NCBI GenBank assembly: GCA_034521575.1
Contig: JAXHMJ010000002.1
Location: forward strand, 714,706-778,705
Direction: 5' to 3'
DNA length: 64,000 nucleotides
Source of the DNA: a candidate division KSB1 bacterium
GTDB lineage: Bacteria; Zhuqueibacterota; Zhuqueibacteria; Residuimicrobiales; Krinioviventaceae
Under the pieces are notes generated by a model, which made no database searches, was not told the origin of the DNA, and saw nothing but the letters and a program-made list of their open reading frames with translations. This document shows positions 1-64,000 of this stretch, in pieces. Positions within the stretch are counted from its first letter, which is position 1. Each line of letters begins with the position of its first letter. The position numbers and the translations under genes are program-made.

Positions 1-2714
1 CACAATCGGAATCAAATTCTGAAACAGACTCTCAGGTTGAAAAGAATTCAGGAATTACTATTTCCCGATTTTTTTCACAACCTCAGGTCCATCCTTATGA
101 CGAATTGGAGTGGGAGCAACGGACGGCAAATATCACCAATGACAAAGGAAAAGTTGTATTTGTTCGTGAAGATGTACAAGTGCCAAAGAATTGGTCTCAG
201 ACTGCATTGAATATCGTGGCATCCAAATACTTTCACACCAATAGAGGCTCGGAGGAACCTGAAACAAGTGTAAAGGAGATGATTAACCGAATTGTCATCA
301 CCATAAAAAAGTGGGGTGAGAACACGGGTTATTTCTCAGATCAGGAAAATGCGGATATTTTTGAAGCCGAGTTGACGCATCTTCTTGTTAACCAAAAAGC
401 ATCGTTCAACAGTCCGGTTTGGTTCAATCTGGGCTGCGAAAAAAAGCCGCAGAGTTCAGCTTGTTTTATTAATGCTGTGGATGACACAATGGAATCCATT
501 CTCAATTTGTCCCGGACAGAGGGATTACTGTTTAAATGGGGATCGGGTACCGGCACCAACTTTTCATCATTGAGATCGTCAAAAGAGAGCACCTCTCGCG
601 GGGGCAAAGCCTCCGGTCCTGTTTCATTTATGCGTGGTTATGATGCGTTCGCCGGTGTTATTAAATCCGGCGGCAAGACAAGACGCGCTGCGAAAATGGT
701 CATCCTTAATGCTGGGCATCCTGACATCCGCGAATTTATCAATTGCAAAGTGAATGAAGAGAAAAAGGCCTGGGCGCTCATTGATGCCGGTTATGATGGA
801 TCATTCGGCGGTGAGGCTTACAATTCTGTGTTTTTTCAAAATTCTAACAACAGTGTCCGTGTAACGGATGAGTTTATGCGTTCAGTTGAGGAAGACCGGG
901 AATGGTGTACTCGGTCTATCACAGGTAATGAAATAGTGGAACGGCATCGAGCAAGAGACCTGATGAATGAAATATGTGATGCTTCACATATCTGTGAAAG
1001 TACCGGGAATTCAATTCGACAGCACGATTAATGATTGGCACACCTGTCCCAATTCTGCCCGCATTAACGCTTCAAATCCCTGCAGCGAGTATATGTTTGT
1101 TGACAATTCAGCTTGCAATTTAGCGTCTCTTAATTTGCTTAAATTTGTTGATGATGACGGACAGTTTGATGCAATCGCTTTTCGGCATGCGATTCATGTT
1201 ATAATCACAGCGCAGGAAATACTTGTGGGCAACTCAAGTTATCCTACTGGATTCTATCTGGAGGCGGGGAGCAGTTCACGAATACCGTCCATTGGGTTTG
1301 GGCTATGCGAATCTGGGCGCTCTCTTGATGTATTTTGGACTGGCTTATGACAGTCCGGGCGGCCGTGCGCTGGCAGCGACAATAACCGCATTGATGACAG
1401 GTCAGGCTTATCTGTCTTCTTCAATATTGGCCAGCTCTATCGGGCCGTTTGATGAATACGAGAAAAATGCCAAGCCCATGCTGAATGTCATGAAGAAGCA
1501 TAAAGACGCCGTTAAAAATATTGAAAACTCACTGGTTCCCGATAATCTTATTGAATCCGCTGAAGAAGTCTGGACAGAAGTATTAGAGTTCGGCAGCAAT
1601 TTACGGATTTCAGAATGCCCAAACCACGGTACTGGCTCCCACAGGTACCATTGGATTTATGATGGATTGTGACACCACCGGGATTGAGCCGGAACTGGCG
1701 CTTGTCAAAACCAAAAGCATGGTCGGTGGCGGATTTATGAAACTTGTCAACCAGACAATCTCATCTGCGCTTGACAGGCTGGATTACACAGAACAGCAGA
1801 TCAAGGAGATTCTTGATTTTATCGATGAGAATGAAACGATAGAAGGTGCACCGCATTTAAAATCCGCTCATTTACCTGTTTTTGACTGCAGTTTTAAAGC
1901 CAAAAATGGAAAGCGGTTTATACCTTACATGGGACATGTACGCATGATGGCCGCTGTACAGCCGTTTTTATCCGGCGCTATTTCAAAAACAGTCAACATG
2001 CCAAAAGACGCCACAGCAGAAGATATCTATCAAACGTATATCAAGGCCTGGAAACTTGGCTTAAAAGCCATTGCAATTTATCGGGATGGCTCAAAGCGGA
2101 CACAGCCCTTGTCGACGGGAACAGAAATAGATGATTCCAGAGTTCCCCAGGGTCAACGCGGGATTAGACGCCGGCTGCCGGATGAAAGGAACGCTGTTAC
2201 TCATAAATTTTCAATCGGCGGTCATGAAGGTTATCTGACTGTGGGTGAATACGAGGACGGAACGCCGGGTGAAATATTTGTCACCATGGCGAAAGAAGGA
2301 TCGGTGGTGTCGGGATTGATGGATTGTTTTGCCACATCGATATCAATCGGGCTTCAGTCCGGTGTGCCGCTTGAAACATACGTTGGTAAATTCAGTCATA
2401 CACGGTTTGAACCTTACGGATATACCAATAATCCGCGTATCCGCATGGCCAAATCGATTGCCGATTATATTTTCCGTTGGTTAGGTGACCGCTATCTCTG
2501 TGATTCTGATAAACAATCAGAAACAAAGTCGCTGGGTATGACAAATGTTGAAAAACAAAATATTGCTCAGCAATTAAAAGACAATGAGAGTGAAAAATAC
2601 TCGTTTGAACATCAGGAAGATGCTCCGCCCTGTCCGGAATGCGGCAGCATGATGGTAAGGAACGGATCATGTTACAAGTGTCTGACCTGCGGTGCAACCA
2701 GTGGATGTTCGTAA
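1..2714 (+). CDS. nrdJ: Adenosylcobalamin-dependent (class II) ribonucleotide reductase, 5' end outside window, three apparent frameshifts
   Basis: Reduces ribonucleotides to deoxyribonucleotides using a B12-derived thiyl radical; cytosolic. The reading frame is open from base 3, so the true start lies upstream or is a non-ATG codon such as TTG at 105. Visible landmarks are SSACF near 450-465 (substrate-site Cys), NASNPCSEY near 1066-1092 (the N-C-E catalytic triad region), YRPLGLGYANLG near 1282-1317, APTGTIGFMMDCDTTG near 1639-1686, and a C-terminal Cys-rich tail CPECG...CYKCLTCG used for re-reduction. The frame breaks near 997-999, between about 1245 and 1270, and near 1600-1602. Each break is repaired by removing one base, and the joined product then follows the family without gaps. 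Length of roughly 900 residues suits NrdJ. I regard the breaks as sequence errors, since the enzyme is normally essential, but a decayed copy cannot be excluded. Confidence 0.93.
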
Positions 2715-2744
2715 TAAAAGAAAAGGGGGGAGGGTGGCAATTAG

Positions 2745-2779
2745 AATGGCGCTGCAACAAATTGTAGCGCCATTTTTTT
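2745..2779. terminator. Bidirectional intrinsic terminator between nrdJ and the STAS gene
   Basis: A 13-bp stem (2745-2757 with 2762-2774, one G-T pair) closes a 4-base loop and is followed by seven T on the plus strand. It sits between the convergent nrdJ and STAS genes, and its 3' edge overlaps the STAS stop codon. Confidence 0.85.
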
Positions 2780-3119
2780 AGGTCATCTGCATAGCTTTTA
2801 TCGCAGACTGATGATCCTGGTATTGTCTAATTGTATGTTCCAACTGTGCGATCTGTATCAATTTCTTAACACGCTCCTGTACACCGCATATAGCGAAATC
2901 CGCATTATTATCCCTCGCCAATCTAAAGCCGAGCAAAATGGCTCCAAGACCGGAGCTGTCTGAATAATTGACGTTACTCAAATCAAGGATCAATTGTTTC
3001 CCTTTGCCGATAAGTACCAGGAATTGAGCTTTTAAATCAGGAGCTACATTGGAATCCAATTTTTGTTCTTTGAGTTTTATGATCTTGATACCGTTCACTT
3101 CTTCCAGAAAAAAATTCAA
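2778..3119 (-). CDS. STAS-domain anti-sigma factor antagonist
   Basis: About 113 residues forming a single STAS domain, like SpoIIAA/RsbV. The motif DSSGLGAILL (near residues 55-65) holds the serine that partner-switching kinases phosphorylate, so the protein probably frees a sigma factor or another target when dephosphorylated. No anti-sigma kinase is present nearby. The best start is TTG at 3119, with GGAGG six to seven bases upstream; an upstream TTG at 3134 would place the ribosome site inside the gene. It lies 50 bases downstream of the acidic-protein gene and is probably cotranscribed with it. The family is clear; the regulated target is unknown. Confidence 0.85.
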   Translation of the reverse strand: MNFFLEEVNGIKIIKLKEQKLDSNVAPDLKAQFLVLIGKGKQLILDLSNVNYSDSSGLGAILLGFRLARDNNADFAICGVQERVKKLIQIAQLEHTIRQYQDHQSAIKAMQMT

Positions 3120-3169
3120 AATCTGCCTCCACAACTACATTCAAGTCTATAATCATTGAGATTCGGATG

Positions 3170-3502
3170 TTAATCCCACTCGTCGTCACCTTCCCAGGAA
3201 GGTGCACCGTAAAGCCAATCCTCTTCAAGGTCTTCCCATTCTTCCTCGTCTTCTTCTAACAACAAGGGATCATCGGCCTCAACTTCTTCTTCCAAGTATT
3301 CATCGTCCCACTCTTCTTCAAAATCTTCAGATATAGTTTCATCGAGTTCTTGATCTTCTTCTTCTTCTTCCTCTTCATCATCCCAATCTTCGATTTCATC
3401 GTCTTCAATATCAGGTTGTTCATCCATCATTTTAAAAGAATCCTGTTCAGGGTTGTTTGCAAAAAAAGATTGATCATCCTCAATGAAAGGATCGCGATTC
3501 AT
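3170..3502 (-). CDS. Extremely acidic, low-complexity small protein of unknown function
   Basis: 110 residues, mostly Glu and Asp with scattered Trp and Leu: runs such as DDEEEEEEEDQELDET and repeats of the type DEEEWEDLEEDW. No signal peptide and no recognised fold. Translation is supported by a strong GGGAGG five bases before the ATG and by a good upstream promoter (3564-3592), so this is not random sequence despite its composition. Such polyanionic tails occur in proteins that bind basic partners (ribosomal proteins, polymerases, histone-like proteins), but nothing here fixes the partner. It is cotranscribed with a STAS regulator. Confidence 0.7.
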   Translation of the reverse strand: MNRDPFIEDDQSFFANNPEQDSFKMMDEQPDIEDDEIEDWDDEEEEEEEDQELDETISEDFEEEWDDEYLEEEVEADDPLLLEEDEEEWEDLEEDWLYGAPSWEGDDEWD

Positions 3503-3563
3503 AATATCCTCCCATTTGTTTTAATTGAAATTAACAACTTTTTTTTTTACTATAACGAGGCTT

Positions 3564-3592
3564 AAAATATCAAAAGCATTTTTTAAATGCAA
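3564..3592 (-). promoter_or_regulatory. Sigma-70-type promoter for the acidic protein-STAS operon
   Basis: TTGCAT (3587-3592), 17-base spacer, TATTTT (3564-3569), reading leftward. The predicted start of transcription is about 55 bases upstream of the acidic-protein ATG. Confidence 0.6.
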
Positions 3593-3831
3593 CCTTTTTT
3601 TCAGAAATATGGAAATTAAATTGATTTTTAGATAATAGTCTAATAAATAAGCGTTTTAGCTTGCATGGAATTAGAAAAGTAGTATATTAATGAATACTCG
3701 GCAAAAACAATGTAATAAAACGTGTTAAACAAGTACATTTAATAAAGAAGCGATTTACTTATAGATTACTTTTGCCGGATTGTGTCAAATCCGGATTTGT
3801 TTTGCAAAAGACCAGAAAGGCAGGCCCAACA
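3593..3831 (+). promoter_or_regulatory. AT-rich divergent intergenic region with promoter for the GNAT-like gene
   Basis: The region between the divergent acidic-protein and GNAT-like genes holds no gene. On the plus strand TTGCAT (3661-3666), a 16-base spacer and TATATT (3683-3688) form a likely promoter. The transcript would begin near 3695 and carry a small hairpin (7-bp stem, 3775-3781 with 3788-3794) about 40 bases before the start codon. Nothing else was seen. Confidence 0.5.
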
Positions 3832-5005
3832 ATGCAAGAATGTCTTCAAATTATTTCGTTTGGCAATACGGATAAACAAAAATTGAAAAAATTTGTGGAT
3901 TTCCACTGGACTCTTTATAAAGACGATCCGCAATATGTTCCATTGCTCAATTATGAGTACTTGGGCTTCGGTCTTATTGGTATGACAGGATTTTTTGAGC
4001 CCAAAAATCCGTTTTTTGAACATGCCGAGATTCAATTCTTTTTAGCTGAAAAAAACAATAAAATTGTCGGGCGTTGCTATGCTTTTATAAATTATAATCA
4101 TAATAAGCACTGGGATGACAGAACAGGTTTTTTTGGGGGATTTGAGAGTGTGGATGATCCAGTTGTTGCCAAGACACTGTTGCAGCACGCAGAAGAGTGG
4201 CTTGGAAACAAGGGAATGGATACCCTGCGCGGACCGCAACATCTTCCTGTAAACGAGGCAACGCCAGGCTGCCTGGTGGATGGCTTTGATTCAAGACCCG
4301 TGCTTTATTATCACTATAACAAACCTTATTATGCTGATTTACTAAAAGATGCCGGGTTAGAAAAGGTCAAGGGAATTTTATCCTGGGAAATCCCTGTCAT
4401 GAATGAAATGGAAGATAAGCTAAAGCGGGTTGCAGAAAAAGTCATTGATCGGTTTGATTTAACGTTTGAACATTGGGATGAACGCCCCCTGAGCATTCGA
4501 AAACAGGAAATGCTGGACATTTACAACGATGCCTGGAGTGATAATTTTGGTTTTGTACCCTTTACGCGCAAAGAGTTTTATGCAATCGTTAATGATATGA
4601 TGCTCATCATGGAAAAAAACCTGTTTATGTTTATCTATGTAAATGGAGAGCCGGCAGCTTTTTTTGGCGGGGTACTGAATGTGGCAGAACGAATGGTGCC
4701 GATCAAATGGTGTACCTCGCTGCGAATTGCTGCGCGCTTTGAAAATGATCCTGAGCAAAAATAGATGTAAAGGATTCAGACTCGGGTATTTGGGGGTCAA
4801 GAAAAAATATCGTCGTTTGGGACTGGATGGGGTTATGATCTATAAACAAAAACAATATACGCAATCTGCCGGCTATGAATACAGTGATGTTGGCTGGATT
4901 TTGGATGATAATAAAATGGTTATTCGATTAGCGGAAAATTTGATGAATGGCGAGAAATCAAAAGAATACGCCGTGTTTGAAAAGTCGATAAACACTCCGG
5001 TTTAG
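3832..5005 (+). CDS. GNAT-fold acyltransferase-like protein (YghO-type), one apparent frameshift
   Basis: About 390 residues when joined. The N-terminal part has the pattern GRCYAFINYNHNKHW...GFFGGFESVDD and RGPQHLPVNEATPG seen in a family of large GNAT-related proteins often annotated as hypothetical; the C-terminal part has LGVKKKYRRLGLDGVM, an acetyl-CoA-binding-like GNAT segment. Substrate unknown. The frame breaks at the five-A run 4757-4761: deleting one A joins the two halves as EQNRCKGFRLGYLG. ATG at 3832 is preferred over the upstream TTG at 3772 because a purine-rich GGCAGG precedes it. A monocistronic gene with its own promoter. Confidence 0.75.
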
Positions 5006-5023
5006 TATTGAATTCAAAATGCA

Positions 5024-5042
5024 ATCCCGGCTACCCCGGGAT
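5024..5042 (+). terminator. GC-rich hairpin after the GNAT-like gene
   Basis: Perfect 7-bp stem ATCCCGG/CCGGGAT with a 5-base loop, 18 bases after the stop codon. There is no real T tract, so it is a weak terminator or a 3'-end stabilising hairpin. Confidence 0.4.
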
Positions 5043-5098
5043 AATTCTATTAACCTATTGTTATTTAATTGATTGTATTATATTGGCAGAATGAGCAG

Positions 5099-8000
5099 AT
5101 GTCCTTTAATTATGTCCATTTACATGTTCATTCAAACTATTCAATGGGATGGGGGGCAAGTTCTATTGAAGATCTTTGCAAAACTGCAAAACGCAAGGGA
5201 TTCTCTCATCTCGCCCTGACTGACACCAATGGTTTCTATGGTCTGTTTTGGTTCCTGGAAGCCTGTAAAACCTATGGAATCCATCCGATTATCGGCGCTT
5301 TCATTGATACCGAACGGGAACACTGTGTCATGCTGGCCAAGAACAAACACGGATACCAGGTTATCTGTGACTTGTTGACACGGCTTTATTGCAGTAATGA
5401 TTTTGCATTGTCCCGGTTTCTTGAAAGCGGTTATCCTGATGTCATAATTTTATCGAATCAAATAATGTTTTTGGATAAGCTAAAGGGACAACCAAATGTT
5501 TTTGCAGAACTTGTACAGTCTGACCATTACCGGACTGTTCAAAATTGGGCCGAGGCTAACAATGTTCCCACAGTAGCAACCAATAATATTCATTTTGCAG
5601 ACAAGGAAGGATATAGTAAATTTCAGGTACTTTGCGCAATACGCGACAATACCACACTGGATCAAGCGGATTTGGGAGAAATAACGAGTAGTCATTATCT
5701 AAAATCTGCAGCCAGGATGCAGACTCTTTTCAAAGAAAATCCTACGGCATTAAAAAACAGTTATTTGATAGCAAAACAGTGTTCCGGCTATTTTATTGAT
5801 TTGCAATTTATTTTTCCCGAGATCACGGGGGGGCAGGGCGAATCTGCGAACAAATTGTTGTACGAAAAAGTTTTAAATGGAATTTATAACCGATATGGAA
5901 TGCTGTCAACTGAAATTCAAAAACGCCTTGATTATGAGTATGAAATTATTATTCAGAAACATTTTGCCTCTTATTTTTTGGTTGTTGCGGATATTGTTCA
6001 GCAGGCACCTCGTACATGCGGTCGAGGTTCTGCTGCTGCCAGTCTTGTAAGCTATGCTTTAGGCATAACCCACGTTGATCCAGTCAAATACAATTTTTTC
6101 TTTGAGCGATTTCTAAATCCGGGTCGTATTGAACCGCCCGATATTGATGTAGATTTTCCATGGGATGAACGCGATAACATTCTTGCCTATATTTTTAAAA
6201 AATTCGGAGTGGAAAATGCAGCAATGATCGCTAATCATATCACATTTAAAGCAAGATCCTGTGTTCGAGAAGTTGCAAAAGTCTATGGTATGCCGGATGA
6301 GGAGATTAGCCGGATTACAAAAAAAATGTCCGGAATAGGGCAGCCGGATAATTTGACTTATATTATACATAGTCATCCCGCGTTTAGAAACATCAAGCTT
6401 GTGGATCCCTGGCCGGAGATATTACGCACTGCCGAAACAATTCGGGACTATCCCAGATATCTTTCAGTGCATTGTGGTGGGGTCGTCATAGCGCCGGATG
6501 GTTTATCGCGGCATGTACCACTTCAGCCGGCAACCCGCGGATTGGTTTTTAAGCGTGAAGATCAGGAAACACTCCAGACTGTGTCATCATCGCTGGAAAA
6601 AGATCAAAAATTATACACGATCCAATGGGAAAAAGATCAAACTGAAGATTATGGACTGGTTAAAATTGATATCCTGGGAAACCGGTCGCTTGCTGTCATT
6701 CGGGATAGTCTTACAGCTGTGAAAACCAATTATAATATCGATATTGATTATCAAACCTGGTCACCGCTGCAGGATATAGCCACAGCAGAACTACTGGGTC
6801 GGGGTGAAACAATGGGGGTGTTTTATGTTGAATCACCGGCGATGCGTCAGCTGCAAATAAAAACGGGTGCAGGCGATTTCGAACATCTTGTCATTCACAG
6901 TTCAATCATACGTCCTGCTGCCAATGAATATGTCAATGAATATATTCGGCGTTTAAAAGGGGGGAGGTTTACTTATCTTCATCCTTCACTTAAAGTACTA
7001 CGTGAAACATATGGTATAATGATTTATCAAGAAGATGTTTCGCGTGTTGTAATGGCTATGGCTGATTTCACCGCTCATGAAGCGGATGACTTGCGTAAGG
7101 TTATTTCAAAGAAACACCAAAAGAAAAAGCTCGGAGATTATAGACAAAAATTTTTTGACAATGCACAATATCGTGGTGTTTCTGTTGATATTTGTGAAAA
7201 AGTATGGAATATGATCATGAGTTTTTCCGGATATAGTTTTTGCAAACCTCATAGCGCATCCTATGCCATGGTATCTTTTAAATCGGCTTATCTGCGTGCT
7301 CATTATCCTGCAGAATTTATGGCTGCTGTCATTTCAAATCAGGGAGGTTATTACTCTACTTTTGCTTACATCTCTGAATCCAGAAGAATGGAATTAACTG
7401 TATTGATGCCGGATATTAATCACAGCTTGCTGGAATATCATGGTAAAGACCGCACTATACGCGTTGGTTTCATGCAGATAAAGGCGCTAAAACATGAAAG
7501 CATTAGAAAAATAGTCAATGAACGTCATAGAAATGGATTGTACCGCTCATTCAGGGATTTTACAGAGCGGACTCGTTTGAAAAGCCATGATATTTCATTA
7601 TTAATCAAATCCGGATGTTTCGACAATCTGGAACCAGCTTATACGCGTCCACAGCTATTGTGGATGTTGAAATTGAATTCAAAATACAAACAGAATGTGT
7701 CTTTATTTACTGCTCGGGATTTAAAAGAAGAGGTTCCACCGATCAAAGAATTTGATGAGAAAACAAAGTTAAATCACGAAATCGAATTATTTGGAATGAT
7801 GATTTCGCAGCATCCTCTTAGTTTGTATCAGGAACAGCTTGGTAAATTGCATTTAATACCTTCAGATTCTTTTCATAAGCATATTAACAAACCCATTAGA
7901 GCGGCCGGTTGGTATATTACCGGCAAGGTGACAGGGACCAAGCATGACAGATTAATGCAGTTCAGTAGTTTTGAAGATCTTTCAGGTCTCTATGAAACGA

Positions 8001-8131
8001 CTTTGTTTCCAAAAGCGTTTGAAACATTTAAACACATGCTGGATAAAAACCGGGTTTTTCTTTTAAAAGGAAAAGTGATCAGTCATTATGGAGCTTTGAG
8101 TATCAATGTCGAAGCGATTTCGTATCTTTGA
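5099..8131 (+). CDS. dnaE2: DNA polymerase III alpha subunit of the error-prone DnaE2/ImuC type
   Basis: 1010 residues. Order of domains: PHP (residues about 4-200, starting YVHLHVHSNYS), C-family polymerase palm with RTCGRGSAAASLVSYALG and the catalytic PDIDVDF, fingers, helix-hairpin-helix (SGCFDNLEPAYTRPQ), and a C-terminal OB fold. The length and the short C-terminus ending soon after the OB fold match DnaE2 (ImuC) rather than the replicative DnaE of about 1150 residues. In the PHP domain the usual Thr-Asp-His motif reads LTDTNG, so one metal ligand is lost and proofreading is unlikely. ImuA and ImuB are not adjacent. It opens a tight cluster with the pseudouridine synthase and galE. DnaE2 versus a short DnaE1/DnaE3 cannot be settled by eye. 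Confidence 0.85.
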   Translation: MSFNYVHLHVHSNYSMGWGASSIEDLCKTAKRKGFSHLALTDTNGFYGLFWFLEACKTYGIHPIIGAFIDTEREHCVMLAKNKHGYQVICDLLTRLYCSNDFALSRFLESGYPDVIILSNQIMFLDKLKGQPNVFAELVQSDHYRTVQNWAEANNVPTVATNNIHFADKEGYSKFQVLCAIRDNTTLDQADLGEITSSHYLKSAARMQTLFKENPTALKNSYLIAKQCSGYFIDLQFIFPEITGGQGESANKLLYEKVLNGIYNRYGMLSTEIQKRLDYEYEIIIQKHFASYFLVVADIVQQAPRTCGRGSAAASLVSYALGITHVDPVKYNFFFERFLNPGRIEPPDIDVDFPWDERDNILAYIFKKFGVENAAMIANHITFKARSCVREVAKVYGMPDEEISRITKKMSGIGQPDNLTYIIHSHPAFRNIKLVDPWPEILRTAETIRDYPRYLSVHCGGVVIAPDGLSRHVPLQPATRGLVFKREDQETLQTVSSSLEKDQKLYTIQWEKDQTEDYGLVKIDILGNRSLAVIRDSLTAVKTNYNIDIDYQTWSPLQDIATAELLGRGETMGVFYVESPAMRQLQIKTGAGDFEHLVIHSSIIRPAANEYVNEYIRRLKGGRFTYLHPSLKVLRETYGIMIYQEDVSRVVMAMADFTAHEADDLRKVISKKHQKKKLGDYRQKFFDNAQYRGVSVDICEKVWNMIMSFSGYSFCKPHSASYAMVSFKSAYLRAHYPAEFMAAVISNQGGYYSTFAYISESRRMELTVLMPDINHSLLEYHGKDRTIRVGFMQIKALKHESIRKIVNERHRNGLYRSFRDFTERTRLKSHDISLLIKSGCFDNLEPAYTRPQLLWMLKLNSKYKQNVSLFTARDLKEEVPPIKEFDEKTKLNHEIELFGMMISQHPLSLYQEQLGKLHLIPSDSFHKHINKPIRAAGWYITGKVTGTKHDRLMQFSSFEDLSGLYETTLFPKAFETFKHMLDKNRVFLLKGKVISHYGALSINVEAISYL

Positions 8132-8163
8132 ATTTTTAAAAAAAATGTGTATGTTATAAAATT

Positions 8164-8817
8164 ATGCTTGATCTAAACATTCTATACAGTGACAATCATA
8201 TTTTAGCTGTAAATAAACCGCCGGGTATCCTGGTTCAGGGAGATATGACCGGAGACCTATCGCTGTTTGAGGAAGCGAAACGCTATATCAAGGTAAAGTA
8301 TCATAAATCTGGTAATGTATATCTGGCATTATTACATCGGATAGACCGGCCGGTATCCGGGGTTGTTTTATTTTCAAGAACATCAAAATCGGCGGCAAGA
8401 TTGTCAAAACAATTGCGTGAGAAGAAAATATTAAAAAATTATCATGCAATCATCCATGGACATATCGAGAAAAATGGTTTTTTTAAGGACTATATGATCA
8501 GGAAAAAGGTCAACAGTTACATTGTACAGTCGGGGAATAATGCAAAAGTGGCAGAATTATCGTTCAAACGTAAAGCTTCTGATGGGAAACAATCATTAGT
8601 GGAAATCCTTTTACGCACCGGCCGGCATCATCAGATCAGAGTACAGTTTGCGCACAGAGGTCATCCGGTTGTCGGGGATTTTCGATATGGTTCTAACCGA
8701 AAATTTCCTCTACGATCCCTGGCTCTGCATGCGCATTCGATAGAATTTGAACACCCAACATTAAAAAACGCATTAACATTAAAGCTGAATGTCCTAAAAA
8801 CTGGGACGACTATCTAA
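8164..8817 (+). CDS. RluA-family RNA pseudouridine synthase
   Basis: 217 residues. Isomerises uridine to pseudouridine in rRNA or tRNA. The catalytic motif HRIDRPVSGVVLFSRT (near residues 59-74) carries the essential Asp, followed by SKQLREKKILKNYHA and the RTGRHHQIRVQFAH signature. The protein lacks an N-terminal S4 domain, so it resembles the short RluA/RluE-like or TruC-like forms; the target site is unknown. It starts 32 bases after the polymerase gene and is followed by galE after 16 bases. Confidence 0.9.
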   Translation: MLDLNILYSDNHILAVNKPPGILVQGDMTGDLSLFEEAKRYIKVKYHKSGNVYLALLHRIDRPVSGVVLFSRTSKSAARLSKQLREKKILKNYHAIIHGHIEKNGFFKDYMIRKKVNSYIVQSGNNAKVAELSFKRKASDGKQSLVEILLRTGRHHQIRVQFAHRGHPVVGDFRYGSNRKFPLRSLALHAHSIEFEHPTLKNALTLKLNVLKTGTTI

Positions 8818-8833
8818 ATGCGGGAGAACTGGA

Positions 8834-9847
8834 TTGGAAACAATATTTGTGACAGGCGGTGCTGGATATATCGGCAGTCATACTTGTGTTGAGTTGTTAA
8901 ATGCCGGTTATCATGTCATCGTTGCCGACAATCTCTATAACAGCAAGAAGCAAGCTTTAAAACGTGTTCAGGACATAACCGGCAAAAAACCGACATTTTA
9001 CCAAACCGACTTGCGGGACTTTGAAGGGCTTTTGCATATATTTTCAACTCATAAAATTGATGCGGTTATTCATTTTGCCGGTTTGAAAGCAGTGGGTGAA
9101 TCTACAGCGTATCCATTATTCTATTATGAAAACAATGTGTCCGGTACCATAACTCTCTGCAAGGCCATGCAGGAGCAAAATATTAAAAATATAGTATTTA
9201 GCTCATCAGCGACTGTATACGGAGAGCCGGAAACCGTACCCATTAAAGAAACTGCAGTCCTGACGGCTACCAATCCTTACGGCCGTACAAAGCTGATGAT
9301 TGAACAGATTCTCAGGGATATATATCATAGCGATACTGAATGGAATGCAGCTGTATTGCGGTATTTTAATCCGGTCGGAGCGCATCCCAGTGGAAAAATT
9401 GGTGAAGATCCGACCGGCATTCCGAATAATCTGATGCCATATATTGCCCAGGTTGCTATTGGCAGATTGGATCATTTGTCTGTATTTGGAAATGATTATC
9501 CAACCCGTGACGGCACCGGAGTTCGGGATTATATACATGTTGTAGATCTTGCGCGCGGACATCTCAAAGCGCTTGAAAAATTGAACAGCAATCCCGGATA
9601 TGAACCTTATAATTTGGGAACAGGCAAAGGCTACAGCGTGTTGGAAATGGTAGACGCTTTTGAAAAAGCCTGCGACAGGAAAATTAAATATAAATTTGCA
9701 CCAAGACGCTCTGGCGATATTTCAGAATGTTTTGCAGATTCTCAAAAGGCGCAAAATGAATTGAATTGGCAGGCAGAATACTCTATTTACGACATGTGCA
9801 AAGACACATGGCGATGGCAGCAAGGTAATCCGAATGGTTATGAATAA
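8834..9847 (+). CDS. galE: UDP-glucose 4-epimerase
   Basis: 337 residues, the usual length. Interconverts UDP-glucose and UDP-galactose with tightly bound NAD. The N-terminal Rossmann motif VTGGAGYIGSH, the catalytic SSSATVYG Ser region and Tyr-x3-Lys (NPYGRTKLMIE), and the ATRDGTGVRDYIHV-like segment (PTRDGTGVRDYIHVVDL) are all present. The start is TTG, with GGGAG seven bases upstream. It supplies galactose for surface polysaccharides or feeds galactose into glycolysis. Cotranscribed with the pseudouridine synthase and the TPR gene. Confidence 0.95.
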   Translation: METIFVTGGAGYIGSHTCVELLNAGYHVIVADNLYNSKKQALKRVQDITGKKPTFYQTDLRDFEGLLHIFSTHKIDAVIHFAGLKAVGESTAYPLFYYENNVSGTITLCKAMQEQNIKNIVFSSSATVYGEPETVPIKETAVLTATNPYGRTKLMIEQILRDIYHSDTEWNAAVLRYFNPVGAHPSGKIGEDPTGIPNNLMPYIAQVAIGRLDHLSVFGNDYPTRDGTGVRDYIHVVDLARGHLKALEKLNSNPGYEPYNLGTGKGYSVLEMVDAFEKACDRKIKYKFAPRRSGDISECFADSQKAQNELNWQAEYSIYDMCKDTWRWQQGNPNGYE

Positions 9848-9867
9848 AATAGCAATTGGAAACCACC

Positions 9868-11265
9868 ATGGCTACAAACAATAATCAGCAAAAAAGCAAA
9901 ATTGTTAAAGTTCAATTCAGTCAGGATGACTTTATTCGGCTTTACCCTGAACTTTCAAATGAAGACATCAAGGAGTTTATCCGGGATCAGTTTCAGGGAG
10001 CTGCACAATCCTTCCGTGTGCAATTGATTCATGACACGATTGAAATTCTCTGGGGAATACCCAGAGAATATTCAGAGGCGGATGAACTCAATAAAGAGGC
10101 TCTTGAATTTGCGAGAGCCCAAAAATATAAAGAAGCGTTTGAAAAATGGAAACAGGCCATTGAAATTAACCCGGTTGATCCTGATTTTCACTATAATATT
10201 GGACTGGCCTTTTTCCAGGTCGGTCATTTTGATCAGGGTATCGAATATTGTCAGGAAACCATAGAAATTTGTCCGGTTTATTACAAGGCTTATTTTGTAT
10301 TGGGCAGTCTGTATTCGAGGAAGCGCCAATATGTTGAAGCAGAACAGATTTTGCTAAAGGCTTTGATGTTCAATCCGAAAAATGTCAATGGTCTGGTCAA
10401 TCTGGGCGCCGTGTATAGTGTTCTAAAAGAAAATGACAAGGCCAAAAAGTGGTTTGAAAAAGCCCTGCAATACTCACCCGATGAACTAAAAGCTTATTTT
10501 GGCCTGGGAAAACTTTACGCTGCTGAGAAGGACTATGAAAATGCAAACCGATGCCTTAAAGCTGTTATCAAACTTGATCCTGAAAGCACTATGGGCATGC
10601 TGGCAAAGCGGTCAATTCATACACTGGATAAAACTGACCAGAACGAATTGAAATCAGCGAGTAAAGAGTTTTCACCAGAGATGGATTCGAAACAACAGCC
10701 TGAGGACATCGATATCGATCAGGTATTGGCTCAGGGATACCATTATTATATAGAAAATCAAATTGATAAAGCTGTTGAAAAATATACCGTTTATCTTAAA
10801 CATGAGAAAAATGATGCAGATATCTGGGCATCATTGGCATCATGTTATTACAGGCTGCAAAACTTTGGCAAAGGCGTAAAATGCATTCAGCGTGCTATAC
10901 AACTTAATCCGGGAAGACCGTATTATTACAAATTGCTGGCCATGCTGTACGATGTTACTGATCAGCCTGCAGATGCCGGCAGCGCGGCTCAAAAGGCATT
11001 TTCGCTCGGTAAACGGGACAGTGTTGTCCTGACGCTTTTGGCGATAGCCAAAAAGGAAAAACATTTCACAGAGAGCACACAATTGCTACAAGAAGCTGTA
11101 TCATTGGATGGGAATAATCTCAAAGCCAGGTATCATTTAGGGACGGTGTTGATTGAGGACAATCAACACGAAGCCGCATATCAACAATTTGAAGAAATTT
11201 TATGGAGCGATATAGAATCGCCGATCAAGGCAGACGCGCGTAAGCAATTAAAGTTAGATCATTAA
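9868..11265 (+). CDS. Tetratricopeptide-repeat protein
   Basis: About 465 residues. A roughly 65-residue N-terminal segment without recognised homology (KIVKVQFSQDDFIRLYPE) is followed by an array of TPR units: FEKWKQAIEINPVDPDFHYNIG, then units ending in CPVYYKAYFVLGSLY, NPKNVNGLVNLGAVY and SPDELKAYFGLGKLY, an acidic linker, and a second TPR block to the C-terminus. No signal peptide or membrane segment, so probably a cytosolic scaffold. ATG at 9868 is chosen over an upstream TTG at 9856. Function unknown; it ends the cluster that begins with dnaE2. Confidence 0.8.
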   Translation: MATNNNQQKSKIVKVQFSQDDFIRLYPELSNEDIKEFIRDQFQGAAQSFRVQLIHDTIEILWGIPREYSEADELNKEALEFARAQKYKEAFEKWKQAIEINPVDPDFHYNIGLAFFQVGHFDQGIEYCQETIEICPVYYKAYFVLGSLYSRKRQYVEAEQILLKALMFNPKNVNGLVNLGAVYSVLKENDKAKKWFEKALQYSPDELKAYFGLGKLYAAEKDYENANRCLKAVIKLDPESTMGMLAKRSIHTLDKTDQNELKSASKEFSPEMDSKQQPEDIDIDQVLAQGYHYYIENQIDKAVEKYTVYLKHEKNDADIWASLASCYYRLQNFGKGVKCIQRAIQLNPGRPYYYKLLAMLYDVTDQPADAGSAAQKAFSLGKRDSVVLTLLAIAKKEKHFTESTQLLQEAVSLDGNNLKARYHLGTVLIEDNQHEAAYQQFEEILWSDIESPIKADARKQLKLDH

Positions 11266-11330
11266 AAGCCCGAAAAATATAAATTGACTCGACCTTACAT
11301 AATATTAGTTATGTTAACATAGAATTATGT

Positions 11331-11361
11331 GAAGAAAAGCCGGTGAATCCGGCTTTTCTTC
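11331..11361. terminator. Bidirectional intrinsic terminator between the TPR gene and leuS
   Basis: Perfect 13-bp stem (11331-11343 with 11349-11361), 5-base loop, with T-rich and A-rich flanks built into the stem. It serves the convergent TPR and leuS genes. Confidence 0.85.
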
Positions 11362-11377
11362 CCTGTGCCCCACATGA

Positions 11378-13834
11378 TTATTTTACGGCAAATACGACGA
11401 GCTTATTCGGCACAACCAGGGATTTCTTTATTTCTTTTCCATCAATGTATTTTCTGACTTTGTCATTTTCCAGTGCTTTATTTATAATGCTTTTGTTATC
11501 AGCATCTGCTTCAACCTCAATTTGTCCGCGTATTTTACCGTTCACCTGAACACCCAGCTGTACTGTCGATGTTTTCAGCGCGTTTTCATCATGAACCGGC
11601 CAGGAGGCGTCAAATACAGAATAATTCTGACCCATAACGCTCCATAATTCTTCCGATAAATGCGGGCAAAACGGTGCGAAAAGTTTGACAAGATTAGGCA
11701 CTGCAACTGTCCAGAGTTGAGTATTCTGCTGCTCAGGTTTTACATCCTGAATATAAAGATACATTTCATTGACAAGCTCCATAATCCGGCTGATTCCCGT
11801 ATTAAAATGGAAATCTGAAAGCGATTGTGTGCAAAATTTGATTGCGTGATGCATCTGACGCTGAACTTTGCTGAATTTCTCAGTTTCGCTGCCGGTCGGA
11901 CGTTGTGAATTCAGGATATGCACAAGCCTCCAAACACGTTTTACAAAACGCTCAATACCCTGGATACCTTCATCATGCCAGTCACCGCCTTCTTCATAAG
12001 AGCCCATGAACATCATGTACATTCTAAAGGTATCAGAACCGTATTCATCAACAAAATCATCGGGATTGACCACATTTCCGCGTGATTTGGACATTTTAGC
12101 ACCTTGATTGGTGATGGTGCCCTGATGACGCAGACACTGAAATGGTTCGTCGAAATCAAGATAACCCAGATCATGAAAAGCTTTTGTAAAAAATCGCGCA
12201 TAAAGCAGGTGCATCACGGCATGTTCAGAGCCGCCGACATATTGATCGACCGGTAACCAGCTGTTTACTTTATCTTTATCAAATGGTTTGTCATTCAGAT
12301 GAGGATTCGGATAGCGCAGATAATACCAGGAAGAACAGACAAACGTATCCATGGTATCGATTTCCCGTTCGGCCGGACCTCCGCATTGGGGACATACAGT
12401 ATTCACAAAATTCTTATCAGTGGCAATGGCAGAAGTTCCTTTACCTTTAAATTCTACGTTTTCAGGTAGTTCCACAGGGAGGTTTTTTTCAGGAACCGGC
12501 ATTTCACCACAGTCCTTGCAGTAAACAATTGGAATGGGAGCTCCCCAATATCTTTGTCTGGAAATCAGCCAATCACGCAATTTATAGTTTATTTTGCGTT
12601 CACCGAAATCGTGTTCTTCCAGATAGCTGATAATGGCGTCTTTTCCTTGATCCGATGTTAACGTATTAAAGGTTCCAGAATTGATCATATACCCGGGTTC
12701 GGTATAGGCGCCCTCAAGTTTTACTTGATGAGAATCTATTTCAGGACTGATAACCTGTCGAATAGGGAGATTGTACTTTTGGGCAAATTCAAAATCACGC
12801 TCATCATGCGCCGGAACCGCCATAACGGCGCCTGTTCCGTAATTGACAAGTGCATAATCGGCGATCCAGATCGGAAGCCGTTCTTCTGTAAGCGGATTGA
12901 TACAATAGGCGCCGGTAAAGACACCTGTTTTTTCCCGCTCGGTCGACATCCGGTCAATTTCCCGTGTTTTCCTGGCTTGAATCACATATTCTTCAACCGC
13001 TTTAGCTTGTTCTTCTAACGTGATCTTTTCGACAAGCGGATGTTCGGGAGCCAATACCATATAAGTAACGCCGTAAACAGTATCCGGCCGTGTGGTGAAC
13101 ACACTGATATGTTCATCCGATGCATCCAGTTTGAATTTAATGAGGGCTCCCTCACTCTTTCCAATCCAGTTTTTCTGCATGGCAAGGGTTTTATGTGGCC
13201 AGTCTATTTTTTCTAAATCCTGTAACAAGCGTTCGGCATAGTCGGTTATTTTGAAAAACCATTGTTTGAGATCCCGGGTCCAAACATCGGAATCACAGCG
13301 TTCACATTGCCCGTCAACGACCTGTTCGTTGGCTAAAACGGTTTGACACGATGGGCACCAATTGACCGCTGCTTTTTTCCTGTAGGCCAGTCCATGCTTA
13401 TATAATTGCAGGAAAAACCATTGGGTCCATTTGTAGTATTCCGGAGAACTTGTATTAATTTCCTTGCTCCAGTCATACATGGCTCCCATGGCTTTGAGCT
13501 GTTTTCTGATGTTTTTTATATTTTGACGGGTGCTTTCAGCGGGATGAACACCATTTTTGATGGCATAATTTTCTGCAGGGAGCCCGAATGCGTCATATCC
13601 CATCGGTTCAAAGACGTTATAGCCCTGCATTCTTTTGAACCGAGCCCATGTATCGGTTGGACCGTAATTATACCAATGCCCAATATGCAATCTGTCTCCG
13701 GATGGGTAAAGAAACATCACCAGACAATACAGTTTGTTTTCAGTATCATCCAGATTAACCTTGTACAGCTCTGTTTCGTCCCATTTATTCTGCCATTTTT
13801 TCTCGATCTCGGATGGCTTGTATTGAGGTATCAT
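11378..13834 (-). CDS. leuS: Leucyl-tRNA synthetase
   Basis: 818 residues, full length. Charges tRNA-Leu. Class I signatures: the HIGH-type motif HIGHWYNYGPTD near residue 45 and KMSKSRGNVVNPDDF in the second half; an inserted CP1 editing domain with TTRPDTVYGVTYMVLAP; and a C-terminal anticodon-binding and VQVNGKIRG domain. The start ATG at 13834 is preceded by AAAGGA at six bases; longer upstream readings run into tRNA-Ala. Preceded by its own tRNA-Ala terminator and ended by a strong terminator, so largely monocistronic. Confidence 0.97.
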   Translation of the reverse strand: MIPQYKPSEIEKKWQNKWDETELYKVNLDDTENKLYCLVMFLYPSGDRLHIGHWYNYGPTDTWARFKRMQGYNVFEPMGYDAFGLPAENYAIKNGVHPAESTRQNIKNIRKQLKAMGAMYDWSKEINTSSPEYYKWTQWFFLQLYKHGLAYRKKAAVNWCPSCQTVLANEQVVDGQCERCDSDVWTRDLKQWFFKITDYAERLLQDLEKIDWPHKTLAMQKNWIGKSEGALIKFKLDASDEHISVFTTRPDTVYGVTYMVLAPEHPLVEKITLEEQAKAVEEYVIQARKTREIDRMSTEREKTGVFTGAYCINPLTEERLPIWIADYALVNYGTGAVMAVPAHDERDFEFAQKYNLPIRQVISPEIDSHQVKLEGAYTEPGYMINSGTFNTLTSDQGKDAIISYLEEHDFGERKINYKLRDWLISRQRYWGAPIPIVYCKDCGEMPVPEKNLPVELPENVEFKGKGTSAIATDKNFVNTVCPQCGGPAEREIDTMDTFVCSSWYYLRYPNPHLNDKPFDKDKVNSWLPVDQYVGGSEHAVMHLLYARFFTKAFHDLGYLDFDEPFQCLRHQGTITNQGAKMSKSRGNVVNPDDFVDEYGSDTFRMYMMFMGSYEEGGDWHDEGIQGIERFVKRVWRLVHILNSQRPTGSETEKFSKVQRQMHHAIKFCTQSLSDFHFNTGISRIMELVNEMYLYIQDVKPEQQNTQLWTVAVPNLVKLFAPFCPHLSEELWSVMGQNYSVFDASWPVHDENALKTSTVQLGVQVNGKIRGQIEVEADADNKSIINKALENDKVRKYIDGKEIKKSLVVPNKLVVFAVK

Positions 13835-13879
13835 TGATATGTCCTTTATTTTAACATTGGGATTGGCAGTATAAAGTAA

Positions 13880-13904
13880 AAAAGGCGTCTTGGAGACGCC
13901 TTTT
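13880..13904 (-). terminator. Intrinsic terminator after tRNA-Ala
   Basis: Stem AAAAGGCGTCT/AGACGCCTTTT with a 3-base loop, followed leftward by a T tract. It begins one base after the tRNA-Ala 3' end and lies upstream of leuS. Confidence 0.85.
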
Positions 13905-13905
13905 G

Positions 13906-13978
13906 TGGAGCTATGGGGATTCGAACCCCAGACCTCTTGAATGCCATTCAAGCACTCTCCCAACTGAGCTATAGCCCC
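13906..13978 (-). tRNA. tRNA-Ala (anticodon GGC)
   Basis: 73 bases with a complete cloverleaf. Acceptor GGGGCTA/TAGCTCC, anticodon stem CTTGA/TCAAG enclosing loop ATGGCAT, so anticodon GGC; TPsiC arm GGTTCGAATCC. CCA is not encoded. Own promoter and terminator. Confidence 0.96.
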
Positions 13979-13996
13979 GTATAATGTATATCTATT

Positions 13997-14025
13997 AATT
14001 TACTATAATTAATTGAAAAAGTCAA
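13997..14025 (-). promoter_or_regulatory. Promoter of tRNA-Ala
   Basis: TTGACT (14020-14025), 17-base spacer, TAAATT (13997-14002), reading leftward; the -10 box ends 18 bases before the tRNA. Confidence 0.65.
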
Positions 14026-14074
14026 GAAAATTTAATTTCAATTATTGAATTCAAAATACATAAAAAGACTTTAA

Positions 14075-15334
14075 TTAAGAGTCAGTATCAATGCCATTCG
14101 ATTTCAATGTATTTCTATCATCAGCCGCGATTTTTCTATATAGTCGATCACGTCTATACTGAATTGCTTTGTTGTCGAATATATTTTTATCGCGCAGCTC
14201 CCGAATCATTCGAATCCGGTCTTCAAGCTCATTCAAGGTATCCAGAGCAGCTCTATAATCTTTGAATTTATGCTCGTAGAGTTTGGCTATTTCTATATAA
14301 GCGTCAATAAAACGATGTCGGTCTTTTTTTACAATCAGTCTGAAACATTCCAGAGCGGATTCCCAGTCCTGCATACGTTTATAGAGCAAGGCCCGCGAAT
14401 AGAGTATCTCCGGCTGAAAACAGATCTGACCAGGTAATTTTTCAATAAACAGGTGTGCTTGTTTGTAACGATTCAGAGAGATAAATGTACGCAGTGCGGA
14501 ATGAAAATCCTGATTTACGGTCCCTCCCACCGGATGAGTAAAAAGCTGCGATGCACTGACAGAAATTGAAAGCAATGAAAGAAGATCAATCACATTATGT
14601 TTGAATACGTCCAATAATGTAGGCAAATCTTTATGGATGAGATAATCAAAATACAGCTGGGGAATTTCCGCCCCCGGGATATCACCTTTTCGTTTGATTT
14701 TAAGTATAGCCTGCTCTATATTTTGCAGTGAACACGAGCCTATTTGTCGGCCCCATAATCGCCTGCTGGTGTGCAGCAGGTCAATGTGAGTGTACGATTC
14801 CCATTCAAGATTGATTTTATTTAATATAAATCGATTTTTCAGCAGGGGTATATCATAGGATTTACCATTAAATGTGATCAATGCTGATTTTGAGGCAAGC
14901 AATTCTGCAAGTTCATAGAGCTGCGCGGATTCATAATCATAGTCCGGTAAAAAAAATTGCTGAATTTTGAATTCATTTTTCTCAAAAAAGCCGACACCGA
15001 TAATAAATGCATATGTGCCGGTCCCTCCTGCCAATCCTGTCGTTTCTGTATCTAAAAAAACAACAGATTTCGGGTTAAATTCTCTCGACAGGATTTCTTT
15101 AGCCAAAAGATCAAAAACGGTTTTAGGAATATGTAAAAATGTTTCCAAAGTATACGGACCGTGAGTAAAATCAAGACTAAAACGCTTTTCACGAGAAATA
15201 CACAATCCCCTCTGCGTATGTTTTAAAGTGGCCTGAATGCTTTGCAGCTGCTCCGGATCAAACTGCTGTGTCTCACGTGCCTTTTCCTGTTTTCCGGTGT
15301 CTAACTTGTATAATTTTTCTTTGATGGAGGGCAA
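14075..15334 (-). CDS. mrfB: MrfB/YprB-type 3'-5' exonuclease with TPR tail
   Basis: 419 residues. The N-terminal half is an RNase H-like DEDD exonuclease: FLDTETTGLAGGTG (exo I, Asp-x-Glu), ITFNGKSYDIPLL (exo II) and HNVIDLLSLLSI (exo III). The C-terminal quarter has TPR-like helices (PEILYSRALLYKRMQDWESA). In Bacillus subtilis the YprA/YprB pair (MrfA/MrfB) repairs mitomycin C lesions independently of UvrABC; the same order is kept here, eight bases after the helicase gene. The likely start is TTG at 15334. Function by homology and context. Confidence 0.85.
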   Translation of the reverse strand: MPSIKEKLYKLDTGKQEKARETQQFDPEQLQSIQATLKHTQRGLCISREKRFSLDFTHGPYTLETFLHIPKTVFDLLAKEILSREFNPKSVVFLDTETTGLAGGTGTYAFIIGVGFFEKNEFKIQQFFLPDYDYESAQLYELAELLASKSALITFNGKSYDIPLLKNRFILNKINLEWESYTHIDLLHTSRRLWGRQIGSCSLQNIEQAILKIKRKGDIPGAEIPQLYFDYLIHKDLPTLLDVFKHNVIDLLSLLSISVSASQLFTHPVGGTVNQDFHSALRTFISLNRYKQAHLFIEKLPGQICFQPEILYSRALLYKRMQDWESALECFRLIVKKDRHRFIDAYIEIAKLYEHKFKDYRAALDTLNELEDRIRMIRELRDKNIFDNKAIQYRRDRLYRKIAADDRNTLKSNGIDTDS

Positions 15335-15341
15335 ACTATTC

Positions 15342-17657
15342 TCAAAGTTCTACTTTAACGATATATTCTAAAAGGATACCAGCTATAGTTTTGCCCTGTT
15401 CTCCAACCTGGAGAACAGGACCGACACAGGAAGGACAGCCGCTTTCGCAGCCGCATTGGGTAATGTGAGATTTTGCCGCATTGGCTATGTCCGGATAAAT
15501 CGAGTAAATTTTTTTACTGTACCCCACACCGCCGGGATAATGTTCCCAAATAAAGAATGACGGCTGCCCGGACAACGGAGAACGCACCATGGGAAGCGAA
15601 TCAAAGTCTCTCCTGTCTCCCATGATGAAAATCGGGATGATGTTGCGCATCACATTGGTCACCCCTTTCAGGCCATCTGCCAGGCTTTGTTTGTCAATAC
15701 CCAAATGATCATGTATGTCTTCCGGAAATGAATACCAGAAGGACTGTGTGTGTATTTCAATTTCAGGGAGATGTATTTTTCCCCAACCAATGTTCTCGTG
15801 GGTGTTGAATTTAATTTTTTTATACATAGTGGCCACGCTGGTCACAACCACCTCGCCATAAGCGGCCAAATGTGTTTCTTGCTGGTTCTGCTCACTCACA
15901 TCCAAAACGCGTAGGTTCGTTTTCAGCTGAGCATCTGTATAATGATCGACTTTGACCTGATGTGTATAAGCTTTACGTCGCTGCCAATCCAGTTTATCCA
16001 CATAGTATTGTTCACCGCCATGCAGGTAAATAGCTTCGTCATGTACCATTAGCTGAGCCGCAAACAGATCAATTTCTCCAATAACCCGTTCTTTGCGGGT
16101 ACGATCCACAATCACCACATTTTCCTGGGCGGCGCTGCGCAAACTCACGCTTTCCGCCGGATAAGTTTCCGCCATCCAGTGCCATTTTTCACCGGAAAAA
16201 TGAATAATATGTTTTTCTTCAAGGTATTCCAATATATCCGGTGTGCTGCTCAATCCATTTTCGCCGTTAAAGTGTATCCCATACTGTTCTGACTGTGAAA
16301 ACGGTAATTCAAAAGCTGCGCATTTGATATGACTTAATAAAATAACCAGATTGTCAGGGTCAACGATACCGGCTTCGGGGGAATTTTCAAAAAACCAAGT
16401 CGGATTATTGGCAATATACTGATCCAGTGGTGAGGATGACGATACAATGATGGACAATGCCGTTTCAGAGCCGCGTCCGGCGCGCCCGGACTGCTGAAGC
16501 GTACTGGCTATGGTGCCGGGATACCCCGCTATAATACTGACCTGGAGCTGTCCAATATCAATTCCCAATTCCAGGGCATTGGTTGAAATAACACCGATTA
16601 TCTCTTTACTCCTTAATCCCTGTTCGATGCTGCGGCGCTCCAGCGGCAAATATCCGCCCCGGTATCCTTTTACTTTGCCGGGATTTTGGTGCGATTTTCG
16701 CATGGCCTCTTTTAAATAGGTCAGCATGATTTCAACATTCATCCGGCTGCGGGCAAATACAATAGTTTGATGATTGTTTGTTAAAAATCGGGATGCAATA
16801 CGTGTGCTTTCTTTGACATAAGAACGACGAATTCCCAATTCGCGATTCACCATTGGCGGATTATACAGGATAAAATGTTTCTCCCCGCGAGGCGCACCAT
16901 TGTTATCCACCAGAGTCATGGTCTCCCCTGTGATTTTTTCGCACAGTTGTCGGGGATTTGCGATGGTAGCAGAACAGCAAATAAATGTTGGCTGGCTGCC
17001 GTAAAACATGCAAATTCGCTTTAATCTTCGAACGACATTGGCAAGATGACTGCCAAACAGTCCACGATAATGATGAATTTCATCAATCACGATATATTTC
17101 AGATTTTCAAACAGCTTGATCCACTGGGTATGATGCGGAAGAATTCCTGTATGCAGCATATCAGGATTAGTAACCACAATATGGCCGGAGGATTTTATTG
17201 CTTTACGTGCGCTGACCGGCGTATCCCCGTCAAATGTATAGCTTTTGATGGAGAAATCAATATCCCGGTTCACAGCATGCAGGATTTCATGAAGTTCAGT
17301 GAGTTGATCCTGAGAAAGCGCTTTTGTCGGGAACAGATAAAGAGCACGGCTTTCGTGTGTTTCAAGAATCGACTGCAGAACAGGCAGATTATAGCATAGT
17401 GTTTTTCCAGAGGCCGTCGGCGTGACAATGACCAGGTTTTTTCCCTGAAAAACGCTTTGAATGGCAGTTGCCTGATGCGTATAAAGTTTATTAATGCCGC
17501 GTTCTTTTAACGTATCGATCAAGGCCGCATCAAGATGTTTTGGAAATTCCGAATAGCTGGCCGCTTGTGCCGGTATGGTTTTCCATTGAGTGACATGATC
17601 AGTAAAATCGCGGTCCCGTTTTAACTGCTCCAATATCTGTTCCAGTGTCAGATTCAC
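15342..17657 (-). CDS. mrfA: MrfA/YprA-type DEAD/H-box helicase with DUF1998 domain
   Basis: 771 residues. Walker A TPTASGKTLCYNLPVL, motif II DEIHHYRGLFGSH, motif III CSATIANP, and motif VI QQSGRAGRGSETALSI mark a superfamily 2 helicase. The C-terminus carries the DUF1998 four-cysteine cluster CGCESGCPSC that binds a metal. MrfA is a 3'-5' DNA helicase that works with the MrfB exonuclease in mitomycin repair. The ATG overlaps the preceding gene's stop (ATGA, 17654-17657), and mrfB follows after eight bases, so translation is coupled along the operon. Confidence 0.93.
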   Translation of the reverse strand: MNLTLEQILEQLKRDRDFTDHVTQWKTIPAQAASYSEFPKHLDAALIDTLKERGINKLYTHQATAIQSVFQGKNLVIVTPTASGKTLCYNLPVLQSILETHESRALYLFPTKALSQDQLTELHEILHAVNRDIDFSIKSYTFDGDTPVSARKAIKSSGHIVVTNPDMLHTGILPHHTQWIKLFENLKYIVIDEIHHYRGLFGSHLANVVRRLKRICMFYGSQPTFICCSATIANPRQLCEKITGETMTLVDNNGAPRGEKHFILYNPPMVNRELGIRRSYVKESTRIASRFLTNNHQTIVFARSRMNVEIMLTYLKEAMRKSHQNPGKVKGYRGGYLPLERRSIEQGLRSKEIIGVISTNALELGIDIGQLQVSIIAGYPGTIASTLQQSGRAGRGSETALSIIVSSSSPLDQYIANNPTWFFENSPEAGIVDPDNLVILLSHIKCAAFELPFSQSEQYGIHFNGENGLSSTPDILEYLEEKHIIHFSGEKWHWMAETYPAESVSLRSAAQENVVIVDRTRKERVIGEIDLFAAQLMVHDEAIYLHGGEQYYVDKLDWQRRKAYTHQVKVDHYTDAQLKTNLRVLDVSEQNQQETHLAAYGEVVVTSVATMYKKIKFNTHENIGWGKIHLPEIEIHTQSFWYSFPEDIHDHLGIDKQSLADGLKGVTNVMRNIIPIFIMGDRRDFDSLPMVRSPLSGQPSFFIWEHYPGGVGYSKKIYSIYPDIANAAKSHITQCGCESGCPSCVGPVLQVGEQGKTIAGILLEYIVKVEL

Positions 17658-20017
17658 GCCTGCGGCTCCTCCTGCTCTTTAAAACGTTTGATCATCCCGC
17701 GTTCACCGGATAATTCGACAATCTCCCCGTCGGTGAATATATCCGTAGCATGTTGAACACTCGTAACGGCCGGCAGCCCGTATTCCCTGGCTATGATTGA
17801 AGCATGCGAAAGGATGCCGCCGGTTTCCATAATCAAACCGGATAGTAAATTAAACACAGGCGACCAGGCCGGATCTGCCGAATGCGTCACCAGAATATCA
17901 CCATATTGGGCCTGTAGTGCCTGTTCATAAGTCTCTGCAATGCGAACTCTTCCGACAGCATGTCCCCGGCTTACTCCGATACCGGTCAGGATGTGTGTAT
18001 TTTTATTTTTTTCTTTGACATGCTTGACCGGCGGTTTACGTCCGAATTCAGAATATTTTTTCCTGTCAATATTGATAACAGCTTGATCATCCGACGCGAG
18101 CAGTTTGAGAAATTCTTTTCGGGTCAAATAAAACATATCGTTTCTGTTATAAAGTCTTTTTTGCGCCATTAGCTTGTCAGCTGTTTTTAACACCGTATGT
18201 CTCATTACAAAAAGAATCTGATGCCAGGCATCCCGCTGATTCTCCCGCAAACGGGTGAATTCCTGCCCATAGTATAAAAGTGTCTTAAAAATCCATTTTA
18301 CCGGGTATCGAACAGACCATGGCAGTGTTTGTATATATTGAATGCACTCGGCTTCTTTTTGTTTGCGTGACTCGTCGAGCCGGCCTATAGAGGCGGTATG
18401 TTCAGTGCGATGTACGGTTTCCAAAAGTTGTTTGATGCGTTCACCGCTCTCGGCCCAGGAAGGCTGGGCGATATCAAGACTTTCAGATCTGTATCCGTAT
18501 CTGGATAAAAACTGTTCAAATTCACGATCGGTTTTGCAATTCTTGAGCGCCAGATTGATCTCGACAGTTTTATTGTGTGCCAGCCCGGATAATAAATCGA
18601 TTGCTTTTAGTGACAATGTGCCGTTGTCAATGCGTTTTAAATATTTTTCCAGTAATATCGAAAAAATATCAGCAAACGTAATACTCCAGCGGTGAATGGC
18701 CAGAAAAGATTCGGTTAACTTTTCCGTCGTCAGAAAAATTGATTTGAATTCTTCAAAAGACTCTGATTGCTCAACCCGGTTTTTCAAGTTTTCAATCATC
18801 GGCATACGTCGTTTGAATTGATTCCATTGCTTGAGATTATAAAACGGCAGCCATTGGAAGGAATGACCGGATAACCGTGTAATCAAATACGGAAGTGCGC
18901 GCACGAAACTGGTGACAGAGTCGTGAAAATCATGGGTGAGCTTTAGTGCTTTACGCTTGTCCTCGGATATCAGATAAACGGGAATTATCGCGTACAGATT
19001 ATGGAATGCGGCCAGCCGGATATACGGCATACCATTAAACAGTCGGGACAGTTTTTTTTCCCTGGCAAGGTGATCATAGCCAAGATACCACAAGGGTTCT
19101 CTGAATGCGTTTTTTACAATTTTTTCATCCAATATGCTCCACCCCAGCGGAGAAAGGGGCTCAACAAAGCGCTCGGCAAAAAAATAATCTGTCCAGGGCT
19201 GGCCTTCTGTATCAAACGCAATTCGACCGTCCTGTATACTGGTGATGGGACGACTCTGCAGTATCCACACCTGCTCTCCATCAAACGCCCACTCAATATC
19301 CTGACCGGCCTGAAAATAATTTTCTATTTTTATCCCCAGTTCAATCAACTGATTAAAATAGTCTGAATGGATAAATGCCTGCAATTTCGGGTTATTAATA
19401 TTGGAAACCTGGATACTCGAGTCTTTTTTATTAACATAAACCTGCACAGGATTTAGAGTGCCGGCGGTCACTTTTTCACAGCTCCCGGGCGCAACCTCAA
19501 TCAACAGGCTGTCTGTTTGGTTCCACACCGGATGACTGGTAAACATAATACCGGAAAACAGTGGTCGCACCATTCTCTGAATGAGAACCGCAATGGTACG
19601 TTTTGACCGGGGATACGAAAAATAACTCATATATTTCATCACCCGCGGATCGTTTATAGAGCGCCATATCTTTTCAATGCTGTCCAGCACTCCATGGATC
19701 GATGTCAAATTGAGGTAGGATTCAAGTTGTCCAGCCCATGACAAAACCGTGTCATCCTCGAATGGAGCGGATGACCGAACAGCAAGCGGGGTCTCTTTTG
19801 AAATATTCCATTCGTGTTTTTCTAGAAAAGATTCGAGTTGTTTTTCAAGATGAATCCGTTTCTGATGAACACAGGCTTTGGCTGAAAGAACAAAAAAATC
19901 AGGAACCGGTATCCCAATTTCATAAAGTTTGGCAAGGACGCAGGCCTTACCCCCTATCAGCTTTGATTTTTTGTTAATAGTTTGTTTTCTGGCATAAAAA
20001 AAATTACGAATCATCAT
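17654..20017 (-). CDS. PEP synthase/rifampicin phosphotransferase-like enzyme
   Basis: 787 residues. N-terminal ATP-grasp domain like pyruvate phosphate dikinase (KLIGGKACVLAKLYEIGIPVP, LAVRSSAPFEDDTVLSWAGQ, SGIMFTSHP, DIEWAFDGEQVWILQSRPI), a central region of about 350 residues without clear homology, and a C-terminal swivelling phosphohistidine domain (ETGGILSHASIIAREYGLPAV). The catalytic His lies in GGILSHAS. The architecture matches rifampicin phosphotransferase and PEP-synthase-like proteins rather than true PpsA, because the PEP/pyruvate TIM barrel is missing; the central domain would set the acceptor. It lies 31 bases after the lipoprotein gene and overlaps mrfA. Antibiotic inactivation is possible but unproven. 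Confidence 0.8.
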   Translation of the reverse strand: MMIRNFFYARKQTINKKSKLIGGKACVLAKLYEIGIPVPDFFVLSAKACVHQKRIHLEKQLESFLEKHEWNISKETPLAVRSSAPFEDDTVLSWAGQLESYLNLTSIHGVLDSIEKIWRSINDPRVMKYMSYFSYPRSKRTIAVLIQRMVRPLFSGIMFTSHPVWNQTDSLLIEVAPGSCEKVTAGTLNPVQVYVNKKDSSIQVSNINNPKLQAFIHSDYFNQLIELGIKIENYFQAGQDIEWAFDGEQVWILQSRPITSIQDGRIAFDTEGQPWTDYFFAERFVEPLSPLGWSILDEKIVKNAFREPLWYLGYDHLAREKKLSRLFNGMPYIRLAAFHNLYAIIPVYLISEDKRKALKLTHDFHDSVTSFVRALPYLITRLSGHSFQWLPFYNLKQWNQFKRRMPMIENLKNRVEQSESFEEFKSIFLTTEKLTESFLAIHRWSITFADIFSILLEKYLKRIDNGTLSLKAIDLLSGLAHNKTVEINLALKNCKTDREFEQFLSRYGYRSESLDIAQPSWAESGERIKQLLETVHRTEHTASIGRLDESRKQKEAECIQYIQTLPWSVRYPVKWIFKTLLYYGQEFTRLRENQRDAWHQILFVMRHTVLKTADKLMAQKRLYNRNDMFYLTRKEFLKLLASDDQAVINIDRKKYSEFGRKPPVKHVKEKNKNTHILTGIGVSRGHAVGRVRIAETYEQALQAQYGDILVTHSADPAWSPVFNLLSGLIMETGGILSHASIIAREYGLPAVTSVQHATDIFTDGEIVELSGERGMIKRFKEQEEPQA

Positions 20018-20048
20018 GTTTTAACTCGTGCACTCGGATGACCGGGGA

Positions 20049-20981
20049 TTACTGTTCTTCATTATAATCTCGAATCAATTCCTGCATCTCCGGGTCATCC
20101 GGAACATCCTCATCCAAAGGTAGTCGCTCTTTGTGGTAGGTGATTATATCCTGATTGCCGTCAAGAACCAACTCCAGTTTGCTTAAATACTTTCCAAGCG
20201 GCGGTGAACTGACCAGTGCAGGCATTTCCCACTGATATTGATTGGCAGCATAATATTGTCCGCCAAGGACAACCACATCAATTTCAGGATTTTTATCCAT
20301 CAGAACCTTTAGATTGGAAAAGGTGCCATGATACAGTAAAATAACAATATCTGCTTTCTTGGACAATTTTGCCAGAGGGTCTTTAATGCTTTCGTAAAGA
20401 GATTTACTTTGAACCTGAATATCACTCGAGTGTTCCGGTACCAGTACGTTTTTGGGCTGACATAAACCTAATATACCAATCTTGATCGGATTCAATGCTG
20501 CATTATTTGATTCAACAGTACTTATCACAAAAGGCTCAAATACTCGTTTCCCGGATTCATAATAGTACACATTTGCAGAAACAAAATCGACATTTGTTTC
20601 CTTTTGTAATTTCAGCAGATATTCCACACCCAGTGAAAAATCCCGTATTCCCGGATTGATGCTTGTGCATCCAAGACGGGAGAGTCCTTTAATCAGATAT
20701 TCGGTGCGCAATCGGTTTTGTTCCATATACCCGCGCAAAAAACCACCGGCATCCACCTGGATTGAATAATCGACTTTTTGCTTTTCCTGTTCGAGTAAGG
20801 TTGCTCTCCGAGCTAACCCGCCATATCGCGCTGTCTTTCACCCGCAGGGCGTAAGATAGCCCATAATATCGTTAGAATGATAAATTGCCAATTTGGACTG
20901 TTGCGCCATCAAATTTTCCGGAGAAGACCCACATCCATACGTGAATAAAAACAGTAAAAAAGCTAATAAAGATTTTTTCAT
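20049..20981 (-). CDS. Metallophosphatase-like lipoprotein with in-frame TGA (candidate selenocysteine at residue 48)
   Basis: 310 codons including one internal TGA at 20838-20840. The start ATG at 20981 has GGAGAG five bases upstream and a near-perfect promoter. Residues 1-17 form a lipoprotein signal (MKKSLLAFLLFLFTYGC). Residues 33-60 read IYHSNDIMGYLTPCG, then TGA, then KTARYGGLARRA, in one frame. Related 5'-nucleotidase-like proteins, as I recall them, carry a second Cys (PCGC) at this place. The rest resembles UshA-type metallophosphatases, but metal-binding motifs are degraded: GIRDFSLG for Asn-His-Glu and LGGQYY for Gly-His-x-His. The function may therefore be redox or metal binding rather than phosphatase. 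Alternatives: a real nonsense mutation or base error, with translation restarting later. It heads the operon with the PEP-synthase-like enzyme and mrfAB. Confidence 0.7.
20799..20818 (-). promoter_or_regulatory. Candidate bacterial SECIS hairpin downstream of the in-frame TGA
   Basis: Leftward transcript: GGUU, bulged A, GCUC, loop GGA, GAGC, AACC, giving eight base pairs. The loop begins 29 bases after the UGA and starts with G, inside the published bacterial SECIS pattern (apical loop roughly 16-37 bases from UGA, G among its first two bases). The same bases also encode the conserved GGLARRA segment, so chance folding is possible. Confidence 0.45.
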
Positions 20982-21013
20982 TTTCTCTCCTGTTGTCCTA
21001 TTTATTAACTTGT

Positions 21014-21042
21014 ATTATAATCAATAATATATCGAAATGCAA
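21014..21042 (-). promoter_or_regulatory. Strong promoter of the lipoprotein-phosphotransferase-mrfAB operon
   Basis: TTGCAT (21037-21042), 17-base spacer, consensus TATAAT (21014-21019), reading leftward. Transcription would start about 26 bases before the lipoprotein ATG. Confidence 0.75.
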
Positions 21043-21049
21043 GATCAGC

Positions 21050-22873
21050 TTAATCGGCATTGACAATAATATAATCCTGAATGACTTTAACGTCAATTTT
21101 GACATTACGTTCCAGATCCAGCACTACGCGGGTAAAACGGTTTTCAGAATGAAATCCGAGCCTTGCCTGCTGAAACGGACCGGTATTTAGCGGTATCACT
21201 TTTTTATCGGCCATGATATATACATCCGAGAGATCAAGCACCACTCTTGGCGGATCGGATAATGAATTGACTTTGGGATCGGTCTTGCCGTTACACTGAA
21301 TTTTCACTGATGTCTCGTCAGCTTTGAGAACATCGAATACTGCAGAGGCTTTGGGAACTTTGGGCGGCTTGTCAAAACTGAATATTTTAAATTCAACGCG
21401 GCGGTTTTCCGCTCTTCCTTCAGGAGTTGCATTTGACGCAATCGGCCGCAATTCTCCATAACCAACCGGCATAAAAAATTTATTTTCAGGAATATCTTCT
21501 TGCTCGTTAAGGAATGAAATGACACGGTTCACCCGCTTGTGAGAAAGGCGGATGTTATACGGGTCAGTGCCGATAGAATCGGTATGACCGGATACCTGCA
21601 CCTGAGCTTCAGGATACGTTTTCAAAATATCCGCAATATTGTGCATCGTATTGAAATATTCAGGTTTTATCTCCCACTTGTTAAAGTCAAAGTTGATCTG
21701 CTTCATCACAACCGTGAGCGTACGACGGTCGGATTTATCAGGGACAATTTCGATGCGATTATCCGAATCCGCAATTTCCTGTATTTTGGCCAGCCGCTCA
21801 TTGATCTGATCCAGCAGTTTTTGTGCCGCTTCTTTTTCTTCTTCTATTTTCATTCGAGCTTGCTGTGCCTGATCAATTTCAGATTGCAAACGCTGTCTGA
21901 TGCCGCTCAGATCGTATTTTTGAGTCTTTAGTTTATTCATTGCAAAGTGGATCGAAAACCGGTGGGCTGAACTTTCAAATGTTTGTATAGGTGCATAAGC
22001 ATAATCAATTCGTGCCAGTGAATTATTCAGCCATTCCGCCGGGATATAGAGCCCGAATCCCAGCGCCCATGGTGTAACTCGGCTGCCGGACAGTGAATAG
22101 CCACCACGCAAAGCCAATAATTGATTATAGATGATTTCAGCGCCAAGATGTATGCTTGCGTCCTGATCGCGAATCCAGATTAAATCACTACTCAGCAAAC
22201 CGGTCAAAGCGTTGTATATTTTCCCATGTCCGGTTATTCCGGTACGAATGGTTCGCGGAAGCGGAGTTTTATAAGTGTCAAACTGGACTTTATTCAAACT
22301 AATATTTTGAACAGCTGCACCGAACGACACATACGGTATATGCAGCTGCATGCCCAAATCCATACCTGCTGCATTTGATGTTTCACCGGCAAGATTCTGA
22401 TGCATATAGCTGAAAGAAACCCCAAAGTCGAGTTCAAACCGTTCGGTTTTATACCAATTGCCGTACCCGAGAGACAGCATCATATCGCCGCTCTGAATGG
22501 TTTCCCCGGTGCTGAAAAAGTCCTGATCCATTCTCTGAATTTCGCCTTCATCAAAATAAGACAACCCGCCGGCTATCACACCCCAGGGTTGAGGGTAGCC
22601 AAAAGCCAAAGATCCCTGCTGAGTATCATCAATCCATTTGTGAAAATTTGCAGTAAGCAGAGTGTGACGTAACCCTCCAACGGCTCCAATATTATAACGA
22701 ACGGCATTGATATCATGAGGTATAGCTGTTACGGCATCACCCAGCGCCACCCGACGCGCTGAAGGATGAACGCTTAAAAATTCGGCGCCATGATACCCCG
22801 CCCCGTTTTGAGCCCAGCCGATTGTACAGGTAAAGAACAATGGTAAAAAGAATAGCAGAAAAGTTCTATTCAT
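21050..22873 (-). CDS. PorV-like beta-barrel fused to OmpA and AMIN domains
   Basis: 607 residues. Signal peptide (residues 1-21, ending GWAQ). Residues about 25-310 are a PorV/UPF0164-type outer-membrane barrel (FLSVHPSARRVALGDAVTA is the family's N-terminal signature). Then a charged coiled coil (about 320-370, EIDQAQQARMKIEEEKEAAQ), an OmpA/MotB peptidoglycan-binding domain (about 380-495: FDFNKWEIKPEY, VSGHTDSIG, GRAENRRVEF), and a C-terminal AMIN domain (about 510-607: PPRVVLDLSDVY, FTRVVLDLERNV). The protein probably sits in the outer membrane and anchors it to the cell wall by two different wall-binding domains. It follows the secreted propeller gene after 26 bases. Confidence 0.85.
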   Translation of the reverse strand: MNRTFLLFFLPLFFTCTIGWAQNGAGYHGAEFLSVHPSARRVALGDAVTAIPHDINAVRYNIGAVGGLRHTLLTANFHKWIDDTQQGSLAFGYPQPWGVIAGGLSYFDEGEIQRMDQDFFSTGETIQSGDMMLSLGYGNWYKTERFELDFGVSFSYMHQNLAGETSNAAGMDLGMQLHIPYVSFGAAVQNISLNKVQFDTYKTPLPRTIRTGITGHGKIYNALTGLLSSDLIWIRDQDASIHLGAEIIYNQLLALRGGYSLSGSRVTPWALGFGLYIPAEWLNNSLARIDYAYAPIQTFESSAHRFSIHFAMNKLKTQKYDLSGIRQRLQSEIDQAQQARMKIEEEKEAAQKLLDQINERLAKIQEIADSDNRIEIVPDKSDRRTLTVVMKQINFDFNKWEIKPEYFNTMHNIADILKTYPEAQVQVSGHTDSIGTDPYNIRLSHKRVNRVISFLNEQEDIPENKFFMPVGYGELRPIASNATPEGRAENRRVEFKIFSFDKPPKVPKASAVFDVLKADETSVKIQCNGKTDPKVNSLSDPPRVVLDLSDVYIMADKKVIPLNTGPFQQARLGFHSENRFTRVVLDLERNVKIDVKVIQDYIIVNAD

Positions 22874-22899
22874 AATATAAAACCCTCGTTATACCGGTG

Positions 22900-25819
22900 T
22901 CAGCGTATCACAACAAATTTGGTGAACGCGGATACCTGTTTCATAGAGCCCGTGTTCTCATTGGCAAGCCTTCCTGTGAATTTTACCCCAATAGGTACCG
23001 CTGCTGATTTTATGGCCGGAATTATTAGAAAGGTCCCACCAGTTCTCAATAATGCCGTACCTGTTTTTTTCTATAGTACGATTTGCTGCATTGCTGATTG
23101 TGATTTCATCACCCTGAATTTGTCTCACACGTTGGCCGGACAAATTGAATATTTCCAGTTTGTCAAGAGTCAGATTGCCGACAGTGGAAAAAATGCGAAG
23201 GCGAAAGTTGCCATGTGTGGATTCCCGAAACGGATTGGGAGCGATCTGTAATTTATAAGCTGTGTCGGAAAAATCATCGTCGACAGGCTCCTGATCCGGC
23301 ACACTCACAGAGCTGACCAGTGTAAAATTATCCGTATACACAGCCTGAATCACATCACCATGCTGAGCAAAAAGCACACTGTCATCCGGGGCCCAGTTTT
23401 TATCATCATTTAGCAACAGCCCGCGACTTGATCTAAAGTTGCCGGTATTTTCGATTCCCGCATCATTTTTCAATTCGTAGAGATACAAAAACTCACTGTC
23501 ATTGATTACTGAATTTCTCAGCACAACTACAATGGAATCGGCACCCTGTGTGTTCAGGTTTTTATCATGCTCACCGGTCACCCGGGCATAAAGTGAATCG
23601 CCGATATGAGCCGTTGACAATACCTCGGCTTTTGAGTTTTCAATATAAATCTCGCCTTTGGTTCCCATAATTACTGTGACTGTGTCCTGAGACCGGTCAG
23701 TCGGGTCATCCGGGTCCTGATACGACACCGTAATCAAATCTCTGTCCGATACTTCCAGAGTATCATTCTCCGGATGAACAAGAGCTGTCCCATTAACAAT
23801 ACGGATGGGTACAGGGTCAATTAGAGAAAACGCCTGAAACGGAGCCGTCAAAGATAATGTAACGTGTTCAATATCTCCGGAATTCACAGCTTTTACAGGC
23901 ATATCAATGGATGACTGTGACTGTTCGAGATTACGATCGTCCAGCATGATATATACTTTGCCGGGATTCTCGCTTTCGTTTTCGGGCGGAAGACTGGTGG
24001 TCCCGGTATAGGATTCCACTTCAGTCCGGTCCGGTCCGACAAACTGAATATTTGACGGAGTGGAATCATAGAGTTGATAGGTGATTCTCCAGGATCGGAG
24101 TTTGGGAGTCAAATATTGGGCTGTGGTATAGGGAAAGGCATTCAGGTAGATGCGTTTGATGCCATTCAGCGCCGTGTATTGAGACAGATCGAGCGTAACT
24201 GTATTTTCCGGGCGCCAGGGAAGATCCGATATCAGCACACTGCCTGTTTCATAGTCCACGATCTGAAAGCTAAACCGCACTTTGTCCCGCTCAGCCGGAT
24301 CGTTCGGAAGCACCTGTTTGTATTCCAAAGCATTCCACTTTATGGATACATCTTCTGTCGAGACTTCCGATCCGGGAATTTGTGTGGTATAAATCCGCGG
24401 CGCCGGATCGATATCCGAGTCATAGAAAAAGTACCGCACCCAGAGTTGTTCGAGTGAAGGTGCTTTTCGCGGATTTTCTGTTCCCATCCTGGCACGCACC
24501 TGATAGTATCGATGGCCGCGATGAGAGTCGTTGATTTTTTAACCGGAAAGGATATAATATGATGTTGTATCACCAGTCGGCCCGCGCCATAGCGGATATT
24601 GATCGTCTTTGCTGAAATAATCTGCGGATGATCTGAATTGCAGCTTGACGGAGGTGGCCTGAGTGAGTGTATCGGCCAGCCAGAGCAGCTGCCGGAAATT
24701 CACTTTTTTATCCACGTTATAGACAGGAGATGCTTTAATCACCGTGGAAAATCCTAATATGGCCGGCAATTTTTTCTTTTGCGCAGGCTGGCTGCTGTCA
24801 GGTGTAAATTCCTGAACAGCCAGCAATTTGTCGGATAGTTCCACATCTACATCTTCGATACCGGAAACCGGGTTTGAAAATTCCCAAAAGTACTCCCCTG
24901 CCCGGTCCACTTCAATAATTCGCTGGTTGCCGGCATCAGCAATGATAATATGACCGTTTCTCAGGCGATCAGCGTCTTTGGGAGTGTTCAGTAGCCTGTT
25001 CTCATCCAGGCTGGAATCTGCACCGAATTCCCAGAGGATTTCTTTGGTCTCTCTGGAGACGATCAGAACCCGGTGGTTTCCTTGATCTGTAATTAATATT
25101 TCGTCCGGGGATGTGCTGTCTGATGAGGCAATATACTCGACGTCGACCGGATTGTTCAAGGTATCGCCCGCCAGTTGCCACACTATATCCTTGTCATCAT
25201 TGACAATGATAACCCGGTCACGACCCTTGTCCGCAACGAGATATTCTCCTGCCGTATTATTGATAAAAACTGCATCAGACGGTGAATCCAGTTCATTATT
25301 TTCTCCATATTCCCAAATGACCCGGTTGATATGGTTGATAATGACCACCCGGTTTCCGCCTGAGAAAGCTACAATATATCGGGCCCTGCCGTTGTCTGTC
25401 ATGAAATCCGCGTCCATCGGGGAAAAATATGAAAAATTTGTCAGGTCATTGATGATTTGATTGGCAAAGCGGTCATAGATGATAATCCGGTTTGCCTGCT
25501 GATCGGTGATCATATATGTCGAGTTGGATGTATCGCCGATAGCTGCAGAGATATTGTCCACATCGACTGCAGAACTGAGATCAAAGCGATCAAAGGGAAA
25601 AATCCATTCAATACCATCCAGCTTGAACTCTTGCGCCAGTTCGTGCTGGATAGTCTGAAAAACAGGCTCCAGCATTGCAACCGTGTCCACGATCACGCCA
25701 TTTTCACCAAAAGTACGCTGAAAGGGGTGACTATCCTCCCACACAGATTCCGGCTGAGAAAAAGCCGCGGTCAGTCCGGCAAAAGTCAGGACAAAAAAGC
25801 AAAGGTTAAAGTATTTCAT
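22900..25819 (-). CDS. Secreted NHL/beta-propeller protein with FlgD-like C-terminal domain, interrupted by an in-frame TAA and one frameshift
   Basis: About 970 residues when joined. Signal peptide MKYFNLCFFVLTFAGLTAAF, then six or more propeller blades with the repeat NRIIIYDR / RVVIINHINRVIWEYG / DRVIIVNDDKDIVWQLAG / HRVLIVSRETKEILWEFG, Ig-like or fibronectin-like strands, and a C-terminal FlgD-type segment (LEIFNLSGQRVRQI...WDLSNNSG) typical of exported proteins in FCB bacteria. An ochre TAA at 24539-24541 cuts it in frame between YYILSG and KINDSHRGHRYYQV, which clearly belong to one strand-rich domain. Near the end the four-G run (22986-22989 on the complement) shifts the frame; removing one G gives GTYWVKFTGRLAN and a proper end at 22900. 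Mutation or sequence error for TAA is open. Confidence 0.7.
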
Positions 25820-25843
25820 AATCTTTGGCCATGCGTTTAGGGA

Positions 25844-26392
25844 TCATTGAAATAAAATATAGGAAATCAGTAAATTGAGTTGATAATAATAATTGAAATC
25901 CTTGTGCAGCGGCAGATATTCAAAGTCATTATCCTGCATGATATAACGTACATCTAATGAAAATGACAAATTGTCAGCCAAGGGGATTCGGGTTCCCATA
26001 CCGGTTACGATCAGCCCGATGGTTTCATTTTTATACTCATTCGGAATCGGTTCCCAGGCTTGAGTGTATTCTTCAAAATTAACACCTGCGCCAATTAGAA
26101 AGTAAACAAAAAAAGTGGGGAAATACAAATAACTGGCCGAAAGGTGCAATGTATTGGCCTTGACCTCATACTTTTCATAGGATTCCTGCATATAATCGAG
26201 CTTGATTTCAGCGCCGCGGTTTCCATAGCGGTAACGCCCGGCCAGTCCATAACTGTAAGTATTTTGTTCCACTCTGTATCGTCTGATAAAGCCATTTTGG
26301 GCAGAAATGGCCACTGATTTCTGACTCCAAACGTTCTGAACCGGCAACAGTGCAAACAATAATAATATTATCAGGTTGATATTTTTCATCAT
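25844..26392 (-). CDS. Small outer-membrane beta-barrel protein
   Basis: About 182 residues. Signal peptide (MMKNINLIILLLFALLPVQNVWSQ) followed by alternating aromatic and hydrophobic strands with charged turns (YSYGLAGRYRYGNRGAEIKLDY, LHLSASYLYFPTFFVYFLIGAG, LSFSLDVRYIMQDND) and a C-terminal Phe-Gln end, all typical of an eight-strand OmpW/OmpA-like barrel. No ligand is evident. ATG codons at 26392 and 26389 are both possible. It sits 24 bases upstream of the propeller gene and directly after ptb, whose frame appears to overrun it. Confidence 0.75.
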   Translation of the reverse strand: MMKNINLIILLLFALLPVQNVWSQKSVAISAQNGFIRRYRVEQNTYSYGLAGRYRYGNRGAEIKLDYMQESYEKYEVKANTLHLSASYLYFPTFFVYFLIGAGVNFEEYTQAWEPIPNEYKNETIGLIVTGMGTRIPLADNLSFSLDVRYIMQDNDFEYLPLHKDFNYYYQLNLLISYILFQ

Positions 26393-27299
26393 GGCAGCTC
26401 GACTCAATTAACATGGCTAATGCAATGGAATAATAGCGGGCATCCTCAGAATCCGACCGTGATGAAACGATAACCGGCACCTTGGCACCCATAACAATTC
26501 CTGCAGTTTTGCAGTCAGTAAGACAAGTCATTGCTTTGTAAAATACATTGCCCACTTCAATAAATGGAAAGATCAAAATATCCGCGTCTCCGCCCACCGG
26601 ACTTTTAATGCCTTTGATATCGCATGCTTGTTTATCCAGCGCATTGTCCAGGGCGAGCGGACCATCAACAATGCAATCTATAATCTGACCGCGATCAGAC
26701 ATTTTAGAGATTACAGCAGCATCTGCAGTACAGGGCATGGACTGATGGTTGACTTTTTCCAGGGCGGTGACCATGGCGACTTTGGGTTTACGGATTTTGA
26801 AGGATTTGGCAACCTGTACAGCATTCTCAATCATGCCGATTTTGGCGTCCAGATCCGGATAAATGTTCATACCGCCGTCGCTCATAAACAGCAGTTTGTG
26901 ATAAGTGGGCAATTCAAAAGCGGCTATATGAGACAATAGTTTTCCGTGACGCAGTCCGTGCTCTTTTTCGAGCACGCCGCGGAGCAAGGTTGCCGTGGAA
27001 CAGGTGCCTTTCATCAAAGTGTCTGCCAGTTTCTCGCGCACCAATTGCAGACATCTGACAACAGACTGGGTTTCATCGGAAGTATTGACCAAATCAAACG
27101 GACTGATATCAATCTGATATTCTTCACTGATTCGTATGATTTTTTCACGATTTCCCACAAGTACTGCATCAGCCAGGCCTTGTTGTTGTGCATGTGCGAC
27201 TGCTGAAAGCACACTTTTACTTTCAGCGCCGGCCACGGCAATGGTCTTACTGGGCCTGTCCTTGACTTTTTGAACCATTTCATCGAATGATGTAATCAT
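26208..27299 (-). CDS. ptb: Phosphate butyryltransferase (phosphate acyltransferase), 3' end probably misframed
   Basis: Transfers phosphate to butyryl-CoA or related acyl-CoA, giving acyl-phosphate for Buk. The homologous part (residues 1 to about 300) includes DAVLVGNREKI, LMKGTCSTATLLRGVL, LLFMSDGGMNIYPDL and VPVIVSSRSDSEDARYYSIALAML, where family members end. The open frame runs a further 60 residues with no similarity and overlaps the beta-barrel gene by about 185 bases. A single missing base near 26395-26410 would give a stop overlapping the barrel start (ATGATGA). The true end is therefore likely near 26390. It starts 15 bases after buk. Confidence 0.88.
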   Translation of the reverse strand: MITSFDEMVQKVKDRPSKTIAVAGAESKSVLSAVAHAQQQGLADAVLVGNREKIIRISEEYQIDISPFDLVNTSDETQSVVRCLQLVREKLADTLMKGTCSTATLLRGVLEKEHGLRHGKLLSHIAAFELPTYHKLLFMSDGGMNIYPDLDAKIGMIENAVQVAKSFKIRKPKVAMVTALEKVNHQSMPCTADAAVISKMSDRGQIIDCIVDGPLALDNALDKQACDIKGIKSPVGGDADILIFPFIEVGNVFYKAMTCLTDCKTAGIVMGAKVPVIVSSRSDSEDARYYSIALAMLIESSCHDEKYQPDNIIIVCTVAGSERLESEISGHFCPKWLYQTIQSGTKYLQLWTGRALPLWKPRR

Positions 27300-27314
27300 A
27301 GCGCTTATCCGCCT

Positions 27315-28375
27315 CTAATAAATCTTTGCTTGTTCTTTTCCTGTTAATACCCGTAATGCGCCAAAAGCCAAAGCTTCCATTTCAAATTCACCCGGGAATA
27401 TCTTTACCGGGGCCAGATGTTTGACCGCCGGTACAATCATATGGATAAATGTCTCACTCAACGCCAACCCGCCTGTCAAAGCGATGGCATCAATGACGCC
27501 GAAAAGCGAGGCGCTAAGCGCAGCGATTTCCTTTGAGATCTGAAGCGCCAGCGCTTCAACCGTCAATCGGGTTTGTTCGTCTCCCTGTTTGAACTTTCGC
27601 ATAATGAATTCAAAATCATTCGACCCCAAATAAGCCATCAATCCGCCCTGACCTTTTACTTTTTTAAGCATCTCTGTTTCCGATCCATGGCGATAACAGG
27701 CACGTATCAGATCTCCCGCCGGCAAAGTGCCGGAACGCTCGGCTGAAAAGGGTCCCTCACCGTCAAGACCATTGTTCACATCAATGACGCGCCCTCTTTG
27801 ATGAGCGCCCACCGTTATGCCGCCGCCCATATGTGCGATAATAAAATTAGCCTGTTCATAGGATTTGCCCATCGATTCAGCCAGTTTTCGAGCCACAGCT
27901 TTCTGATTTAATGCATGAAATATGCTTTTGCGCTCAAATTCAGGATGACCCGAGAGTCGAGCAGCCGGAGCCAGTTCATTGACCACGACAGGATCAACGA
28001 TAAAAGCGGGTTTGCCGGTGTTGGCTGCAAAATCATAGACCAACAGAGCACCTAAATTAGATGCATGTTCTCCTCGATTTCCTGATCGGAGATCTTTAAC
28101 ATCCGCTCGTTGACCTTAAATGTTCCGCTCTCAATCGGACGCAAAAGCCCACCTCTGCCTACAAAGGCATCAAAATCCGCGACATCAAGTCCCCGATCCA
28201 GTAATACCTTATTGATACACTCAAGTCGAAAAGGCAGTTGTTCCTGAATTGATCGGTAATTCTCCAATTCGTTTTTATCATGATGAATCGAACTGTTAAA
28301 TTCAACCGTCGGTCCTTTATAACCGGCAATTTTACTGGATGTTGAACCCGGATTGATCACTAATATCCGATACAC
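27315..28375 (-). CDS. buk: Butyrate kinase, one apparent frameshift
   Basis: About 354 residues when joined. Makes ATP and butyrate (or a branched acid) from the acyl-phosphate produced by Ptb. ASKHA fold: LVINPGSTSSKI (phosphate 1), GRGGLLRPIESGTF, AHMGGGITVGAH and ALTGGLALSETF. The start is GTG at 28375 with GGAAAGG six bases upstream. The frame breaks at 28068-28069 (TT on the plus strand); one missing base restores EEKHASNLGALLVYDFA, which matches the family. The gene pair buk-ptb is the standard terminal step of butyrate-type fermentation. Confidence 0.92.
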
Positions 28376-28432
28376 GTATGACCTTTCCAAAATATCGTAT
28401 TTTACGTTGTGTTAAACAGTTATGGTATAATA

Positions 28433-28954
28433 CTATTCAGATTGATAATGAATAATCGATTCTACCTGGTAACCACTCAATTTTTCCCGGCCTTTTAAAA
28501 AGTCAAGTTCAACGAGGAAAGAGCATCCAAGCACCTTGCCGCCCAGCCGTTCGACGAGCCGTATGGTGGCTTCAACCGTGCCGCCGGTTGCCAGAAGATC
28601 GTCGACGATAAGCATCCGATCGCCGGATTTAACAGCATCTGTATGAATTTCCAATGAATCCTGGCCGTATTCGAGTTCATATTTTTCAGAGATTGTTTCA
28701 TATGGCAATTTGCCCGGTTTACGCACGGGAACCATGCCCACGTTGAGATGAAAAGCCATAGCGGCGGCAAAGATAAAGCCTCTTGACTCGATGCCGAGAA
28801 CAGCATCTATTTTAGTCTCATCAAACGGAGCCAGCATTTGAATGACGGAATCATGCAATCCCTCTGCGTCTCCGACAAGTGTCGTGATGTCCTTAAATCC
28901 GATTCCCGGCTTGGGAAAATCCTGTACATTACGTATCAGCTCTTGCAACAGCAT
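28433..28954 (-). CDS. apt: Adenine phosphoribosyltransferase
   Basis: About 173 residues. Salvages adenine to AMP with PRPP. Motifs: FPKPGIGFKDITTL at the N-terminus, GIESRGFIFAAAMA, VPVRKPGKLPYET and the PRPP loop LIVDDLLATGGTVEA. The ATG at 28954 fits the family's N-terminus (MLLQELI) and has GAGG upstream; an in-frame ATG at 28969 is a possible alternative. Placed between acyP and buk in a long minus-strand series. Confidence 0.95.
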   Translation of the reverse strand: MLLQELIRNVQDFPKPGIGFKDITTLVGDAEGLHDSVIQMLAPFDETKIDAVLGIESRGFIFAAAMAFHLNVGMVPVRKPGKLPYETISEKYELEYGQDSLEIHTDAVKSGDRMLIVDDLLATGGTVEATIRLVERLGGKVLGCSFLVELDFLKGREKLSGYQVESIIHYQSE

Positions 28955-28971
28955 TTTATCATTCCTCATGC

Positions 28972-29250
28972 TTATCCGACGGTTCGAAATCCCTGATATT
29001 TACCTGTGTATTCAACCCATTGTGTATCGATATCATCCACCCGGGCCATGGACGGTCCCTGGTACAAGTGAACAATGAATTGTTCAATATTGTCTTTTTC
29101 TCCTTCTGCATTAACCGACACAGTTCCGTTCATCTCATTTTTGACGGTACCGGAAATATTTAGATCTCTCGCCTTTTGTGTGACAAAGAATCGAAATCCA
29201 ACACCTTGTACTCTTCCGGATACAGTAATATTTGCCCGTTCCATACTCAT
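28972..29250 (-). CDS. acyP: Acylphosphatase
   Basis: 92 residues. Hydrolyses acyl-phosphates. The signature [14 protein letters not shown] gives the phosphate loop and catalytic Arg, and [18 protein letters not shown] the second conserved segment with the catalytic Asn. ATG at 29250 overlaps the asnS stop as ATGA, with GAGG eight bases upstream. Its closeness to buk and ptb, which make and use acyl-phosphates, is suggestive but acyP is widely scattered in genomes. Confidence 0.93.
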
Positions 29251-30542
29251 GGATATAACCTCGACATTGTTCGTGGAAATGGAATGGTTTCTCTGACATG
29301 ATGTCTGCCGCAGAGCCATGCCACGGTACGCTCAATCCCCAGACCGAAACCGGCGTGCGGTACGCTGCCGTAACGTCTCAAATCCACGTACCATTTAAAT
29401 GCTTCAGCAGGAAGGTCATGTTTCTTTATACTTTGTAAAAGACTACCAAGATCATCCTCCCTCTGTCCGCCGCCAATGATCTCTCCGTATCCCTCCGGGG
29501 CGATCATATCCACACAAAGGGATTTAGCGGGATTCTCAAAATCCCGTTTCATATAAAACGCTTTGATATTCGAAGGATAATGTGTAATCATAACCGGACG
29601 GTCAAATTCCTGCGAGATAATTGTTTCATCAGCACCACCAAAATCATCGCCCGGTGTAAAATCAGCATCGGCTTTTTTTAGGATTTCAACCGCGTCATCA
29701 TATGTGATTCGGGGAAAGGGCGCTTTTATGTTTTCCAATTTGGATAGATCTCGTTCAAGATAGTCCAGATCCTGAGCTCTGTTATTGAGGACATTTTGAA
29801 CAATGTATTCAACCATCTGTTCTGCGTAATCCATATCTTTGGATAGATCGCAATAGGCCATCTCCGGCTCGATCATCCAGAATTCTGTAAGATGCCGCCG
29901 GGTTTTAGACTTTTCAGCGCGAAAAGTGGGCCCGAAACAGTAAGCTTTCCCGAAAGCCATCGCAGCGGCTTCCATATAAAGCTGTCCGCTTTGGGTGAGA
30001 TAAGCTTTTTCTTCGAAATAATCTGTTTCGAATAATGTGGTTGTGCCTTCACAGGCATTCGGAGTAAAAATGGGGGCATCCACCAATGTAAATCCATGCT
30101 CATCGAAAAATGTACGGCATGATTTGATAATTTCATGACGAATTCTTAAAATGGCATGCTGCTGTGAAGAACGCAGCCAAAGATGACGGTGATCCATTAA
30201 AAAATCTATACCATGCTCTTTGGGAGAGATCGGATATTCTTCAGCGATTTGTATAATTTCAACTTTAGAGGCCTGAAGTTCATAGCCGCCTTTAGCCCGC
30301 TGATCTTCGGTGATTTCACCGGTTACGATGATTGAACTCTCCAGAGTCAGTTCTTTACAGGCCTCAAATGTCTCTTCACTGACATTACCTTTAAAGATAA
30401 CGGCCTGAATCAATCCGGTTCCATCCCGCAGCATAATAAACTGCAGTTTTCCTTTGCCGGTTTTGTTGTAAACCCAACCTGCGAGGTTTACCGTTTGTCC
30501 CGCGTAATTTGCAACATCAGAGATGCATACATTCTGTTCCAT
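29247..30542 (-). CDS. asnS: Asparaginyl-tRNA synthetase
   Basis: 431 residues. Class IIb synthetase: N-terminal OB-fold anticodon domain ([24 protein letters not shown]), motif 2 ([21 protein letters not shown]) and motif 3 ([15 protein letters not shown]), ending [10 protein letters not shown] as is typical for AsnRS. Charges tRNA-Asn directly. Overlaps acyP by four bases. Confidence 0.95.
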
Positions 30543-30563
30543 GTTGATCCTTTCTCGTGCTTC

Positions 30564-31592
30564 CTAATACCAAATTTCCGGTTTCACTTCCCGATTCAGT
30601 AAATCACTGAGCGCTTGTTTGGCTTCTTTGTTGTGATAAAGTATTTCATAAACCTGCTCACATATCGGCATCTCAACTTTGTGTTTGTTTGCAAGCTGTA
30701 CCACAGATTCCGAAGTGCGTACGCCTTCGGCCACCATGGTCATTTCTTCAAGCACCTCATCAAGTGTTTTGCCTTTTCCGATTTGTTCTCCCACATAGCG
30801 GTTCCGGCTGTGGCGGCTCATACAGGTCACAATCAGATCACCGATACCCGACAACCCTGAAAACGTGATCGGATTTGCCTGAAAATAGCTGCCAAGCCGT
30901 GCTATTTCGGCTAATCCACGCGGCTGCAGAGCAGCCTTGGTGTTATCGCCAAAACCGGCCCCATCGCAGATACCTGCGGCAATCGCAATGACATTCTTAA
31001 GAGAACCGCCGAGTTCAACCCCCACCACATCAGGGGTCCGGTAAATCCGGAACATTTTGCTGGTGAGCATTTGCTGCACATAGCGAGCAATGGCTTCATC
31101 TTTTGATGCGACGACAACGGCTGTGGGAATATCCTGACTCACTTCTTCGGCATGACTTGGTCCGGAAAGAACCGCATACCGTGAAGCCGTCAAATGCGAC
31201 AACTCCTGACCGGCAATTTCTGAAATCCGACATAATGAATCATTTTCAATACCTTTACTGCAATTGACAATCACTGCAGTCGTATTCAGGGTTTTTACCG
31301 TATTCAGCTTTTTAAAGACAGGACGGACCACATGAGACGGTACAACTGAAATAATCAAGTGCGCATTCTGAACAACGTCATTTAGGTCACTGCTGATATG
31401 AATATCACGAGGTATTTTTACGCCTTTCAGTACCTCGTCTCGTTGCCGTTCTTTGTTAAGTTTTTCGGCTGCTTTTGGATCAAATTCCCACAGCTTCACA
31501 TGGTGTCCTGTTTTTTGGCAATGGATAGCCAATGTGATGCCCCAACTTCCGGCCCCCAAAACTGCAATATTTGTCGAATTGCTCTCGTGCAC
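30564..31592 (-). CDS. gpsA: NAD(P)-dependent glycerol-3-phosphate dehydrogenase
   Basis: 342 residues. Makes sn-glycerol 3-phosphate for phospholipids. N-terminal Rossmann motif VLGAGSWGITLAIH, then SGPSHAEEV, the catalytic-Lys region GGSLKNVIAIAAGICDG and SGIGDLIVTCMSRHSRN. Eleven bases separate it from purM upstream and 21 from asnS downstream. Confidence 0.96.
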   Translation of the reverse strand: MHESNSTNIAVLGAGSWGITLAIHCQKTGHHVKLWEFDPKAAEKLNKERQRDEVLKGVKIPRDIHISSDLNDVVQNAHLIISVVPSHVVRPVFKKLNTVKTLNTTAVIVNCSKGIENDSLCRISEIAGQELSHLTASRYAVLSGPSHAEEVSQDIPTAVVVASKDEAIARYVQQMLTSKMFRIYRTPDVVGVELGGSLKNVIAIAAGICDGAGFGDNTKAALQPRGLAEIARLGSYFQANPITFSGLSGIGDLIVTCMSRHSRNRYVGEQIGKGKTLDEVLEEMTMVAEGVRTSESVVQLANKHKVEMPICEQVYEILYHNKEAKQALSDLLNREVKPEIWY

Positions 31593-31603
31593 AACAAGCT
31601 CCG

Positions 31604-32602
31604 TTATTTAATTTCACCGATATAAACAGGCTCTTGATGATTTGATTTTAATATATCAAAAATGCCTTCTGAATGACCGGGATCAACTACACATACGAGT
31701 CCGATGCCAAGATTAAAAGTCCGGCGCATTTCTTTGTCGGAAATTTCACCGTATTGCTGGAGCATTTTAAAGATCGAAGGAACATCCCAGGCTTGCCAGT
31801 CTATGTTGAGGGTTTTACCGCGGAGTAATCGTTTGGTATTACCGACAATTCCACCGCCGGTAATATGACTGATTCCATGCAACCCCGGATGATTCCTCAC
31901 CAGCCTGATCGCATGACGATAGCTTTTGTGAATCTGTAACAGCGCTTCGCCCCAGCTCATTCCGAGATCTGAATCATAAGCTTTTAGGTCGATTTTTTTA
32001 TGCTCAAGTATTACTTTACGTGCAAGAGAATAGCCATTGGTATGCAGCCCGTTAGAGGGAATTCCAATCAAGATGTCTTTCGATTTTATTTTTTCTCCAT
32101 TGATGATATTTTCCTGATTAACCAATCCGATAATAGAACCGGCAATATCATATTCACCGGGTGAATAGAATCCCGGCATTTCTGCTGTTTCACCGCCAAT
32201 CAAGGCACAATCATTTTGTTTACAGGCCGTGGTCATGCCGCGTACAATGTGTTCGATGGTAGACGGCTTTAAATCCACTGTGCCGATATAATCAGTAAAC
32301 GCCACAGGGTCTGCGCCGGAGGTCATAATGTCGTTGACGCAGTGATTAACCAGATCCTGTCCGACTGTATCATGTATGCCCAGGGCAAAAGCAATCTTTA
32401 ACTTGGTACCCACACCATCTATGCTTGTTACAACAACAGGATTTGGATATTTTTCCAAATCAATCTGATAAAATCCGGCAAAAAGCCCAATACCGTTCAA
32501 AACATGCTGGTTAAATGTGGCATCAGCAAGACCCCCGATTTTTTTTGTTGAATCTTCAGCAGCTCTTAAATCCACACCGGAGTTTTTATAACTTATTCCC
32601 AA
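31604..32602 (-). CDS. purM: Phosphoribosylformylglycinamidine cyclo-ligase
   Basis: 332 residues. Fifth step of purine synthesis (FGAM to AIR, using ATP). Family motifs: YKNSGVDLRAAEDSTKKI, VVTSIDGVGTKLKIAF, GGETAEMPGFYSPGEYDIAG and HITGGGIVGNTKRLL. Start overlaps the end of the DUF4416 gene by ten bases. No other purine genes are nearby. Confidence 0.96.
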   Translation of the reverse strand: MGISYKNSGVDLRAAEDSTKKIGGLADATFNQHVLNGIGLFAGFYQIDLEKYPNPVVVTSIDGVGTKLKIAFALGIHDTVGQDLVNHCVNDIMTSGADPVAFTDYIGTVDLKPSTIEHIVRGMTTACKQNDCALIGGETAEMPGFYSPGEYDIAGSIIGLVNQENIINGEKIKSKDILIGIPSNGLHTNGYSLARKVILEHKKIDLKAYDSDLGMSWGEALLQIHKSYRHAIRLVRNHPGLHGISHITGGGIVGNTKRLLRGKTLNIDWQAWDVPSIFKMLQQYGEISDKEMRRTFNLGIGLVCVVDPGHSEGIFDILKSNHQEPVYIGEIK

Positions 32603-33135
32603 AATTCTTTTCCTTTTTTGATCAGTTCAATGTATCTTTGTCGTATTTGCGTAAAAAATAGCAGTGAGGACTCTTGCTGATAGTCCGGATATGTCCACGG
32701 ATAGATGTTAAACCTGCCATCCCGCCAATACAGTTCTATATCTCCGTAAATTCCATTCTGAATATATATTCTGTGACTGTAATTCTTTGTGGTCGCCAGT
32801 ACCAGCTTTGGGGGTTCGATATACCCCGGATCAATATTGGCTTGACGGCGGTTCTGTATTTTGAATTCATTTTCTATCGTATTCGTCTTGTACTTGATTT
32901 CCGGCAATCTATCCGGAATAATAAATGATTTGAAGACAATAAACTGCTTTTTCAGCGTTTCTCCCATTTCTTTTGCATAATATTCAGTATGTTTAAAAGA
33001 AAACATTTCCGAAAATACTGCAACCTCACCAAATTCAGAGATTAACCGGGATAATACATTTTCATACACTGAATATTCAGCGTAACAAATCGCGGATATT
33101 AAGCAAACTTTGTCTGGTTTTCGTATTTTTCCCAT
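32593..33135 (-). CDS. DUF4416 family protein
   Basis: About 180 residues. Conserved features: MGKIRKPDKVCLISAICY at the start, ANIDPGYIEPPKLVLATTKN, HRIYIQNGIYGDIELYW and YPWTYPDYQ, which I recognise as the DUF4416 family. No biochemical role is known to me. ATG at 33135 is preferred: an upstream ATG at 33183 would add a hydrophobic leader without a ribosome site and would leave no space for the promoter after the xylA terminator. First gene of the series running to ptb. Confidence 0.8.
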   Translation of the reverse strand: MGKIRKPDKVCLISAICYAEYSVYENVLSRLISEFGEVAVFSEMFSFKHTEYYAKEMGETLKKQFIVFKSFIIPDRLPEIKYKTNTIENEFKIQNRRQANIDPGYIEPPKLVLATTKNYSHRIYIQNGIYGDIELYWRDGRFNIYPWTYPDYQQESSLLFFTQIRQRYIELIKKGKEFWE

Positions 33136-33145
33136 CTCGGATAAT

Positions 33146-33174
33146 AATATGGCTATTAATACAAAGAAAATCAA
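33146..33174 (-). promoter_or_regulatory. Possible promoter for the DUF4416-purM operon
   Basis: TTGATT (33169-33174), 17-base spacer, CATATT (33146-33151). It predicts transcription starting only about four bases before the DUF4416 ATG, an almost leaderless mRNA. Confidence 0.4.
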
Positions 33175-33192
33175 GAAGAACATGAACCGGTA

Positions 33193-33228
33193 ACAAAAAA
33201 AACCAGAGTATAAAAATACTCTGGTTTT
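33193..33228 (-). terminator. Intrinsic terminator of xylA
   Basis: Perfect 10-bp stem AACCAGAGTA/TACTCTGGTT with a 6-base loop and eight T downstream on the minus strand, seven bases after the xylA stop. Confidence 0.92.
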
Positions 33229-33234
33229 CTCGTG

Positions 33235-34572
33235 TTATCGAATATATTGATTTACAATGCTTTCGTACAACTCCTGCTGTCCGCTTTTTTGCTGAGGTTC
33301 CCCTTTCTCAACTGCAAGATCTCTCAATTCAGTCAAGGACAATTTTCCTTTTTCAAAATCGGCGCCCTTGCCAGAATCAAAGCTCTCATATCGTTGCAGT
33401 TTCATTTTGACAAGATCAGATTCTGACAGAATCCGGTCAGCGATCAATAATGCATGCGCCATCGTATCCATTGCCATAATATGTCCGATAAAAATATCCT
33501 GCAAATCGGTTGAACTCCGTCGCAGCTTTGAATCAAAGTTCATACCGCCTTTGCCGATTCCGCCATTTTGCAGCAGGATAAGCATCAGTTCTACGGCATC
33601 GTAAATATTGTGAAGGAATTCATCGGTATCCCAGCCATTATGAGGATCACCCTGATTAATATCGAGACTGCCAAACATACCGGCATCCACTGCGGTCTGG
33701 ACTTCATGAGCAAGTGTATGACCGGCCAGCGTCGCATGATTGTTTTCGATATTGATTTTAAAATCCTTATCCAGGCCCAAATGACGCAGGAACCCAATCA
33801 CGGTTGATGTATCATAATCATATTGATGCTTTGTGGGTTCCATGGGTTTGGGTTCTATCAGATAATTGCCATCAAAACCGATATCACGCCCATAATCTCG
33901 CGCTTTGGTCAGCATCATGCCGAGATGTTCGATTTCACGCTTCATATCTGTATTCAAAAGTGAAAAATATCCTTCACGACCGCCCCAAAAGACATAGTTA
34001 TCACCGCCCAATTCTACGGTAGCATCCATAGCGGCTTTAACCTGGGCTGCCACGTGTGTCAGCACGTCAAAGTCGGGATTTGTTGCGGCGCCGTTCATGT
34101 AGCGCGGATTTGAGAAAACATTTGCCGTGCCCCAAAGCAGTTTTACGCTGGATTCCTTTTGCTTTTCTTTGGCAAGTTCGACCAATGTCTTTAGGTTATC
34201 TTCAGATTCTTGAACATCTTTACCTTCAGGAGCAATATCCCGGTCGTGAAAACAGTAAAAGGGGACACCGAGTTTGGTGATAAATTCAAACGCGGCATCC
34301 AGTTTCTGTTTAGCCACCTGCATAGAGTCATCACCAATTAGCCAAGGATAAGCCTGGGTACCGGGACCAAACGGATCATCTCCGGTTCCGCAGAATGTAT
34401 GCCAATAGGCAACAGCAAAACGGAAATGCTCATTCATTGTTTTTCCGGCGACCTTTTGATCCGGATTATACCATTTGTATGCCAAAGGATTTTTTGAATC
34501 CGGGCCTTCATACTTGATTTTGGAAATCGAAGGAAAATATTCCTTGTTTCCCACTGTTACGTTTACAGACAT
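33235..34572 (-). CDS. xylA: Xylose isomerase
   Basis: 445 residues, the class II length. Interconverts xylose and xylulose with two divalent metals. Motifs: [23 protein letters not shown] (catalytic His), [49 protein letters not shown] and [19 protein letters not shown] (metal ligands). GAGGT precedes the ATG at seven to eight bases. No xylulokinase is in the window; xylA lies downstream of gdhA after a 72-base gap and ends in a strong terminator. Confidence 0.97.
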
Positions 34573-34644
34573 AGGGACACCTCTTTTTTTTATAACTGAT
34601 TATCTCTTGGTTAACACATTCTCTGTTTCATTGATTCCAATAGC

Positions 34645-35904
34645 CTATGGGAAAATGCCTCTGGCATCCATAGCAGACGCCACCCGTTTCACAGCAATCA
34701 TCATTGCCGCATCGCGCAATGTTGCCTTTTTTTCAGCAGCCAATTCCCAAACCGCAGCGAAACTTTTCTTAATGGCTTTTTCAAGATTCCGATTAATTTC
34801 ATCCTCATCCCAGAAAAAGGATTGAATAGACTGCACCCATTCAAAATAGGACACAATCACGCCGCCGCTGTTGGCCAGAATATCGGGAATAATAATAGCA
34901 CCTCGGTCGGTCAGGATTTCTTCAGCCTCCGGTGTGGTGGGACCATTGGCGCCTTCAACCACAATCTTTGCCTTGACCTTATCAGCATTTCCCTTGTGGA
35001 TTTGCTTTTCAAGGGCAGCCGGTACAAGAATATCTACCTCCTGTTGGAGAATTTCATCTTTATTTATTTTTTCTACACCGGGTGCCTGGAATCCCTCCAG
35101 CAAATTAAAATGCGATTGTTCACAGTATCGAATCATTTCTTCGATCGGCAGTCCGTCTTCTTTGTAATAGCCGCCGCTCACATCACTGACCGCTACAATT
35201 TTACAACCGCGTTCTTTGAGCAGAACTGCACTGACACTGCCCACATTACCAAATCCCTGAATAGCGATTTTGGTTTCCGAAGGTTCTTTTTCAAGTCGTT
35301 TTAAAAGCTCTATGGTATTGAACATAACACCGCGTCCAGTGGCTTCTTTACGGCCCAGACTTCCGCCCAGTTCAATTGATTTTCCGGTCACAATGTCCAG
35401 GACTGTGGAACCCTGATACATACTAACCGTATCCATGATCCAGCCCATGGTTTCCCAATTGGTGTTTACATCCGGTGCAGGAATATCACGGTGAGGACCG
35501 ATAATAGGCATAATTGCGACTGTATAGCGCCGGGTCAGTCTGCATTTTTCTTCTTTGGCAAGCTTTGTAACATCAACCTGAACACCGCCCTTGGCTCCGC
35601 CATAGGGAATATTAACAACCGCACATTTCCAGGTCATCCACATCGCCAGCGCCTTGACTTCATCAATTGTTACGGTTTCGTGAAATCGAATCCCGCCTTT
35701 ACAGGGCCCTCTGGCATTGGAGTGCTGTACACGATAGCCTTTAAACACCTGGATCGAGCCATCGTTCATTACCACCGGACATGAAACAGAGAGTTCGCGC
35801 TCGGGTTCACGCATTACCCTGACCAGGTTCGGATTAATGTTTAGCTTTTGCGCTGCAGATTCAAGCTGATGCTGCGCCATTGCGAATACACCATCTTTAG
35901 CCAT
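34645..35904 (-). CDS. gdhA: Glutamate dehydrogenase
   Basis: 419 residues, the hexameric bacterial/archaeal short form. Oxidatively deaminates glutamate or fixes ammonia. Motifs: GGIRFHETVTIDEVKALA and the active-site VNIPYGGAKGGVQVD (catalytic Lys), the nucleotide-binding IQGFGNVGS, and VEGANGPTTPEAEEIL. Cofactor choice is not decided. Preceded at 15 bases by the S4-domain gene. Confidence 0.96.
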   Translation of the reverse strand: MAKDGVFAMAQHQLESAAQKLNINPNLVRVMREPERELSVSCPVVMNDGSIQVFKGYRVQHSNARGPCKGGIRFHETVTIDEVKALAMWMTWKCAVVNIPYGGAKGGVQVDVTKLAKEEKCRLTRRYTVAIMPIIGPHRDIPAPDVNTNWETMGWIMDTVSMYQGSTVLDIVTGKSIELGGSLGRKEATGRGVMFNTIELLKRLEKEPSETKIAIQGFGNVGSVSAVLLKERGCKIVAVSDVSGGYYKEDGLPIEEMIRYCEQSHFNLLEGFQAPGVEKINKDEILQQEVDILVPAALEKQIHKGNADKVKAKIVVEGANGPTTPEAEEILTDRGAIIIPDILANSGGVIVSYFEWVQSIQSFFWDEDEINRNLEKAIKKSFAAVWELAAEKKATLRDAAMMIAVKRVASAMDARGIFP

Positions 35905-35919
35905 GACACTGTTCCTCTT

Positions 35920-36348
35920 TTAGTGATCCTGTTTATTTCCAAGCTGACGCCTTATTTTTTCCATTTCCCGACGTTCCTTTTTTGTCGGTCGTCCTTTATA
36001 TTTCCGCCGGGGAATTTTTAAAGAGTCTTTGTGCAGTTCCATTAATTCTTTTGCTTCATCAGAGAGTTCTACTTTTTCCTGTTCATAATAATAGCTTGCT
36101 TCTTTTCCAGGAATATTCTGATGACATACAGCCTGCACGATAAAGTTATTATATTTACCGCCTTTGGATTTGACTGTAATCCGGTCCCCTTTTCTAACCG
36201 TTTTCGAAGGTTTTGCCACAGTACCGTTGACTTTGATCCGTCGGCCTTCGCATGCCTTTGAAGCCTTGGCACGTGTTTTAAACAGGCACACATAGTTTAA
36301 CCATTTGTCTATACGTTCTTCCCCTTGTTCATCAGGAATAACGCGCAT
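35920..36348 (-). CDS. S4-domain RNA-binding protein (Hsp15/HslR-like)
   Basis: 142 residues. The N-terminal S4 domain (ERIDKWLNYVCLFKTRAKASKACEG..IKVNG) resembles Hsp15, which recycles stalled 50S subunits carrying nascent chains; the C-terminal 60 residues are rich in Lys and Arg (KIPRRKYKGRPTKKERREME). The ATG overlaps the mlaD stop codon by one base (TAATG). Confidence 0.82.
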   Translation of the reverse strand: MRVIPDEQGEERIDKWLNYVCLFKTRAKASKACEGRRIKVNGTVAKPSKTVRKGDRITVKSKGGKYNNFIVQAVCHQNIPGKEASYYYEQEKVELSDEAKELMELHKDSLKIPRRKYKGRPTKKERREMEKIRRQLGNKQDH

Positions 36349-37316
36349 TAAAACACCTCAACATGAATATATCGTTTTGGATTTTCCTTAATATCTTTAA
36401 GCAGGCTATCCAGACTCACGGTAGTCGTATTCAGATTTTCATAGAGTTTTTTATTTCGCACAGCCTGCCCGATACTGCCTTTTCCTTTATCAATGTTTTC
36501 CAGTATATTGTGCATATAGTCTACTGAACAGGTTAACTTGTCGTAGAATTCCGGGTCATTAAGCAATTGATTCAGCATACTGTCACCATTCACCAGACTG
36601 TCTGTCAGAACTTGTCCATTCACCACTATTTTTTTTAATGCCGGATAAAATGTTGAATCATTCAGCATCTGTGACAGAGTCGTATTGTTTCCTTTGAGTG
36701 ATTGACTCAGGTATAATAGATCCGTGAGTAATGTGTCAACCGTATAATACAGGTTGGTCTCGTTTAATAGCAATCCTAGGGTTCCCTCACCCCGTTTCAG
36801 CTTTTCCGTCAAGTAATTTAAATTATTAACGGATGTTTTAACGGATGACAGAATATCAACTCCTTCATCAATTAACACCTCAATATCCAGCGGATCCGCC
36901 CCGCTTAATTGATCTCCATCTTTGAGGATAGGTTCGGAAGGAGTGCCCATCGTAATCGCCACATACTTGTCGCCCAGCAATCCCAATGTACCGATATGAG
37001 CTTTGGAATCCTTTCGAATTCTTTCTTTTACACTTGTAAAAATTTCCAATTTGATCTGAACCTTTTGATCGGTCAGTTCCTCGCTAAAATGCACATCGGT
37101 AACACTTCCCACATAGACGCCGTTTAATCTCACAGGAGCGCCGGCCTGAAGTCCGTTGACGCGTGACATTTCTATATTCAAATGATATCGGTTGCCGAGG
37201 ATGCCATGCTGATTTCCCACTGCGAGAATGACAAAAACAATAATGGCAATGCCGATGACCATGGTCAGACCAACTCGTACTTCATGCTTACGAATTTCAA
37301 TTTGTCTATTGCTCAT
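36348..37316 (-). CDS. mlaD: MlaD/MCE-family phospholipid transport protein
   Basis: 322 residues. One N-terminal membrane helix (LTMVIGIAIIVFVILAVG), then an MCE domain (YHLNIEMSRVNGLQAGAPVRLNGVYVGSV, KAHIGTLGLLGDKYVAITMG) and a long helical tail with repeated LN-Asp-Ser segments (LSQMLNDSTFYPALKKI, LNQLLNDPEFYDKL). Periplasmic lipid-binding ring of the Mla transporter. Starts four bases inside mlaF. Neither MlaA, MlaB nor MlaC is present nearby. Confidence 0.9.
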   Translation of the reverse strand: MSNRQIEIRKHEVRVGLTMVIGIAIIVFVILAVGNQHGILGNRYHLNIEMSRVNGLQAGAPVRLNGVYVGSVTDVHFSEELTDQKVQIKLEIFTSVKERIRKDSKAHIGTLGLLGDKYVAITMGTPSEPILKDGDQLSGADPLDIEVLIDEGVDILSSVKTSVNNLNYLTEKLKRGEGTLGLLLNETNLYYTVDTLLTDLLYLSQSLKGNNTTLSQMLNDSTFYPALKKIVVNGQVLTDSLVNGDSMLNQLLNDPEFYDKLTCSVDYMHNILENIDKGKGSIGQAVRNKKLYENLNTTTVSLDSLLKDIKENPKRYIHVEVF

Positions 37317-38053
37317 TTGGGTCCTGCCAGAAAATTCATTACAAATTCATTTTGGCTGTTTATGATTACATCCTTTGGCCCGATTTCGATGATACGTCCC
37401 TCATGAATGACAGCAAGGCGGTCAGCAACACTGTAGGCGCTTTCAAGTTCATGTGTGACAACAATAGATGTTACACCATATTTTGAACGAGTCTTTCGAA
37501 TCAGAGCATTAATTGTTGTTGCAGTGATTGGGTCCAGCCCGGTTGTCGGTTCGTCATAAAGCATAATTTCAGGTTGGTAAATCATAGCGCGGGCAAGTGC
37601 AACCCGTTTTTTCATACCTCCCGATAATTCAGACGGTATTAAAGACTGTGTGCCGGCCATGTCCACAAATTCGAGGTTAGTCTCAACGGCTTTTTCTATT
37701 TCCTCTTCAGTCATTTTGGTATGCTCACTCAACGGAAAGCCGATATTTTCACCGACGGTCATGGAATCAAAAAGCGCAGATCCCTGAAACAGAATACCCG
37801 TTTTTTGTCTGACCGAAAACATTTCTTTCTCAGCCAGTGCCGTGATTTGGATATCATCAATGTACACGTGGCCGGAATCCGGATGAAGCAAACCCAGCAG
37901 AATTTTTAGGGATACACTTTTACCACAGCCGCTTCTTCCCAAAATAACCAGAGTTTCACCTTTTTGAATGGATAACGAAAAACCACGCAGGACTTGATTC
38001 GCACCAAAGGATTTATACACATTATCAAAAACAATTTTATACTCATTACCCAT
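37313..38053 (-). CDS. mlaF: Mla ABC transporter ATP-binding protein
   Basis: 246 residues. Walker A GRSGCGKSVSLK, signature LSGGMKKRVALARAM and Walker B IMLYDEPTTGLDP. Powers retrograde or anterograde phospholipid movement between membranes with MlaE and MlaD. It abuts mlaE (one base apart) and overlaps mlaD as ATGA. Confidence 0.94.
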   Translation of the reverse strand: MGNEYKIVFDNVYKSFGANQVLRGFSLSIQKGETLVILGRSGCGKSVSLKILLGLLHPDSGHVYIDDIQITALAEKEMFSVRQKTGILFQGSALFDSMTVGENIGFPLSEHTKMTEEEIEKAVETNLEFVDMAGTQSLIPSELSGGMKKRVALARAMIYQPEIMLYDEPTTGLDPITATTINALIRKTRSKYGVTSIVVTHELESAYSVADRLAVIHEGRIIEIGPKDVIINSQNEFVMNFLAGPK

Positions 38054-38827
38054 TTAAACAGCGGCCAAGGTTATTTTAGTGATCAGAAAATCCAGAATAA
38101 AAATTAAAATTGAAGATAGCACAACGGATTTTGTTGTGGCCTCACCTACTCCTTTTGTTCCACCTCTGACCGAAAAACCAAGATAACAACTCACCGTTGC
38201 TATAGCTATCGCAAAGATAACCGGCTTTATCATACCTGCGAAAATATCAGACAAATATAAATATTGTGTGGACAAAGACCAAAAGAAACTTGAACTAATA
38301 TTCAATTCAGTTACTGAAATCAGCCATCCTCCCAGGATCGCACTCATATCCCCGATAGCCACAAGAATGGGAAGCATAATCAGCAGCGCCAGGAATCTTG
38401 GTTTTGCCAGTTTTTTATAGGGATTAATTCCGAGTGCGCGCATGGCATCGATTTGTTCGGTGACAGCCATTGAACCCAATTCGGCGGTAATACCAGCGCC
38501 TACACGACCTGCTATAACAAGAGAAATCAAAACGGGACCCAGCTCTCGGACAATGGTCACACTCAGGACTGAACCGGTATACATCTTGGCCCCAAAAATA
38601 GCCATTTCATGTCCGAATTGCAAGGATAACACCAGCCCGCTAAAGGATGATGTCATGAGGACGATAACAAGACTTTTGACACCGATTAAATACATTTGAT
38701 TAATGATATCACGAAAGTAAAAAGGAGGAAGGAAAATATACAGGATGGATCGACCGAGCATTTCAGCCATGTCGTGCATTTCTACAAGAAAATCTGAAAA
38801 TTTAGCGACACTTTGTTTCAATGGCAA
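38054..38827 (-). CDS. mlaE: Mla ABC transporter permease
   Basis: 257 residues with five to six membrane segments and the family motif RELGPVLISLVIAGRVGAGITAELGSMAVTEQIDAM. The start is uncertain: TTG at 38827 or the TTG two codons later. Its start is only 18 bases from the tRNA-Arg 3' end, so the tRNA and the mla genes probably share a transcript. Confidence 0.92.
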   Translation of the reverse strand: MPLKQSVAKFSDFLVEMHDMAEMLGRSILYIFLPPFYFRDIINQMYLIGVKSLVIVLMTSSFSGLVLSLQFGHEMAIFGAKMYTGSVLSVTIVRELGPVLISLVIAGRVGAGITAELGSMAVTEQIDAMRALGINPYKKLAKPRFLALLIMLPILVAIGDMSAILGGWLISVTELNISSSFFWSLSTQYLYLSDIFAGMIKPVIFAIAIATVSCYLGFSVRGGTKGVGEATTKSVVLSSILIFILDFLITKITLAAV

Positions 38828-38845
38828 TGCCAGGCAATTATTAAG

Positions 38846-38919
<74 letters not shown>

Positions 38920-38924
38920 ATGAA

Positions 38925-39804
38925 TTATTGACAATGTTTAATGGCGGATTCTACCGTATTTTTCAACAACATCGCGATTGTCATAGGACCGACTCCTCCC
39001 GGAACAGGAGTTATCGCACTGGCTTTGGACTTTACAGCTTCGAAATCTACATCTCCGACCAAGCGGAAACCGCGCTGACGCGTGGCGTCTTCCACCCGAT
39101 TGGTGCCGACATCAATAACCACTGCGCCCTCTTTGACCATGTCTGCAGTGATGGTGCCGGGTACTGCCAACAGCTGATATCAGGATATCAGCCAGGGATG
39201 TAAAAGGTTGCAAGTTTCCGGACCCGGTATGACATACGGTAACCGTCGAATTTGCCCATTCTTTCTTTTGCATCATCATGATTGCAAGGGGTTTGCCCAC
39301 AATATTGCTGCGCCCTACAATCACCATATGTTTACCGGCTGGATCAATGTCATACTCTTTCAATAAATATTGTATACCGGCAGGTGTGCAGGGTAGAAAT
39401 GCATCTTCACCTGAAACCAGTTTACCACGGTTGACAGGATGAAACCCGTCCACATCCTTTTCAGGAGCAATAAATTCTATAACTTTATTCTCTGACATTT
39501 GTTCCGGCAACGGCAATTGAACCAAAATTCCGTGTACCGTTTTATCCTTGTTGAGTTCATCCAGTGTTTCGAGTAATGTGTCCTCAGAAGTATCCGATGG
39601 CATGAGGATGGTCTCCGAGGCTATACCAACTTGATCACAGGCCTTTTCTTTATGGCCCACATATACTTTTGAAGCTGAATCATCACCCACCAGGATCACG
39701 ACGAGTTTGGGATGACAATTATTTTTCTTCAGATCCTTGACTTTATCACTCAATTCGTACTGGATTTTCAGAGCTGTGGCTTTTCCATCAATGATTATAC
39801 TCAT
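38925..39804 (-). CDS. folD: Methylenetetrahydrofolate dehydrogenase/cyclohydrolase, one apparent frameshift
   Basis: 293 residues when joined, the family length. Converts 5,10-methylene-THF to 10-formyl-THF. Motifs: [18 protein letters not shown] (catalytic Lys region), [22 protein letters not shown] and [14 protein letters not shown]. The frame breaks at the GG (plus-strand CC 39167-39168); removing one base gives [24 protein letters not shown] at 39804 overlaps the ymdB stop as ATGA. Confidence 0.93.
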
Positions 39805-40595
39805 GATCCTTTTGGGTGTTTTATACGTTCAATTGCTTTTGCTGTTCCATTTTTGTCAATTTTTATATGAACACCATTTATACGCAGTTTGTTCTGCGCC
39901 AGAACAAATCGTCCGGGGATGCCTTTGATAAAACGTTCAATTGCGGTATTGATTTCCATGCCAATAACAGACTCTGTCGCTCCGGTCATGCCGGCATCAG
40001 TGATAAACGCGCATCCTTTCGGTAAAATCTGTTCATCGGCTGTCTGGACATGCGTATGCGTTCCGATGACAGCGCTGACTTTACCATCCAGATAATAAGC
40101 CAGTGCTATTTTTTCTGCCGAGGCTTCAGCGTGAAAATCGACAATAATAATATCCGTTTCTTTACGAAGCTTTTGCACTTCTTCAAGGCTGCGTTTAAAC
40201 GGGCAGTCGATTGGATACATAAAGGTTCTGCCCTGCAAATTCAGGACACCGATCTTCCCGGCGTTCGAGTTAAAAATCATAGAACCCATCCCGGGTGTCT
40301 CTGCCGGATAATTGGCAGGACGTAATATTGTGTCCGTATCGTCCATATAGTCTCGAAAATCGCGCTTATTCCAGATATGATTGCCGCTGGTGATCACATG
40401 AACACCGCGATTATGCATGCGACGAGCCAGGGGTTCAGTTAATCCTTTACCATTAGCGACATTTTCACCATTTGCAATGATGATATCCGGTAGATAAGAA
40501 TTTACAAGATGATCCGCATAGGCCTCAAAAACCTTCATGCCGGGTTTCCCGACGATATCTGCTATAAAAAGAACATTATAAAAATCTTTATCCAC
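39801..40595 (-). CDS. ymdB: YmdB-type metallophosphoesterase
   Basis: 264 residues of the TIGR00282 family. Metal-binding motifs: LFIADIVGKPG, NGENVANGKG, TSGNHIWNKRD, VDFHAEASAEK and GTHTHVQTADE. In Bacillus YmdB is a cyclic-nucleotide phosphodiesterase linked to biofilm and motility choice and is encoded next to rny, the same arrangement as here (12-base gap). Confidence 0.92.
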   Translation of the reverse strand: MDKDFYNVLFIADIVGKPGMKVFEAYADHLVNSYLPDIIIANGENVANGKGLTEPLARRMHNRGVHVITSGNHIWNKRDFRDYMDDTDTILRPANYPAETPGMGSMIFNSNAGKIGVLNLQGRTFMYPIDCPFKRSLEEVQKLRKETDIIIVDFHAEASAEKIALAYYLDGKVSAVIGTHTHVQTADEQILPKGCAFITDAGMTGATESVIGMEINTAIERFIKGIPGRFVLAQNKLRINGVHIKIDKNGTAKAIERIKHPKGS

Positions 40596-40607
40596 AGAAA
40601 CACCAGA

Positions 40608-42167
40608 TCACTTTGCATATTCTATTGCACGATACTCTCGAATCACGGTGACTTTGATTTGTCCGGGATATTCCATTTCGGATTGAATCTTATCGGCAAT
40701 GTCCGTACTCAATTGTCCACACTCGGCATCATCCATCTTTTCGTGTTCTACAATAACGCGTATTTCTCGGCCAGCCTGGATCGCATAAGCATTACCGACA
40801 CCACTAAAAGATTTCGCAAGCGTTTCCAGAGATTCGAGACGTTTAATATAGGTTTCCAGTGTTTCTCGTCTTGCGCCCGGACGAGAACCGCTGACGGCAT
40901 CTGCTGCTTTGACCAAAACAGAAATCGGGTGTGTAGCCTCTACATCTTCATGATGCGCAAGGATTGAATTTACAACAATTTCATTTTCACCATATTTTTT
41001 GGCAATTTCACCACCGATTTCAGAGTGTGTGCCCTCAGTATAACGGTCAATAGCTTTACCGATATCATGTAAAAGTCCGGCACGTTTTGCCAGTCCTCCG
41101 TCAAGTCCAAGTTGAGAAGCCATAAGTCCGGAAAGGTAAGAAACTTCGATGGCATGCTGATAAACATTCTGTCCGTAACTGGTCCGATATTTTAACTTGC
41201 CGAGATATTTTTTAAGCTCAATATGTACATCAGAAACGCCGGTTTCAAACAAAGCTTTTTCGCCCAAATCGACGAGATTTTCTTCCATCTCCTCAGTGGT
41301 ACGATTCACGACCTCTTCGATACGGGACGGGTGAATTCTGCCGTCAGACACCAGTTTTTCGAGAGCTATCTTTGCGACTTCACGTCGGAATGGGTCGAAT
41401 CCTGATAGAACAACCGCTTCAGGTGTATCATCAACAATCACTTCAACACCGGTGGCGGTTTCAAAGGAGCGGATATTCCGTCCCTCCCGGCCAATAATCC
41501 GGCCCTTCATTTCATCATTGGGAAGATTCACCACAGAAACGGTGGTTTCTGTGGAATGGTCGGCAGCGGTACGCTGAATAGCCTGTATGATAATTTCCCG
41601 TGCTTCCCGATTGGCGGTTTGCCGGGCCAGATCTTTAATTGATTTAATTTCCCTTGCGGTTTCCTGCTTGGCCTTTTCAAGCAGATTATTCATCTGAATA
41701 CGTTTGGCTTCCTCATTTGAAATCCCACTGATCTGTTCCAGCTGTTCATTCTGACGTTCAATCAAATGCTCAAGTTCTTTTTGCAGTTTATCAACACGAC
41801 CTTCTTTGCTGTTGAGCTTTTGATCGCGTCGCTGCAAATCTTCTTCTTTCTTTTTCAGAACATCCAGCTGTTTTTCAAGATTACGCTCTTTTGAAATAAC
41901 TTTATTCTCAACACGCTGAAGCTCATCACGCCGCTGTTTATTTTCATTTTCAAATTTTTGCTTGAGCTGAAATATCTCATCTTTGGCTTCTAATATTTTT
42001 TCACGCTTGGTATGACGGGCTTCTTTTTCTGCTTCATCAAGAACCTGTCGAGCTTGCTTTTCAGCATTCGCCAGCTTGTTATGTCCGACGTGTTTTGCTA
42101 TAAACCATCCCAGAAAGAGACCGATCAGGGAAGCAGCAAATATTATAACTATATATAATAAATCCAT
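40608..42167 (-). CDS. rny: Ribonuclease Y
   Basis: 519 residues. N-terminal membrane anchor (LYIVIIFAASLIGLFLGWFI), a long charged coiled coil (about 30-190), a KH domain (GRIIGREGRNIRSFE) and an HD hydrolase domain (AGLLHDIGKAID, VNSILAHHEDVE). Membrane-bound endonuclease that starts mRNA decay. Preceded by a structured element at 42186-42263. Confidence 0.96.
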   Translation of the reverse strand: MDLLYIVIIFAASLIGLFLGWFIAKHVGHNKLANAEKQARQVLDEAEKEARHTKREKILEAKDEIFQLKQKFENENKQRRDELQRVENKVISKERNLEKQLDVLKKKEEDLQRRDQKLNSKEGRVDKLQKELEHLIERQNEQLEQISGISNEEAKRIQMNNLLEKAKQETAREIKSIKDLARQTANREAREIIIQAIQRTAADHSTETTVSVVNLPNDEMKGRIIGREGRNIRSFETATGVEVIVDDTPEAVVLSGFDPFRREVAKIALEKLVSDGRIHPSRIEEVVNRTTEEMEENLVDLGEKALFETGVSDVHIELKKYLGKLKYRTSYGQNVYQHAIEVSYLSGLMASQLGLDGGLAKRAGLLHDIGKAIDRYTEGTHSEIGGEIAKKYGENEIVVNSILAHHEDVEATHPISVLVKAADAVSGSRPGARRETLETYIKRLESLETLAKSFSGVGNAYAIQAGREIRVIVEHEKMDDAECGQLSTDIADKIQSEMEYPGQIKVTVIREYRAIEYAK

Positions 42168-42185
42168 TTATGCTCCACTTGTATT

Positions 42186-42263
42186 AAAAAACCCAGAGTG
42201 TCTACTTGTTGACATCCTTTCTATCGCAATCTATCCAATCTTGTCAACCGGATCAATCTGGGT
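42186..42263 (-). ncRNA. Structured element between zapA and rny (nested hairpin ending in a T tract)
   Basis: On the minus strand ACCCAGA pairs with TCTGGGT (42257-42263 with 42191-42197), and within it GTTGACA/TGTCAAC pair (42242-42248 with 42208-42214), leaving internal loops of 8 and 10 bases and a 27-base apical loop, followed by six T. The transcript would end about 20 bases before rny. It could be an unusual terminator, an rny leader or a small RNA; 6S RNA commonly lies beside zapA, but this element is much shorter than 6S. Confidence 0.45.
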
Positions 42264-42292
42264 CATTTGAACTGAACACAAGATATTATAAT

Positions 42293-42613
42293 TCAACTCT
42301 CATATTCATCTGATATTTTATCGATACCAAGCTTTAACTTTTTATTCATTCTTTTTAGTCGAGTCTCAAATTCTTTGTCTATAACTGAACGTTTTTGACT
42401 TTGTCCCAGATGGAATAATTCATCTGCAATATTCAATGCGGCCAGGATAGCAATTTGATGTATGGTCCGGTTCGGACTTGCTTTCTGTATTTCACGCATC
42501 TTGTTATCAACATATTTTGCAATCTGTTCGACTCGATTCGGATCAGATTCTGAAACGAGAGCGTATTCCGTTCCATAAATAGTTACTTTGAGACTTTTTT
42601 TATTATCGTTCAT
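42293..42613 (-). CDS. zapA: Cell division protein ZapA
   Basis: 106 residues. N-terminal globular part KSLKVTIYGTEYALVSESDP followed by YVDNKMREIQKASPN and QIAILAALNIADELFHL, the ZapA core, then a coiled coil. Binds and bundles FtsZ. Last gene of the thrS-pheT superoperon. Confidence 0.9.
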   Translation of the reverse strand: MNDNKKSLKVTIYGTEYALVSESDPNRVEQIAKYVDNKMREIQKASPNRTIHQIAILAALNIADELFHLGQSQKRSVIDKEFETRLKRMNKKLKLGIDKISDEYES

Positions 42614-42671
42614 TAAAGCTTGACATCAATAAATGGTCAGACCGTGATTGACAAGATAGGCTTATTATCAA

Positions 42672-42941
42672 TTACGAAGAATCGACATGATCGATTCTAT
42701 CAATCATCTCTTTAATTTTATCACGTAACAGTTCCTGCTTGTTCTGACTATCTGGATCCGACTTTGGACGACTCAGCTCTTGTTTTAAAAGAGCAATTTG
42801 TCTGTTTTTGTCGTAAAGACGACGTTCAATCTCTGCTTTTTCTTCTTTTAACTGCTTTATTGTATGTTTTTGTTCCAACAGCTTTTTAATCGCTCTGTCA
42901 ATTCGACGTTCAAGAACGTCTATCATATCACTTGCGTTCAT
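42672..42941 (-). CDS. Small coiled-coil protein, ZapB-like
   Basis: 89 residues, nearly all heptad repeat: MIDVLERRIDRAIKKLLEQ, KQLKEEKAEIERRLYDKN. Position between pheT and zapA is where ZapB-like (DUF904-type) proteins are often found, so a role in the FtsZ ring with ZapA is likely. Sequence alone cannot prove it, as coiled coils are generic. Confidence 0.7.
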   Translation of the reverse strand: MNASDMIDVLERRIDRAIKKLLEQKHTIKQLKEEKAEIERRLYDKNRQIALLKQELSRPKSDPDSQNKQELLRDKIKEMIDRIDHVDSS

Positions 42942-42955
42942 GAAATCAATCCGTA

Positions 42956-45349
42956 TTAACCCGGTCGAAGTTCAGCACTATGTTCGTTTTTAAGATGCGC
43001 CAGAATATTCTTTACAATTTTATCTACTTCATTGTCCTTTAACGTACGTTCTTTGGATGAAAAAGTCAATGAAAAAGCGACGCTTTTCTTGTCTTTATTA
43101 ATTTGTTCGCCTTTGTAAAAATCGAACAGCTGGACATTGACCAGATGCGGTCCGCCCGACTTCCAGATGTTTTTTTCGATCTCACCGATTGGAATATCAG
43201 CATCAATCAATAAGGCAAGATCAAATGGTACTGACGGATATTTGGGTACCTGTGTGTATTGCTTACGCACCTGATGGTTTTGGTACAATATATCAAAATC
43301 AAACCAGAATGCGTAAATATCCTGGGAGCGAATTTTGAACGCTGCACATGGTTCTTTATTTATTTTGCCCAAAGAGCCGACATATACGCCATTAATTGAA
43401 ACCGACACCGCTTCTGAATCCCAAAACGGTTCTTTGGCAATATCAAGGGCATATTCATAAACATCAATGCGCTGTAAAAAGACCTCAACGACTCCTTTAA
43501 TATCATAAAAATCGAACGGGACTGATTTCTCGCACCATGATTGTTCAATACGGTTTCCAGCCAGAACACCGGCGATTTGATTGCTTTCCGAGTAAGAGCC
43601 ATTATGCGGTTTCAAGGCTACATGTCCGGCTTCGTAGAGACGTAGATCCTGAATTTGCCGGTTGCGGTTATAGGCCACATTGCTCAGCAATGACAGCAAC
43701 AGGTTTGGTCTGAACACCGCAAGATCCTCACTAATGGGATTCAGCAAAGCAACCGGATTCGCTTCTGAGGGCAGAAACATTCGGGCATGTTTATCCCGGA
43801 CCAGACTATAAGAGATAGTTTCATTGAATCCCATTCCGGTTAATGCTTGACGTGCATGCGCTTGAAATTCATCAAACTCATTTTTTTGTTGCTCCTGATT
43901 GATTTTCGGAGTCATCACGGGTTCGATGTTGTTGTATCCATAACAACGGGCCACTTCTTCAATCAGGTCCACAGGACGATCCAGATCGAACCGAAACGTC
44001 GGGATGGTTACATTTAAGGCGTTGTTCCCATCCGGTTCGCATTTTAAATCAATGGTTTTCAAGATGTCGGAAATTTGTCTTTGAGACAGGTTTGTGCCCA
44101 GCCAGGAATTCACGCGCTTGACCGGACAAGTCAATGTTTCAGGTTCAACCGTCTGGGCAACCTCATCTATAAAAGTTGAACTCACTTTTGCGTCCGCCAA
44201 TTCTGCGAACAGGTTTGCTGCGCGTTGCATGGCATAGTTGGTGCCATTCGGATCAACACCGCGTTCAAAACGCCTTGAAGATTCTGTCAGCAAATCATAT
44301 TTACCGGATGTTCGTCGAATACCCTGTGGTTCAAAAAAAGCGCTTTCGAGAAATACAGTATGGGTTTCAGGGCAGACTTCAGAATTCATTCCGCCCATTA
44401 TTCCAGCCAGCGCCACCGGACGTTCGGCATCGCATATCATCAAGGCCTGATCATCCAGGGTATGTTCCTGTTCATCCAGTGTGGTAAACTTTTGTCCAGG
44501 CTCTGCTTCTTTCACGATAATTTTCCGACCTTCCAGCAGATCATAGTCAAATGCATGCAGAGGCTGCCCCGTCTCCATCATCACATAGTTGGTTATATCC
44601 ACAACATTATTGATCGAACGTATACCCACATGATGCAGCCGTTCCGCCAGCCAAAAAGGTGATTCTTTAATGATTACATTATGGATATACTGACCTGAAT
44701 ATCGATAGCATCGTTTCGGGGCCTGTATCTCGACGGATATGTTTTCGCGAGTATTTGTGCTGTCATCGGTTCCGGTATCAACTTTCGGAGGCCGCAGCGG
44801 GTTTCCGGTAATACCTGCGATTTCCCGGGCAATGCCGATTACACTCAGACAGTCAGGACGATTGGGCGTAATGGAAATATCAAACACGGTATCTTTGGGG
44901 CCTAGAAAATCGTTCAGATTGATACCGATTTGAGTATTATCCGGCAGTTCCATCAATCCGGCGCTGCGTTCGGACAATCCCAATTCGGATTCAGAGCAGA
45001 GCATACCTTTACTTTGCACTCCGCGTATCTTGCGCGCATCAATTGAATATCCCTGTATCTCTGCACCAACCTGTGCAAACGGATATATTTTTTCAGGCCG
45101 GACATTGGGAGCGCCGCATACCACGGTGAAGGTTTGCTTTCCATCTGTTACCTGACACACGCTCAATTTGTCAGCATCAGGATGCGATTCAACAGATTCA
45201 ACCTTGCCTGTGATTACGTTTGTAAATGGTCTTTGAGCAGGAATAATCTCTTCAACTTCAAGTCCCAACATGGTAAGCCTTTCAGCAAGTTCCTGCGGGG
45301 ACCAGTCAAAATCGACGTATTGTTTTAGCCAGTTCTGGGTAACTTTCAC
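42956..45349 (-). CDS. pheT: Phenylalanyl-tRNA synthetase beta subunit
   Basis: 797 residues, full length. N-terminal tRNA-binding OB domain (HPDADKLSVCQVTDG), B3/B4 editing domain (ETGQPLHAFDYDLL), B5 and a catalytic-like domain, and a C-terminal ferredoxin-fold anticodon-binding domain (YPSVPFDLALLIDAD..LKDNEVDKIVK). Pairs with PheS as an alpha2-beta2 enzyme. pheS lies ten bases upstream. Confidence 0.97.
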   Translation of the reverse strand: MKVTQNWLKQYVDFDWSPQELAERLTMLGLEVEEIIPAQRPFTNVITGKVESVESHPDADKLSVCQVTDGKQTFTVVCGAPNVRPEKIYPFAQVGAEIQGYSIDARKIRGVQSKGMLCSESELGLSERSAGLMELPDNTQIGINLNDFLGPKDTVFDISITPNRPDCLSVIGIAREIAGITGNPLRPPKVDTGTDDSTNTRENISVEIQAPKRCYRYSGQYIHNVIIKESPFWLAERLHHVGIRSINNVVDITNYVMMETGQPLHAFDYDLLEGRKIIVKEAEPGQKFTTLDEQEHTLDDQALMICDAERPVALAGIMGGMNSEVCPETHTVFLESAFFEPQGIRRTSGKYDLLTESSRRFERGVDPNGTNYAMQRAANLFAELADAKVSSTFIDEVAQTVEPETLTCPVKRVNSWLGTNLSQRQISDILKTIDLKCEPDGNNALNVTIPTFRFDLDRPVDLIEEVARCYGYNNIEPVMTPKINQEQQKNEFDEFQAHARQALTGMGFNETISYSLVRDKHARMFLPSEANPVALLNPISEDLAVFRPNLLLSLLSNVAYNRNRQIQDLRLYEAGHVALKPHNGSYSESNQIAGVLAGNRIEQSWCEKSVPFDFYDIKGVVEVFLQRIDVYEYALDIAKEPFWDSEAVSVSINGVYVGSLGKINKEPCAAFKIRSQDIYAFWFDFDILYQNHQVRKQYTQVPKYPSVPFDLALLIDADIPIGEIEKNIWKSGGPHLVNVQLFDFYKGEQINKDKKSVAFSLTFSSKERTLKDNEVDKIVKNILAHLKNEHSAELRPG

Positions 45350-45359
45350 GGTAGTCTTT

Positions 45360-46388
45360 TTAAAATTGTGTTAGAAATCGTTTATCGTTTTCAAAAAATA
45401 TACGGATATCAGGAATGCCATACAATAGCAATGCAATTCGTTCAACACCCATTCCAAATGCATATCCGGAATACACGTCCGGATCATAATCAACAAACCG
45501 GAAAACATTTGGATCCACCATACCGGCGCCGGAAATTTCGAGCCAGCCGGTTTGCTTACAAAACCTGCAGCCCTTGCCATTGCAAAAGATGCATGAAAAA
45601 TCATATTCCGCACTGGGTTCGGTAAACGGAAAATAGCTTGGACGGAACCGTACTTTGACATTGCTGCCCAGTAATTTATGAGCAAATGCCTGCACCACGC
45701 CTCGGAGATCAGCAAAAGAAACGCCCTTGTCCACACACAACCCCTCCACCTGATAAAAAATCGGTGAATGCGTGGCGTCCGGTGTGTCTTTTCGAAAGCA
45801 GCGTCCGGGGGCAATCATACGAATCGGCGGTTTCTGTTCCTCCATCGTATGGATCTGCACAGGGGATGTATGTGTTCTTAATAAAACCTCGTTCCCCAGA
45901 TAAAACGTATCATGCATATCCCGGGACGGATGATAGGGGGGAATGTTGAGAGCTTCAAAATTATAATAATCGGTCTCTATTTCATTGCCCACTTCAACCC
46001 GAAATCCAATCGATTTAAAGATTGATTTGATCTCGGACAAGACCAGCATCAGCGGATGTTCGGTACCCACCGGAGGTTTGCGGCCCGGAAGGGTCGGATC
46101 AAAATCCTGAATAGAAACAGACTGAGTTTCAAGAGATTGTTTCTTGTCATCAAACAGAGATTCGAGTTCACCACGCAGCTTGTTCAGTTCCGCACCGACT
46201 TGCGGGCGTTCATCAGCATCAACTTTGCCTATGTTGCCAAAGAGCGCCTGTACTCTGCCTTTTCTGGAAAGGTATTGTATCCGAACTTGCTCAAGTTCGT
46301 CGGGATTTTGAACCTGAGCAAGTTCAGAATTAAACATTTCTCGAATTGATTTTATATCATCAAGTAGTTGATCAAAGAGTTCTGACAT
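45360..46388 (-). CDS. pheS: Phenylalanyl-tRNA synthetase alpha subunit
   Basis: 342 residues. N-terminal coiled coil, then the class II catalytic core: motif 1 GTEHPLMLVLSEI, HPSRDMHDTFYL, motif 2 GRCFRKDTPDATH, and motif 3 GYAFGMGVERIALLLYG. Follows rplT after five bases, the classic order. Confidence 0.97.
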   Translation of the reverse strand: MSELFDQLLDDIKSIREMFNSELAQVQNPDELEQVRIQYLSRKGRVQALFGNIGKVDADERPQVGAELNKLRGELESLFDDKKQSLETQSVSIQDFDPTLPGRKPPVGTEHPLMLVLSEIKSIFKSIGFRVEVGNEIETDYYNFEALNIPPYHPSRDMHDTFYLGNEVLLRTHTSPVQIHTMEEQKPPIRMIAPGRCFRKDTPDATHSPIFYQVEGLCVDKGVSFADLRGVVQAFAHKLLGSNVKVRFRPSYFPFTEPSAEYDFSCIFCNGKGCRFCKQTGWLEISGAGMVDPNVFRFVDYDPDVYSGYAFGMGVERIALLLYGIPDIRIFFENDKRFLTQF

Positions 46389-46393
46389 TCGAT

Positions 46394-46741
46394 TTACGCT
46401 TTTACTGTTTTGACAATTTGTTCAAAAGCTTTCAGATCATGAACCGCCAGATCCGCAAGCATTTTCCGATTGATTTGAACATCTTTTATCTTCAAGGCAT
46501 TCATGAGTGTGGAATAAGTCATATCAAACATACGCGAGGCAGCATTGATCCTCATAATCCACAATTTGCGCATTTCACGTTTTCTGACCTTACGGTCACG
46601 ATAAGAGTATTGCAGGCCTTTTTCAACCTGTTCTTTGGCGCTTTTGAACAGTCTATGCTTTCCGCCATAATATCCACGCGCTTCTTTCAGATATTTATTC
46701 CTTCGCCGGCGTGTGGGGGCTGACGAATGTGATCTTGGCAT
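46394..46741 (-). CDS. rplT: Ribosomal protein L20
   Basis: 115 residues. Basic N-terminal arm (RRRRNKYLKEARGYYGGKHRL) and C-terminal globular domain (YRDRKVRKREMRKLWIMRINAA, FEQIVK). Early assembly protein of the 50S subunit and, in many bacteria, repressor of its own operon. Confidence 0.97.
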   Translation of the reverse strand: MPRSHSSAPTRRRRNKYLKEARGYYGGKHRLFKSAKEQVEKGLQYSYRDRKVRKREMRKLWIMRINAASRMFDMTYSTLMNALKIKDVQINRKMLADLAVHDLKAFEQIVKTVKA

Positions 46742-46783
46742 AACTCCTCCATTTGCTAAGTGTTTACTGGCACAAGACGACCA

Positions 46784-46972
46784 TTAAATCATATGTTTAA
46801 TGCGTTTGGCGTCCGCCTCGTGGACCAGGCCGGTTTTTCTCAAGTTTCTTTTGCGTTTTTGTGATTTTTTCGTCAAAATATGACTTGCATAAGCCTTATT
46901 TCGCCGTATTTTTCCACTGCCGGTCAGTCGAAAGCGTTTGGCAGCTGCCCGGCTTGATTTCATTTTTGGCAT
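46784..46972 (-). CDS. rpmI: Ribosomal protein L35
   Basis: 62 residues, strongly basic: [20 protein letters not shown] at the start and [17 protein letters not shown] in the middle. Between infC and rplT as usual; 42 bases precede rplT. Confidence 0.97.
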
Positions 46973-46984
46973 ATCACGACCTCT

Positions 46985-47494
46985 TTATTTTTTAACCAGG
47001 AACAGGGTCAACTGCGCCCCTTCCAGTTTTGTATCTTTTTCAATTTTGGCAATATCAGAAAGTTCTTCTTTCATCCGATCCAACAGTTGCGCGCCGTACT
47101 CGCGGTGTGCGTTTTCACGACCTCTGAACATCACAGTTCCTTTGACCCGATTCCCGCTTTCGAGAAATTTTCGGGCGTGACGCATTTTGAATTGAAAGTC
47201 GTGTTCTTCTATCTTGGGTCTCAGCCGAATTTCCTTGGTAACGATCGTATGCTGTTTCTTTTTCTGTTCTTTTTCCTTCTTAGCAAGTTCATACTGGTAT
47301 TTGCCATAGTCCATAATCTTGCAGACGGGCGGCTTGGCATTCGGAGAAATCTCCACCAAGTCCAATCCGACCTGATTTGCTTCTTCCATTGCTTTTTCCG
47401 GACTCACAATTCCTACCTGATTCCCATCGGCTCCGATCAATCGAATAGATGGGGCGTTGATGTGTTCATTAATACGAACTTTTTGCTTTTTAAT
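46985..47494 (-). CDS. infC: Translation initiation factor IF-3, probable ATT start
   Basis: 169 residues from an ATT codon at 47492-47494 (KKQKVRINEHINAPSIRLIG). Prevents premature subunit joining and checks the start codon. N-domain GIVSPEKAMEEANQVGLDLVEISP, C-domain KEIRLRPKIEEHDFQFK and GNRVKGTVMFRGRE. Start choice: GGAGG lies eight bases before ATT, but only about two bases before the upstream TTG at 47500. An AUU start is the known basis of IF-3 autoregulation in E. coli, and this gene seems to keep it. Confidence 0.95.
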   Translation of the reverse strand: MKKQKVRINEHINAPSIRLIGADGNQVGIVSPEKAMEEANQVGLDLVEISPNAKPPVCKIMDYGKYQYELAKKEKEQKKKQHTIVTKEIRLRPKIEEHDFQFKMRHARKFLESGNRVKGTVMFRGRENAHREYGAQLLDRMKEELSDIAKIEKDTKLEGAQLTLFLVKK

Positions 47495-47509
47495 ATTCAA
47501 CTCCTCCTC

Positions 47510-49420
47510 TTAATTTTGCTTTTCATTTACTTTTTCCCGGATCATATCGATAAAAGTATCCAAAGCCATTGTACCCTGATCTCCGTCATGGTGTTTGCGA
47601 ACAGAGACCGTTTCGTCTTTGATTTCTTTATCGCCTACAATCAGCATATAAGGGATTTTTGTCGTTTCTCCTTCCCTTATTTTGTAACCAACCTTCTCGT
47701 TACGATCATCCAGCCTGACGCGAATACCTTGCTTTTTTAGCTGTTTATATACTTTTTCTGCGTACTCGTGTTGTTTATCTGTAATCGGAATTACGTTTAC
47801 CTGAACAGGTGCCAGCCATAAAGGAAATGCACCCGCATAATGTTCAATGAGAACTCCGAAAAATCGTTCCAAACTTCCTAAAAGCGCGCGATGAATCATA
47901 ATCGGGCGCTGTTTTTCACCGTCATCGCCGATAAAAGAAATATCAAACCGCTCCGGCTCATTAAAGTCAACCTGAATCGTGGAACATTGCCAGGACCGGC
48001 CGATTGAATCCCGGATCTTTATATCAATCTTGGGCCCGTAAAACACACCTTCTCCGGGATCGACTTGATAGTCCACACCTGCTTTTTCCAGTCCCTCTTT
48101 GAGCGCCTGTGTCGCCTTGTCCCAATTGTCCTCTGTTCCTACAAATTGCTCCGGTTTAGTAGAAAGATACACATCCAGATCATTAAAACCAAATGCTTTA
48201 AGCATATCAGTTGAAAATTTAAGTATCTTGAAAACCTCTTCATTTAACTGGTCAGGACGGCAGATAATGTGTGCGTCATCCTGTGTAAATCCGCGTACCC
48301 GGAGCAAACCGTGCAGAACGCCGGATCGTTCATAGCGGTATACTGTTCCCAGTTCCGCCCAGCGGATCGGCAGATCACGATAACTCCGCATCTGGCTTTT
48401 ATAAATCAGCAAATGAAACGGACAATTCATGGGCTTGACCAAATAATCCTGTTCATCGACCTGCATGGGAGAATACATATTTTCGCTGAAAAAGTCCAAA
48501 TGTCCGCTGGTGCTCCACAAATCTGCACGCGCAATGTGCGGAGAGATAACAAATTCGTATTCGGCCTGCAGATGTCTCTGGCGCCAAAATTCTTCAATCT
48601 TATATCGTATAAACGCACCGTTGGGATGCCACAAAACGAGACCGGGTCCGATTTGGTCGTTAATGCTGAACAGGTCAAGTTCTTTTCCAAGCTTACGGTG
48701 GTCCCGGCGCCTGGCTTCTTCAAGACGGTTCAGATAATCCTCAAGCATTGACTTTTTCGGAAAGGATACGCCGTAAACCCGCTGCAGCATGGGATTTTTT
48801 TCATCACCCAGCCAGTAGGCGCCTGCGACGCTGAGCAATTTAAAGTAACGTATATATCCTGAAGACGGAACATGCGGGCCGCGGCACAAATCAACAAAAC
48901 TTCCCTCCTGATAAACGCTGGGAGATTCGCCCAAACGCTCGATTTGTTCAACTTTGTAGGTTTCGTTCAACTCTTTAAACAGATCAAGAGCTTCATCACG
49001 ACTCATGTTTTTTCGTTCAAAGGGCTCATCGCACTTTACGATCTCTTGCATTTTATCAGAAATTTTTTCAAGATCATCCGGAGTCAGGTTTTTATCAAGG
49101 TCGACGTCGTAATAGAATCCGTTTTCCACAGGAGGACCAAATGCAAATTGGGCTTCCGGGTATATTTCTTTAATTGCATGGGCCATCACATGAGCCGAGC
49201 TGTGCCAGAAAATATCTTGTCCCTCAGCCGTATTGAAGGTGAGAAAAACAATTTTACCGTCTTCCTGAATCGTATGATCCAGATCAATGGCCTTGTCGTT
49301 CAATTTTGCCGCGAGCGCTTCCTTTTTTAATCGTCCCCCGATTTCAAGCAAAATATCCCGGGCAGTGGTTCCCATATTATATGATTTTGTCTTTCCGTCT
49401 GGAAAAGTAATATTCGGCAA
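47510..49420 (-). CDS. thrS: Threonyl-tRNA synthetase
   Basis: About 636 residues. N-terminal TGS domain (MPNITFPDGKTKSYNMGTTA), editing domain (HSSAHVMAHAIKEIYPEAQ), class II core (MNCPFHLLIYKSQMRSYRDLP, YRYERSGVLHGLLRVRGFTQDDAHI, RPIMIHRALLGSLERFFGVL) and a C-terminal anticodon domain. The likely start is TTG at 49420 with GGAGG six bases upstream; ATG at 49438 would lie on the wrong side of that site. Heads the translation superoperon; a hairpin with T tract precedes it. Confidence 0.97.
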   Translation of the reverse strand: MPNITFPDGKTKSYNMGTTARDILLEIGGRLKKEALAAKLNDKAIDLDHTIQEDGKIVFLTFNTAEGQDIFWHSSAHVMAHAIKEIYPEAQFAFGPPVENGFYYDVDLDKNLTPDDLEKISDKMQEIVKCDEPFERKNMSRDEALDLFKELNETYKVEQIERLGESPSVYQEGSFVDLCRGPHVPSSGYIRYFKLLSVAGAYWLGDEKNPMLQRVYGVSFPKKSMLEDYLNRLEEARRRDHRKLGKELDLFSINDQIGPGLVLWHPNGAFIRYKIEEFWRQRHLQAEYEFVISPHIARADLWSTSGHLDFFSENMYSPMQVDEQDYLVKPMNCPFHLLIYKSQMRSYRDLPIRWAELGTVYRYERSGVLHGLLRVRGFTQDDAHIICRPDQLNEEVFKILKFSTDMLKAFGFNDLDVYLSTKPEQFVGTEDNWDKATQALKEGLEKAGVDYQVDPGEGVFYGPKIDIKIRDSIGRSWQCSTIQVDFNEPERFDISFIGDDGEKQRPIMIHRALLGSLERFFGVLIEHYAGAFPLWLAPVQVNVIPITDKQHEYAEKVYKQLKKQGIRVRLDDRNEKVGYKIREGETTKIPYMLIVGDKEIKDETVSVRKHHDGDQGTMALDTFIDMIREKVNEKQN

Positions 49421-49448
49421 TCGAAACCTCCAATTCATAAATGGCTAT

Positions 49449-49484
49449 AAAAAGAAAACCGCCTGTTTATTACATAAAAGGCGG
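49449..49484 (-). terminator. Terminator or attenuator between tRNA-Val and thrS
   Basis: Stem CCGCCT/AGGCGG (49479-49484 with 49459-49464) with a 14-base loop, then TTTTCTTTTT on the minus strand, about 30 bases before the thrS TTG start. Too little room remains for a separate thrS promoter downstream of it, so readthrough from the tRNAs may supply thrS. Confidence 0.6.
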
Positions 49485-49505
49485 CTCATTTTAACCCTGA
49501 AAATG

Positions 49506-49579
49506 TGGGCGGTACTGGATTTGAACCAGTGACCTCTTGCATGTCAAGCAAGCACTCTAACCAACTGAGCTAACCGCCC
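49506..49579 (-). tRNA. tRNA-Val (anticodon GAC)
   Basis: 74 bases. Acceptor GGGCGGT/ACCGCCC, anticodon stem CTTGC/GCAAG around TTGACAT, anticodon GAC. CCA is not encoded. Confidence 0.95.
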
Positions 49580-49628
49580 TGTTCCTTTATAAAAAAAAGC
49601 GCACCATCAGGTTACGCTGTCTTTACTG

Positions 49629-49715
49629 TGCCGAGGGCCGGAATCGAACCGGCACGGACTTGAAAAGCCCGAGGGATTTTAAGTCCCTTGCGTCTACCAA
49701 TTTCGCCACCCCGGC
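49629..49715 (-). tRNA. tRNA-Leu (anticodon TAA)
   Basis: 87 bases with the long variable arm of class II tRNAs. Acceptor GCCGGGG/CCTCGGC, anticodon stem AGGGA/TCCCT around CTTAAAA, anticodon TAA. Confidence 0.95.
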
Positions 49716-49731
49716 CAAGCTCAGCTTGTGG

Positions 49732-49804
49732 AGGCGGCGATCGGAGTCGAACCGATGAATAGAGGTTTTGCAGACCTCCGCCTTAGCCACTTGGCTACGC
49801 CGCC
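49732..49804 (-). tRNA. tRNA-Cys (anticodon GCA)
   Basis: 73 bases. Acceptor GGCGGCG/CGCCGCC with discriminator T, anticodon stem GAGGT/ACCTC around CTGCAAA, anticodon GCA. Confidence 0.95.
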
Positions 49805-49820
49805 CTATATTCAGTGATTG

Positions 49821-49892
49821 AGCGGGAGACGAGATTCGAACTCGCGACCCCAACCTTGGCAAGGTTGTGTTCTACCACTGAACTACTCCCGC
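49821..49892 (-). tRNA. tRNA-Gly (anticodon GCC)
   Basis: 72 bases. Acceptor GCGGGAG/CTCCCGC with discriminator T, anticodon stem CAACC/GGTTG around TTGCCAA, anticodon GCC. First gene of the four-tRNA transcript. Confidence 0.95.
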
Positions 49893-49904
49893 TTAAAGTT
49901 TTAT

Positions 49905-49933
49905 AATATAGTACTTTTGTCATTATCATGCAA
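49905..49933 (-). promoter_or_regulatory. Promoter of the Gly-Cys-Leu-Val tRNA array
   Basis: TTGCAT (49928-49933), 17-base spacer, TATATT (49905-49910), reading leftward, 12 bases before tRNA-Gly. Confidence 0.7.
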
Positions 49934-50003
49934 GATATTTTCTCCATAAATCATAAAAAAATGGTCTTTTTCTACCGGCTTTTTTGAATTCGGGCTGTTT
50001 TAT

Positions 50004-50994
50004 TTAATATGGTTCCCGACTCGACAGTTCCTGTTTCAACTTTAAATAACTTTCGTAGCGATTCTGATCCAGAGTTCCGTTTTCCACGGATTGTTTGACC
50101 GCACAATCCGGTTCTTGCCGATGCCTGCAGTTTCTGAAGCGGCAATGCCGGGCCAGGTCCCGAATATCCTGGAACGCCCGCTCCAGACCGTCCTCGCTAT
50201 CATACAAGTGTATGGCCCGCATACCCGGATTGTCAATGACGATCCTGCCATCCTGCAAAATAAATAACTGTCGATGCGTGGTGGTGTGCATCCCGCGTCC
50301 GGTATCCGCTTGCGGGTCAGCGACTTGCATTTTATTCTCTCCGAACAAAGCATTCAGGAGCGTCGACTTGCCCACGCCGGAAGAGCCGATAAAGGCCAGA
50401 GTCGATCCTTGCGCGCCATATTGGTTCAAGGCATCAAGTCCCTCCTGCTCACGCGCCCGGGTGACGTGTACAGGGATAGTTGGGGCGATGCTGCGAACGC
50501 GTTCCACCTGAGTTTGAATATCCTCACAAAGATCCGACTTGTTGAGAACGATGACCGGATCTGCGCCACTCTCACCAATAATTGTCAGATAGCGTTCGAT
50601 GCGCCTGAGATTCACAGCGTGTATCGAGGCCGATCACCAAAAATATAATATCCACATTGGCAATTATAACCTGTATCGATGAACGCTGACGTCCCTTTCG
50701 CGTCGCTGTATCGCGTTTGAGTTCGGTCTTTCTGGGTAAAACAGATTCAATTCTTGCGTGTGCGTCTGTTTTTTTATAGACCACCCAATCTCCGATCACC
50801 GGAAGTTGTGACGGGTCTGCTGCTTTGTGGTACAAACGACCGGATATGACCGCCGGAATTTCGCCCTCGATCCCCAAGATTCTGTATTTATTCTTTTGCT
50901 GCAGACAAATACGCCCCACATGGCGGTTTTTTGCCAGGTCAGGCGCGTGTTTGCCGATAAATTCATCCCATCCTGCACGTTCAAGGCTTGTCAT
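50004..50994 (-). CDS. rsgA: Ribosome small-subunit GTPase RsgA, one apparent frameshift
   Basis: About 330 residues when joined. Late 30S maturation GTPase. N-terminal OB fold (YRILGIEGEIPAVISGRL, LPVIGDWV), then the circularly permuted GTPase: NKSD (G4), SGVGKSTLLNALFG (G1), DTGRGMHTTTHR (G2), DNPGMRAI (G3), and a zinc-binding tail CRFRNCRHRQEPDCAV. The frame shifts between about 50612 and 50640; removing one base joins IIFLVIGLD to NLRRIERYLTII. The ATG overlaps the trmB stop as ATGA. Confidence 0.92.
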
Positions 50995-51659
50995 TGGTCT
51001 TCACCGGGATGAAAAGTACATCTAAACAAGGCATGTCCACTCTGCATGTATTTTTGTTCAAACAAGGTAAGGGGAGTTTCCGGTTCGAATTGAGTCCAAA
51101 CCGCCTTTTTGCCGGTGATATAGTGAACAGCGATTGAAAACTCTTGGACGTAAACCGACCAATTGCTGCGAAGTTCTATTTCGTTTCCAAGGTGCATCAG
51201 ACAGCCGAACGCCGGGTGACCGTGGATTCTACGCCGCAAATGCTGTTTTTTAGGCCATGGATTGGGGTATAAAATATAATGTTTTTTGATTGTCCACTCA
51301 TTCTGTACAGCCAAACGCCAGAAATCGAAATATTCAGCCTGAATGAATCTTGTATTACCGCTGTCCGGATGTTTCCGCGCCTTTTTAATCCGGGTTAAAG
51401 ATTTATCTATGCCAATAATCAATGCATCCGGGTGCAGTCTAGACAAAACCCGTACGCTTTCCCCTGTACCGCATCCGGAATCCAGTATAACATCGCCGTC
51501 AAAGTTACTGATTTTGGAATTGATCCACTCAAAGGCGTTTCGGGTATGATCCGGAACCGGTTTACGGTAAGTAGTTTGGCGCGTCCGGTCCAAAGTATCA
51601 TACAGCTTTTCATGACGAAATTGCTGATTTGATTGTATTCTACGGCTATTCCGGTTCAT
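50991..51659 (-). CDS. trmB: tRNA (guanine-N7)-methyltransferase
   Basis: 222 residues. Methylates G46 of tRNA using S-adenosylmethionine. SAM site ILDSGCGTGESVRVLSRLHP, IGIDKS, and the family hallmark YPNPWPKKQHLRRRIHGHPAF. Overlaps coaX (upstream) and rsgA (downstream) by four bases each. Confidence 0.9.
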   Translation of the reverse strand: MNRNSRRIQSNQQFRHEKLYDTLDRTRQTTYRKPVPDHTRNAFEWINSKISNFDGDVILDSGCGTGESVRVLSRLHPDALIIGIDKSLTRIKKARKHPDSGNTRFIQAEYFDFWRLAVQNEWTIKKHYILYPNPWPKKQHLRRRIHGHPAFGCLMHLGNEIELRSNWSVYVQEFSIAVHYITGKKAVWTQFEPETPLTLFEQKYMQSGHALFRCTFHPGEDQ

Positions 51660-52425
51660 TTTCCATTGAGATTTTGATAAATATAGTACAATCCCTTTAA
51701 TGTCAGGTGGGATTCCAGTTTATAATTTACATCCAGCTCATTCACTACCACAGGCGCCAGTCCGCCTGTTGCAATTTTGGTTGTTGTTTCTCCCAGCTCT
51801 TTGTCAATTCTTCGCGTTATGCCGTTAATCATCTCTACCGTTCCCCACATCAGACCGGACTGCATACTTTTAACGGTCGTATTGCCGACAACCGTATCGG
51901 GGAATTCCAGGGAGATGCTCGGAAGCCGGGCGGCTCGCTGATGCAAAAGCTGCGAAGACATCTCGATACCGGGCGCAATAACACCGCCGCGGTAATGTCC
52001 CTGACGCGAAATCACATCGAATGACGTGGCGGTGCCGAAATCAACAATGAGCAGAGGCGGGTCATAAAGGGTATACCCGGCAACCGCATTGCATATCCTG
52101 TCACTGCCGACATCTTTGGGAGAATTATAGTCTATTTCAATACCCATATCCAGGTCGGATTCCACCAGGGTGTACGGACACGACAAATATTTTCCGCCAT
52201 TTTTCCAGAATCAAACGTCCGGTTCGGCACCACAGAGGATATGATCACACCAGTGGTCTTTTCCAGTTCGAATCCGCGGGTTCGGCAGATCGCCTGCATC
52301 AGCACCCAGGTTTCATCCTCGGTTCGTTCAATGGTACTTGAAAGCCGCCAGTGCAGCACGAGTTTCTTGTTCTCCCATAGTCCGGCTACAACCTGTGTAT
52401 TGCCGATATCAATCGTCAACAGCAT
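51656..52425 (-). CDS. coaX: Type III pantothenate kinase, one apparent frameshift
   Basis: About 257 residues when joined. First step of coenzyme A synthesis. ASKHA motifs: MLLTIDIGNTQVVAGLW, SDRICNAVAGYTLY, LLIVDFGTATSFDVI, GGVIAPGIEMSSQLLHQRAA and ATGGLAPVV. The frame shifts at the four-base run 52190-52193; adding one base gives MAEKYLSCPYTLVESDLDMG. It follows birA with a 17-base overlap, a common pairing. Confidence 0.93.
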
Positions 52426-53158
52426 TGGTTTTCCTCATTTTATATTTTGAATTCTCAAAGATGTGATGCTGCTTATCAGGAGTCTCGACAATCGCCTCCC
52501 CCTGTTCATTAATGCTCCTGAAAATCCCGCCGCGTTTGCCCGAGCCATCCATTAAATGAATCGGACTGTCAATGTGATCACAATAGGACAACCACTCCTG
52601 TATCAGCTCGTGAAACGGTTTCCGCATCTCGAAATAGCTCGAAAACCGGTAAAACTCGGCACAAATCGATTCAAACAATTCATCACGATCGATATATCTG
52701 CCGGTTTGTGTTAATATGGAACCGGCTTCCGACAGACCGCTAAAATCATTTTGGTCTTGGGAAACATTTATCCCCACTCCGATTACAACAGTCTTTATGG
52801 TATCAGACTGCCAGCTGCTCTCGACCAGAATGCCCGCGATTTTGCGATTATTCATCACAATATCATTCGGCCATTTGACAGCAGCCTTAATATTTAGCTG
52901 AGCCAGGGCTCTGATAAGTGCAATAGCCGGGCATATAGATAAATTAGTCGCCGGCTGAAAAGTTATGTGCGGTTTGATAAGCATAGAGAACAACAGACTT
53001 TTACCGCGCATTGAAGCCCATTCATGCCCACGGCGTCCTTTTCCCCGGGATTGCTGTTCGGCACAGACCAAGGTGCCGCTCGCCAATGAATTCTGATGTC
53101 GTTTCAGATATTCATTGGTCGAATCAGTTGTTTCAAGATGAATAATATTTGTTTTCAT
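52409..53158 (-). CDS. birA: Biotin-[acetyl-CoA-carboxylase] ligase without DNA-binding domain
   Basis: About 249 residues. Attaches biotin to carboxylase carrier proteins. Motifs: LETTDSTNEYLKRH, SRGKGRRGHEWAS (biotinyl-AMP loop), VKWPNDIVMNNRKIAGILVE and VIGVGINVSQ. No N-terminal helix-turn-helix, so it is monofunctional and not a biotin repressor. ATG at 53158 matches the family start and overlaps the end of xerD by about 26 bases. Confidence 0.93.
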   Translation of the reverse strand: MKTNIIHLETTDSTNEYLKRHQNSLASGTLVCAEQQSRGKGRRGHEWASMRGKSLLFSMLIKPHITFQPATNLSICPAIALIRALAQLNIKAAVKWPNDIVMNNRKIAGILVESSWQSDTIKTVVIGVGINVSQDQNDFSGLSEAGSILTQTGRYIDRDELFESICAEFYRFSSYFEMRKPFHELIQEWLSYCDHIDSPIHLMDGSGKRGGIFRSINEQGEAIVETPDKQHHIFENSKYKMRKTNAVDD

Positions 53159-54092
53159 CACGTTTGCTGTTTTTTTTCCATAATGCGCCCGTTTCAAGCG
53201 GGTGAAACTGATGATGAATAGTTTTCAAACGCTTGCTGTCCAGATGCGTATAGATCTGAGTGGTTGTGATATCAGCATGTCCCAGCATCTCCTGCACCGC
53301 CCTCAAATCGGCTCCGTTTTCCACCAGATGTGTGGCAAATGAATGACGAATGGTGTGCGGGCTGGTAAATTTGTCAATATTCGCCTGCTGCGTATACTTT
53401 TTAATCAGTTTCCATATACTCTGACGGGATATTTTTTTGCCGAATCGGTTCAAAAAAACAACTTCATGGGCCAGTCCCAAATTGGATTTGACAATACGCG
53501 GACCGTTTATATAATCACGCAGCCACGCCAAAGAAGTGTTTGAAATGGGCACAAGCCGCTCTTTTTGACCTTTTCCGTATATCAGAACAAACTCATCCTG
53601 CCAAAAAACATGTGGTATTTTAAGATGCACACATTCGGACACCCGCACGCCGGTCGCATAAAGGAATTCGAGTATAGCCCGGTCACGAAGCCCGGTTTCC
53701 GTCCCGGTGTCCGGCTGTTCAAGCAGCCGCTCTATCTCGTGAATATTCAAGACTTCTGGAAGTTTCATCCAGGGCTTGGAAACCACCACATCTTCAGTCG
53801 GATCGGTATCCGTCAGATTTTCAGCTATTAAAAAATGATGAAACGCGCGTACGGCCGAAAGGTTTCTTGAAATTGTGGATTGGCCGAGATTTAAATCCAT
53901 CAAGATATTTAAATAATCATTAACATGCTGTAATTGAATAGATTGGGGTGTAATTACAGATTGACGGGTGAGAATGTCAATATAACGGACAAGATCGCGT
54001 TGATAGGCGTCAAGGGTATTTGCAGAGACCTGGCGTTCGATCTGCAGATAGTCAAGAAACTGTTTCAGATAATCATATAATTTGCTTTCCAT
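53133..54092 (-). CDS. xerD: Tyrosine recombinase XerD/XerC
   Basis: 319 residues. Resolves chromosome dimers at dif. N-terminal core-binding domain (FLDYLQIERQVSANTLDAYQRDL), catalytic Arg in ATGVRVSECVHL, Lys in YGKGQKERLVP, HTIRHSFATHL (His, Arg), LGHADITTTQIYTHLD (His, Tyr nucleophile). About 20 residues longer at the C-terminus than usual. No integration module surrounds it, so it is the housekeeping recombinase; XerC versus XerD is not certain. Confidence 0.92.
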   Translation of the reverse strand: MESKLYDYLKQFLDYLQIERQVSANTLDAYQRDLVRYIDILTRQSVITPQSIQLQHVNDYLNILMDLNLGQSTISRNLSAVRAFHHFLIAENLTDTDPTEDVVVSKPWMKLPEVLNIHEIERLLEQPDTGTETGLRDRAILEFLYATGVRVSECVHLKIPHVFWQDEFVLIYGKGQKERLVPISNTSLAWLRDYINGPRIVKSNLGLAHEVVFLNRFGKKISRQSIWKLIKKYTQQANIDKFTSPHTIRHSFATHLVENGADLRAVQEMLGHADITTTQIYTHLDSKRLKTIHHQFHPLETGALWKKNSKRDENKYYSS

Positions 54093-54110
54093 CGCAAAAG
54101 CATCTGCCGG

Positions 54111-54554
54111 TCAGTCTTTATCATCCGGCAAAATATCGTCTACAAGAGACAAGGCTACACCGGACAGCATAATTTCCGGACCCAGCTTTGAAAAATCTCC
54201 GGATAAAAGTTCACGATCAACATTGGTATAAAGGCTGCAGCCGGCTTCTTTTTCAACAATTAAACCTGAAAGCTTTCCACCGCTTTCTCCTATAAAAGTG
54301 ACTTCTCCAAGCATATCACTGACCACATAGCCGGTGCAAAAGTGTAACTGCAAATGAGCGCTGGGTGCATAAACGCTAACCAGATTGCCTTTGCGTGAGC
54401 CAATCTGTAAATCCGGGTAAATTTCAACCGAAAGTTTATTTCCCCGCTCTTCATTGTAAAGCTCAAACCTGTAGTTGTTGCTCTTAAACTTGGGTTCGAC
54501 ACCGAGCGTCTTTGAAATTTTTTTAATATCTTTTTCTTTAAATACTGTGTTCAT
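54111..54554 (-). CDS. Conserved-looking protein of unknown function
   Basis: About 147 residues from ATG at 54554. Strand-rich sequence: FELYNEERGNKLSVEIYPDL, LVSVYAPSAHLQLHFCTGYVV, EVTFIGESGGKLSGLIVEKE. No signal peptide and no recognised motif. It lies between the cspA terminator and xerD (18 bases from xerD), so it may be cotranscribed with the xerD-birA-coaX group. I do not recognise the family. Confidence 0.65.
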   Translation of the reverse strand: MNTVFKEKDIKKISKTLGVEPKFKSNNYRFELYNEERGNKLSVEIYPDLQIGSRKGNLVSVYAPSAHLQLHFCTGYVVSDMLGEVTFIGESGGKLSGLIVEKEAGCSLYTNVDRELLSGDFSKLGPEIMLSGVALSLVDDILPDDKD

Positions 54555-54592
54555 ATTACGCACCGATAAACCAACATCGCCATTAAGAGACC

Positions 54593-54621
54593 AAAAACCC
54601 CACAATTGAATGCGGGGTTTT
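54593..54621 (-). terminator. Intrinsic terminator of cspA
   Basis: Stem of 11 bp (54594-54604 with 54611-54621, one G-T pair), 6-base loop, followed by T on the minus strand; 20 bases after the cspA stop. Confidence 0.88.
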
Positions 54622-54641
54622 GATTAGGGAGTCAAAAGATG

Positions 54642-54842
54642 TCAGGCAGAAACCACTTTGGTGGCCTGAAGGCCTTTATCACCTTGAACAAACTCGAATT
54701 CAACTTCGGAACCATCTGCCAGAGTTTTAAAGCCGTCCATTTCGATAACTGAAAAATGGACAAACACATCTTCACCTTCATCCTGTTCAATGAAACCGTA
54801 ACCTTTGGAATCATTAAACCATTTAACTCTCCCTCTCTGCAT
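54642..54842 (-). CDS. cspA: Cold shock protein
   Basis: 66 residues, one cold shock domain. RNP1 KGYGFIEQ and RNP2 VFVHFS bind single-stranded RNA or [15 protein letters not shown] is the family hallmark. RNA chaperone. GGAGG stands seven to eight bases before the ATG. It has its own consensus promoter, a structured leader of about 100 bases and its own terminator. Confidence 0.96.
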
Positions 54843-54945
54843 GGTAAAACCTCCGATTGTGACTATGGAACGCTCAACTGATTTGTAGATATGCTTCCAA
54901 CATTAAGTTGAGACGATCCTTCCGCTTACTCCCTCTACAAATCAG
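54843..54945 (-). promoter_or_regulatory. Structured 5' leader of cspA
   Basis: Predicted 103-base untranslated leader. Its first 12 bases (CTGATTTGTAGA, 54934-54945 on the complement) are perfectly complementary to a later segment (54878-54889), enclosing 44 bases with a smaller CAAC/GTTG hairpin. Long structured leaders control cspA mRNA stability and translation with temperature in E. coli; the same is inferred here. Confidence 0.6.
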
Positions 54946-54951
54946 GCTTGA

Positions 54952-54980
54952 AATATACTAATAAGTGCTTAATTTGTCAA
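54952..54980 (-). promoter_or_regulatory. Consensus promoter of cspA
   Basis: TTGACA (54975-54980), 17-base spacer, TATATT (54952-54957), reading leftward. It lies just after the rpe stop codon. Confidence 0.85.
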
Positions 54981-54987
54981 GCTTTAT

Positions 54988-55662
54988 TTAAACTTTTTGG
55001 TTGAGGCCGTTCAACGCTGCTTTTTTAATATCTTTCAAGGCCGCTGAGACATCCTTTGCATTGAAAATTGAGCTGCCGGAAACCAGTACCGTAGCGCCTG
55101 CGCGGGTTACCAGGGGTGCAGTTTGGGTATCAATTCCTCCATCCACTTCAATTTCATAAGTATAGCCGTATTTAATTTTAAGTTCGCGCAGCGCTTCCAC
55201 CTTTTTCAGCATTTCGGGCAGGAATGTCTGACCTCCATATCCGGGCTCTACGGTCATGACAAGCACATTATCTACCTTATGCAGCACATTATGGATCCAA
55301 TCAACAGGTGTGGCCGGATTCATTGTAACTCCGGCTTTTAGTCCCAGTTCATGTATCCGCTGCAGGGTCTGCCACAGGTGCAAAGCCGCTTCCACATGCA
55401 CGGTAAGTTGATTGATACCGGCCTTTTGAAACTCTTCAAGAAACCGGTCCGGTGTATGAACCATCAGATGAGCGTCCAGAAAACGTTTGGTGATTTTACG
55501 AACCCCCCGGGCAACGATAGGTCCGAACGTGATTTGCGGGACAAAATGTCCGTCCATCACATCGAAATGAATCCAGTCCGCACCGGCCTCTTCAACCGTT
55601 TTCACCTGTTCCTTTAATTGAGAGAAATCAGCGCTGAGTATGGACGGAGCTATTTTTACCAT
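54988..55662 (-). CDS. rpe: Ribulose-phosphate 3-epimerase
   Basis: 224 residues. Interconverts ribulose 5-phosphate and xylulose 5-phosphate. TIM barrel motifs: IAPSILSADFSQLKEQV, WIHFDVMDGHFVPQITFGP (metal ligands), DAHLMVHTPD, MTVEPGYGGQTF and EVDGGIDTQTAP. Overlaps the PASTA gene by seven bases. With XylA it would feed xylose carbon into the pentose phosphate pathway. Confidence 0.96.
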   Translation of the reverse strand: MVKIAPSILSADFSQLKEQVKTVEEAGADWIHFDVMDGHFVPQITFGPIVARGVRKITKRFLDAHLMVHTPDRFLEEFQKAGINQLTVHVEAALHLWQTLQRIHELGLKAGVTMNPATPVDWIHNVLHKVDNVLVMTVEPGYGGQTFLPEMLKKVEALRELKIKYGYTYEIEVDGGIDTQTAPLVTRAGATVLVSGSSIFNAKDVSAALKDIKKAALNGLNQKV

Positions 55663-56411
55663 GCCTGTTCCTTTCCTGCTGTCGGATTGTCGCTTACTGT
55701 GATATCGAGTGTATCGCCTCTGCTGACAATCTGTCCCGATGATATGGATTGATTGATAATGGTTTTATCCGGGAAAACTGTGGTTTCTCGGATATTGACA
55801 TGACCGGCTACCAACCCCGCTTTTTTTATTTTAAGCAGACCTTCTTCCAGTTTATTCCCGGTCAGAGAAGGCACCATTATGGTCTCGGGCTCACTGCCCA
55901 AACTTAAGACCAGATCGACTTTGCTCTTGACCGGAATATCCGAGCCAGGTTCGATGCTTTGTTCAATAATCACATTTTCAGGGTATAAATGATGAAATGT
56001 GTATTCAATCTGCCCGATCTCGAGCTGATTCTCCTGTAATGAAAAACGGGCGTCTCGAATGGGTATACCGATCAAATCCGGCATCTGAATGGTACGATAT
56101 CCTTTGGAAATGACAAGATAAATTCGTCGCTTCTTCTTCACTTCCCGATCCGGTTCCGGATTCTGAAAGACAATAAATCCGGGCGGCACCCTGTCATCGA
56201 ATTTTTCAATATCCTTAACCGGTTCCAGATTCTTATCCTGCAAGACTTTTTCAGCAGCGCGCTGACTGATGCCGGTTACATGGGGGACGGAAATGGACTG
56301 CCAGTGCCGGGTGTAAAGGGGCAGAATCAGGTAAACTATAGCGATATAGGCAATCAGGATGACCAACGCGGCCAGACCGATATCACGTAAAATATGTTTT
56401 GTTTTTTCCAT
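55656..56411 (-). CDS. Membrane-anchored PASTA-domain protein
   Basis: About 251 residues. Short cytoplasmic start, one membrane helix (GLAALVILIAYIAIVYLILPL), then three PASTA repeats (VPHVTGISQRAAEKVLQDKN, MPDLIGIPIRDARFSLQENQ, VPSLTGNKLEEGLLKIKKAG). PASTA domains bind peptidoglycan or muropeptides and usually sit on PknB kinases or penicillin-binding proteins; here no kinase domain is fused. Located between rsmB and rpe, where PASTA proteins or PknB-type genes are common in other phyla. Confidence 0.85.
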   Translation of the reverse strand: MEKTKHILRDIGLAALVILIAYIAIVYLILPLYTRHWQSISVPHVTGISQRAAEKVLQDKNLEPVKDIEKFDDRVPPGFIVFQNPEPDREVKKKRRIYLVISKGYRTIQMPDLIGIPIRDARFSLQENQLEIGQIEYTFHHLYPENVIIEQSIEPGSDIPVKSKVDLVLSLGSEPETIMVPSLTGNKLEEGLLKIKKAGLVAGHVNIRETTVFPDKTIINQSISSGQIVSRGDTLDITVSDNPTAGKEQAW

Positions 56412-56418
56412 GCCGTTA

Positions 56419-57766
56419 CTATTCCTTGCGAATGAATTTTGCTGCAAAACTGCCGTCTATAGCATGTTTGTGCGGCCATGTACGTACAAACCCTGCCTGT
56501 GTGATACAATCATCCGGGATGTTTGTAGCTGGTTTCAGTGTAAACTCTGGATGATTTGTTAAAAATGCATGGACGATATCTTCATTTTCTTCGCGTAAGA
56601 CCGTACAGGTTGAATAAACGAGCTGGCCTCCCGGCTTGACATGCGAGGCTGCGGCATTTATCAAGTCTTTTTGCAGCAAAGACAGGTCGTAAATATCCGT
56701 GGGTTTACGCTGCCAGCGTATATCGGCTTTGCGCTGAAGAACTCCGAGTCCGGAGCATGGTGCATCCAGCAAAACGGTATCGACGTTTAAAGCGGGAAAT
56801 TGTTGTGCAGCCGCCGTCACAGGATAAACATGCTGTAAATTCAGCCGTTTCAGGGTGCTTTCAATCAATTTACTGCGACCTGGACTGATATCGCCGCTCA
56901 CTATCTGACATTGTTCATCCCAACGTTCTGCCAGGGCGGCTGATTTACCGCCCGGTGCGCCGCAGACATCCAGAATCACATCACCCGGCACAACGTCAAT
57001 GAGACGAACCGGCAACCCGGCGCTCATGTCCTGTATGCTGAGCATTCCGGCGTGCAAAAACTTGTTTAATACTTTGGGTTGATTATCGATCACATGATAA
57101 TAACCGCTCAACCCTGTTGATTTCAGCTGTATGCCCTTTTGATGCAAACGTTCGATTAAAGCTTTTTCTGATATTATACGCGGATTAACGCGCAGCGTAA
57201 CACCTGCCGGCTGGTTATTGGCCTGACAAAGCTGCTGTGTTTCCTGATAACCAAGCTCTTTTATCCATTTTTTCACCAACCATTCGGGATGAGACTGTGT
57301 AATCGACAGATAGGCGACCGGATCCTTATCCGGATTGGGGTAACGCACAGCGTCCGGGTGGCGAATGAGATTTCGCAAAAGCCCGTTGACCACTCCGGTC
57401 CATCGCATATATTTTTTCTGCTTGACCAGATTCACGGATTCGTTCACAGCAGCGAACGGCGGCGTATGCGTAAATAAAACCTGATAGATACCAAGCCACA
57501 AAATCCAGCGGACGGTCAGCGGCATATCCGCCGATTTTCCCTTGAAACGCTGCTTTACAATCCAGTCCAGCCGATTTTTCCAGCGGATGGTGCCGCGTAC
57601 GATTTCGTTCAGAAACGCATTGTCTTGTCCGGAGAGCGGGTTTTGTTTCATAATCGAATCCAGTACCGGATCTCGTATACGCCTGGTCCTGCTCAATCCG
57701 TTTGACCGCTTCCAAAGCCAGTCCGCGCGCTGTATAAGAGGTCCCGGCTTTAATTTTCAAAGACAT
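56419..57766 (-). CDS. rsmB: 16S rRNA (cytosine-C5)-methyltransferase RsmB, one apparent frameshift
   Basis: About 449 residues when joined. Methylates C967 of 16S rRNA. N-terminal NusB-like RNA-binding domain (ARGLALEAVKRIEQDQAY...NEIVRGTIRWKNRLDWI), SAM site VCGAPGGKSAALAERW, LLDAPCSGLGVLQRK (release Cys) and the catalytic YSTCTVLREENED. The frame shifts near 57675-57680; removing one base joins DQAY to RDPVLDSIMKQNPLSG. ATG at 57766 overlaps the end of fmt by 17 bases. Confidence 0.92.
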
Positions 57767-58681
57767 CACCCGTTTGAATGCAATAACCGCGTACATACTC
57801 TTCGACTGACATGGCCCGCTTGCCCTGGGGTTTCACCCGCAGCAGCGCAATCTGTCCATTTCCGGTCTGAACAGTCACCTGCTGTTTTTCAACCCGTATC
57901 ACTGTACCGGGAGCAGCATTGGACGATGCGAATTCCACAGGACGGCTGCGAAGAATTTGAAGGCGCTTGCCGTGGAGCACGGAAAAAGCGCCCGGATAAG
58001 GCGAAAGCCCGCGTATAAGGTTATGTACCGATTGAGCGGATTGAGACCAGTCGATTCTGCACAATTCCTTATTCAATTTAGGCGCAGCGGTCGCGTCTCC
58101 CTCCTGCTTTACCGGTTGAAAATCACCGGATTCGACAGCATTCACGGTTTTCCAGCACCAGGTCCGCGCCTCTGTGCATGAGCAGATCGTGCCAGTTCAC
58201 CGGCCGTCATATCATTATGCAGAGACACCTGTCTTTGAAACAGCATCTCACCCGTATCAATCTGCTGGTCGATGAAAAATGTAGTCACCCCGCTTTTCGA
58301 TTCACCCCGGATCAGCGCCCAGTTAATGGGAGCGGCCCCGCGGTATTTGGGCAGCAACGAGGCATGCAGATTAAACGTCCCTTTCGGGGGAATACTGAAC
58401 ACCTCAATCGGTAGTATACGAAAGGCTACCACAACAAAGCAATCCGCATTGTAGCGTTTGAGTTGTTTGATAAACTGTGGATCTTTAATAGATTGCGGCT
58501 GCAATACCGGTATAGCGTGGCGTTCGGCTGCCTGTTTTACAGGTGAAGCCTTGAGTTTGCGTCCGCGGCCGGCCGGTTTGTCTGTGGCCGTTACGACAGC
58601 CGCCACCGTGTGACGGCTGTTTTGAAGTATGTTCAAGCTAACTACCGCAAAATCAGGGGTGCCCATGAAAATCAGTTTCAT
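57750..58681 (-). CDS. fmt: Methionyl-tRNA formyltransferase, two apparent frameshifts
   Basis: About 310 residues when joined. Formylates initiator Met-tRNA. N-terminal hydrolase fold: MKLIFMGTPDFAVVSL, LLPKYRGAAPINWALIRGE, GVTTFFIDQQIDTGEML; C-terminal OB domain LNKELCRIDWSQSAQSVHNLIRGLSPYPGAFS. Two single-base excesses, at 58192-58193 (CC) and 58148-58151 (TTTT), interrupt it; removing both gives ELHDLLMHRGADLVLE and TVNAVESGDFQPV. The ATG overlaps the yajC stop as ATGA. Confidence 0.92.
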
Positions 58682-59034
58682 TTTTTGCCTTGAGCGGCTT
58701 TGTTGCGTTCTTCAGCCGTGATATTTTGGGCAATTGAGCTTTTTAAAAGATCAACTTTGCAGCCATCGTCCACTTTGAGAATAATAATCGATTCATTTTC
58801 TTTGAACCCGTTTACAGTGCCATAAATACCGCCTGCAGTCAGTATTTTATCGCCTTTTTTAACAGCCTGCAGCATCTGCTGGTGTTTTTTCTGTTTTTTG
58901 GCCTGCGGACGGAATATCAACAACCACATGATCAGAAAAATGATGATCAGCGGCAGAAACATACCGAGTGCACTGCCGCCCTCACCCGACTGTGTGGATC
59001 CAGCTGCAGCGATAATATTCAATATTGCGTACAT
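58678..59034 (-). CDS. yajC: Preprotein translocase subunit YajC
   Basis: 118 residues. One membrane helix (MFLPLIIIFLIMWLLIFRPQ) followed by the basic KKQKKHQQMLQAVKKGDKIL and GGIYGTVNGF segment. Accessory to SecDF in protein export. GGAGG five bases before the ATG. The tgt-yajC order is widely conserved. Confidence 0.94.
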   Translation of the reverse strand: MYAILNIIAAAGSTQSGEGGSALGMFLPLIIIFLIMWLLIFRPQAKKQKKHQQMLQAVKKGDKILTAGGIYGTVNGFKENESIIILKVDDGCKVDLLKSSIAQNITAEERNKAAQGKK

Positions 59035-59048
59035 GTTAACCTCCAGGT

Positions 59049-60182
59049 TTATTGAATTTTTTGATCTTGTTTATGATAAAATGATTTTTTAAACTCTGCA
59101 AAATTATTTTTCAGGACAGACTTGCGAGCTTGCTTTACCAAATTAATATAATAGGTTATATTGTGCAAACTTAGCAGTTTTAGTACCAGTAATTCTTTAG
59201 CCATAATAAGATGCCGGAGATAGGCACGCGAAAATGTCCGGCCGGTATAGCGAGCTGCATTTCCGGGTCCAAAACAGTCTGATCGGTTTTGAATTTTTCA
59301 TTTCTGATATTCAAAGGTCCTGCTGATGTGAACGCCTGTCCATTGCGTCCGTTGCGGGTCGGTATAATACAGTCAAACATATCCACACCGCGTTCTATTC
59401 CTTCCAGTACATCTTCCGGTTTACCCACTCCCATCAGATAACGCGGTTTGTTCCGGGGCAACAATCCGGTTACCAAATCGGTCATATCATACATATCATT
59501 TTTGGGTTCGCCCACTGACAATCCACCTATGGCGTATCCGGGAAAATCCAGGTCTACAAGCTGTTGAGCGCTTATTTTGCGCAGATCAGGAAACGTACTG
59601 CCCTGTACAATGGCAAACAGGGTCTGTGCAAAATCATAACGCGACCGACTTGTATTATCAGGCATCGAGACTGCGTTTGGCCCATTGACGCGTCAACTCT
59701 ATTGATTTTTCAGCATACTGATATTCAGCCGGATAGGCCACGCACTCGTCCAGAACCATCATGATATCCGAGCCGAGATCGCGCTGGATGTCAATCACCT
59801 TTTCCGGAGTAAATTTATGTTCGGAACCATCCAGATGTGAGCGGAACACAAAGCCATCCTCTGAGATTTTGTTGAATTTACTCAAACTGAACACCTGATA
59901 GCCGCCGCTGTCGGTCAGGACCGGCTTGTTCCAGCTGCTGAACCGCTGGATACCGCCGCACTGATGGATGGTCTTTTGTCCCGGCCGCAAATACAAATGA
60001 TACGTGTTTCCCAGAATAATCCGGGCTCCGGTTTCATTCAAATCCTGCGGCGACAAAGCTTTGACCGAGGCCTGCGTGCCGACCGGCATAAAAATGGGTG
60101 TTTCTATACTGCCGTGATCGGTCTGTATCAATCCCGCGCGGGCGCCGGTTTTTGCATCAATGTGTTTGATCTTAAAATTCAC
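59049..60182 (-). CDS. tgt: tRNA-guanine transglycosylase, two apparent frameshifts
   Basis: About 377 residues when joined. Swaps G34 of certain tRNAs for preQ1. Motifs: [44 protein letters not shown] (catalytic Asp), [18 protein letters not shown] and the nucleophile region [16 protein letters not shown]. Extra base at 59661-59662 (GG); one base missing near 59270 (AAA run), after which the frame continues as [19 protein letters not shown] and ends at 59049. The zinc site, usually CxCxxC before FSRAYLRHL, seems to have no cysteines in the joined product. Confidence 0.9.
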
Positions 60183-60204
60183 AAGTCCGAATTAAATATT
60201 TATT

Positions 60205-60233
60205 AATGTAACAAAGAATCCCTTAAAATTCAA
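60205..60233 (-). promoter_or_regulatory. Probable promoter of the tgt-yajC-fmt-rsmB operon
   Basis: TTGAAT (60228-60233), 17-base spacer, TACATT (60205-60210), reading leftward, about 22 bases before the tgt ATG. Confidence 0.5.
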
Positions 60234-60253
60234 CATGTTCTTGCATTACGAGA

Positions 60254-61627
60254 TCAATCTCCGGCCTGTTTCAAGGCGTCATAAGCATTTTCTACCGGCA
60301 CAACCTTTATTTTTTCAAATGATTCCAATCCCTTGGTATTACCTTTGGGTATGATCGCGCGCCGAAATCCCATTTTTTCCGCTTCGTTGAGCCGAGATTG
60401 AATGTGCGCGATAGACCTCAGTTCCCCGCCCAGTCCCACTTCGCCCAGTAAAATGGACGAGTCGGAAATAGCACGATTGCGGATACTGGAGGCAACCGCG
60501 GCAATCACTCCCAAATCCGCTGCGGTCTCGTCAATACGGATGCCGCCGACGACATTCAGAAACACATCCATGCTCCCCACTCGGTACCCCAACCGCTTTT
60601 CCAGAACACCCAGCAGCATGACCAGGCGCTTGAAATCCATGCCTGTGGTGGTGCGCTGCGGATAGCCAAAGCGCGTCGGCGCGGCCAGCGCCTGAACTTC
60701 AACCAATATAGGACGCGTGCCTTCCATACAGCAGATCACAGACGAGCCGCTGGCCTGACTCTGGCGCTCTGATAAAAAAACAGCCGACGGATTCGGTACA
60801 TCGATCAGCCCTTTTTCCTGCATTTCAAACACTCCGATCTCTCGGGTGGAACCAAAACGATTTTTGGTGGTGCGCAGAATACGATAAAACTGATCACGGT
60901 CGCCTTCAAACATAAGCAAAGTATCCACCATATGTTCAAGCACCTTGGGACCAGCCAAATAACCTTCTTTGGTGACATGTCCGACCAGAAACACTGCGAT
61001 TTTATTCTGTTTTGCCTGCTCAATGAGGCGCAGTGTGCATTCACGCACCTGACTGACGCTGCCGGGTGCGCTGTCCAGTGAAACCGTATACATGGTCTGA
61101 ATGGAATCGATAACGACCACGGACGGCTGCGCGTTCTGCATGGCCTTGAGGATGGATTCAATCTCGGTTTCAGCCATAATCAGCAGGGCATCGGCTTTGA
61201 GTTTCAGTCGATCAGCGCGCATTTTGATCTGTTCCGCGGATTCCTCACCGGTGATATATAGAACTTTTTCTTTACCCGAACTCAGTGCACCGGATTCCTG
61301 CAGCAGAAGCGTAGACTTGCCGATTCCCGGATCACCGCCCACCAGAATCACAGAACCGGGGACGATACCGCCTCCCAGCACCCGATTGAATTCCTGACTG
61401 TGAGTGGCACGCCGCGGCAGATGCTGATGGTCAATTTCAGCCAGCGGTTTCGGTTCACTACCCTCTTTGATACTCATCAACCGGTCGCGGGACTGGGTGG
61501 CCTGTACTTTTTCTTCCACCAGACTGTTCCAGGTGCCGCAAGCCGGACATTTGCCCTGCCAGCGAGGCGTTTCCGACCCGCATTCCTGACAAACAAAATG
61601 CGTTTTATCGCGTTTGGATCGTACCAT
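60254..61627 (-). CDS. radA: DNA repair protein RadA
   Basis: 457 residues. N-terminal zinc finger (FVCQECGSETPRWQGKCPAC), RecA-like core with Walker A GGDPGIGKST, the RadA-specific KNRFGSTREIGVFEM motif, and a C-terminal Lon-protease-like domain (VNVVGGIRIDETAADLGVIAA). DnaB-type helicase acting in recombination branch migration. No clear ribosome site precedes the ATG. Confidence 0.96.
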   Translation of the reverse strand: MVRSKRDKTHFVCQECGSETPRWQGKCPACGTWNSLVEEKVQATQSRDRLMSIKEGSEPKPLAEIDHQHLPRRATHSQEFNRVLGGGIVPGSVILVGGDPGIGKSTLLLQESGALSSGKEKVLYITGEESAEQIKMRADRLKLKADALLIMAETEIESILKAMQNAQPSVVVIDSIQTMYTVSLDSAPGSVSQVRECTLRLIEQAKQNKIAVFLVGHVTKEGYLAGPKVLEHMVDTLLMFEGDRDQFYRILRTTKNRFGSTREIGVFEMQEKGLIDVPNPSAVFLSERQSQASGSSVICCMEGTRPILVEVQALAAPTRFGYPQRTTTGMDFKRLVMLLGVLEKRLGYRVGSMDVFLNVVGGIRIDETAADLGVIAAVASSIRNRAISDSSILLGEVGLGGELRSIAHIQSRLNEAEKMGFRRAIIPKGNTKGLESFEKIKVVPVENAYDALKQAGD

Positions 61628-61646
61628 TTGTTTTCTTATTTTTTTG

Positions 61647-61674
61647 TTGTCATGTTGAATACCGATTTTATATT
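61647..61674 (+). promoter_or_regulatory. Possible promoter for the GH5 gene
   Basis: TTGTCA (61647-61652), 16-base spacer, TATATT (61669-61674) on the plus strand, about 70 bases before the GTG at 61744. Suggestive only. Confidence 0.35.
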
Positions 61675-61743
61675 CAAGATTAACATATTAAATTATCGCT
61701 GAATATCCAAGCGTTTTAAATAATCTAATGTCAATTTATCAAT

Positions 61744-62571
61744 GTGCAAAATTCTTTTGATTATTTCAGTGAAATTGCAGACTGGGGCGCTAATATCGTC
61801 CGTTTCCCGGTACATCCCCGTGCCTGGCGAAACCGCAAACCTGGGAATTATCTGCAGCTGCTGGATAAAGGAATTGAACTGGCCCGAGCCTATGATCTGT
61901 ATGTGATCATTGACTGGCACTCGATCGGCAATTTAAAAGAGGAAAAATTCCAGCATCGGATGTATGACACCACGGTTAAAGAAACCATCGAGTTTTGGCA
62001 AACCATTGCACAGCGTTACAAGGATGAACCGGTGGTGGCCATGTATGAAATTTATAACGAACCGACGGTCAGCGGTGATCAATTCGGCGATATGACTTGG
62101 CCGGAATGGAAACAATTGCAGGAACGCATAATCGGCGCCATTCGCAAAATAGACAGCGAAACCATTGTGCTCTGTGCCGGATTCAACTGGGCCTATGGTC
62201 TGACGCCAATCAAAGAGAATCCTATTGATGCTGTGAACATTGCCTATGTCAGTCACCCGTATCCGCAAAAACGTGAGAAACCCTGGGAAGAAAAATGGCA
62301 AGCGGACTGGGGATTTGCAGCGGATACGTATCCGGTGATTCTGACAGAAATCGGCTTTTGTCTCAAAGATGAACGCGGTGCGCATGTACCGGTAATCAGT
62401 GACGTATCCTACGGCAAGGCCATCACCGCTTACACTGAAAAAAAAGGTGTCTCCTGGGTAGTCTGGGTGTTTGATGCCGATTGGTCGCCCATGCTGATCC
62501 GGGACAAGGCATTTACGCCAACCACACAGGGTAAATTTTTCAAAACTGCTCTCCAGTCCCGGAATCCTTGA
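61744..62571 (+). CDS. Glycoside hydrolase family 5 (cellulase-like), apparently 5'-truncated
   Basis: 275 residues from a GTG. TIM-barrel glycosidase: DWGANIVRFPVHPRAW, YVIIDWHSIGN, the acid/base YEIYNEP, AYVSHPYPQKREKPWEEKW and the nucleophile in ILTEIGF, ending VVWVFDADWSPMLIRD. The N-terminal signal peptide and first barrel strand (the usual RGV/GVN segment, some 40-70 residues) are missing, and a stop codon lies six codons upstream in frame, with radA's start 117 bases away. Both catalytic Glu are kept. Either a remnant after a deletion or rearrangement, or an intact reading hidden by further errors. Confidence 0.8.
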   Translation: MQNSFDYFSEIADWGANIVRFPVHPRAWRNRKPGNYLQLLDKGIELARAYDLYVIIDWHSIGNLKEEKFQHRMYDTTVKETIEFWQTIAQRYKDEPVVAMYEIYNEPTVSGDQFGDMTWPEWKQLQERIIGAIRKIDSETIVLCAGFNWAYGLTPIKENPIDAVNIAYVSHPYPQKREKPWEEKWQADWGFAADTYPVILTEIGFCLKDERGAHVPVISDVSYGKAITAYTEKKGVSWVVWVFDADWSPMLIRDKAFTPTTQGKFFKTALQSRNP

Positions 62572-62770
62572 GAGCGTTTTCAAAACCATGACCGCTCTAT
62601 GCACAGTTTTAGGAACCCTTTCACGCGTGCACTTTTTTTTTATCAGTGTCATCCGCGTTCTATAACCATCTGGACCTGAACACCCAAATTCAACAAAAAA
62701 AGAAATTTCTATGCGTGGATCGGTGTTAAATCAGAAAACTTTTTTATGATATGAACCATTTAATAACATC

Positions 62771-64000
62771 ATGTTTATACCTGCAACCCGAAAAGAACTT
62801 GAGCGCCTCGGCTGGACCGATCCGGATATCATCCTGATTACCGGTGACAGTTATATTGATTCCCCGTTTGTCGGCATTTCTATGATCGGACATATATTGA
62901 TGGACGCCGGCTATAAAGTCGCAATTATCCCGCAGCCGGACATCGAATCGGACAAAGATATTACCCGCTTTGGCGAGCCGCGACTGTTTTGGGGCATTAC
63001 CTCGGGCTGCATTGATTCGATGGTCGCCAATTACACGGCCAACGGGCGCAAACGCAAATCCGATGATTATACGGCAGGCAATGTGAACAACCGTCGGCCG
63101 GACCGGGCTGTGATTGTCTACAGCAATCTCATTCGGCGTTATTTCAAAAATACCGTTCCCCTGGTACTTGGCGGCATTGAGGCGAGTCTGCGGCGGATAG
63201 TCCATTACGACTATTGGTCGAATAAACTTCGGCGCTCCATTCTGTTCGACGCCAAAGCCGATTATCTGCTGTACGGCATGTCCGACCGCACGGTCGTGCA
63301 GCTCACAGAACGGCTGCAGAACGGCGAATCTCCGGCAGATCTGCCAGGACTTTGCCATATCTCCTCCACTATCCCTGATACTGCGCTGGTGCTGCCGGCC
63401 TGGGATCAAGTCAAACGCGACAAAGCGGCATTTACCGACATGTTTATGACATTTTATCAGGAACAGGATCCGAAACATGCCCGTCCCCTGGCCCAGCTGC
63501 AGGACACCCGCTATCTGGTTCAGAATCCTCCGGCCCCTTACCTGAGGCAGACGGAACTCGATCGTCTTCACGCGCTGCCCTTTGAGCGCGATCTGCATCC
63601 GCATCACCGGCAGCAGGGCCCTGTCAAGGCTCTTGATACGATACAATTTTCCATCCCTACGCACCGCGGATGTTATGGTGAATGCCATTTCTGTTCCATC
63701 GCTGTACATCAGGGAAGAACCGTGCGCTGGCGCAGTATGGACTCCGTGACGAATGAAGCGCGTACTCTGACACAGCACCCGAATTTCAAAGGCCGTATCA
63801 CCGATCTGGGCGGACCCACTGCAAATATGTACGGATTCGAGTGCGCGAAAAAACTAAAATCCGGCGCCTGCCGCGACAAGCGCTGTCTTTATCCCGCTGT
63901 GTGTAATACACTGCAGATAGACCATCAGCCGCAGATTGATCTGCTGCGGCGCATGAAAAACATTCCCGATATCAAAAGCGTATACGTGAGCTCCGGAATT
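62771..64000 (+). CDS. ygiQ: YgiQ family radical SAM protein, 3' end outside window
   Basis: 410 residues within the window, open to the right edge. N-terminus FIPATRKELERLGWTDPDII is complete and followed by the B12-binding-like domain (FWGITSGCIDSMVANYTANG, LVLGGIEASLRRIVHYDYWS). The radical SAM cluster motif is RGCYGECHFCSIAVHQGR (three Cys) near residue 300, followed by the family-specific DLGGPTANMYGF. Substrate unknown in the whole family. About 200 bases without a gene (62572-62770) separate it from the GH5 gene; I see no clear terminator or promoter there. Confidence 0.95.
   Translation, partial: MFIPATRKELERLGWTDPDIILITGDSYIDSPFVGISMIGHILMDAGYKVAIIPQPDIESDKDITRFGEPRLFWGITSGCIDSMVANYTANGRKRKSDDYTAGNVNNRRPDRAVIVYSNLIRRYFKNTVPLVLGGIEASLRRIVHYDYWSNKLRRSILFDAKADYLLYGMSDRTVVQLTERLQNGESPADLPGLCHISSTIPDTALVLPAWDQVKRDKAAFTDMFMTFYQEQDPKHARPLAQLQDTRYLVQNPPAPYLRQTELDRLHALPFERDLHPHHRQQGPVKALDTIQFSIPTHRGCYGECHFCSIAVHQGRTVRWRSMDSVTNEARTLTQHPNFKGRITDLGGPTANMYGFECAKKLKSGACRDKRCLYPAVCNTLQIDHQPQIDLLRRMKNIPDIKSVYVSSGI

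Follow-up and report, generated by a model that had tools for sequence, protein, structure and literature searches.

A short, predicted lipoprotein branch of the UshA-like PCGU selenoprotein family in candidate division KSB1

Introduction

UshA-like proteins carrying selenocysteine (Sec) have been catalogued before. The GOS 2008 account of selenoproteins in ocean samples, in its available portion, lists 'COG0737, UshA-like, CxU' as a selenoprotein family and counts 76 Sec and 92 Cys forms (PMC2398784). The same family appears in two reviews, published in 2022 and 2026. Two NCBIfam models describe such proteins: NF041198 (UshA_like_PCGU, 'UshA-like (seleno)protein') and NF049981 (UshA-like selenoprotein family 2). 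No demonstrated function for the UshA-like selenoprotein family was found in the literature.

Here, we analyze a gene in a stretch of 64,000 nucleotides (hereafter, the window) from contig JAXHMJ010000002.1 of a candidate division KSB1 bacterium. Its protein has the same COG and Sec motif as the CxU family of the 2008 account, as far as that account is available. Because of this listing, the two reviews, and NF041198, the window protein represents a short branch within an already recognized selenoprotein family and not a new family, which refutes the statement in an earlier note on this DNA that no selenoprotein had been described in the family. What is new is a short, cytochrome-less lipoprotein or secreted branch in KSB1, with conserved neighbours and much stronger evidence; in its available portion, the 2008 account covers neither KSB1 members nor covariation of a hairpin, loss of the metal site, or the gene neighbourhood. 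An uncultured phylum adds a clean selenoprotein branch to the UshA-like family. Overall, the gene very likely specifies a true selenoprotein belonging to the UshA-like PCGU family, which would be an exported lipoprotein acting as a periplasmic selenol/thiol redox enzyme.

Gene organization and reading frame

The minus strand from 20981 to 20049 contains a single 310-codon frame, in which the sole internal stop is a TGA at codon 48. Translation of this strand thereby bears out the initial reading of one frame broken only at that codon. The frame runs through MKKSLLAFLLFLFTYGC and later GYLTPCG-TGA-KTARYGGLARRA to a TAA stop at its end, and the TGA is preceded by NDIMGYLTPCG and followed by KTARYGGLARRAT. 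The motif PCGU corresponds to residues 45–48 of the protein. The features of the gene are as follows.

20049..20981, minus strand: UshA-like selenoprotein gene, 310 residues with Sec48 and a TAA end (from translation with TGA as U).
20838..20840, minus strand: in-frame TGA, predicted to be read as Sec48 in the motif Pro-Cys-Gly-Sec (from the TGA/Cys column in 50 loci and the Sec machinery of the genome).
20931..20981, minus strand: signal peptide and lipobox, KKSLLAFLLFLFTYGC, with Cys17 as the predicted lipidated residue.
20985..20991 (approximate), minus strand: Shine-Dalgarno-like AGGAGAG, 5' of the ATG (from the sequence).

Cys17 matches the lipobox (FTYGC), and a majority of the members from the same GTDB family carry an equivalent Cys. 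Standard annotation would truncate the protein at codon 48 or begin it at an internal GTG. Immediately 5' of the gene, an Rfam match to PyrD_leader (window 20976–21043) reached 16.5 bits, below the gathering score of 47, and was treated as chance.

Family assignment, fold, and predicted function

The best family match of the window protein is NF041198 (E = 9.8e-42, 143.2 bits), with residues 10–271 aligned to positions 3–265 of the profile. The two have in common a UshA-like N-domain and the P-C-G-U motif. The score lies below the curated 275-bit cut-off for the full-length equivalog, chiefly because the window protein lacks the C-terminal part included in the 519-position model; its metal site is also more degenerate than that of NF041198. 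Long relatives with a fused domain score 308–315 bits on this model, above the cut-off. The long relatives L048, L050, L057, L060, L061, L063, and L073 comprise about 440–465 residues, and in L048 and L057 a C-terminal Cytochrome_C554 multihaem domain is fused to the selenoprotein domain, whereas the short forms have no haem domain. NF049981 contains a related UshA-like domain (E = 6.9e-10), but the window protein scores 38.8 bits against its cut-off of 140 and carries CxU instead of the listed motif CxxU. A Pfam search with the window protein gave no match.

In the AlphaFold2 model of the window protein (pLDDT 93), residues 26–310 superpose on the N-terminal metallophosphoesterase domain shared by the 5'-nucleotidases CD73 and UshA and by SoxB (Foldseek, VIA-align), with Z values of about 30–31 for CD73 and UshA and about 28 for SoxB. 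Specifically, model residues 28–310 match CD73 26–331 only; the protein ends after the N-domain, without the C-terminal substrate-binding domain of these enzymes. Most of their metal and catalytic ligands are also absent, and Cys-Gly-Sec is present instead. We take the dimetal ligands of CD73 to be D36, H38, D85, N117, H220, and H243, with H118 as the catalytic residue. D38 and H218 are the only dimetal-ligand equivalents retained in the window protein, in which M40, G80, I112, R113, and Q241 stand at the positions of CD73 H38, D85, N117, H118, and H243. Lacking the full set of dimetal ligands and the C-terminal substrate domain, the window protein falls outside the UshA/CD73 5'-nucleotidases. 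The loss of metal ligands is graded, since several relatives retain D85- and H243-type residues.

From these features we infer that a redox role is rather likely. After export, the product would be anchored to the membrane by its lipid, and in the periplasm its Cys46-Gly47-Sec48 motif would cycle via a selenenylsulfide as a selenol/thiol redox enzyme. The calcineurin-like phosphoesterase fold, with most of its metal ligands lost, would act as a 'retired' scaffold, and electrons might be taken or given through c-type cytochromes, such as those fused in the longer relatives, or through thiol carriers. Metal-site loss, the invariant Cys-Gly-Sec, and the cytochrome fusion in relatives together provide a concrete redox hypothesis for the family.

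The main alternative that keeps Sec in the protein assigns Sec/Cys48 and Cys46 to metal binding or to the role of a hydrolase nucleophile, in a SoxB- or UshA-like manner. The fold is the same as that of SoxB and UshA, D85- and H243-type ligands are kept in some distant relatives, and the relatives L059 and L064 match the SoxB model at about 1e-33. However, the window protein has other residues at the equivalents of H38, D85, N117, H118, and H243 and no C-terminal substrate domain, and the CxU motif and the cytochrome fusion in relatives favour redox chemistry. We therefore consider the hydrolytic or metal-binding role unlikely and retain the selenol redox role for the motif. A broader proposal, which we offer tentatively, is that the short lipoprotein or secreted branch across KSB1 may have exchanged metallophosphoesterase chemistry for selenol redox catalysis, its Cys-Gly-Sec motif lying next to the former metal site.

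Retention of the TGA codon across the phylum

The protein or a relative was detected in 71 of the 82 genomes of the same phylum, and 54 of the 82 gave a match with one internal TGA. Codon-by-codon reading of column 48 in 50 homologous loci, all from this one phylum, revealed TGA in 45 and TGC or TGT in five. The comparison of homologues suggested in the earlier note thus places Cys codons opposite the TGA and recovers TGA itself in most loci. Cys46, Gly47, Sec/Cys48, Gly54, Gly55, Arg58, Arg59, Asp77, Gly79, Gly172, and Gly263 are invariant in an alignment of 37 sequences, and the 262 codons 3' of the TGA are kept as protein throughout the phylum. The named relatives are MAGs, labelled mostly as candidate division KSB1 or Calditrichota.

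The earlier note had cautioned that a single-base error converting TGC or TGT to TGA would produce the same picture. Some homologues do carry Cys at column 48, and selD (see below) provides at least one probable indel in the assembly. Nevertheless, TGA occupies the same column in 45 of the 50 loci, which come from independent assemblies, and the covarying hairpin described below accompanies the TGA members, while its equivalent is absent in four of the five Cys members. A sequencing error is therefore excluded for any practical purpose, the many independent genomes with TGA ruling it out. TGA is a normal terminator elsewhere in the window, as the initial reading had held, closing 12 of the 38 open frames of at least 250 codons; that the gene is a pseudogene or is cut short at codon 48 is nonetheless extremely improbable, given the phylum-wide conservation of the post-TGA codons as protein, the conserved synteny, and the well-formed predicted fold. 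That the frame stays open beyond the TGA would also suit a reassigned code with a standard amino acid or general readthrough, a reading made hardly credible by the same 12 terminations, the restriction of column 48 to TGA or Cys, and the presence of the Sec pathway in the genome.

More remote matches, obtained by a scan with an alignment of the post-Sec part, show PCGU in MAGs of Deltaproteobacteria, Krumholzibacteriota, Neomarinimicrobiota, and Anaerolineales; the scan selected for the GGLARRA pattern and is not a census. No related loci were detected among genome contigs searched with the single window protein or among viral contigs searched with the homologue L024. A tblastn search of plasmids gave low-identity matches, mostly to UshA/SoxB-type relatives.

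Selenocysteine pathway and SECIS-type hairpin

The search for selA, selB, selC, and selD proposed in the earlier note was productive: the host genome contains selA (1.6e-160), selB (7e-108), selD, and a tRNA-Sec with the anticodon TCA, which scores 72 bits (gathering score, 47). The selD gene is split over two abutting frames in the assembly, by a frameshift near a G run (L053, 1204–2132, on contig C2 of the window's genome, beside a contig end). If true, this frameshift would disable Sec synthesis; it is probably an assembly error, which is likelier than a real shift. Phylum-wide, selA was found in 50 of the 54 genomes with the TGA form, compared with 13 of the 28 other genomes (Fisher p = 6e-6), and was not found in the other four TGA-form genomes. 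The host genome was also searched for formate dehydrogenase alpha as an independent selenoprotein, and none was found.

SelB binds the SECIS hairpin and delivers Sec-tRNA to the UGA codon. In the window, a candidate for this element lies downstream of the TGA.

20799..20818, minus strand: SECIS-type hairpin, GGUU-A-GCUC[GGA]GAGC-AACC (from the fold, synonymous covariation, coordinated switches, and absence in four of the five Cys homologues).

The hairpin comprises 8 bp with one bulged A and an apical GGA loop 28 nt after the TGA. SelB would bind it and bring Sec-tRNA to UGA48. The bacterial SECIS model specifies a stem of 4–16 bp, a loop of 3–9 nt with G in the first two loop positions, a loop location 16–37 nt after the UGA, and a minimum free energy of at most -7.5 (PMC13188914). 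The window hairpin agrees with this model, reaching the energy limit only with flanking sequence: the upper stem alone gives -7.2 kcal/mol, slightly short of -7.5, and the UGA-proximal region with flanks gives -12.4 to -16.1 kcal/mol. The z-score of the wider hairpin region against shuffles is only -1.3. An Rfam search returned no SECIS match.

The strong evidence for the hairpin comes from comparison among genes. At the codons for Ala57 and Arg59, the third bases are largely free to vary as regards the protein, and in 44 Sec genes they are U-A in 33, C-G in nine, U-G in one, and C-C in one. They pair as U-A or C-G in 42 of the 44 (Fisher 1.8e-8). Arg58, whose CGG codon gives the GG of the loop, is CGG in 43 of the 44 Sec genes, while CGG accounts for 20% of Arg codons in the neighbouring window genes. 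On the protein tree, the stem pairs underwent about eight coordinated double switches at synonymous third bases. The covariation score from pair counts was reached by none of 500 shuffles, and 88% of cells are paired, compared with 25–43% after sliding the partner. The hairpin is absent in the Cys members L064, L068, L071, and L072, and the fifth Cys homologue, L069, has a different but stable fold. Together, the conservation, the Sec machinery, the covarying hairpin, and the Cys homologues sustain the proposal of Cys-Gly-Sec in a UshA-like lipoprotein, and on this sequence evidence TGA48 almost certainly encodes Sec.

The remote TGA members L070 and L073 lack the standard hairpin form and may have a different SECIS shape. 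A natural Sec/Cys switch is seen in L064, which has Cys (TGC) at the Sec codon and no hairpin; selA was not found in its genome (G026, 96% complete).

Genomic context

The gene is flanked on the same strand by two neighbours.

21050..22873, minus strand: PorV-like / OmpA / AMIN outer-membrane protein, directly upstream (from synteny).
17654..20017, minus strand: PPDK_N / PEP-utilising-enzyme protein, directly downstream (Pfam PF01326, PF00391).

The PorV-like / OmpA / AMIN gene is in the same place in 10 of the 19 regions compared, and the PPDK_N / PEP-utilising gene adjoins the selenoprotein gene in seven of the 19. In about ten genomes, a PorV/OmpA-like gene lies upstream and either the PPDK_N / PEP-utiliser gene or an MrfA-type helicase gene lies downstream. 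The PPDK_N / PEP-utiliser still adjoins the selenoprotein gene in the distant class members L083 and L087, and this retained adjacency suggests that the two are functionally linked.
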